This document shows positions 1 to 34,334 of a stretch of 34,334 nucleotides of DNA, one piece after another; position 1 is the stretch's first letter, and the number at the start of each line of letters is the position of its first letter. A program made the translations under genes and the position numbers. The notes beneath the pieces were generated by a model that searched no databases, had not been told where the DNA came from, and was given only the letters and a program-made list of their open reading frames with translations. This DNA is from Acidobacteriota bacterium (GTDB lineage Bacteria; Acidobacteriota; Terriglobia; Acidiferrales; UBA7541), in the NCBI GenBank assembly GCA_003223325.1, contig QHYS01000126.1, positions 1-34,334 of the forward strand. Direction: 5' to 3'.

Positions 1-2
1 TT

Positions 3-164
3 CTCTTTGCGGGTAATCAGAAACTGGGGGAGGGCAAGAGATATTGCAGTACCCATCTTACGCGGGGCGTCGTCGAGCGAAATACGACGATTCCCACCCT
101 TTCGCATCTTCTGTGTGAAGTGAATGGCAATCGCGTCACGCTAACAGCGGCGGCCGGTAAGTAG
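3..164 (+). other. Possible 3' end of an upstream gene (very uncertain)
   Basis: One forward frame is open from the window edge to a TAG at 162-164 and ends in residues VNGNRVTLTAAAGK. This resembles the end of a beta-rich secreted domain, but a second forward frame is also open over most of the stretch, and third-position GC is not clearly elevated. I recognise no family. It could equally be non-coding leader DNA of the hydrolase gene that follows. Confidence 0.2.
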
Positions 165-201
165 CTCTCTTCTCCTCTGGCTGGAGATACTCACTCCGCC
201 C

Positions 202-232
202 TTGACACAGCCCTCGCCCTTCGCGTTCTAAT
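202..232 (+). promoter_or_regulatory. Candidate sigma-70-type promoter of the hydrolase gene
   Basis: A perfect TTGACA lies at 202-207 and TCTAAT at 227-232, with a 19-bp spacer that is slightly long. Transcription would start near 239. This excludes the ATG at 231 and favours the ATG at 261, which has a CGGAG ribosome-binding site at 249-253. Called from consensus similarity only. Confidence 0.35.
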
Positions 233-260
233 GAGACATCCTTCACCGCGGAGTGTGCCC

Positions 261-1522
261 ATGACCCAGCAGAAAAGTGCCGAAACAACCACCAATCTCT
301 CGCGGCGTGCTTTCCTGGCGACGGCCGCAGCGGGGCTCGGCACCTTGGCGATCAGGCCAAGCACACGCGTACGTGCCGACATCGTGAAGACCGATTTTTC
401 GAAGCTTCCGCCTTACGGCAACGGCACGCTTCCTGCTGGCATCCGTTCGCGCCAAATCGCAAACGTGAACGGCATGACCGTGCCCTGCATGGCTTCCCGG
501 AACTCGCGTATAGCTGGCGCAAGGTGATGCCGACTCTGGCGGCCGCCGGCTATCACGTGATCGCCCCCGATCAGCGTGGCTACGGCCGCACTATCGGTTG
601 GGACGATTCCTACGACGCCGATCCGGATCTGTTTCGCATCCTCAACATGACACGAGACGTCATCGGTCTCGTCTACGCGCTTGGCTACCGCTCGGTAGCG
701 ATGGTCGCCGGACACGACGCCGGCGCGCCTGTTGCTTCGTGGGCGACGCTCATCCGGCCTGACATTTTCCGTTCAATCACGATCATGAGTTCGCCATTCG
801 AAGGCGCACCCTCGTTGCCGTTCGACACAGCGAACGGCGCACCCCTGCCGCGCCTGGGAGTTACGGACGATGAGCTTGATGCCGAGCTCGCGAAGCTCAA
901 CCCGCCGCGAAAGTACTATCAGAATTACCAGCGCACCCGCGGCGCCAACGATGACATGCTACATGCACCACAAGGCCTGCATGCCTTCTTCCGCGCCTAT
1001 TACTTCTACAAGAGCGGCGACTACAAAGGGAACAAGCCCCATCCCTTGAAGGCGCGCACCGCCGAGGAAATGGCGCAAATTCCGACCTATTACGTCATGG
1101 AGAAAGACAAGGGCATGGCGGCGACTGTTGCGCCGTTTATGCCGCCGGCGGATTACATCGCCAATTGCAAATGGCTGACCGAAGCCGAGATCGATGTGTA
1201 CGCGACCGAATACAGCAGGACTGGCTTCACCGGCGCCCTGCAGGGCTACCGAGTGCGGCGCGGCTCCGATCCCAAGAGCATCGCCGAGATGCAAACATTT
1301 TCGGGCCGCACTATAGACGTGCCCTCTCAATACATCGCAGGGAAAAGTGATTGGGGCGTCTATCAAACGCCGGGCGCCGTCGACAAGATGCGCAATAGCG
1401 CCTGCACACATATGGTGGGATTCCATCTTGTCGACGGCGCGGGACATTGGGTGCAGCAGGAGCAGCCAGAAATGGTGAGTGCATTGCTCGTTCAATTCCT
1501 GCAGGATTACGCAAAGCCCTGA
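261..1522 (+). pseudogene. Tat-exported epoxide-hydrolase-like alpha/beta hydrolase, broken by an internal deletion/frameshift
   Basis: The start at 261 follows a CGGAG site and opens a Tat signal (SRRAFLATAAAG) and the usual N-terminal beta strands. The frame runs as far as NVNGMTV at 482, then goes out of register and stops at 527. The family sequence resumes in another frame at 488 with HGFPELAYSWRKVMPTL and continues intact to 1522. Relative to homologues, about 18-20 residues are missing between GMTV and HGFPE (the strand leading to the oxyanion loop), plus a one-frame shift. The rest looks healthy: the nucleophile elbow GHDAGA with Asp as in epoxide hydrolases, GKSDWG supplying the probable acid, and GAGHW supplying the catalytic His. 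An assembly or sequencing deletion is possible, because the downstream frame is not otherwise decayed. If the deletion is real, the fold would be lost. Confidence 0.8.
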
Positions 1523-1569
1523 TGAAAGTTTGGATGGCGCCGTTCACACAGCAGCACAATCGCTATGGT

Positions 1570-1598
1570 TTGCCAGGAACGGCATAGGCGCGTACTAT
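1570..1598 (+). promoter_or_regulatory. Candidate sigma-70-type promoter of the PQQ dehydrogenase gene
   Basis: TTGCCA at 1570-1575 and TACTAT at 1593-1598 each match consensus at five of six positions and are separated by exactly 17 bp. The predicted start of transcription is near 1605, leaving a leader of about 33 nt before the ATG at 1638. This would let the dehydrogenase be expressed independently of the broken hydrolase gene upstream. Confidence 0.5.
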
Positions 1599-1637
1599 CC
1601 CAGTGGCTGGATTCAGCGTTAAGTGCGGAGGAGCCTT

Positions 1638-3317
1638 ATGAAAAAAATCCTATTGTGTGCGGCGCTACTTGGCTTCTGGGCCGCGCCGGCACTAAGCCAA
1701 ACGACGGAAGAGCTGAACAACGACGGCAAGAATACGGAAAACGTTCTCACCCAAAGCATGGGCTACGACCGAAAGAGCTACAGCCCGCTCAACCAAATCA
1801 ATAAATCCAACATCGAGCGGCTGGTGCCCATCTGGAACGCAAGCACCATGAATGAGCTGGGCGAGCTGGCGCAGCCGACGATTTACAACGGTGTGATGTA
1901 TGTCATCAACGGCAAGTGGACCTTTGCCATTGATGTGGAAACCGGCCGGCAAATCTGGCGCACGCCCGTGAAAATCGAACCAGGAATCAAGCACGTGGCT
2001 TTCAATCGAGGCGCGGCGACGATTTATAACGGCAAGGTCTTTCGTGTGACAATCGATAATCATGTGCTTGCGCTCGACATGAAGACCGGCAAAGAACTTT
2101 GGAATCAGAGATTCGCCGACTGGAAAGAGGGCTACTACGCCACCGGCGGACCGATCGTTGCCAACGGCGTGCTGATTTCCGGGGTGTCCGGCGGAGAATC
2201 CACCACACGCGGATTCCTCGACGGCTGGGACCCAGACACTGGAAAGAAATTGTGGCGCAGATACACTATCCCGGCTCCGGGGGAGCCCGGTTCGGAGACA
2301 TGGCCGAAGAACAGCGACGCCTGGAAGTACGGCGGAGGGCCGACGTGGCGCTCCGGTTCGTATGATCCCGAACTCGATCTCGTTTATTGGGGCACCGGCA
2401 ACGCGGAACCGTACGATCCGAGACCCCGCGAAGCTCTGGATAGCCTGTTCACGTCCAGCGTTCTCGCGATACGGCCGAAAACTGGTGAGGTTGTTTGTTA
2501 TTTTCAGTACACGCCCAATGACATTTACGACGTAGACGGCACCGACGAGCAGGTGCTTGGGGACATGCAGATTGGCGGACAGCGCCGGAAAGTAATGATT
2601 CAGACCAACAAAAACGGCTTCATGTATGTGCTGGACCGCACGAACTGCAAACTGATCGCAGCGCATGCGTACGTCAAAGTCAACTGGGCCACGCAGATCG
2701 ACCCACAAACCGGCCGGCCGGTGTTGACCGACCTACAGGGGCGCTTTCGAGCCGGCGAGGAAGTGGAAATCTGGCCTTCGCGGGGCACCAATGCCGTGCC
2801 CATCGCGTTCAATCCGGAGACCGGAATCATCTACGCGAGCACGTGGCAGGTGCCACGAATACAGAAGCTCGCACCGCCGCCCAAGAAGCCACAAGAAATC
2901 GGCAAGACCTCAACCGGTATCGTTGCCAGAGAGCCGAAAATGAAGCCAGACGATGTCTTCGGTCACTTCCTGGCGATCAATCCGGTGACCGGCGAAAAGA
3001 AATGGGAGATTCCCTTAACGGAGCTGCCAAGTTCAGCCGGCATGCTGGCGACGGGCGGCGGGCTTATCTTCACCGGGAAAATGACCGGTGAGTTCCTGGC
3101 GCTCGACGAAGACACTGGGAAAACACTTTGGCAGTTCAAGACCGGCTCGAGCGTCAACTCGACGGCGATCACCTATACCCACAACGGGCGCCAGTATGTG
3201 ACCATTGCGTCAGGACTCGGCGGCGCGCTCGCCACTCGCTTTGGCGCGGCGAAAGTACCGGCCGGCGGCTCGATCTGGACGTTTGCGTTGTTTCCGGTGA
3301 CGACCAGCACACGTTGA
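1638..3317 (+). CDS. Secreted PQQ-dependent alcohol dehydrogenase, lanthanide-type active site
   Basis: A 559-aa quinoprotein of the methanol/ethanol dehydrogenase family, which oxidises alcohols in the periplasm and passes electrons to a cytochrome. The ATG at 1638 is chosen because GGAGGAG lies directly upstream; a GTG at 1623 would overlap that site. A Sec signal (residues 1-20, cut after ALS) precedes an eight-bladed propeller with repeated tryptophan-docking motifs such as TGKELW and TGKKLW. Metal-site residues are visible: Glu187 (GGES), Asn255 (GTGN) and the catalytic Asp298 in NDIYDVDG. Asp300, two residues later, is the extra ligand that marks lanthanide-dependent XoxF/PedH-like enzymes; calcium enzymes have Ala there. 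The vicinal Cys-Cys pair of typical family members is replaced by Lys118-His119 (before NRG). There is no C-terminal haem domain and no xoxG/xoxJ neighbour. The family call is firm; the substrate is unknown. Confidence 0.93.
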   Translation: MKKILLCAALLGFWAAPALSQTTEELNNDGKNTENVLTQSMGYDRKSYSPLNQINKSNIERLVPIWNASTMNELGELAQPTIYNGVMYVINGKWTFAIDVETGRQIWRTPVKIEPGIKHVAFNRGAATIYNGKVFRVTIDNHVLALDMKTGKELWNQRFADWKEGYYATGGPIVANGVLISGVSGGESTTRGFLDGWDPDTGKKLWRRYTIPAPGEPGSETWPKNSDAWKYGGGPTWRSGSYDPELDLVYWGTGNAEPYDPRPREALDSLFTSSVLAIRPKTGEVVCYFQYTPNDIYDVDGTDEQVLGDMQIGGQRRKVMIQTNKNGFMYVLDRTNCKLIAAHAYVKVNWATQIDPQTGRPVLTDLQGRFRAGEEVEIWPSRGTNAVPIAFNPETGIIYASTWQVPRIQKLAPPPKKPQEIGKTSTGIVAREPKMKPDDVFGHFLAINPVTGEKKWEIPLTELPSSAGMLATGGGLIFTGKMTGEFLALDEDTGKTLWQFKTGSSVNSTAITYTHNGRQYVTIASGLGGALATRFGAAKVPAGGSIWTFALFPVTTSTR

Positions 3318-3556
3318 AATTAGAAATCGAGGCGGAGGTGGGTCTTTCCGGCTGTACGCTTGCGCAGAACGGAAAAACAGTTTAGATCAAGCCCTACGAT
3401 AGCCTTAGGAACGCGCTTCTCGGATAAAGTCTGAAAACCCGGGTATCAACGAGACCCGCGTCCGAATTTGGCCAAGTTGCGCGAACCTGTCCCGAACCTC
3501 CGGGGCCCAATATCGCGCCTCTCACCACTTCGCTCGGGTATTCACCAACTTGAAGG

Positions 3557-5053
3557 TCACTGTGCCACGTTCGAAACCGGCGCCCCCGGGTCCGTGAGTG
3601 GTTTTGCGCCCAACTTGACAAGCAGATCCGCGGTATTCTGGTGGGAGTTTCGTGGCCTTAAGTCTTTATCCTTAGCCACTCCAGGCGTCATAACCTCCGC
3701 TGCGATCGTCCAGGCCGTCTGTCCATACCGGTTCTCTGCGTCCACCTTCGCGCCCTTTTCCACTAGGAACTGAACGATATCGTTCGCTCCCACATATGCT
3801 GCACCGTGCAGCGCGGTCTCACCGATATCATTTGTGCCGTTGACATCTGCACCGAGCTCTACCGCAATCTTGACAGCTTCGAGGGCGTTCTTGTCATCTT
3901 CCTCGGGTCGCAGGACCGCGTGTGTTATTCCTTCTGCGAAACCCGCCGCCATAATCAGCGGGGTGTTTTTGGCTTCATCCGTCAGCGATGGATCGGCGCC
4001 GGCGGCTACCAGGAGACGCATAATGACCGGATCGTAGCTTGCGGCTGCCAGCAAAAACGGCGTAGCGCCAACCGGTGTGAGATCGATTAGTTTGAACTGC
4101 CTGGTGTTGGGCATGGGAGGGAACTTCGCGACTCGAGCATTTGGATTCGCGCCATGTGCTAGGAGCGCCTTCACCAGTTCGGGCATGTTCGGCCGGTACA
4201 CGTAGTCCGCACCGGAAATGGGTCTTACCCCTGAGACGCGTGCGAGCCCCTTCAGCACTGCGTAGTGCAAGGCGGTAATCCCATAGGCGTCCGCCGCGTT
4301 CGAGTCCGCGCCCTTCTCCAGCAAAAATAATGCCAGCGCCTCGTGGCCGCTATGGGTGGCCACCACCAGAGCGCTGCCTTCCTCCGGCGCGGCCTCATTC
4401 ACGTTTGCTCCCACTTCGACCAGCATCCGCGCCGATTCCATATCGCCTTGCTGCGCAGCAAACAGCAAGGGCGTAAAACCACTCGTGGAACGAGCATGGA
4501 CATCCGCTCCGTGATCTATCAGCGTCCTCGCGACTTCCGGGTGTTTTTCCGCCACGGCCCACATTAGAGCAGTTTGTCCGCGTGGGTTGTCCTTCGCATT
4601 AACGTCCGCCCCATGAACCAGCAGTGATTTCACCATGTCCACGTTGCCCGTGCGAGCGGCCGTCATGAGCACAGGCGTTCCCGTCGGAACGCCGTTTGGA
4701 TCCGCCCCGGCCTTCAAGAGCTTCTCGACCATGGCCGCGCTCTGGTTGATGCAAGCCAGCGCGAGAGGAGTCACGCCATAGCTGTTCGCCGCGTTCACGT
4801 TGGCGCCGGCACGAATCAGAAGGTCCACCGTTTCCGTATCATCCCAGTGAGCTGCCCAGGCCAGTGCCGTCGCGCCATCTGCCTGAGGCGTATTCACATC
4901 GACGTGTTGCTTCAGCAACGAACGTACGGCTTCGCGGTCTCGGTTCTTCGCCGCGTCCACCAGCCGAAGATCGCTGCTGGTGCCGGCAAAGCTCGCGATC
5001 GATAGCAAAGGTGCCACCCACCAGATCCCTAACTTTCTAAATTTGATGCTCAT
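3557..5053 (-). CDS. Secreted ankyrin-repeat protein
   Basis: A 498-aa protein with a signal peptide (hydrophobic stretch WWVAPLLSIASFAG, residues 11-24), followed by about 11 ankyrin repeats running almost to the C terminus. Typical units are GQTALMWAVAEKHPEVARTL and GADVNAKD. Ankyrin repeats form protein-binding solenoids; no catalytic domain is visible. Two repeats carry insertions: one with SGADYVYRP after LKGLARVSGVRP, and one with RPEEDDKN. The start has a GAGGA site 7-8 nt upstream. It lies 115 bp downstream of the DUF1552 gene on the same strand and is probably part of the same transcription unit as DUF1592/DUF1552, a gene association common in Acidobacteriota. Its likely role is as a periplasmic scaffold or binding partner of those proteins; this is inference. 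Confidence 0.9.
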   Translation of the reverse strand: MSIKFRKLGIWWVAPLLSIASFAGTSSDLRLVDAAKNRDREAVRSLLKQHVDVNTPQADGATALAWAAHWDDTETVDLLIRAGANVNAANSYGVTPLALACINQSAAMVEKLLKAGADPNGVPTGTPVLMTAARTGNVDMVKSLLVHGADVNAKDNPRGQTALMWAVAEKHPEVARTLIDHGADVHARSTSGFTPLLFAAQQGDMESARMLVEVGANVNEAAPEEGSALVVATHSGHEALALFLLEKGADSNAADAYGITALHYAVLKGLARVSGVRPISGADYVYRPNMPELVKALLAHGANPNARVAKFPPMPNTRQFKLIDLTPVGATPFLLAAASYDPVIMRLLVAAGADPSLTDEAKNTPLIMAAGFAEGITHAVLRPEEDDKNALEAVKIAVELGADVNGTNDIGETALHGAAYVGANDIVQFLVEKGAKVDAENRYGQTAWTIAAEVMTPGVAKDKDLRPRNSHQNTADLLVKLGAKPLTDPGAPVSNVAQ

Positions 5054-5168
5054 CTTCGTTCCTCATTTCACTGAGTTCTGGCACGCGCTAGAATGTATTA
5101 CCCGCCCCGTTGAAATGGTTGCTGCTTACTGTCGAAACGGCCGTGACGGCAGCACTCCTGAGACGCTT

Positions 5169-6527
5169 CTAGTCTATGGAAATCGGCTCGAGTTTCCCGG
5201 CGCTGCTCACCAGGGTTTCCACGGGAACCCCAGCCACATCCAACAAGGTCCCGTATAGGTTGTGCATCGGCGTATTCGTCGGATACTGCAGGTGGCGTCC
5301 ACCCTTGATCTTGCCCGACCCTCCACCCGCCAGCAGGGTTGACACGTTATCATGTGAATGCAGGTTGCCGTCGCTCAGGCCGGCGCCATAGAGGACCACC
5401 ACGTGGTCCAGTAGAGTGCCATCACCGTCAGGCGTATTCTTCAGTTTCTCCAAGAAATACGCGAGCATACTGATATGGTGCGTGTTGATCTTAACCACCT
5501 TGGCGATTTTGCCGGGATCGCCGCCATGATGCGTCAAGGGGTGGTGTGAATCGGGGATGCCGAGCTCTGGGTAGGACCGGGTTGTCGTTTCGTGGCCCAA
5601 CATGAAGGTCGAAACGCGGGTCATGTCAGTCTGGAAGGCCAAGGCCTGCAAGTCGAGCATTAATTTGGCGTGCTCTTCAAACGTCGCGGGGATGCCACCC
5701 ATGGGTCGCTCCACCACCGGCAAGTCCCGCGAGGACTGCTCTTCGGCCAACTGGATTCGCCGCTCGACATCGCGAATGGCATCCAGATACTCGGTGACTT
5801 TGGCACGGTCGCTCGAACCGAGCCCCTTCAGGATGCCGCTTGCATCCTGGAAAAGGGAGTCGAGGATGCTGCGCTCACTTCGGATTCGGGCGAGCCGCAC
5901 CTTCGGATCAGTGCTATTACTGTCGCCGAATTGGTTCTCGAACACGGCGCGCGGCTGGTTCTCCATCGGCATCGGCGTCGTGGGAGTGCGCCATGAGAGC
6001 GTGTTCGTGTAAGCGCAGCTATAGCCGGTTTCGCATTCGCCGATCGTCTCAGTAGAGTCCAGAGAGAGCTCGAGCGAAGCCAACTGGGTGCGCTTACCGA
6101 GTTCCTTTGCAGCAATCTGATCCAATGAAGTTCCGGCCTGCAGATCGGCGCCTTCCGTCTGCTTGGCGTGAACACCCGTCAGGAACGACGTGGCGGCTCG
6201 GGAATGATCTCCCCCTCCCTCGCCCGGCTGTGGATGACCCTCCGGGTGGCAGAGGCCGCTCAGCACGAGAAGATGATCCCGAAATGCCGTCAGCGGCTCC
6301 AGAATCGGGGTGATCTCCAGAGCACCCACCTTCGCTGGCGACCACTCGTGGTGCAGATTCATGATTCCGTTCGGAACATACATGAACGCCATGCGCGTAA
6401 CCGGCTTGGCGACCTCGGCAGCGGATGCCAATGCCGGTATCATGCCGTCCAGCAGCGGCAATCCCAATGTCACACCCAAGCCTCGAAGAAACGTGCGGCG
6501 GGGCAAACTCTTCTTGGTGATGATCAT
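5169..6527 (-). CDS. DUF1552 family Tat-exported protein
   Basis: A 452-aa member of the DUF1552 family. It opens with a twin-arginine signal (LPRRTFLRGLGVTLGLPLLDG) typical of this family, then FMYVPNGI and a long alpha/beta body. Histidine-rich stretches occur in the second half (DSHHPLTHHGGD, LHSHDNVS, and GLSDGNLHSHD near the C terminus). These resemble those of DUF1501/sulfatase-like alkaline-phosphatase-superfamily proteins and may bind metal. The biochemical function is not established. The ATG overlaps the TGA of the upstream DUF1592 gene (ATGA), so the two are translationally coupled and probably act together. Export in folded form via Tat suggests a cofactor or metal loaded in the cytoplasm. 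Confidence 0.92.
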   Translation of the reverse strand: MIITKKSLPRRTFLRGLGVTLGLPLLDGMIPALASAAEVAKPVTRMAFMYVPNGIMNLHHEWSPAKVGALEITPILEPLTAFRDHLLVLSGLCHPEGHPQPGEGGGDHSRAATSFLTGVHAKQTEGADLQAGTSLDQIAAKELGKRTQLASLELSLDSTETIGECETGYSCAYTNTLSWRTPTTPMPMENQPRAVFENQFGDSNSTDPKVRLARIRSERSILDSLFQDASGILKGLGSSDRAKVTEYLDAIRDVERRIQLAEEQSSRDLPVVERPMGGIPATFEEHAKLMLDLQALAFQTDMTRVSTFMLGHETTTRSYPELGIPDSHHPLTHHGGDPGKIAKVVKINTHHISMLAYFLEKLKNTPDGDGTLLDHVVVLYGAGLSDGNLHSHDNVSTLLAGGGSGKIKGGRHLQYPTNTPMHNLYGTLLDVAGVPVETLVSSAGKLEPISID

Positions 6528-9241
6528 GGCTTTGACTCCCTCGTAACTTGATTTTGAGTTACCGTGGTCTTGGCTTTACCGGCGGGCTCCTGCGGCTTGC
6601 TCATTCTCATCTGAAACGGCGCGCTGTTGACGATCCCCGTGATTATTGACGACCACTGATAGTTGCTGGAAGCGGCTTCCCGCGTGATCTTGCGGATGGC
6701 CGGTTGATCGTAATACTCCACCCCCCGGCCTAGGGCGTAAGTGAGCAGCCTGTCGATGACAGTATTCGCGAATTGTTCCGGATGGCTCAGCAATACCTTC
6801 CGAAGCTCAGCCGGACCGTTAAACTTAACGCCGTTGGGCAGCACTCCTGACGCATCGACCGGGGTGTGGGCCTCGCTGATGGTTCGCCATTGGCCCACGC
6901 CGTTGAAGTTTTCCATCGCGAAGCCCAGCGGGTCCATCTGAGCGTGACAAACCGCGCAGGCGGGATTCGCACGGTGTTGCTCCATCCGCTCGCGCATCGT
7001 CAGGACTTTGCCGTTCGGGGGAATTTCCTTGAGAGACGGAACGTCGGGCGGCGGGGGCGGGGGCGGCGTGCCCAGGACGTTAGTCAGCAACCACTTGCCG
7101 CGGATAGTCGGCGAGGTTCGGTTGGCATAGGAGGTTACAGTCAGAATACTGCCTTGGCCCAGCAGTCCTCTTCGCTCTTCGTGATCGTCCAACGATACAC
7201 GCCGAAAGTGGCTGCCATAGACATTTGAAATTCCGTAAAAACGGGCCAGACGTTCGTTGAGGAATGTATAGTCCGCATCGAGTAAGTTCAGCACGCTGCG
7301 ATTTTCGCGCAGATTGCTTTCCAGGAAAAGCTGCGTCTCTTGCTCGAATGCAGTGCGCAGGTTCTCGTCAAATTCGGGGAAGGCATCCTGATCCGGATGT
7401 ACCCCCGGCATGTTGCGTAGATACAGCCATTGTCCAAAGAAATTGGTCACCAGAGCATTCGACCGCGAATCCGCCAGCATGCGCCGCACCTGCTGTTCCA
7501 AGACCGCAGGCTCTTTCAGCTTACCGCCCGCGGCCAGGTTCAGAAGCTGGTTGTCGGGTATGCTGCTCCAGAGGAAGAATGACAAACGAGAGGCGAGTTC
7601 GAGATTGCTGATTCGATACGCAGTGCCCGGCGCCACGTTCGCCGGATCGTGTTCGATGCGGAAGAGGAACTCCGGGGAAACCAGGATTCGTTCCAAAGCC
7701 ATTTCGATTCCCGTCTCGAAGCCCCCATCCTTTCGGCCAACCTTGTAGAGGTTGAGCAGAGGCTGGATGTCTCCCTCAGTGACAGGCCGGCGATAGGCGC
7801 TGCGCGCCAGCCGGGAGAGAATCTTGCTGGCGCAAGGAGGCTCGTCCGCGCTGGTAGCTGGCCGGCACACAAAAATCTTGCGGCGACTGGGCGTCTCTCC
7901 CAGGCCTTTGGGGTTATAAGGTCCGCCGATCGAGACTTGCGACACGGCCGGAGTATCCTCTTTGGTCCCGGGCGAATCGCTTCTTCCCTCGGACGATTTA
8001 TCGAGAAGCCTATATTCTGCCAGTGGCGAGTCGAGCGTACCTTCACGTTCCCACGTGTCATTCAGGAAGTTGACCCCAACCAGGCGCGTACCCGCCTTCG
8101 CCGGGAAGCGGACTTCCAGATGCGCATCCGCCGTGTCCCCCGAGAAATCGTATCCGAACTTCTTTTTCGCGGGAGCCCCGGCTGCCGACGCATCATTCCT
8201 AGGCTGCTCGCCCCCAACCGTGAACAGCTTGATTCTTGTGCCATCCAGGCGAACATCGAGCTGATGAGGGTCGGTGAGGCCAATGATCTGCTTATCGTGT
8301 TCGATGCCCGCTCTTTGCAAGCGGATTTTGATAACGTACTCGCCATCGACCGGGAAGTTGTGCCGGATCGCAACTCCACCACGCGAGCCAAACGGGAGAT
8401 CCTCGCTCATGCGCTCATCTTGCGCGAGCAGATAAGGAACGTCGTACGTCTCCAAATTTGGAAGGATATTTGGATCTCCGATGGCCGAGCGACTCACCTT
8501 CCCTGCCGCTGACATGTATCGCACCAGCAGCACCGGCGATACGGAGAGAACATCGGCAATGTTGTCAAAGCCGTAGCCCGAATCATCGACGGGAAGAAGC
8601 GATTCAACGTCGACATCACTCGCAAGCAAGTCACGGATGGCGTTGGTGTATTCCGCCCGGTTGAGTCGATGAACGGCGACTCTACCGGGATTAGGCTTGG
8701 CCAGCGCAGCGTGGTCGAGAGCTGTCTCCAGGTAGGTGGCGAAGGCTTCGTAAGTGGCCTTGTCCGGCCGCGGCATACCCGCGGGCGGCATCGCCCCAGT
8801 CCGAAGCTTGCCGATAACCTTTTCCCATACCTCCGCCCCTGCTGGTACATTCGCGACGTCCACCTTACTTAGGACCAGTCCTGCCGTACGCAGTTGATCG
8901 TTGTGGCAGACGACGCAATATTGATTGAGAACGGCGCGGTAGGGAGCGGCGGTCGACGCATCAGGACTAGCCGAGCGCGGCGTAATCGGGATAGCGCCGT
9001 GTTGCGCTAATGCCTTCACGGGCTGTCTGTTGTTCGCACTCGCAGCCGTCGAAGCCACAGGCGCGCTGTTTTGGGGCGGAGCAGCTTTGAGAACAGCGGC
9101 GGACCCAACAAACATGATCGCCGCCAACAGTGCCGTTATTGCAATAGAGGCTGGCCGTGGCCAGCTCGATTTGGGCATAACAATCGCGAGGAGGAATCTC
9201 AGGGCAGGCCTTACATCCTCCGCCAGGGAATCATAGGTCAC
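6524..9241 (-). CDS. DUF1587/DUF1592/DUF1588/DUF1585 multidomain cytochrome-like protein
   Basis: A 905-aa envelope protein. A GTG start at 9241 is supported by GGAGG 7 nt upstream. Residues about 31-53 form a signal or anchor helix, preceded by an unusually long N-terminal stretch. A c-type haem motif CVVCH at 109-113 begins the planctomycete-cytochrome-like part, followed by DUF1587 (NRAEYTNAIRDLL), a beta-rich carbohydrate-binding-like insert (about 280-420), DUF1592 (RLSFFLWSSIPD), DUF1588 with a second CAVCH motif at 762-766 (AQMDPLGFAMENF), and DUF1585 near the C terminus. The protein probably binds one or two haems in the periplasm; its reaction is unknown. The 4-nt overlap with DUF1552 indicates a functional pair. 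A proline run (PPPPPPPDVP) links DUF1592 and DUF1588. Confidence 0.92.
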   Translation of the reverse strand: MTYDSLAEDVRPALRFLLAIVMPKSSWPRPASIAITALLAAIMFVGSAAVLKAAPPQNSAPVASTAASANNRQPVKALAQHGAIPITPRSASPDASTAAPYRAVLNQYCVVCHNDQLRTAGLVLSKVDVANVPAGAEVWEKVIGKLRTGAMPPAGMPRPDKATYEAFATYLETALDHAALAKPNPGRVAVHRLNRAEYTNAIRDLLASDVDVESLLPVDDSGYGFDNIADVLSVSPVLLVRYMSAAGKVSRSAIGDPNILPNLETYDVPYLLAQDERMSEDLPFGSRGGVAIRHNFPVDGEYVIKIRLQRAGIEHDKQIIGLTDPHQLDVRLDGTRIKLFTVGGEQPRNDASAAGAPAKKKFGYDFSGDTADAHLEVRFPAKAGTRLVGVNFLNDTWEREGTLDSPLAEYRLLDKSSEGRSDSPGTKEDTPAVSQVSIGGPYNPKGLGETPSRRKIFVCRPATSADEPPCASKILSRLARSAYRRPVTEGDIQPLLNLYKVGRKDGGFETGIEMALERILVSPEFLFRIEHDPANVAPGTAYRISNLELASRLSFFLWSSIPDNQLLNLAAGGKLKEPAVLEQQVRRMLADSRSNALVTNFFGQWLYLRNMPGVHPDQDAFPEFDENLRTAFEQETQLFLESNLRENRSVLNLLDADYTFLNERLARFYGISNVYGSHFRRVSLDDHEERRGLLGQGSILTVTSYANRTSPTIRGKWLLTNVLGTPPPPPPPDVPSLKEIPPNGKVLTMRERMEQHRANPACAVCHAQMDPLGFAMENFNGVGQWRTISEAHTPVDASGVLPNGVKFNGPAELRKVLLSHPEQFANTVIDRLLTYALGRGVEYYDQPAIRKITREAASSNYQWSSIITGIVNSAPFQMRMSKPQEPAGKAKTTVTQNQVTRESKP

Positions 9242-9280
9242 GGTAGGACCTCCGCGAAGGGCACCTTAAGTATATCGCGC

Positions 9281-9309
9281 AACATAACACTAGCGATCAG
9301 TTTTGACAA
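9281..9309 (-). promoter_or_regulatory. Candidate promoter of the DUF1592-DUF1552-ankyrin unit
   Basis: Read on the minus strand, TTGTCA (9309-9304) and TATGTT (9286-9281) are separated by 17 bp. They lie about 40 bp upstream of the GTG start at 9241 and its GGAGG site. The -35 matches five of six consensus bases and the -10 four of six. Consensus similarity only. Confidence 0.4.
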
Positions 9310-9550
9310 GCTCAGTTTCAATGATGTGCTGTTCACAACCAGGAGGATAGTCCAAATGCTGCTGATCGTCGGGTCTTGCATCAGCGTGCTCCGGCTTCTT
9401 GTGACCGCTGTTCGCCACTCGAACAAATTCCACGAACCTCACTGGCTCCCGATTTTTTGAGTCGAGCGTGTGATCGCCCTGTAAAGAGTCGTTATCTACA
9501 CAGATTCCGCAACCGAGAACTTCACGGGGCCCGGCCAAATATGATCCGGC
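9310..9550. other. Intergenic stretch without a recognisable gene
   Basis: The full gap between the DUF1592 gene and the DUF6152 gene is 309 bp (9242-9550). Apart from the candidate promoter in its first 70 bp, I see no coding frame with a ribosome-binding site, no tRNA and no strong hairpin. It separates two minus-strand transcription units, so it should also hold the terminator of the upstream operon; I could not find a clear one. Confidence 0.4.
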
Positions 9551-9955
9551 TCATTTCTTAGTTTCCGGATCGCTCTCCCGTGCTTGCAGGCCGAGGAACA
9601 GCTTTCTGCCGTCAGCAAACGTAACGCTTTTGCCGACTGCACGAGTAGATTGATCCTTGGCCTGATAGCCCTCGACCACGATCTCGGAACCAGGCGGCAG
9701 GGAATCTTTTGTGAAGCCAAGTCTATACAGATTGTTGGGGCTGCCGCCTTCGATCATCCAAGTGACCACTTTGCCGTCGTCTCCCTTCACATCCATGTGG
9801 ATCCAGGAGTGCGGATTGGTCACTTCCCATTTGACGACTGTTCCCTTCAATTTGAGCGGTCTGCTCTGGTCGAATTCCGCCGCAAACGCATGATGCGCCC
9901 ACGCCGGCGCCGCCGTCAGAAGCAGGCCAACCAGTACGAACAGCTTCGTTTTCAT
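9551..9955 (-). CDS. DUF6152 family periplasmic protein
   Basis: A 134-aa secreted protein of the DUF6152 family, function unknown. The signal peptide ends at AWA (residue 20), so the mature chain begins His21-His22 (HHAFAAEFD). A further conserved element, NPHSWIHMDV, supplies His49 and His53. Together with the mature N-terminal His, these could form a small metal site, in the manner of CopC-like proteins; this is inference. The rest is a compact beta domain (GTVVKWEVTN, VVTWMIEGGSPNNLYR). An AAAGGAG site precedes the ATG. It is the last gene of the operon running from 14237, 31 bp after the first of the three tandem paralogues, a neighbourhood often seen for this family. Confidence 0.88.
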   Translation of the reverse strand: MKTKLFVLVGLLLTAAPAWAHHAFAAEFDQSRPLKLKGTVVKWEVTNPHSWIHMDVKGDDGKVVTWMIEGGSPNNLYRLGFTKDSLPPGSEIVVEGYQAKDQSTRAVGKSVTFADGRKLFLGLQARESDPETKK

Positions 9956-9986
9956 CTGTTACTCCTTTCGCTTAGTATTTATGGCA

Positions 9987-11036
9987 CTACTTCGCAGCCT
10001 TTTTTGCAGCTTGCTCTTCGGCCACGCGAGCTCCACGGAGAGTATTCGCCAGTGGATAGTTCGCCTCGTGACACGCGTACTCGTAGAGTTGCCCATCGAT
10101 CTTGGTGATGGGCAATTCCCCAGACCACGGTTTGGTCCACATTCCCGGATCTTCCACGGTGAACTGGTAGAGGATCGTGTCTTCGTCGGCGCGCGTGAGC
10201 CGCTCGATCATATGCAAATTTTGAGCTCCCCGGAACGGGCTCAAATCAGTGAAATTGGTCGTGTCGATCACCAGCGTATTGGCCTCCCAATGACCGACCG
10301 AGTCGCCATACCACTGGCGGACGCTTTTGGGTATATGCGGGCGGCCGTCCGTGGGAATGATCCGAACGTCGTGGATCTCTTCTGTTTCAATGGCCACGTA
10401 TCCGGTTCCCTGCACAATCTGGAGGTTGCTGTTATAGGCCGTGGGAAGTAAAGGCACCACGTTCGGCCGAGCCAGACACCGCGCGCCCAAGGTCAGGTTC
10501 TCCGGCCCATCGAACTCGTGTCCTTTGGCCTTGGCCCGCAGTTCTGCAAGCCTCGTGCGAGCCTCAGCTGTCAAGGTAGGAATCGTCCCCTCCGGCCCCA
10601 CAATGATTGACGTCCGCCGGTTCCAAGCAAGCTTAGATTGTCCCCGGTCCAGCCCGAACTGGGAGAAATCGTAATGAACGTCGTCCGCGGGTGCGCCTTC
10701 TACGCCCGAATGGTTCGCAGGCGGCTGCCCCTCGTCTTCGATCCGGCTGAGTCGCTCGCGTTCGTGCTTCGCTAACGCCTCCAGCTCCGCGTCGGTATAG
10801 AACTCCTTACCGGCAAGCTCCTTAGGCCGTTCCAAAGGCGTCACGGTATTGTTGGTCCATACTCCCTGCAGGTCGGGCTGCCCGTCGGCGGTTCGCGGCG
10901 GAGTCCAAGCCTTGTGCGTGGTGGTCATCTTAGCGGCGGCCGACAAGTCCTGGCCGGCTGCCAGCGCAGGCGCAAGCAACATCAGCACAACAACAACCGC
11001 TAGAGTGGCCATTGAACCGAAATATCGAGAGTTCAT
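9987..11036 (-). CDS. Secreted protein of unknown function, tandem paralogue A
   Basis: A 349-aa protein with a signal peptide (cleavage near ALAAGQ, residue 27). The mature start carries PPRTADGQPDLQGVW, the hallmark of a widespread uncharacterised family in Acidobacteriota. The same family element appears in both downstream-numbered neighbours (11058-12107 and 12130-12948). A conserved core follows: IIPTDGRPHIP, GDSVGHWEANTLVIDTTNF, HMIERLTR and EDPGMWTKPWSGELP. Two cysteines occur at equivalent positions in all three paralogues (GARCLARP and EYACHE), suggesting a disulfide. A TTGGAGG site precedes the ATG. The tail is Ala/Lys rich. No catalytic motif is recognised. Expressed with its paralogues and DUF6152; inferred to be periplasmic or outer-surface. 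Confidence 0.85.
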   Translation of the reverse strand: MNSRYFGSMATLAVVVVLMLLAPALAAGQDLSAAAKMTTTHKAWTPPRTADGQPDLQGVWTNNTVTPLERPKELAGKEFYTDAELEALAKHERERLSRIEDEGQPPANHSGVEGAPADDVHYDFSQFGLDRGQSKLAWNRRTSIIVGPEGTIPTLTAEARTRLAELRAKAKGHEFDGPENLTLGARCLARPNVVPLLPTAYNSNLQIVQGTGYVAIETEEIHDVRIIPTDGRPHIPKSVRQWYGDSVGHWEANTLVIDTTNFTDLSPFRGAQNLHMIERLTRADEDTILYQFTVEDPGMWTKPWSGELPITKIDGQLYEYACHEANYPLANTLRGARVAEEQAAKKAAK

Positions 11037-11057
11037 GGTTCCTCCAAATCTATCGCG

Positions 11058-12107
11058 TTACTTCGCTTCCTTCTTGGCCGCTTCCTCCTCCTGAACTCGG
11101 GCTCCGCGGAGTATGGTGGATATCATCGTATTCCCCTCGTGGCAGGCCCACTCGTAGACCGGCCCCTCCGTCTTCGTCATAGGAATCTCTGCGGTCCAAG
11201 GTTTGGCCCAGGTGGTGGGATCTTCGGCGGTGAATTGGTACGTGATCGCATTGTCGGCACTGCGCGTGAAGCGTTCCACCAGATGCAGCTTCTCGCCGGA
11301 TCCTCTGAAGGCGCTTCGAGCAGTGAAATTGGTCGTGTCAACCACCAACGTATTGCCGTCCCAATGGCCAACCGAGTCTCCTTGCCACTGGCGGATTCTT
11401 TGCGGGATATGCGGGCGCCCGTCGGTGGGGATGACGCGCGTGGAGTGATCGATCTCGTGAAGAAAAGCCACGTATCCCGGCCCTTGCACAATTTGGAGAA
11501 GGTTACCCTCGCCGGCTGCGGGAAGCATAGGGATCATCTCCTGGCCCATCAGAATACAACGCTCCGACAACGGCCGGTTCTCGTAACTGTCGAATTCGTG
11601 TCCCTTGTTTTTCGCGGCACGTTCGGCGTTTCTCTGTTTGGCCTCTGGAAGCACGGGAGGAATCACGCCCTCCGGTCCCACAATCAGCGATGTTCGTTTG
11701 TTGGATGCGAACCTGGCCTTTGTGATGTCAAAACCACCGTACAGACTGATGTCGTAACGGAGAGCGTTCTCTCGAGCAGCCCCGAGTTCAGCTTCCTCGC
11801 CAACATCGCCTTGCCGGATACGCTCCGACAGCTTGGCAAATTCCTCGTCCGTATAAAACTCTTTGGCGCCCAGCCCTTTAGGCCGCTCCAAGGGAGTTAC
11901 CGTGGCGGTGGTCCATATTCCTTGTAGGTCAGGCTTGCCATCGGGCGTACGCGGCGCTGTCCACGACTTCTCTGCGGGTGTTGCCTTTGCTGGTACCGCC
12001 TTCGCCGCAGGCGACACAGCTTGTCCGGCGGCGGGAGCCTGCGCAATCAGCACGACGGCGATCACGGCCGCCAAAGCGGTTACTGAAGCGAGAGAGCGAC
12101 GCATCAT
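11058..12107 (-). CDS. Secreted protein of unknown function, tandem paralogue B
   Basis: The start is set at the first ATG of an ATGATG pair at 12107, because GAAGGAGG lies 5 nt upstream; a longer frame to 12350 would run through the preceding gene. The 349-aa product equals paralogue A in length and matches it throughout: PRTPDGKPDLQGIWTTATV, TPLERPKGLGAKEFYTDEE, SLIVGPEGVIPP, GRPHIPQRIRQWQGDSVGHW, WAKPWTAEIPMTK, WACHEGN and RGARVQEEEAAKKEAK. The two cysteines (ERCILMG, WACHE) are conserved. A signal peptide spans residues 1 to about 29. It begins 22 bp after paralogue C and ends 21 bp before paralogue A. A and B are clearly the most recent duplication pair; C is more distant. Confidence 0.85.
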   Translation of the reverse strand: MMRRSLASVTALAAVIAVVLIAQAPAAGQAVSPAAKAVPAKATPAEKSWTAPRTPDGKPDLQGIWTTATVTPLERPKGLGAKEFYTDEEFAKLSERIRQGDVGEEAELGAARENALRYDISLYGGFDITKARFASNKRTSLIVGPEGVIPPVLPEAKQRNAERAAKNKGHEFDSYENRPLSERCILMGQEMIPMLPAAGEGNLLQIVQGPGYVAFLHEIDHSTRVIPTDGRPHIPQRIRQWQGDSVGHWDGNTLVVDTTNFTARSAFRGSGEKLHLVERFTRSADNAITYQFTAEDPTTWAKPWTAEIPMTKTEGPVYEWACHEGNTMISTILRGARVQEEEAAKKEAK

Positions 12108-12129
12108 GGAAACCTCCTTCTTGCCGATC

Positions 12130-12948
12130 TTAGTTAGTGGGCTTCTTGCGAAGAGGCCCATACAACAACTCCTCCGCGAATTCCGGGCACTTGTATTCCA
12201 GGAGCCTGGCATTCTTCTCCACGCGGCGATACAGCGGCATGCTGATCTTCCAAGGCCGCGAAAAAACCTTTGCATCCTCGATCGTGGCCTCATAGTTGAG
12301 AGTGTCTGCACTGCGGGGGGTGTAGCGCTCCACCACATGCAAGGCGTCACTGTGGAAGTTCCCGGAGCGATCGAACCAGGTGTCTTCGTTTTGATCGGTC
12401 ACGTCAATCACCAGCGTTTCGCCTTCCCAGTGCCCGTTGGACCAGCCCATCCAACTATCGGCTGGGGCCTTGGTAGGCGCCCCCATGTTGATGACGCGAA
12501 CGGCGCCCGCGTACTCATAGGAAATCAGGATGTTGTTCTGAGACTGGACAATTTGAAACGGGTAAGGGAGATAGTTGGCACGTGGAATACCCGGCAAGTA
12601 GCACTTGACCTCCGGGTCCAGCTTTGCCCAATTCGCTTGATTCTCCTTTTTTTTCGCGGCCATCGCGGGCAGATACGGAATCTCATCGCCTTCCACAACG
12701 CCTAGCCCGGGCGCCTTTGCGAATACCGCTCCCAGCAAGGGCACTGGCCCCGCCGCGGCTGCGTGACCTTCGAGATCCCAGTCTGCCGTGTTGAGGGCTT
12801 GCCAAATCCCATTCAAGTCGGGTTTACCATCCGCCGTCCTGGGCGCCCGGTAAGCCGGGGCCTGAGCAGCGCCGGGCAGGGCGGCCAGAGAGAGTACACA
12901 TATCACCGCGACCCCCGCCATCATCGAGTCTCTCAACCAATTTCGCAT
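12130..12948 (-). CDS. Secreted protein of unknown function, divergent tandem paralogue C
   Basis: About 272 aa from the ATG at 12948, chosen because GGCGGGT lies 7 nt upstream; an ATG at 12966 is the alternative. The signal peptide ends near GAAQA. The family hallmark APRTADGKPDLNGIWQ is present, as are SNGHWEGETLVIDVTDQ, LHVVERYTPRSADTLNYE and the two cysteines (EVKCYLPG, EYKCPE). The segment following the hallmark (TPLERP...FYTD in A and B) is replaced by a shorter, different one. It is the first of the three tandem copies, 62 bp after the cytochrome gene. Function unknown; co-expression with a di-haem cytochrome suggests a role in envelope redox or substrate handling (inference). Confidence 0.82.
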   Translation of the reverse strand: MRNWLRDSMMAGVAVICVLSLAALPGAAQAPAYRAPRTADGKPDLNGIWQALNTADWDLEGHAAAAGPVPLLGAVFAKAPGLGVVEGDEIPYLPAMAAKKKENQANWAKLDPEVKCYLPGIPRANYLPYPFQIVQSQNNILISYEYAGAVRVINMGAPTKAPADSWMGWSNGHWEGETLVIDVTDQNEDTWFDRSGNFHSDALHVVERYTPRSADTLNYEATIEDAKVFSRPWKISMPLYRRVEKNARLLEYKCPEFAEELLYGPLRKKPTN

Positions 12949-13028
12949 TTCATACCCGCCGTTCATGTTGAACTCTAATTACGCCTGTGTAAACGCGAGG
13001 GTCTACAAACAACCACGGCCACTAGCGA

Positions 13029-14237
13029 CTATTGCGCCTTCAGCGGCGCTGGCCTGCCGAACTTCGCCCCGCTCACCGGGACGTTCGTTTTTATCTCGTT
13101 CAGCACGATCGAATCGCGTCCATCCAGCCACGCGTAGGTTATACGAAATGGTAATTTGACGCCGTTAACGTCTCGATAATCAGCAAAGTCAATTTGCGTG
13201 GGAACGCGCCCGATCGGTGAGTTGCCATAGCGCAACTCACGTAAAAGCAGGCCGGTCTTCCTGTCGAAGTACAACGTTACGAGAAGGCCCCTCGGCCCGT
13301 TCCCCTGGATCACGTCGACGTCGTGAGTCTGCCCCAACGTTACGTCCTTCTGGAGCGTCGATTGACTGGATGGCGCAGGAAGATCGGTGATCGTAGCGGG
13401 CGGGCCGGTTTTCAAATTCGTGAGAACCTGCTTGATCTGTCCCGGAAAGGATAACTGAGCGTCTAGCCTGGCCCCGTCCAGATCGCCGCCGCTCAGCTGA
13501 AACTCCCCTAACACATTGAGTGGTGTTCTTACCCAACCGGTGCGGCCGTCGTAGGTCCTGATCTGGTCTCCGCGGCCAGGCGCGTCCTTGAATAAAATGA
13601 TCGTGGCGCGCTTGTCCGGGGCTTCTGCGACAAGTTCGACGTCGCCACCGCCGCCGAATCCTCCGAACCCCACGCTAGTCCCCCTGCCAACAAAGCTGGT
13701 GAGGCCGGCTAAGCGTTGGGCTCCACCAGCCGCCTGAATATATTTGTCGAGAACCGACTCAGCAGGAGGCATTCCCTCGGCCTGTTGGATAACGTCGTCC
13801 GGCTCTATGGTTACCGTGCCGTAAATGGTGTCCATAACGGGCGTGACTAGCGGTTTGTCGCGGTTACGATGACAGGTCCAGCAGGTCACCATCTGGCGGC
13901 CCGCGAAGTTATTTTTGTTAATGTTGGCAACCATGGTGATCATGATGCGCGCCATGATTTTGCGCTGAGTGTCGGCTGGCCAATCTACTTGGTCGGTCCC
14001 GGCCCCGACATGACAATCCGAGCAGTCGAAGTCAAGGGAGGCTGACATGACGCCCATCGTCTCCATGAAATCGTCCACGGGGATTCCCTTGAGCACCTGA
14101 ATATTCTTGAAGGCCTGTTCGGCCAGAAGCGGTTTCTCTTGCGACCCGGTCTGGGCGATCGCAAATGCAACGCCGAGCAACCCTACGGCCGCAATTCCAG
14201 AGGCCACAACGATCCTTCGTCTAGACCATAACTTCAT
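13029..14237 (-). CDS. Reaction-centre-type cytochrome c subunit homologue with C-terminal beta domain
   Basis: A 402-aa secreted di-haem c-type cytochrome. After an N-terminal signal or anchor (residues 10-29), NIQVLKGIPVDDFMETMG leads into CSDCH (72-76) and CWTCH (119-123), the arrangement of the photosynthetic reaction-centre cytochrome subunit family. That subunit in phototrophs has four haems; only two motifs are present here and no reaction-centre genes are nearby, so it serves another electron-transfer role. Met residues in the intervening helix could be axial ligands. From about residue 160 there is a LolA-like beta domain (LLLRELRYG, DYRDVNGVKLPF, LNEIKTNVPV) that resembles the N-terminal domain of the MBL-fold protein at 15526. 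First gene of the operon ending with DUF6152. Confidence 0.88.
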   Translation of the reverse strand: MKLWSRRRIVVASGIAAVGLLGVAFAIAQTGSQEKPLLAEQAFKNIQVLKGIPVDDFMETMGVMSASLDFDCSDCHVGAGTDQVDWPADTQRKIMARIMITMVANINKNNFAGRQMVTCWTCHRNRDKPLVTPVMDTIYGTVTIEPDDVIQQAEGMPPAESVLDKYIQAAGGAQRLAGLTSFVGRGTSVGFGGFGGGGDVELVAEAPDKRATIILFKDAPGRGDQIRTYDGRTGWVRTPLNVLGEFQLSGGDLDGARLDAQLSFPGQIKQVLTNLKTGPPATITDLPAPSSQSTLQKDVTLGQTHDVDVIQGNGPRGLLVTLYFDRKTGLLLRELRYGNSPIGRVPTQIDFADYRDVNGVKLPFRITYAWLDGRDSIVLNEIKTNVPVSGAKFGRPAPLKAQ

Positions 14238-14804
14238 CTCTCGTCCCTGTAGCCTCAGACGTCCCTTAACCGGGCGTTGCTGACAACTTTATTTGTGAGC
14301 GAAGGAGCACGTCTTCGGGGTCCCCTCAACCAAGACTCCACTACCGGCACACCCAGCCACGGGTCCATCGGAGGTCACCTCGTCTTGGGTTCCCGCCTTC
14401 CCTGATAGGAGGGATCGACAGGAAGACAGCTGAGCTGGGATTTCCGTTTTGACCTCCCGTTAAACGCCTTATACATCCAATGCGCTCCTGAAGGAAGCGA
14501 ATTGTTCCGTCGCACCATCTTCCAATTCGGGAGACCTCCAGGCGGTCCGCCCCAACCTACGACCGAGCTCCGCGAGTCCAATGCATTTCTTGGACAACGC
14601 CGCGTCCTTGAGCTCTTTCTTCTGCCGCAGCTTCTTTTCACGCGCCCGCAAGCTTCGGCACGAACGCCTCGGTTGGTTTCTCGCTCTGCACAGGCTCTTT
14701 TCGCGGTTCTCGCGGCGCGGTATCAGCAGACGATTGTGTGCGTACTGGGGCGGCCAGTGATTTTTCGCGACATACTCGGACGGTGCCCCGGGGTGCGCTA
14801 TGAT
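14238..14804. other. Divergent intergenic region, possibly with a decayed small gene
   Basis: No intact gene is convincing here. On the minus strand, a charged segment (REKKLRQKKELKDAALSKKC, near 14650-14590) and, in another frame just upstream, KPTEAFVPKLAG look protein-like. Removing one A from a five-A run near 14775 would also open an ATG-led frame (MSRKSLAAPV). Joining these needs two frameshifts, so this could be a decayed gene or chance. The region should contain the promoters of the divergent cytochrome operon and apaG; TATGAT at 14799-14804 is a possible -10 for apaG. Confidence 0.3.
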
Positions 14805-14819
14805 ATGACGGTCAATCGA

Positions 14820-15212
14820 ATGTCTTCGTCCGAAGCCACTACAAGAAACATCCGGGTCCGCGTCAAGGCCGAATATGATCCGGGCCGCTCGAATCCTTTT
14901 CAGAACTTGTGGTTCTTTCTATACACGGTCCGCATTACCAATGAAGGATCAAACACGGTGCAGCTGATCAGTCGCCACTGGGTGATTACTGACGCGATGG
15001 GAAAGGTGCAGGAGGTTCGAGGCCCCGGCGTCGTCGGGAATCAGCCGATCCTGAATCCTGGTCAGAGCTTTGAGTACACCTCGGGTTGCCCGCTGACGGT
15101 GCCCTTTGGCTCGATGCACGGAACCTACCAGATGGTTAATGATCGGAAGGAGCAGTTTGACATCGAGATTGCGCCGTTTGTGCTGGCGGAACCACACACC
15201 GCAGTAAATTAG
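14820..15212 (+). CDS. apaG: ApaG domain protein
   Basis: A 130-aa protein matching the ApaG family (about 125 aa in E. coli) along its length: an Ig-like beta sandwich with TVRITNEGSNTVQLISRHW, the hallmark loop RGPGVVGNQPILNPG, and YTSGCPLTVPFGSMHGTYQM. ApaG folds as a fibronectin-III-like domain and is also found in F-box proteins; its bacterial role is not settled, though the name comes from its co-transcription with apaH in enterobacteria. Here no apaH or ksgA is adjacent. The start is ambiguous between ATGs at 14805 and 14820, both with poor ribosome-binding sites. The latter is chosen because it gives the family-typical length and lies beyond a possible -10 (TATGAT, 14799-14804). Confidence 0.9.
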   Translation: MSSSEATTRNIRVRVKAEYDPGRSNPFQNLWFFLYTVRITNEGSNTVQLISRHWVITDAMGKVQEVRGPGVVGNQPILNPGQSFEYTSGCPLTVPFGSMHGTYQMVNDRKEQFDIEIAPFVLAEPHTAVN

Positions 15213-15525
15213 CGCCAAACGATCAACCTGGGGCCCTTCAGCAAATCTTGCGCGTGGACCTTGTCTACGAAGGCAGGCCACTTTCGGAGAATCCCGTTCT
15301 CGGCGCTGGCGGGAAACCTAGATAATCAGCGTTCGACGTTCGGATGCGATCGGGCGCATCATCGGTCTGTTTTGGAGTCGAAAGATTATGTCGAAAGGCT
15401 TTCTGTAACTAGGATAAAATCTCGCTGCGTTCATCGGCCCCGACCGCGGCCCGCTTTTGCTGCGCGATGGGTCGCGTGCCGGACGTACCGTCCGCTCCCA
15501 AGGGGAGTGCGACAAGGAGTTGCCT
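15213..15525. other. Intergenic region between apaG and the MBL-fold gene
   Basis: A 313-bp stretch without a supported gene. It contains a weak 5-bp hairpin (GAGAA/TTCTC, 15287-15301) and an AT-rich GGATAAAAT near 15412 that could be a -10 element, although no good -35 stands at the right distance. The ribosome-binding site of the next gene, AAGGAG, is at its end. Confidence 0.35.
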
Positions 15526-16956
15526 ATGCTCAAGAAATCCGTGAGTCATGTAATGCTTGCGACCGTGGCGATTGCTGTGGCGTGGGCTGTACCTGCTGCG
15601 CTCGGGCAAGATGCCCAGACGATTCTCAGCAATGTGTCCAAAGCGATGGGCGCCGACAACTTAAAAACCGTCCAATATTCCGGGACCGCTACGGAATTCG
15701 CCTTTGGACAGGCAGTGAACCCGAATTCCCCTTGGCCAGGATTCGCCGCGACATCTTACACACGCACCATTAATTACGAAAGTCCGGCGTGGCGAGTCGA
15801 CAGGGTGCTGGCCCCTATACCCCAGGACCGCCGTGGCGGCGGGCTGCCTCCCGGCCCGACCCAAACCGTTGTTATTGGTGCGAATACTTCCTGGGCGCAA
15901 CAGGTGGACCTCTGGATGACCCCTTACGGCTTCATAAAGGAAGCCGCCAAAAATAATGCCACCGCCACCTCAAAATCGATGAGTGGGAGAAAGTACACGG
16001 TTGTAACCTTCACGGCGCCCAACAACGCGAAGTTCAATGGCTATATTGGTGAAGACAGCCTGCTCTCTCGAGTCGAGACGTGGATCGATACTCCAATGCT
16101 CGGCGACACGCTCCTTGAAGTCACCTACAACGGCTATAAGGATTTCGGCGGCGTAAAGTTTCCCACCGCCATTGTGCAGAAGCAGGGCGGCTATCCCACG
16201 CTCGACCTTAGCATCACGGATGTAAAAGCCAACGCGCCTGCCGATATTCAGGGCAATCCCGTTGGCGCACCACAAACGCCTCTGGCCACTTCCCAAAAAC
16301 TCGCAGATGGCGTTTATTTGATCCTGCCCGCCTACGCGGCGTTGGCCGTCGATTTTAAAGACTACATCGTCGTTGTCGAAGGGCCGCAGAGCGAGGAGCG
16401 CACCAACGCCATCATCGCCGAGGCCAAGCGGGATATTCCGAATAAACCCATCAAGTACGTGGTCAACACGCACAACCATTTCGATCATTCGAGTGGCCTG
16501 AGGACGTTCATCGCGGAAGGCGCCACGATCATCACCTACCAAGGCAATAAGGCCTATTACGAGAAGATTTTCGCCCTGCCTCACACACTCAATCCCGACC
16601 GGCAGTCGAAGGCCAAGAAGAAAATCTCCATCGAAACCATGGCCGATAAGAAGGTTCTCACCGACGGCAACCACGTAATCGAGTTGCACCGCCTTCAGGG
16701 CAGCAATCACAATGACGGTCTGATCGTCGCTTATCTGCCCAAGGAGAAGATTCTCGTCGAAGCGGATGCCTTCAATCCGCCGGCTCAGGCCAACGCGCCG
16801 CCGCCCAATGCACCCACTCCGAACAACACGAATCTTATGCAGAACATCGATCGGCTAAAACTTGACGTCGAAACAATCATCCCTATTCACTATCCGGCGG
16901 ATAGCCGCAAGGTGACGATGGCAGAGCTGATGAGAGCCGTTGGTAAGAGAGACTAG
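15526..16956 (+). CDS. Secreted metallo-beta-lactamase-fold hydrolase with N-terminal LolA-like domain
   Basis: A 476-aa protein. The ATG at 15526 follows AAGGAG and opens a signal peptide (residues 1 to about 26, cut at ALGQ). Residues about 30-250 form a beta-rich domain ending in YNGYKDFGGVKFPTAI and LSITDVKANAP. The C-terminal half is an MBL fold: ADGVYLILP, the zinc motif THNHFDH (His316, His318, Asp320, His321), GSNHNDGL (His395), LVEADAF (bridging Asp) and IPIHYPAD (last His). All zinc ligands are therefore present, and hydrolase activity is likely; the substrate is unknown. It resembles periplasmic MBL enzymes common in soil Acidobacteriota rather than true beta-lactamases. Monocistronic, transcribed away from the cytochrome operon. 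Confidence 0.9.
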   Translation: MLKKSVSHVMLATVAIAVAWAVPAALGQDAQTILSNVSKAMGADNLKTVQYSGTATEFAFGQAVNPNSPWPGFAATSYTRTINYESPAWRVDRVLAPIPQDRRGGGLPPGPTQTVVIGANTSWAQQVDLWMTPYGFIKEAAKNNATATSKSMSGRKYTVVTFTAPNNAKFNGYIGEDSLLSRVETWIDTPMLGDTLLEVTYNGYKDFGGVKFPTAIVQKQGGYPTLDLSITDVKANAPADIQGNPVGAPQTPLATSQKLADGVYLILPAYAALAVDFKDYIVVVEGPQSEERTNAIIAEAKRDIPNKPIKYVVNTHNHFDHSSGLRTFIAEGATIITYQGNKAYYEKIFALPHTLNPDRQSKAKKKISIETMADKKVLTDGNHVIELHRLQGSNHNDGLIVAYLPKEKILVEADAFNPPAQANAPPPNAPTPNNTNLMQNIDRLKLDVETIIPIHYPADSRKVTMAELMRAVGKRD

Positions 16957-17028
16957 CCCGCGTGGTCTAGGACTGCGGCAGATTCTGAGAATCCCGTTCG
17001 GGACTTGGCCAGTAATCCTAAATCCTAT

Positions 17029-17427
17029 TTACGCATTCGAGACTGTCAACTCATCGACTGCGCTCGACCCAATTTCCCTGAGCAATTCGTCGAGCAAACC
17101 GACGAACTCGCTGCGGCGTGCCGCCGGAGCACCCAGACAATTTTCCCCGTGGCGCACAAGAGGCACCCACCAGCCCCCATCCTCGACCGGGAAAAAGAAG
17201 AACCCATTACAATCCGGTTCGCGGCAACGCGCAAGCAGTCGAGAGGTTTCCCGCACCGATCGAGTACTCAAAATAAGCTGGAACGCGTGACGTTCAATGA
17301 GCGCGAGGGCTTCCTCGGTGGACGCGGCATCCCAACAATCGCAGCCTGACTCTTTGAGGTGGCGCACAAGGAAAGAAGATAGCATTCCGCTTTTCCCAAG
17401 CAGTAGAACTTTGACGCCTGGACTCAA
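17029..17427 (-). CDS. Degenerate receiver-like protein lacking phosphorylation residues
   Basis: A 132-aa protein starting at a TTG with GGGAG 8 nt upstream. It has the shape of a CheY-like receiver: KVLLLGKSGMLSSFLVRHL as strand 1 and helix 1, then AASTEEALALIERHAFQLIL. The acidic pair is replaced by Gly11-Lys12, and the phospho-acceptor region reads LILSTRS without Asp. The second half (NGFFFFPVEDGGWWVPLVRH, GAPAARRSEF) is unlike a receiver and is a pattern I associate with small Acidobacteriota proteins of unknown function. Probably phosphorylation-independent. It lies on the same strand as the normal receiver at 17650, 222 bp away. Confidence 0.65.
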   Translation of the reverse strand: MSPGVKVLLLGKSGMLSSFLVRHLKESGCDCWDAASTEEALALIERHAFQLILSTRSVRETSRLLARCREPDCNGFFFFPVEDGGWWVPLVRHGENCLGAPAARRSEFVGLLDELLREIGSSAVDELTVSNA

Positions 17428-17649
17428 GGTTCACTCCCACATGGGACAGACCGCCCGCACCTGGTTAAGGTTGCGCTAGTTAATCTTAGGACGTCTTGCA
17501 CGAGCATCAATTGCAAACGAATCCTGAGCCTGTGGAAAAGTTCGCTACCTGTGGAAAAGCAACAAAGCATCGCCGCGCCCTCCGCTCGGGCTGTGACTCA
17601 CGTCAAACTCAGAGCGGGTATCTTTTGGGGAGGCGGCCTGCGGGTCGCC

Positions 17650-18177
17650 TTACGCTCTTTGCGCGTGTTGTTTCCTCAGAAGGCGGAACCCAAAGAAGAA
17701 GCACAGGGGAAGAGATAGACAACTTAGTATCACCACTCCAGTTGGAAAGCCCCGGCGCTCGCAAACAACTCCGGGCTTTGCACCACCCGTGGCGGGGATG
17801 CCTTCATGGGCCAAGGCCCGGCTGATCGCTGGAACCAAGTCTTTGCCTGTTGCTGATTTCTCGATGAAATTACCGTCACCGAATAACCGAGCGAGATGGG
17901 CGGCCTCCTCGGGCGTGTAATAGCTGCTCATCAGGATTACTTTGGTTTCGGGCGCCAGCCGGCGCAGCTCATCGCACGCTTCGATGCCGCTCATTCCGGG
18001 CATGACAATATCCATCACAACCAAGTCCGGTTTGATCTCGCGGGCGCGATCCAAGGCAGCTTTGCCATTTTCCGCTTCATAGACCTCCCAATGAGATTGC
18101 TGTCGCAGCAAGGAACACAAGGTCTGGCGGACAAACTGCTGGTCATCTACTAAGAGGATTTTGGCTGGTGTTGGCAC
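17650..18177 (-). CDS. Single-domain response regulator with hydrophobic C-terminal tail
   Basis: The GTG at 18177 (VPTPAKILLVDD), with AGAGG upstream, is preferred; the frame stays open to 18267 but that extension is not receiver-like. The 175-aa product has a full receiver: Asp11-Asp12, phospho-acceptor Asp56 in VVMDIVMPGMSG, Ser84-Ser85 in the switch position and Lys107 in EKSATG. The domain ends near residue 125 (ISRALAHEGIPA). No DNA-binding domain follows. Instead there are about 50 residues with a strongly hydrophobic run (GVVILSCLSLPLCFFFGF) and a basic end. This could be a tail anchor or simply read-through after a lost stop. No histidine kinase is in the window. Confidence 0.8.
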   Translation of the reverse strand: MPTPAKILLVDDQQFVRQTLCSLLRQQSHWEVYEAENGKAALDRAREIKPDLVVMDIVMPGMSGIEACDELRRLAPETKVILMSSYYTPEEAAHLARLFGDGNFIEKSATGKDLVPAISRALAHEGIPATGGAKPGVVCERRGFPTGVVILSCLSLPLCFFFGFRLLRKQHAQRA

Positions 18178-18376
18178 GTCGCCTCTAGCTAGGCTAACAC
18201 GAGGCCGAAGGGTGGGTGCGGCCCCAGCAATGCCAGCACACAAATAAGCTATGGCTCGTGTCTGCACAATCCGTGACTCACCGTAGTGGTCCAGTACTAA
18301 CTCTTTGACCCTCGATTAGCGGGCAGCCGATTGGGCGCACACAAGGAGGCGACGCACGAGATCTTCAGCGGTCCGC

Positions 18377-19159
18377 TCAGAGGGGTTCCAGGCCTTTTGC
18401 TTTAAAGGTTGGAACGGCCTTCGGCCCCGCAAGAAAGGCAATGAGCGCTTTGGCGGCTTCGGCATTTTTCGCCGTGGCGCTGGCGGCCGCGGTAAAGCGG
18501 ATATCGTAGTGGAACTCCCCCGGGAGGGGACCAAGAATTTCGACACCGTGAATCGGCACTATTTCACTGAACAACGTGATTACTAGCGCCGCCTTGCCTG
18601 CTGCGACGCTCTCCGTAGCCGGTCCGGAGCCCTGCGCCAAGATAATTCTGGGCTTGACCTCCGCGGCGATGCCCATGCGTTCAAACATCTTCTCGATATA
18701 TCCTCTGCTTGCTCCATCCTCCGGATACGTAATTGATTTTGCGTCCCGCAGCGTTCGTTTTAGCGCCTCGGGCGTACGGATGTCGGGTTTGGCCGCACCA
18801 GCGCGGATTCCAATACCCAGCTGGGAGCGCACCAATTCGGCGTGCGTGCCTGCCGGGATCTTCTCCTCTTTGATCAAGTCATCGATGGCTTCAGACGTGA
18901 TGATCGCGACATCAAACACTTCACCCGCCTCGATCTTTTTTTTCACCGATGCGGTGGAATTGAACTGCAGCGCCAGCGGACGGGCGATGGCACGCTCGCA
19001 TTGCGGCCGGAGTTCCTCCATCGCAGCCTTCATGCCGTTCGAAACGAGAACGGTAACTGCGGCACCCTGCGCCGCCACTTCCCGCGTGGACACGACAACC
19101 AGTCCCACCGTGGCTGCCAATAACGCCGCGACGATTGACCGCACTATCATAGGCCTCAT
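18377..19159 (-). CDS. ModA-like periplasmic substrate-binding protein (orphan)
   Basis: About 260 aa from the ATG at 19159; a TTG four codons upstream is the alternative. A signal peptide (to about residue 31) is followed by a type-II periplasmic-binding fold of the molybdate-binding ModA family: VTVLVSNGMKAAMEEL, FNSTASVKKKIEAGEVFDVA, ITYPEDGASRGYIEKMFERM, ESVAAGKAALVITLFSEIVP and a C-terminal AKALIAFLAGPKA. The family binds molybdate, tungstate or other oxyanions and feeds an ABC importer. No modB or modC is within the window, so the protein is either served by a distant transporter or has become a sensor or binding protein. The ligand cannot be assigned from sequence alone. Confidence 0.85.
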   Translation of the reverse strand: MRPMIVRSIVAALLAATVGLVVVSTREVAAQGAAVTVLVSNGMKAAMEELRPQCERAIARPLALQFNSTASVKKKIEAGEVFDVAIITSEAIDDLIKEEKIPAGTHAELVRSQLGIGIRAGAAKPDIRTPEALKRTLRDAKSITYPEDGASRGYIEKMFERMGIAAEVKPRIILAQGSGPATESVAAGKAALVITLFSEIVPIHGVEILGPLPGEFHYDIRFTAAASATAKNAEAAKALIAFLAGPKAVPTFKAKGLEPL

Positions 19160-19274
19160 AATATGGCGCAACCCCTCGCGAATCGGCGCAGTTTCCGACG
19201 TAGCCCTGAGGCTACTAAACGCTGCGGGAACCTTCCCCTAAAAAGCTGGCGAAGGCTCCTGCAATGCCACGATT

Positions 19275-22200
19275 TCAGAATTCGAGCCTCAAGGCAAACT
19301 GGATCTGCCGTTGGTTATCCCTCAGCTGGTGTCGAATCACGCCTGCCTTCTTGCTGGGCTTTTCTGAGAACGGGGTCAGGTCACCTGAATCACCTGAGAA
19401 TACAATGGTGCTCAGACCATCGCCGCTGAAGTTTGTGTGGTTGAGGATGTTGAAGAATTCAGCTCGGAATTCCAGCATGCCACCCTCTCCCAGGAACCCT
19501 AGCTTTGTCTCCTTCACCACCGAAAAGTCCCAATTTCTTTCCGGTGGCCCGCTTATGATATTGCGCCCGGAAGTGCCCAACTGGCCAATCGTGTTCGAAC
19601 AATTTGTCAACCCGGGTCCAGCACAGTTCGGCGCGATTGAGAACATGGCCGGGTTGAACCACTGGTTAGGATTGCCGGTGACAACCGTGTTGGGATCATA
19701 GACGATGGGTTGGTACTTACATGGGTTGGTGTCGGGGCCGGTCGCTGGTTTCCCGGGCAGGGAGGTGCAAGGATAAGCCGCCAGCAATGCCGGCGTATTG
19801 ATATTGACCCGGTCACCCTGCTGGGCTTGCGCGACGCCGGAAAGCGAGCGATTGTTGGCGGTAATCAGCGAGAATGGTTGGCCGCTCTGGATGCTCACGA
19901 TGCTGCTCATGAACCAGCCATTTAGCGCCTTCGCTGCAAAGCCATTCCCTGCCATGCGGTTCGGGAAGTGATAGAGCGCGTTAAATTCCCAGTTGTTTGG
20001 GATATTGAAGCAGGCCGGGCCCTTGTCAACTTGCGGGTTCAGCGGATAAACGCCCAGCAGGCCACCCGAAACGATGCAATCTTGTATGTTGGCCTGACCC
20101 TGCGTTTCATCGGTCACCCGGCTACGCGTGTAGGCTGCTGAGAATTGCAGTCCATGGCTGGTCCGTTTTTCCAGGTTTACCTGCAAAGCGTTGTAACGAG
20201 AATCCGCGGCTGTGGCGATGTTGATGTCGCTGCCGTAGTTCCGGTTCGCGTTGTGAAAGGCGGGAGAGGTGAAATCCCAGAACGGCACCTTGCCGCCGGC
20301 GCACACGCTGGCAGGATCGCCGCAGGGACCAAGAGACGTGGGTAAGACCGGATTTCCATCGCGAACCATGGGCAGATGAACTCCGTGGTTGCCTACATAG
20401 GCCACCCCGAGCGCCATGTTCCAGGGCAACTGCTGCTGAACGCTTGCGTTGTACTGGATCATATAGGGGCTCTGGTAGTTGTAGTCTATGAACGTAGGGG
20501 TTAGGGCGCCGGGAGTCTGTATGCAGTTGGCGAAGGCCCCTGAGCCGGGCGTACATGTCGGTGCATAAGCTATGGAGTTTCGTACCGCATCGGGGATGGG
20601 CAATGGAAACCCCGTGTTGTTACCGCTGACGCAGCCCGATACGCCCACGTAGCACGTCCCCAATTGGTTCTCCCAATCCGTTGTCGTGCAGGGAAAGACG
20701 CTCGCCGAGCAGGTAGGCGAGATATCAACCAATGCGCCATACGGCAGCCCTCCGTTCCCGGTGCCTCCGAGGGCCGATCCGATGTTCCCCATGTCGAAGT
20801 AGATTCCGGCGCCCCCACGGATGGCGGTCTTTCCATTCCCAAAGAGGTCATAGGCAAGTCCGACCCGCGGACTGAAATCTTTCAGCGTGTTGTTCTTGAT
20901 GACGGGGCCGGGAGAAAACAAGTCGGTGAAATCATTGATTAGCCTCGACTGCTTCCCTTGCAACTCATGCGGGGTATTCATGAATTCATAGCGCAAGCCC
21001 ACGTTCACGGTCAGCCGCTGTGTGGCCCGCCAGTCGTCCTGCCCGTACAAGCCGTAGGTGTTGTAGATGAAAAACCGGTTTTCATTGGCAAAGCCGGGCG
21101 CAAACTCGACTACGTCGGGTATGCTCTGCAAGAAACCAGAGAATTGATTGTATTGGAGCTGCCCGTTAAAGGAGTTGGTAGCCTGACTTCCTTGATTGAA
21201 CCGGTTAAGCAGCACGCCAAACTTGAAGGCATGTTTCCCGCGGGTCCAATTCACGTCGTTGCTCAGGGTGTAGATGTTCTGAACGCTGAACGTCGTGGGG
21301 GAGGCATTTACGGATCCGAACTCGCTAAAGGCTCCGCCCGCGGTCCCGCCCATGTCCACTACGCCAGTGGAAAAACCCGGCACGAGTTCCGGACCCAAAC
21401 CATTATTTTGGGTTAGGCCGTTGTTAAGCAAGTTCGTGCTCCTGCGGGTGCGGCTGTAGGAGAACCGCGCCGTATTGAGCACCGTGGGCGAGAAGGTATG
21501 GTTCTCGGCGAGCGTAATCCACTGATTTCGCGCGGCCGGCACCTCGCGGAAATAAGAATAGTCCTCTTGGCTGATAGTGTTATTTTGAAGCGCATTGTCA
21601 ATGGTATAGCGGGCAAAGAAAGTATCTGCGGAGGAAAAATTCTGGTCCACACGGATCTGCCCGTAATTCTCCCCGGTGGTGTCATGGTCGCTGCGTATTT
21701 GAGTGCCCGAGACCGGGTCGGTGGGCAGAGGTACGATCGCCAGGAAAGGAGCCGTATAGGGACTAAGCGTCACCTGGGGTGGGACCGGGTTGCCGAGCGC
21801 GTCGGTATCGCCAGCAAAGTCGGGACACTGCGCCACAGTGATCACCGTGCCGGCACCATAATTGTTCGCCGCGGTAGCGTTGGGCGGGTGACATCCCGCT
21901 GACGGCACAACGCTGTTGATGGGAACTCCCAGGTTTAGCCGAACTCCTTCGTAGACGGCGTAGAAGAACGTTTTGTCTTTCTTGATGGGGCCGCCAAATG
22001 CTGCTCCAAACTGGTTCTTTTGAAGCGGCGGGATGGGGGCGCCCGCTCCCCGATTGAAGAAGTCATTGGCATCGAGCGCCGAATTCCGGAAGTATTCAAA
22101 GACGTCGCCGTGGAACTGGTTCGTTCCGCCCTTGCTAACGGCCACCATCTGGCTTCCCATCGACAATCCATATTCAGCCTGGAAGGTGCCGGTTACGATT

Positions 22201-22877
22201 CTGTACTCCTTAATGCCATCCAATCCCAGGGCATCACCGGAAGCGCCGGCCACGGGGCTGCGGCCCGTGCTGTTCTGCAGGATGGCCCCATCCAGCGTGA
22301 AATTATTGGATCGCACCGGCGCTCCGTTCACGCTGAAGCTGGTGCCCGATGAGTTGCGTTGGTTTTTGTCCTGGTTGACGCCCGGCTTATACAAAGCCAG
22401 GTCAATATAATTCCGTCCGTTCAGCGGCAACTCCGCCATGCTCTGCTCGTTGACCGTGCCGCCGAGTGTGGAGTCCTGCGTATTCACCAAGGGTATTTCG
22501 CTGCTCACCGTGACCTGCTGCGTAGTAGCACCCACTTGCAGAGAAAAGTTGATTACCCCCTGCTGGGTGACCTCGAGATTCAGGCCCGTTCGCGTCTCGG
22601 TCCTGAATCCGGCAGCTTCCGCTCTGATTTCATAGTGCCCCACAGGCAGTTCCGGGAAGCGATAGCTGCCATCCTGCTCGGTCATCTGCGTACGTGTGAA
22701 GTTCGTATCCGTGTTCCTGACGGTCACGGTGGCGCCCGGTACGGACGCACCGGAGGAGTCCTTGACCGTTCCCAGAATCGCGCCTGTAGGCAATTGGGCC
22801 GCGACGGGAATCGCCGCCAAAATGAGCACGGCCACCCAGACTATGCTTCGCCTCACCAACTCGCGACACACCCCCAT
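19275..22877 (-). CDS. Oar-like TonB-dependent receptor with carboxypeptidase-regulatory domain
   Basis: A 1200-aa outer-membrane protein with a strong AGGAGG site before its ATG. Signal peptide to about residue 27; residues about 30-115 are a carboxypeptidase-regulatory-like Ig domain (GTVKDSSGASVPGATVTVRN, DGSYRFPELPVGHYEI). Then comes a plug region (LPLNGRNYIDLAL, FSVNGAPVRSNNFTLDG) and a long 22-strand-type barrel rich in Asn/Gly loops, ending RQIQFALRLEF with a C-terminal Phe. It matches the large receptor family expanded in Solibacter-like Acidobacteriota, thought to import oligosaccharides, peptides or metal complexes using TonB energy. Loops hold several cysteines (TPTCTPGSG, CVSGNNTG). 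No adjacent SusD-like or TonB gene indicates the substrate. A tandem repeat about 55-100 bp upstream may be its regulatory site. Confidence 0.95.
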   Translation of the reverse strand: MGVCRELVRRSIVWVAVLILAAIPVAAQLPTGAILGTVKDSSGASVPGATVTVRNTDTNFTRTQMTEQDGSYRFPELPVGHYEIRAEAAGFRTETRTGLNLEVTQQGVINFSLQVGATTQQVTVSSEIPLVNTQDSTLGGTVNEQSMAELPLNGRNYIDLALYKPGVNQDKNQRNSSGTSFSVNGAPVRSNNFTLDGAILQNSTGRSPVAGASGDALGLDGIKEYRIVTGTFQAEYGLSMGSQMVAVSKGGTNQFHGDVFEYFRNSALDANDFFNRGAGAPIPPLQKNQFGAAFGGPIKKDKTFFYAVYEGVRLNLGVPINSVVPSAGCHPPNATAANNYGAGTVITVAQCPDFAGDTDALGNPVPPQVTLSPYTAPFLAIVPLPTDPVSGTQIRSDHDTTGENYGQIRVDQNFSSADTFFARYTIDNALQNNTISQEDYSYFREVPAARNQWITLAENHTFSPTVLNTARFSYSRTRRSTNLLNNGLTQNNGLGPELVPGFSTGVVDMGGTAGGAFSEFGSVNASPTTFSVQNIYTLSNDVNWTRGKHAFKFGVLLNRFNQGSQATNSFNGQLQYNQFSGFLQSIPDVVEFAPGFANENRFFIYNTYGLYGQDDWRATQRLTVNVGLRYEFMNTPHELQGKQSRLINDFTDLFSPGPVIKNNTLKDFSPRVGLAYDLFGNGKTAIRGGAGIYFDMGNIGSALGGTGNGGLPYGALVDISPTCSASVFPCTTTDWENQLGTCYVGVSGCVSGNNTGFPLPIPDAVRNSIAYAPTCTPGSGAFANCIQTPGALTPTFIDYNYQSPYMIQYNASVQQQLPWNMALGVAYVGNHGVHLPMVRDGNPVLPTSLGPCGDPASVCAGGKVPFWDFTSPAFHNANRNYGSDINIATAADSRYNALQVNLEKRTSHGLQFSAAYTRSRVTDETQGQANIQDCIVSGGLLGVYPLNPQVDKGPACFNIPNNWEFNALYHFPNRMAGNGFAAKALNGWFMSSIVSIQSGQPFSLITANNRSLSGVAQAQQGDRVNINTPALLAAYPCTSLPGKPATGPDTNPCKYQPIVYDPNTVVTGNPNQWFNPAMFSIAPNCAGPGLTNCSNTIGQLGTSGRNIISGPPERNWDFSVVKETKLGFLGEGGMLEFRAEFFNILNHTNFSGDGLSTIVFSGDSGDLTPFSEKPSKKAGVIRHQLRDNQRQIQFALRLEF

Positions 22878-22931
22878 ATTTCCTCCTCTGGCGGCCTCAG
22901 CAACCCACCGCCTTCGCTTGCATCAGACTTA

Positions 22932-22977
22932 CTTGATAAAAGTCGTAGCACACCCTTGATAAAAGTCGTAGCACACC
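22932..22977. repeat. Perfect 23-bp tandem direct repeat upstream of the TonB-dependent receptor
   Basis: Two identical 23-bp units at 22932-22954 and 22955-22977 abut with no spacer. Each begins CTTGATAAAAG on the plus strand and ends AGCACACC. On the minus strand, the direction of the receptor gene, the repeat ends 55 bp upstream of the ATG at 22877, in the place expected for an operator or promoter. The rest of the 396-bp gap (22878-23273) shows no supported gene. Confidence 0.9.
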
Positions 22978-23273
22978 GCAGTGTTGTCGCATGAGTTGAA
23001 ACTCTTCGATCAGCGCCCGAGCAGAATGCCAAGACAGGAGTCTAGGGTCCTGTTCGTGCATTGTCGTCCCCCAGCAAAGTGCTGGCGCTTCACACAAATC
23101 TGCCCGTCAGCGATGGCCCGAGAGACCGGAAGATACCCGTCCACAAATCATGAGAAGCACACCGCGCGAAGATGGAGCGGACTCTATGTCTGTCTGCGCA
23201 GAAATGTCAAGCAGAAAGTCCGGGAACGGAAGTTCGGAATCTTCTACGCAGACGCTATTCCGTGGCCATTCTT

Positions 23274-23969
23274 TCAATTGGAGTGAGACACGAACCGGAA
23301 TATCGGAAGGACCTGGCGGAAGATGTTAACGACGTCCCTTAGAAAACTCGGCCGCGCCGCCGCTGCTGGCGAAAGCTTTCTGCGAACAATCCAGGCTCTC
23401 AATTTTTTCCACTCTTCGGGCGTGAGCGGCCAGCCGTCATTCTTGGTCCACTCGCCCTTCTCCATAGAATACCAGTAGCTCTCGTATTGGCGCGCCATGC
23501 GCCGTTTGTGTTGGGCGCACCACTTGGGTGCTTGCGGAATGCGCGAAGCGAGCGCAGACGCCTTTGTGTCGCGGTCGAAGTAAGCGCGGAATCCTGCCGT
23601 CACAACGTCCGCGGTGACGCCCACGTAGAGTTCCCCAGGCCGCCGGTTCTTTCCGCCTCGATGGGGAAACAACAGATACATCTGCGGGCGGTAGGGCGTC
23701 TTGTCCTTGGCGAAGCGTATATCCCGGTTGATGCGTGAGAAATTCACGCCAGTGCGGCCGCCGACGTCGAACCCAGGATACAACTTCCGCACAGCCGGAG
23801 TCAGTTCCTCAAGGAGCCCGCGAAACGGCTGAACGATGGCACTTTGATAACGCTCACGATTTTCGTCCATCCATTGCTTGGCGTTGTTGCGGCTGAGGTC
23901 GCGGAAGAATCGGAACGTCTCGGGGTTGATTCGCCCGTTGCTTGTCACTTTTGCGCGGCTCGCTCGCAT
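23274..23969 (-). CDS. DUF2461 domain protein
   Basis: A 231-aa cytoplasmic protein of the DUF2461 (TIGR02453) family. Features: the N-terminal NPETFRFFRDLSRNNAKQWM, then NRERYQSAIVQPFRGLLEEL, the family core FSRINRDIRFAKDKTPYRPQ and LYVGVTADVVTAGFRAYF, and a basic C terminus (RPSFLRDVVNIFRQ). No signal peptide. Function unknown across the family; no catalytic residue set is established. An AGGAAG site lies about 9 nt before the ATG. It stands alone, between the receptor upstream region and a non-coding stretch. Confidence 0.93.
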   Translation of the reverse strand: MRASRAKVTSNGRINPETFRFFRDLSRNNAKQWMDENRERYQSAIVQPFRGLLEELTPAVRKLYPGFDVGGRTGVNFSRINRDIRFAKDKTPYRPQMYLLFPHRGGKNRRPGELYVGVTADVVTAGFRAYFDRDTKASALASRIPQAPKWCAQHKRRMARQYESYWYSMEKGEWTKNDGWPLTPEEWKKLRAWIVRRKLSPAAAARPSFLRDVVNIFRQVLPIFRFVSHSN

Positions 23970-24518
23970 GGTTTGTTCTTCCTGTGGCGCCGGCCCTCTG
24001 CGGGCTTAGCGCTCATTGGGGGGCTCGAAGGATCCCTCGGGCCTCGGCTTGCGACCCGACACACTCCTGACCACCCTTCGGGCAGATTGAGTTTTCGATA
24101 TGAACCTGTCGATGTCAAGACTCCCTCTGGAGAGCCCAATGTCCCCAAGCGACCTGGATGCGGCTGCGCAACAATCATGACGATAGGTTCGCCCGTCGTT
24201 AACGGTCGGCCAAATTGGTTGAGGAAACTGGTCCCGCGTTACCGCCTGGCAGCCGCGAGGGTTGTACGCACGAGCGGACCCGCGGTGAAACACGTGATTG
24301 CCCCTATTAGCCAGCACAGCATTTACGCTTACCGTCGGAGCAGCGATACTGGTATGCTCGTGCTGCTCCGCCGGAAGCACAATTAATCAAGGACCTCCGC
24401 CGCCCGTTTCATCGATCTCCTCAGCTTCGTTGTCGGATGGCACCATGGGCGCTGCGTACGTCCAGGACCAGGAACAGATGGTAGACCTGCCAAGCACGTG
24501 GGCAGGAAAGGGAAACGA
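23970..24518. other. Long intergenic region without a recognisable gene
   Basis: A 549-bp stretch between divergent genes. Open frames exist on the minus strand (for example 24006-24380), but they lack ribosome-binding sites and recognisable domains and have the Arg/Ser/Pro-rich composition of chance frames. I found no tRNA, strong terminator or insertion-sequence end. It must contain promoters for the DUF2461 gene and probably the DUF6010 gene. A diverged repeat or decayed element cannot be excluded. Confidence 0.4.
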
Positions 24519-24953
24519 ATGCAATTCCATGTGAGACCCGCTATCCAGACCATGGATTTGGTGGGGCCGGTGCTGGTCGCCATTTTGTATATTGCCGCGT
24601 GCTCGTTCTTCCGAGAGCCAAACCGACGAAACTTCAACGCAATCATGATCGCTGGTGCAGGCGCGGCATACCTCAGTGGCGGATTCGGGAAATGGGAATT
24701 CGCATTTACGGCAATCGTCACATACTTTGCATATCGAGGACTTCGATCGTATAACTTCATCGGCATCGGTTGGCTGTTTCACACCGGGTGGGATGTGCTG
24801 CACCATCTCTACGGCAACCCCATTATTCCGTTCGCTCCGACCTCGTCATTGGGATGCGCTATCTGCGATCCGGTGATCGCAATTTGGTGTTTTACTGGTG
24901 CTCCTTCCGCTTTTGACGTATTCCGACGGAGAATGACCTTTCGAACTCAATGA
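24519..24953 (+). CDS. DUF6010 family membrane protein
   Basis: A 144-aa integral membrane protein; the ATG at 24519 follows AAAGGGAA. About four hydrophobic helices are visible (VGPVLVAILYIAACSFF, IMIAGAGAAYLSGGF, FAFTAIVTYFAYRGL, and the last part CDPVIAIWCFTGAPSAF). The family signature includes IGWLFHTGWDVLHHLYGNPI, a histidine-rich stretch that might bind metal or haem, and FAPTSSLGCAICD. The function of DUF6010 proteins is unknown. It is followed 55 bp later by a small cysteine protein on the same strand, possibly co-transcribed. Confidence 0.88.
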   Translation: MQFHVRPAIQTMDLVGPVLVAILYIAACSFFREPNRRNFNAIMIAGAGAAYLSGGFGKWEFAFTAIVTYFAYRGLRSYNFIGIGWLFHTGWDVLHHLYGNPIIPFAPTSSLGCAICDPVIAIWCFTGAPSAFDVFRRRMTFRTQ

Positions 24954-25008
24954 GCGTCTTACTGCGGAAGCGTGCCTTCTCAGAAGGCAGTACTTGAAAG
25001 GTGAAGCG

Positions 25009-25257
25009 ATGATTACTTACGATCTTTGTGGCGAAGCAAAGGACTGTTTGCAGAAGGAAATTGAGGGCAAGGAATACGATATCTGCTCAGAATGTTGGAA
25101 GCCGCTCGAACAAAGGCTTAGGGGGAAAGGCAAAGTGAAGAAAGAGATGGTGTTCCTGCCTCCACCCAGCGAGGCCAAAGAACGGGAAGATGAAGATACC
25201 AAGCCGCTACCCGGAGAGCCGCCCAAAATCTGGGGTGAGGCAGATCGGCCGAATTGA
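25009..25257 (+). CDS. Small four-cysteine (zinc-finger-like) protein
   Basis: An 82-aa protein starting at the ATG at 25009 with AAGGTG 6-10 nt upstream. Residues 1-35 contain Cys7, Cys13, Cys26 and Cys29 in MITYDLCGEAKDC and EYDICSECWKPL, the layout of a small zinc ribbon or treble-clef finger. In related small proteins the first knuckle is a CxxC; here the upstream position is Tyr and a Cys at 13 may substitute. The tail is charged and proline rich (FLPPPSEAKEREDEDTKPLP), likely disordered. No signal peptide, so cytoplasmic. Function unknown; it may bind nucleic acid or protein. Confidence 0.75.
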   Translation: MITYDLCGEAKDCLQKEIEGKEYDICSECWKPLEQRLRGKGKVKKEMVFLPPPSEAKEREDEDTKPLPGEPPKIWGEADRPN

Positions 25258-25428
25258 CCGTGTCGCGCTCTGGAATCCGTCCCATGCTATGTCCCGTATT
25301 CCGATATCCTCCTGGCGCGATGGCCCATCAAATGGCGATGTGCCCTCAGCGCGACGGCACCAGGCATCATTGTGTCTTCAGTCAGCAGCACCGACTTGCT
25401 CAGCTCAAATTTAGGGCCTTACCAACTC

Positions 25429-26709
25429 CTAAAGCTCCCGAAGCGCCACAGCTACGGGGCGAGTGGCCGCGCGAATCGCCGGTAGCAACCCGCCGAGCAC
25501 GCCCATCACCAACGCAAACACAACTCCCAGAAGCAGAAGATCGAAAGTGATCTTAAACGCGAACGCGACGTTGGCGAAGGTTTGAAAATTCATGGTGTTG
25601 GTGGTCAATCCGTTCAGCGGAAGTACAGCAACGCATCCCAAGATTCCGCCAACAAACGAAATCAATAAAGCCTCAAAGAGGAAAGACAAGATCACATTCC
25701 AACTGCTATACCCGACCGCACGCATCGTCGCGATCTCGCGACCGCGTTCCGCGATCGCAGAGTACATGGTATTGAGCGCGCCAAAGACAGCGCCAATGGC
25801 CATAATCGCGGCGACCAGGCCGCCGAGCACGGTGATGAGCCGCGTCATAGTGGTCGATTGTTTAGCGTAATAGTCGATCTCCCGCGTGACGTCCACGTTC
25901 ATGCGCGGATCGGAAGTCACAGAGTCCTTGAATTGCTGGAAAGCCTGCGGAGAGGCAAGGCGAACGGTGATGGACTGAAAGATATTGTCCGGCCGTTTCA
26001 GGATTTCGTTGAGGATTTTGGCGTCGCACCAGATCTCGGAATCGAAGGCGGAGCCTCCGGCGTCAAAGATTCCGACCACCTGCCAATGTCCGCCCCCGAA
26101 CTGGATGGTATTGCCGAGGGTTAGCCCAGCGTACGTTTTGGACGCATTTCTGCCGACCACGATTTCGGACAGGCCAGGCTGAAACATTCGCCCGTCCGTG
26201 ATTTTCGCGAAGGTACGGATGCGGAGCACGTTCGAGGAAACGCCACGGACCTGCACGTTCGCGTCCGTGCCCGTCGAAATCAGCGGAAACGGCATGACGC
26301 CAACGACCTCCTGCGTCACCAAAGGTCCCGAGGCGTCCCGTGCTACGCCTGGCGCGTCCTGAACCACCCTCACCGAATCGAGACTCACACCGCCCATCAT
26401 TTCGGTGGGAGAACCGGCGCGCATGATCAGCGCGTTGCCGGGAGAGCCAGAGGCCACCAACGTGGCCTTGAAACCATTCGCCAGCGACAGCATGGCCACA
26501 AACACGCCCACCGTTCCAGCGATGCCGAGCACGGCAACAATCGCCGAAGTCCACCGCGCTTTTATGCTTCGAAGGTTGTAGGAAATGGGAACAGAGCCAA
26601 GGAAAGGCGCCAGAAAGGCCGCCAGCAGGCCCGCGAGGATCAACAGCACAAAGGCCGCAGCGAAAGTGAAAATCAATCCAAAAAGGAGTTTGGCTGCGAT
26701 TCCCGCCAT
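25429..26709 (-). CDS. ABC exporter permease (FtsX/MacB-type), second of two
   Basis: A 426-aa permease with an N-terminal membrane helix region (LLFGLIFTFAAAFVLLILAG), a second helix (IVAVLGIAGTVGVFVAML), a large periplasmic domain (about 90-285), and three C-terminal helices of the FtsX fold (TRLITVLGGLVAAIMAIGAV, ERGREIATMRAVGYSSWNVI coupling region, LLLLGVVFALVMGVLGGLLP). RAVGYS is the classic coupling motif. It starts 2 bp after the first permease stops, so the two are co-translated and probably form a heterodimer. Last gene of the operon; it differs from the first permease in having an extra N-terminal helix. Confidence 0.92.
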   Translation of the reverse strand: MAGIAAKLLFGLIFTFAAAFVLLILAGLLAAFLAPFLGSVPISYNLRSIKARWTSAIVAVLGIAGTVGVFVAMLSLANGFKATLVASGSPGNALIMRAGSPTEMMGGVSLDSVRVVQDAPGVARDASGPLVTQEVVGVMPFPLISTGTDANVQVRGVSSNVLRIRTFAKITDGRMFQPGLSEIVVGRNASKTYAGLTLGNTIQFGGGHWQVVGIFDAGGSAFDSEIWCDAKILNEILKRPDNIFQSITVRLASPQAFQQFKDSVTSDPRMNVDVTREIDYYAKQSTTMTRLITVLGGLVAAIMAIGAVFGALNTMYSAIAERGREIATMRAVGYSSWNVILSFLFEALLISFVGGILGCVAVLPLNGLTTNTMNFQTFANVAFAFKITFDLLLLGVVFALVMGVLGGLLPAIRAATRPVAVALREL

Positions 26710-26711
26710 CT

Positions 26712-27860
26712 TTAGATTCTCCGGAGAGCGTTCACAATTTGCAGGCGCATCGCTCCCAAACCGGGCAAGAGGCCGCTGGCCAAACCGACGGCCAAAGCGG
26801 TCATGAAGCCCAGAGCGAAAACCGATGGCGCCAAGACCAGCTGAGGCAACATCCCGTTGAGAGCGTTCGCAAGAACGGGAATAGCCAGGCCAGCAAGCAG
26901 CAGGCCCAGAAGCCCACCCACGATCGCAATCGCGAGAGACTCTGCCAGCACAAAAAAGAGGACCTTGCGGTCCGAATAGCCGATGGCCTTGAAAACCGCC
27001 AGCTCCGCGGTCCGTTCGCGCACGGAAATAGCCATGGTGTTTCCCGTGACCAATAGAAGGGTGAAGAACACAACCGTTCCGATGCTAAGGATCAAAAAGC
27101 GGATGTTGCCGAATTGCTTGACCCAACTGGCGGCGAAGGCCGATTCTGTCTCGGTTTTGGTCTCGAAGGGAGAATTAGCGAATTCTGCGTCGATATTCTT
27201 GGCGACGCGCACGGCATCGTCGGGTGAATCGACGCGGACGATGTACCAGCCTACCTGGCCTTTAAGGGCGTCGGGCACGTGTTCCTGGAAAAAATCCCAC
27301 TGCATCCAGAATTGCGTCTCATCGTCTTGAGGGCGCTTACCGTGGTAGAAGCCGTCGATGTTGAATTCCCAATTGCCAGCGCCCCAAATGGTGGCCTTTA
27401 ACGGAATGCGGTCGCCAATTTTCCAGCCGAACCGCTCCGCCGTGCGAACGCCTACGATGGCGCCTTGGCGGTCCTTCAGGAAGTTCGCCCATTCCTCGTC
27501 TGAAACGATCAGCTCCGGGAAAACCTGGCGCTGATTTTCAGGATCGACGACGAACTGGGGGAAGAAGTTCTTTTCGTCCTGGTAGACACCACCGAACCAG
27601 TTATCGTGGGTAACCATTTTGACGCCGGGGATACGCAGCATTTTGTCCCGATAAGAGAGGGGAATCGGGTTGATGATGGAGGTGCGGTTGATGACGAACA
27701 AGCGATCGGCGCTGGCAATATCCGCGCCGCGGCTGAAAGCGTCGCGCACGACCGCAAGAAAGGAGAAAAGGAACAGCGCCACGGCAAACGAGCCGATTGT
27801 AAGAAGCAAACGGATCTTCTTGCGAAAGAGATTGGCGAAAATCAGCCGCCTAAATTTCAT
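26712..27860 (-). CDS. ABC exporter permease (FtsX/MacB-type), first of two
   Basis: A 382-aa permease. The ATG at 27860 (MKFRRLIFANLFRKKIRLLL) overlaps the ATPase gene end by 11 bp and has the usual basic N terminus before helix 1 (IGSFAVALFLFSFLAVV). A periplasmic MacB-like domain (about 40-250) follows, then three helices (LILSIGTVVFFTLLLVTGN, ESLAIAIVGGLLGLLLAGLA, FALGFMTALAVGLASGLLPG), with ERTAELAVFKAIGYSDRKV as the coupling segment. The topology is that of tripartite-type exporters or LolCE-like extractors. The substrate is not predictable from the sequence. Confidence 0.92.
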   Translation of the reverse strand: MKFRRLIFANLFRKKIRLLLTIGSFAVALFLFSFLAVVRDAFSRGADIASADRLFVINRTSIINPIPLSYRDKMLRIPGVKMVTHDNWFGGVYQDEKNFFPQFVVDPENQRQVFPELIVSDEEWANFLKDRQGAIVGVRTAERFGWKIGDRIPLKATIWGAGNWEFNIDGFYHGKRPQDDETQFWMQWDFFQEHVPDALKGQVGWYIVRVDSPDDAVRVAKNIDAEFANSPFETKTETESAFAASWVKQFGNIRFLILSIGTVVFFTLLLVTGNTMAISVRERTAELAVFKAIGYSDRKVLFFVLAESLAIAIVGGLLGLLLAGLAIPVLANALNGMLPQLVLAPSVFALGFMTALAVGLASGLLPGLGAMRLQIVNALRRI

Positions 27861-28596
27861 GACGCCCTCCCGCCGCGACTCGCTCCGGCTCCGCGGACTC
27901 AACCAGCACTCCCTTCTCCAGATGAAGCGTCGTACCCGCCCGGCGGGCTACCACCGGGTCGTGCGTCACCATCAACACGGTCTTGCCGTACTCCCTCACC
28001 AACCGTTCAATAAGAGCCATGATTTCGTCCGCACTCTGGCGATCCAGGTCGCCGGTGGGTTCGTCACATAGCAGAAAAGTGGGATCGGCCACAATAGCGC
28101 GCGCAATGGCCACGCGTTGCTCCTGCCCGCCCGACAACTGCCGAGGGTAGTGGCTCATCCGATCCGCCAAACCGACGACACCCAGTGCCGTCTCCACGTG
28201 GTTCCGGCGCTGCGCCTTGGAGAGCTTCGTCAGCAAGAGTGGAAGCTCCACATTCTGGAAAGCGGTCAGCACGGGAATCAGGTTGTACATCTGAAAGACG
28301 AAGCCGACGTGGCGCGCGCGCCACTCCGTGAGCTTGTGGCCCGACATGTGGGTGATCTCGTCACCGGCAACAGTGATGTTGCCGCGCGTGGGCACGTCCA
28401 ACCCGCCGAGTAGGTTCAGCAGGGTGGTCTTTCCGGAGCCGCTGGGACCCATAAACGCTACGAAGTCACTCTTGTCCACGTCCAGGTTCAATCCTTGCAG
28501 AACGCGAATCTCTCCCCCGCCGCGGTGGTATGTCTTGTCCAGGCCGCGCACTCCGATCAGGCTGTTTGAGCCTCCGCTGCCATCCACTCGGACCAT
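27850..28596 (-). CDS. ABC exporter ATP-binding protein (LolD/MacB-type)
   Basis: A 248-aa ATPase with Walker A GPSGSGKT (50-57), Q-loop VFQMYNLIP, signature LSGGQ (154-158), Walker B FLLCDEPTGDLD with Glu179, and switch His in MVTHDP. The sequence is closest to the LolD/MacB/FtsE subclass, which pairs with FtsX-type permeases. The start has GGGAGGA before the ATG, 9 bp after the adaptor gene. Its 3' end overlaps the next permease. All catalytic motifs are intact, so the exporter should be active. Confidence 0.95.
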   Translation of the reverse strand: MVRVDGSGGSNSLIGVRGLDKTYHRGGGEIRVLQGLNLDVDKSDFVAFMGPSGSGKTTLLNLLGGLDVPTRGNITVAGDEITHMSGHKLTEWRARHVGFVFQMYNLIPVLTAFQNVELPLLLTKLSKAQRRNHVETALGVVGLADRMSHYPRQLSGGQEQRVAIARAIVADPTFLLCDEPTGDLDRQSADEIMALIERLVREYGKTVLMVTHDPVVARRAGTTLHLEKGVLVESAEPERVAAGGRHEI

Positions 28597-28605
28597 TATT
28601 CCTCC

Positions 28606-29814
28606 CTATTTTCGGACCTCGACGCTTTGCCCGTCTCGGATGTCCGGCGGGCCCTTGACGATATTTGCGCCCCTGGCGTTTCCCACGGTGACGGCGCGGC
28701 GCTCAGCGTGATTGCCCTTCACCAGGAACACGATTTTCTTGCCGCCATCTTCCCGAACGGCGCTCTCTGGGACCAAGACTCCAACCGCGGAGTCGCCGGG
28801 GCTCTTCGTCTTATGCTCGCTGAGAAATGTCACCTTGACGCCCATGTCAGGAAGAATTCGCGGGTCCAATTTGACGAAGGAAATCCGCACCTTAACCGTG
28901 GCTTTCTGACGATCGGCGGAAGGAATCACCGTGCGCACCTGGCTGGGTATTTGCCAATCGGGATACGCATCCAACACGGCGGTCACGGCCTGCCCCGGAA
29001 CGACACGCGCGATATAAGCCTCGTTGACGTCCACTTCAATCTCATTCGAGTTCATGTCCACGATCGTGGCGATTCCCGTGCGCGTGAACCCGCCGCCCGC
29101 GGAGATAGGCGATACCATCTCGCCAATTTGCGCATCCTTGGACACGACGATGCCGTCGAACGGCGCGCGAATCGTACAGTTGTCTACGGCCTGTTGCGCT
29201 TCCTGGACGCGGGCTTCTGCGGCGGTCGTCTGCGTTTTAACGAGATCGATTTTGGCCTGCAAACTATCGACGGCAGTGCGTGCAGTGTCTAGTTGCTCCT
29301 GCGTCTGGATGCCAGCCTGCGTCAATTGCTCCGCTCGGCTCAGCACGATGCGTGCGTTGCGAAGCTGCACCTCATAGTCCTGAATGGCAGCTCTTGTAGA
29401 ATCGCGGCCACTTTTTGCAGAGTCCAATGCTCGGCGCGCGTCCGAATCATCCAGCGTGGCTAGCAGTTGCCTCTCTCGCACATGGGTGCCCTCGTCGAAG
29501 TACACGCCGGTCACCAATCCAGTGATCTTCGCCGCAATCGTAGCGCGCCGGCGCGGGGTAACGTATCCACTCGCGTTCAACAACGCTTCGCGCCCTCCGA
29601 CGGGCGGCTTTTGAGCCACGGCAACTTCCACTTCCGGGTTTCTCCCCCAGAAGACGAAAATCGCGCCCGAAAAACCCGCCAGCAAGATCAATCCGCCGAC
29701 GAGCCAGGCCAAGCGCTTTCCCCAGTTGCTGCGTGTGCGCTGCGCGTCGTCGATGCGCAGCGAGCCGAGATCGTGCTTGGGCGCGTTTGAGGGCGTAGCC
29801 ATCCGCTCGCTCAT
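28606..29814 (-). CDS. Periplasmic adaptor (HlyD/RND membrane-fusion family) of the ABC exporter
   Basis: About 402 aa. The start is set at the ATG at 29814 (MSERMATPS); an ATG four codons later is also possible. Residues about 35-57 form a single inner-membrane anchor (LAWLVGGLILLAGFSGAIFV). Then a split biotinyl-lipoyl domain (AAKITGLVTGVYFDEGTHV and IRAPFDGIVVSKDAQIGEMV) flanks a long coiled-coil hairpin (about 130-220, heptad-rich with Gln/Glu), followed by beta-barrel and membrane-proximal domains. The long hairpin normally contacts a TolC-like outer-membrane channel, but none is encoded nearby, so a shared channel elsewhere is expected. First gene of the four-gene operon. Confidence 0.92.
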   Translation of the reverse strand: MSERMATPSNAPKHDLGSLRIDDAQRTRSNWGKRLAWLVGGLILLAGFSGAIFVFWGRNPEVEVAVAQKPPVGGREALLNASGYVTPRRRATIAAKITGLVTGVYFDEGTHVRERQLLATLDDSDARRALDSAKSGRDSTRAAIQDYEVQLRNARIVLSRAEQLTQAGIQTQEQLDTARTAVDSLQAKIDLVKTQTTAAEARVQEAQQAVDNCTIRAPFDGIVVSKDAQIGEMVSPISAGGGFTRTGIATIVDMNSNEIEVDVNEAYIARVVPGQAVTAVLDAYPDWQIPSQVRTVIPSADRQKATVKVRISFVKLDPRILPDMGVKVTFLSEHKTKSPGDSAVGVLVPESAVREDGGKKIVFLVKGNHAERRAVTVGNARGANIVKGPPDIRDGQSVEVRK

Positions 29815-30270
29815 CCTAGAGGGGAGATCCAAAACGGTTGCGACCGACGGCAAAAGCCTGCTACACGAAGCATAACCCAGTGGATGATTTCGCCGCAGTC
29901 ATTGGTACACGTTCATTTTAGCTTGGATTAGGTTCACTCGAAAATCCGCGGTCGCGTTCGCTCCAGGTTTTATAAAAGCAGGAAGGAATCACCGGACTCT
30001 ACCTCGTGTCGCAGATCGGAGCGAACTCGATCGCAATCGAGCGAGTCTACTGCTATCTTCTCGATACGCTCCATGCACCGGCGCTGGCTCTTTCAGTGAT
30101 GGTGAGAAGTTCTTCATCATCCTCGCTGTCGAGCTGGAACTAGCGAACCTGTAGGACCATCAACCTGAACGTCTCCGTTTAGTCCTGAGCCGGGGTTCTG
30201 ACTTGGGCCCGGACGCACGCTCTCGAAGGACGGCGGCGGGGCAGGCCTCTGTTAGAGGAGGGGTTAAACG
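29815..30270. other. Intergenic region between the exporter operon and the envelope operon
   Basis: 456 bp without a convincing gene. It holds a 6-bp perfect stem with a 4-nt loop (CTCGAT at 30026-30031, ATCGAG at 30036-30041) and a short stem just after the lipoprotein gene (CCTCT 30246-30250 / AGAGG 30254-30258) that might contribute to termination. Neither has a following U-tract on the minus strand. The promoter of the exporter operon must lie here, but I see no consensus pair. Confidence 0.4.
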
Positions 30271-30774
30271 CTAGCGTCCTGCCGGTGCGACGACCGCATT
30301 AATCCCGCCAACGGGAGGGTGGCCGGGAGGGAGTGACGGAGCGGGAGCCGGACCGATCTGAAAACTCCTCAAGGTATCCGCCAGCGAGTGGCTCGGCCCC
30401 GAGACCCCAGGGGTCTGGGAGGTTTGGCCCGGGTTGAGACCCGGATGGGAGAAGTTACTGCCGACCGGATCGCTTTCGATCACCGACCAAGCGCCCTCGC
30501 GCTTTTCCAATGAGTAGGTCAATTGCATGGCGCCCGGGCCACCTTTCGCGCGGAACTCCACCTGGGCCGTAGCATGGTCGCCTTGCAGGTTCACTTGTTT
30601 CACATCAGTGTCGAAGGCTTGCAGGTTCAGCGATCCCTGATGGGCCAAGTGGGCCTGAATGGCGGTTCGGATGCTAGCCTCCGGCCCTTGGGTTTCCGAT
30701 GCCGCAGGCTCCCCATGGTTCTTACAGCCGACCAGGAGGCTGGCCAAAAGCACCCACAGAACCATGGTTTTCAT
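30271..30774 (-). CDS. Small lipoprotein of unknown function
   Basis: A 167-aa protein. The start at 30774 (MKTMVLWVLLASLLVGC) gives a type-II signal with lipobox LVGC and Cys17 as lipidation site; a longer frame upstream runs through the preceding gene and is rejected. Residues about 35-110 form a small alpha+beta domain (IRTAIQAHLAHQGSLNLQAF, ATAQVEFRA, LTYSLEKREGAWSVIES) of the NTF2-like or DUF4878-like kind. The last 55 residues are Pro/Gly/Ser rich and probably disordered (PAPAPSLPPGHPPVGG). It begins 11 bp after the di-haem membrane protein gene, suggesting a subunit attached to it. Confidence 0.78.
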   Translation of the reverse strand: MKTMVLWVLLASLLVGCKNHGEPAASETQGPEASIRTAIQAHLAHQGSLNLQAFDTDVKQVNLQGDHATAQVEFRAKGGPGAMQLTYSLEKREGAWSVIESDPVGSNFSHPGLNPGQTSQTPGVSGPSHSLADTLRSFQIGPAPAPSLPPGHPPVGGINAVVAPAGR

Positions 30775-30785
30775 ATCCGGTAGCC

Positions 30786-31736
30786 TCAGTAGTAGCCCAG
30801 CATGAGCATCAGGATCACGTGAATCGATGCCAGTACCGCAAAAGAGTAACTGAACGGCCGGTGGATGATGTGCCAGAGATGCAGCATGCGGTGGGATTTC
30901 GACAGGAAGAGGATCTTTTTCGCCAGCAGCGTTTGCTCGCGCGCCATGCTGATGGCCCGTTCCAGAACCGCGTTTTCCCCTCGCCCCAACCCTACCAGCG
31001 ACCACAAGCGGCGCTCGGACCACAGCATCTTTTGGCGCAGCCGCCAGATCCGCAGCGGAAATCCCACATCAAACAGCAGCATCCTCCCCAAAACCCCCAG
31101 CAGCGAAATCGACTGTACTCGTTTCATGTCCGGCAGCCGCAGCAATCCGTCAATATCCCGCGACGACAGAATCCCCGTGTTCTTCAACTGCGTGGCCGTC
31201 CGCAGACTCTGTTCCTGAGCCTCCTGAAGCGACAATTCCGCGGAATTCAGGCTCCGCGGTATCTGCGCGTAGATGTAGCGCCCCACTACGCCACTCAGGG
31301 CCACCACGATCATGATCCCGTAGGCCACTCCGGCGATCCCGCTGAACTTGAACGAGGAGTGAAAGGTGACGACCACCGGCGCTACCAATCCGAGTAAAAC
31401 GTGGAAGTCCAGCCAGCGCTTGGAGCTTCCCTGCCGCCCCAGCCAGGCCCATTTCTTACGCAGCGGGTAGAGATAGATAAACAAAAACAGCAGCACTCCG
31501 AACAGCCCCAAGCGCAAGCCGATGGCTCCGCTCGGTTTCAGATAATCATGTTTGGGCGAAAGCGCACGCTGCGCCGCAGACGACCAATAGTAACTCAATC
31601 CGTACACCAGCATCGCCATCGTGCCCGCTGCAGCCACCAGGTAGGCCAGCCGCAGCCGCACGCGATGCATGCGATCGGGATCCGCTAAAGACCCTACTCT
31701 CGTTGGCGTCGTGGGCAGAGTCAGATTGATGCTCAT
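30786..31736 (-). CDS. Predicted transmembrane di-haem b protein
   Basis: A 316-aa inner-membrane protein with about five helices (residues 31-50, 73-92, 111-130, 132-155, 295-315). His112 and His126 in the third helix, and His292 and His306 in the last, are each 14 residues apart. This is the spacing by which two helices clamp two stacked b haems in cytochrome b, ferric-reductase and cytochrome b561 type proteins. An extra His289 lies at the last helix entrance (HLWHIIHRPF). A 130-residue cytoplasmic region rich in Arg/Leu separates helices 4 and 5; no flavin or NAD site is visible. It probably moves electrons across the membrane. Co-transcribed with a lipoprotein and an outer-membrane barrel. 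The exact family is not recognised. Confidence 0.78.
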   Translation of the reverse strand: MSINLTLPTTPTRVGSLADPDRMHRVRLRLAYLVAAAGTMAMLVYGLSYYWSSAAQRALSPKHDYLKPSGAIGLRLGLFGVLLFLFIYLYPLRKKWAWLGRQGSSKRWLDFHVLLGLVAPVVVTFHSSFKFSGIAGVAYGIMIVVALSGVVGRYIYAQIPRSLNSAELSLQEAQEQSLRTATQLKNTGILSSRDIDGLLRLPDMKRVQSISLLGVLGRMLLFDVGFPLRIWRLRQKMLWSERRLWSLVGLGRGENAVLERAISMAREQTLLAKKILFLSKSHRMLHLWHIIHRPFSYSFAVLASIHVILMLMLGYY

Positions 31737-31764
31737 GGCTGTAACACCTGCTCCTGGGTATTCT

Positions 31765-32592
31765 TTACTGAGAAGCGCTGGGCTGCGACACCTGCTCCGT
31801 CGTATTTACGGAGAAGCGCTTATAGGCCGAAAACACGTGCGTGTTGCGCCAGTGCTGATGGCGCGATTCCACCTCCACCGTGGTGTGCGCCGGTAGCCAG
31901 TAGGTGCCCGGGACGCTCCGAAAGGAAACCGGCGCATATTCGATCTCACAGTGCATCGTGCGCAGTCCCACGTCTTCCATTTCTGTACCGATCTGAGCGG
32001 CAATCTTCTCGATCACTCCACTGCTCGGGTCGATCCAAGCCGTGCCGGAAATCTCCAGAGGATACTCGCGTCCGCGCACCGCCAGGGCCGCCGGCGATCG
32101 CGTCCCGGGTATATGCTGGAAATGCACTTCGCTCAGAGCCCCTCCGGTAGCGCTTTCTGGCTTCCCCGGGCGGAATTGGAAACTGCCCGCGTAATACGGA
32201 TGAAACACCAGCAGCAGCATGGAGAATCCGTTGCTCACCAAAAGCGGCGCTTTCTCGTGAACCTCTTTGTTCGCATCCGCCGCCACACGCGATTCCACCA
32301 AATTCAATTCCCCGCCCGTATTGGACAACAACACCAGATAGTCAAAGGCAGACTCGCGTTTCTCCATGGTTTTGCCGTTCTCCGCGATCCTCTCCTGGGT
32401 CAGGCGTTCGGTGCAATTGACCTCGGAGATGGTATCCAGAAACGCAGCAACATTGCTGCTGGCGCGGTCCAGCAGTTCTTGAAAGGAATTCCCTGCGCCA
32501 CCCGCCGCAGCGCAGCACATCCCCGCCCCCAGCAGCACGGCCAGCAATCCTCGCCCTCCCCACCCCAACCTCGTGGCCCCTGCTCTCTTCAT
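31765..32592 (-). CDS. Secreted protein of unknown function
   Basis: A 275-aa protein whose ATG (32592) overlaps the stop of the barrel gene as ATGA. Residues about 12-30 form a signal (GGRGLLAVLLGAGMCCAAAG), possibly a lipoprotein signal because two Cys follow a small residue. The mature part starts NSFQELLDRASSNVAAFLD, then NCTERLTQERI, and a beta-rich body (SGTAWIDPSSGVIEKIAAQI, CEIEYAPVSFRSVPGTYWLP) similar to secreted proteins of Acidobacteriota whose fold resembles LolA or outer-membrane lipoprotein carriers. No catalytic motif seen. The overlap suggests a complex with the barrel protein. Confidence 0.8.
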   Translation of the reverse strand: MKRAGATRLGWGGRGLLAVLLGAGMCCAAAGGAGNSFQELLDRASSNVAAFLDTISEVNCTERLTQERIAENGKTMEKRESAFDYLVLLSNTGGELNLVESRVAADANKEVHEKAPLLVSNGFSMLLLVFHPYYAGSFQFRPGKPESATGGALSEVHFQHIPGTRSPAALAVRGREYPLEISGTAWIDPSSGVIEKIAAQIGTEMEDVGLRTMHCEIEYAPVSFRSVPGTYWLPAHTTVEVESRHQHWRNTHVFSAYKRFSVNTTEQVSQPSASQ

Positions 32593-34334
32593 TTGCGCTT
32601 CCACTTCGAGTCGAATCGATATCCCAACATCAACATCCACTGGTTATAGTTCTGTTGCTGACCTCGGTAGAAGGTGAAGCCTCCCTGCGTGAATAGAGAA
32701 GAGCCCACATCATTCTCCACCGTGGCCGTCACGAATCGTGCGCTCTGATTCCCCGCCAGGGTGGAGGTGAAGCCCTGGTCCCCGGCCAATATCTCCAAAC
32801 GCAGCCGCTCGTTTAGATTTCGCGACAGGCTGGCGGCCCGATAAGAGCCCGAGCCAAACGAACTGTCGAAGTGCGAATAGTGCAGGTCGGCGCGCAGGTC
32901 CAGCCAAGGAACCCGCCCAAAAGTCACCCCGTACATCGTGTTGAGCGCCATGCGGCTATCCCCGGTGCGGTTGCTGCGCCCCAGCTCGGTATAAATGGCA
33001 ATCGCCTTCACCAGGTCCACGCGCACTCCGCCGCTGAAGCCTTGAAACAGATACTTATCGAGCAGACCCGTCCCTACCAGGGTCGCATCGAACGTCGGTA
33101 TATTCCGGAAGTAGGTGTGGTTGAAGTCCAGTTGCACGCGCTGCACCGGGCTCCAGCGCATGGTGAAAAAGCTGCTGCCGATCCCCGCCCCGGGAGCCGC
33201 CACCGCGGCGTTTCCCGCAGGGCTATCGGTCTGCAACGCGCTGTAGAGGGAAAAATTGCGCCGGTAGGAAAGCGAATTTTCAAAGAAGAGAAAGGGCCGA
33301 TTGACCGCCCCACTCAGCAAGTTGATCCCCGCCCCGCTGGTGCTCGAATAGTGAAACGCCTCAAAGCTCCCCCCGCTGAAGTTCACAAATCCCCCGCCAA
33401 TTTGCCGGTTGGGACTGTAGTTCCAGGAGGTCGGGTCGGGCGTGGAGCCTGCAAAAATCCCCGTGATCACCCCAGAATGCAGGCGGCGTCCCAAATATCC
33501 CCCGTCGATGGTGTCCAGGCTGTTGGCCCACGGCAGATACAGCCGGCCGAACCCAGCCACCCAGGCCCCAGTGGGATTGTCGTAGATCAGCCCCAAATGA
33601 TAGGTGCGGTTGATCAATTGCTGCAGCGTCGTCTGGGAGGCCGCCGAGGTCGAGTTGATGGTCCCGCGATAGTATCCCTGAAAGTTCCAGTAGCTCCCCC
33701 CGATGCGGGTGAAGTCCGCACGCAGTACCACCCCCAAATCTCTGCCATTGGCCTGCGAAGCATCCAGGCTGTGCGTGCCGAAGTAATCGAAGCCCAGCCG
33801 TCCTTGCATGCGGTTCACCGAGGGCAGCGGCGGCCGCGGAACATCCTGCACCCGGGCCTCTTCATCGAGTGCGTCATCCCCTTCGGTAAAGCTGATCACC
33901 GCCGGATACTTCCGCGTGGAACTGAGCGAGTGCTGTTGCACCAGCGCCTGCAGATCGCTATCGGAAAGATAGGCCAAGTCTCCGACCACCACATCGCGCT
34001 CGAGCACATGGATCTCGGTGACCGCGGAGGTCTCGGCGATGCCCACCACTGTCAGTTCGGCGACCATCGCAGCCGGGGACGCGCTGGCTGGCGCCGCTCC
34101 ATCGGGGCCTGCATTCACCACCACCAGCTTCATCCCTTCGGCTATCCCCTCGTTTCGTCCCGCATCGATGTAGGCGGCATCCTGCTGCACGAATTTCACG
34201 TGGAAAACCGTCCGCAGACCGGGATTCGGAACGGTCGGGCCAGCTCTAAGTTCGGCTGCTGCGCCCACAACCCCAGCCGTACTCCGCCGCTGGTCTTCCA
34301 CCGCACCGCCTGCTGCGGGCGCCACAGGCGTGGC
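32589..34334 (-). CDS. Outer-membrane beta-barrel protein with N-terminal SH3-like domain (5' end outside the window)
   Basis: The frame stays open to the window edge (at least 582 codons), so the true start and signal peptide lie beyond 34334. The N-terminal part holds a small beta domain (FVQQDAAYIDAGRNEGIAEG, KLVVVN) like the periplasmic SH3-type modules that precede barrels. From about residue 170, alternating aromatic strands fill the rest: LGFDYFGTHSL, YWNFQGYYRGTIN, WVAGFGRLYLPWANSLDTID, GGVRVDLVKAIAIYTELG and FTFYRGQQQNYNQWMLMLGY. This is typical of a porin-like or assembly barrel with about 20 strands. The end (YRFDSKWKRK) is unusually basic and lacks a terminal aromatic. First visible gene of the operon with the di-haem b protein. 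Function unknown. Confidence 0.82.
   Translation of the reverse strand, partial: ATPVAPAAGGAVEDQRRSTAGVVGAAAELRAGPTVPNPGLRTVFHVKFVQQDAAYIDAGRNEGIAEGMKLVVVNAGPDGAAPASASPAAMVAELTVVGIAETSAVTEIHVLERDVVVGDLAYLSDSDLQALVQQHSLSSTRKYPAVISFTEGDDALDEEARVQDVPRPPLPSVNRMQGRLGFDYFGTHSLDASQANGRDLGVVLRADFTRIGGSYWNFQGYYRGTINSTSAASQTTLQQLINRTYHLGLIYDNPTGAWVAGFGRLYLPWANSLDTIDGGYLGRRLHSGVITGIFAGSTPDPTSWNYSPNRQIGGGFVNFSGGSFEAFHYSSTSGAGINLLSGAVNRPFLFFENSLSYRRNFSLYSALQTDSPAGNAAVAAPGAGIGSSFFTMRWSPVQRVQLDFNHTYFRNIPTFDATLVGTGLLDKYLFQGFSGGVRVDLVKAIAIYTELGRSNRTGDSRMALNTMYGVTFGRVPWLDLRADLHYSHFDSSFGSGSYRAASLSRNLNERLRLEILAGDQGFTSTLAGNQSARFVTATVENDVGSSLFTQGGFTFYRGQQQNYNQWMLMLGYRFDSKWKRK

Follow-up and report, generated by a model that had tools for sequence, protein, structure and literature searches.

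The window analysed here is the whole of a 34,334-nucleotide contig (C105) from a 6.1-Mb acidobacterial genome, and the contig breaks inside an operon, at the barrel gene A at position 34334. An earlier note on this DNA had described a four-gene operon encoding a barrel, a secreted protein, a membrane protein and a lipoprotein, two of the genes overlapping as ATGA. All four genes were found on the minus strand, and the overlap is formed by the stop codon of A and the start codon of B. The features are as follows:

32589..34334, minus strand: A, outer-membrane beta-barrel (porin), truncated at the N-terminus by the contig end (predicted model, fold matches, 25-member family)
32589..32592, minus strand: ATGA overlap of the A stop and B start (translational coupling)
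31765..32592, minus strand: B, secreted protein of 275 aa with signal peptide (15-member alignment)
30786..31736, minus strand: C, putative inner-membrane di-haem b protein with five helices, of the PCC3 'IMP' type (alignment, model, motifs)
30271..30774, minus strand: D, lipoprotein with lipobox LVGC, an optional member (minority of close loci)
34334: contig end within the operon (in the sister genome, L027, MHC2 and MHC1 come next, with F divergent)

None of the four proteins was named with confidence by Pfam or NCBIfam, and the nearest named relative of C, with 93% identity, comes from the metagenome genome 'Acidobacteria bacterium gp2 AA84'. Four-base overlaps between A and B and between B and C recur among the homologous loci. 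The predicted model of A has a FlgT_C-like periplasmic part (approximately residues 43-123 of the fragment) and about 22 strands from residue 175 onwards, and its best Foldseek and VIA matches are outer-membrane barrels, in agreement with the barrel that the earlier note had read from the sequence; an MtrB-like barrel was not present among the fold matches listed. The full-length counterpart of this truncated protein in the sister genome has 855 residues, and the Pfam domains FlgT_C and AMIN were detected in nine and two of the 25 family members, respectively. Protein B contains conserved HPxY and QHWRNxHxF motifs, has no Pfam family, and separates A from C in all close acidobacterial loci that cover it; it is absent from seven distant acidobacterial loci. 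D was found in a minority of the close loci, and we propose that both are accessory proteins.

With regard to the 316-aa membrane protein C, the paired histidines noted earlier (H112/H126 and H292/H306, 14 residues between the members of each pair, in separate helices) were confirmed by the sequence and by an AlphaFold2 model (pLDDT 83) with five membrane helices, in which the first pair is part of helix 105-126 (TM3) and the second of helix 278-312 (TM5). Conservation of these residues, on which the earlier note had made its reading depend, was complete, as all four are invariant in 26/26 aligned homologues, down to 20-25% identity. They belong to two WX3HX13H motifs (W108-H112-H126 and W288-H292-H306), both present in 25 of the 26 members (L041 lacks the first W), and an SGXXG motif is present as SGVVG at 148-152. 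Loop 155-277 is probably cytoplasmic by the positive-inside rule, and therefore H112/H292 would be the ligands of an inner, cytoplasm-side b haem and H126/H306 those of an outer, periplasm-side b haem, if C binds haem as predicted. Matches to Ferric_reduct, Ni_hydr_CYTB and DUF4405 in the C family are all below the Pfam thresholds; that to PF01794 (Ferric_reduct) is seen as a weak match in 10/26 members, with the C protein of the window scoring 15.3 bits against a gathering score of 28. Foldseek gave no significant fold match for the C model, and in VIA the best relevant hit was the di-haem cytochrome Dcytb (5zle; Z 6.3, rmsd 2.8 Å, 124 residues), a weak match below the level trusted for helical bundles.

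We compared the neighbours of A-B-C in 30 close homologous loci, which allowed the sequence beyond the contig end to be assessed. Two multihaem cytochrome genes, MHC1 and MHC2, immediately precede A-B-C in the same orientation in 22 of these, MHC2 alone is present up to the contig start in three, and the other five contigs end before this point. Multihaem cytochromes are hence directly upstream of the barrel in all 25 loci where the contig reaches further, without a counterexample, which is what the earlier note had suggested looking for past position 34334. MHC1 has 23 CxxCH motifs in most loci, almost all of them invariant and accompanied by about as many further histidines, as for bis-His haems, whereas MHC2 has 17-51 CxxCH motifs (contig-cut or broken copies aside), arranged in repeats of approximately 73 residues with three CxxCH each at a spacing of 32/16/25. 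Neither cytochrome, nor C, has a relative among the PDB sequences searched. The conduit of L041 (G058:C61:103000-122500) looks decayed, with an MHC2-like gene split in two (5 and 23 CxxCH), a short MHC1 (19 CxxCH) and a barrel without its middle part.

The window's own genome is a special case, as protein and DNA searches of its assembly detected neither MHC1 nor MHC2, while the same searches do detect them in the sister genome (L027), where the genes upstream of the barrel are MHC2 (18 CxxCH), MHC1 (23 CxxCH) and then F, a flavo-iron-sulfur protein gene in divergent orientation. Contig C287 is colinear with the sister genome up to a point inside F and the window resumes inside the barrel, leaving approximately 5 kb unassembled, and it is this gap between C287 and C105 that accounts for the missing cytochromes; we infer from the sister genome and the other relatives that both genes belong there. 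The end of C287, the end of C132 and the start of C55 (L054, L052 and L051 in genome G000) all lie in nearly the same stretch of F, and for this reason the genome probably carries F in two or more close copies, a repeat that broke the assembly beside the operon.

The distribution of these genes is near all-or-none: of 61 related genomes, the same 17 carry the barrel and clade-I C, with MHC1 in 16 of these 17, the only exception being the genome of the window. Together with the invariant histidines, the upstream cytochromes support the trans-envelope electron route that the earlier note had put forward, and we consider an electron conduit across the envelope highly likely. Multihaem cytochromes can also be reductases (although no catalytic site was recognised here), and more distant, 10-haem relatives of the module were seen without this barrel, so that the operon could encode a periplasmic reductase or a haem-storage system, with the barrel as substrate or efflux channel for the reduction of soluble substrates. 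The strict linkage of barrel and cytochromes in the large-haem clade makes this very improbable, as does the variation of MHC2 between 17 and 51 haem motifs through repeat number, which is wire-like and unlike an enzyme.

The flavo-iron-sulfur protein F (two representatives have 449-504 aa) combines a single membrane helix at its N-terminus with two cluster motifs of the ferredoxin type and an FAD/NAD(P) domain like that of thioredoxin reductase, and resembles YpdA-type bacillithiol disulfide reductase and thioredoxin reductases below the NCBIfam cut-off. It is part of the cluster in 26/30 close loci, and was not found near the cluster in three Bryobacterales/Solibacteraceae loci (L024-L026). 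The earlier statement that no flavin enzyme is present is correct for the window, because the contig ends inside the operon, but does not hold for the operon itself. As F belongs to the system, the electron donor is probably cytoplasmic NAD(P)H. A paralogue of F is encoded elsewhere in the window's genome (C203), and therefore F could serve other acceptors. The second cluster motif of F reads C-x2-H-x2-C-x3-C in nearly all members (for example L027:8350-9696, minus strand), with a histidine where a cluster-binding cysteine is expected.

Among 297 genomes drawn from the whole phylum, about 12 would carry the conduit of this clade, and a plasmid search identified the set in a second phylum, on plasmid pEMTOL02 (NC_018749) of Emticicia oligotrophica DSM 17448 (Bacteroidota). 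The genes are on one strand in the order ccsA, C, F, MHC1, MHC2 and barrel, placing F between C and MHC1. The C and barrel proteins match the C (A1) and barrel (A3) profiles with E-values of 1e-61 and 9e-21, F and MHC1 have 41% and 37% identity, and MHC1 and MHC2 contain 23 and 40 haems, respectively. Protein B is missing from Emticicia, which therefore defines the core as C-F-MHC1-MHC2-A. In this locus (L104, NC_018749.1 67314-96129) the conduit operon is near plasmid replication genes and has its own cytochrome c biogenesis gene, ccsA; the operon is possibly a mobile electron-transfer cassette.

The earlier note had not recognised the system, yet its features match those of the porin-cytochrome conduit PCC3, as set out by He et al. 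2017 (PMC5566968). The inner-membrane protein of PCC3 has approximately 300 aa, five helices, SGXXG on TM4 and WX3HX13H on TM3 and TM5, and is encoded together with a porin and two multihaem c-type cytochromes with medians of 21 and 34 haems; the five helices, SGXXG and two WX3HX13H motifs of C agree with this. As in PCC3, a cytochrome of about 21-27 haems and a longer, repeat-rich one share the cluster with an outer-membrane beta-barrel porin (here MHC1 with mostly 23, MHC2 with 17-51 in the relatives, and a barrel of about 22 strands), although the porins of PCC3 are reported in the same text to have up to 42 predicted strands. The order in Sideroxydans (Slit_1446-1449; inner-membrane protein, cytochrome, cytochrome, porin; PMC12016527) is that of Emticicia minus F. 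By motifs and gene content the system is thus classed as an acidobacterial PCC3-type conduit, which differs from the described ones in having the NAD(P)H flavo-iron-sulfur protein F and the accessory proteins B and D. PCC3 was published in Proteobacteria with a proposed quinone link, and the available portion of that paper (PMC5566968) mentions neither an NAD(P)H partner nor Acidobacteria. We consider the presence of the conduit in Acidobacteriota and Bacteroidota, and its consistent association with F, to be new here. No paper placing PCC3 in Acidobacteriota or Bacteroidota was found in the literature searched, and a prior description in subdivision 2 Acidobacteria may exist; iron-reducing members of that subdivision were reportedly the subject of work by Epihov et al. 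in 2021.

Next we compared 35 more distant C loci, using a home-made gene caller and partner labels from BLAST and Pfam, so that single distant loci may be mislabelled. A multihaem cytochrome was present near C in 33/35, and an NAD(P)H/Fe-S module near or fused to C in 31/35, in five architectures: F (10 loci), a membrane-anchored FNR-type reductase with a [2Fe-2S] domain (7 loci), NuoEF/NuoG-like proteins (6 loci), TrxR-cNMP-polyferredoxin proteins (6 loci), and C itself fused to a cNMP-polyferredoxin protein (2 loci). In the latter two (L100:5325-7922 and L101:6684-9164), a single protein combines two cyclic-nucleotide-binding domains, a polyferredoxin and a C-type di-haem b domain, and the next gene in L100 joins FHA, 8 CxxCH, Fe-S and FAD/NAD(P) domains. 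In the C tree, the FNR, Nuo and fused partner types each form one supported group, well separated from each other, and the large-haem group including Emticicia has a support of 100/99. That one membrane protein has been paired repeatedly with enzymes of one kind that are not related to each other is our main reason for proposing that C is reduced by an Fe-S centre which lies in the cytoplasm and draws its electrons from NAD(P)H.

The same comparison bears on the possibility that the conduit is as described but that C exchanges electrons with the quinone pool, F being an independent neighbour. For PCC3, He et al. (PMC5566968) based a hypothesis of such a link on the analogy to bc1 and hydrogenase cytochrome b, and an NAD(P)H partner was not found near C in L098, L105, L115 and L118; in these, as in L024-L026 where F is not nearby, another donor such as quinol is possible. 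We nevertheless regard a quinone link as unlikely, given that F or an unrelated NAD(P)H/Fe-S module accompanies C in 26/30 close and 31/35 distant loci, that such partners recur in a second phylum and as gene fusions, and that we recognised no quinone enzyme among the genes of the close clusters, where most flanking genes are unannotated.

The best explanation of the four genes as a whole, which we consider likely, is that they make up the 3' portion of a porin-cytochrome conduit of the PCC3 type, fed by NAD(P)H via F. This proposal starts from the computed gene content, linkage, haem and His motifs, membrane helices, barrel fold, and flavin and Fe-S domains, and haem binding, donor, transfer order, direction and acceptor would then be as follows. 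Electrons from cytoplasmic NAD(P)H would enter the FAD of membrane-anchored F and pass through its two iron-sulfur clusters to the cytoplasm-side b haem of C (H112/H292), from which they would cross to the periplasm-side haem (H126/H306); MHC1 (23 haems) would carry them over the periplasm, and MHC2 (approximately 18-51 haems, in three-haem repeats of approximately 73 residues) would pass them through or beyond barrel A to an acceptor outside the cell, for example Fe(III)/Mn(IV) minerals or humic matter. The feed by NAD(P)H is the part we favour with reasonable but limited confidence, and we lean slightly less firmly towards the outward direction, both judged from sequence data. Outward flow runs down the membrane potential, and an NAD(P)H electron sink is thus expected more than an energy-conserving pump.

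Multihaem conduits can work in both directions, and electrons could also run inwards, from extracellular Fe(II), Mn(II) or partner cells through MHC2, barrel, MHC1 and C to F and NAD(P)+. With Fe(II) as donor, NAD(P)+ reduction is strongly uphill, and electrons entering across the inner membrane have to move against the membrane potential, which makes an inward conduit improbable. The first PCC3 systems came from Fe(II) oxidisers (PMC5566968), and this would fit the inward direction. Returning to outward transfer from NAD(P)H, a broader reading to which we give an even chance is that PCC3-type conduits and the wider di-haem b superfamily provide the electrons of cytoplasmic NAD(P)H with a way out that does not involve quinones, in which one wire receives electrons from several unrelated NAD(P)H/Fe-S dehydrogenases (TrxR-like with two [4Fe-4S], FNR-like with [2Fe-2S], complex-I-like, and polyferredoxin fusions) and passes them into multihaem cytochromes, across Acidobacteriota and on a Bacteroidota plasmid.

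Several other known systems share features with the one described here. The inner-membrane protein of PCC4 has the same motifs and one PCC4 subgroup has an Fe-S gene upstream, like the distant relatives described above, but PCC4 lacks an extracellular cytochrome and is considered a separate protein family by the authors (PMC5566968). MtrCAB/MtoAB and OmbB-OmaB-OmcB likewise combine a porin with periplasmic and surface multihaem cytochromes, but have 8-12 haems per protein and different inner-membrane partners. Identity with MtrAB/MtoAB was rejected, as MHC1, with its 23 haem motifs, scored 60.8 bits with the DmsE model (cut-off 192.2), neither Pfam nor NCBIfam matched the barrel to MtrB, and no Mtr family scored above its cut-off. 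The Geobacter extHIJKLMNOPQS cluster (PMC5877670) also contains a porin, several multihaem cytochromes and a cytochrome b, but differs in its cytochrome b/Rieske pair homologous to bc complexes, its selenite/tellurite phenotype and its haem numbers. The clearest report of porin-cytochrome conduits in Acidobacteriota that we found is that on a Holophaga genome, with conduits of the MtrB and ExtB/E types (PMC7399161). Members of PF01794 (ferric reductase, NADPH oxidase, MsrQ) resemble C in having two b haems on HX13H pairs and in moving NAD(P)H electrons through the membrane, whereas C is below the Pfam cut-off, has five helices, and has the flavin module on a separate protein, with the exception of the two distant loci where the Fe-S module is fused to C.

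Acidobacteriota rank among the most abundant bacteria of soil, and iron reduction is suspected in them. If our proposal is true, about 12 of 297 genomes of the phylum and 17 of 61 relatives carry the envelope-spanning wire of this clade. Given a consistent NAD(P)H partner, the 'inner membrane protein' of PCC3 becomes an enzyme that can be tested, and its proposed link to quinones is called into question; the system is directly testable in Emticicia oligotrophica DSM 17448, a cultured carrier with the operon on a plasmid.

Finally, some other genes were noticed in the window. A 392-aa protein with two CxxCH motifs, encoded at 13032-14207 on the minus strand, matches CytoC_RC (photosynthetic reaction-centre cytochrome c subunit family) with an E-value of 5e-11. 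At 5172-9115, also on the minus strand, a PSD/PSCyt3 (DUF1587/1592/1588/1585) cytochrome-type protein is adjacent to an HXXSHH (DUF1552) protein; this pair is followed by an ankyrin-repeat protein at 3560-5053, and a PQQ-type beta-propeller protein is encoded at 1638-3314 on the plus strand.
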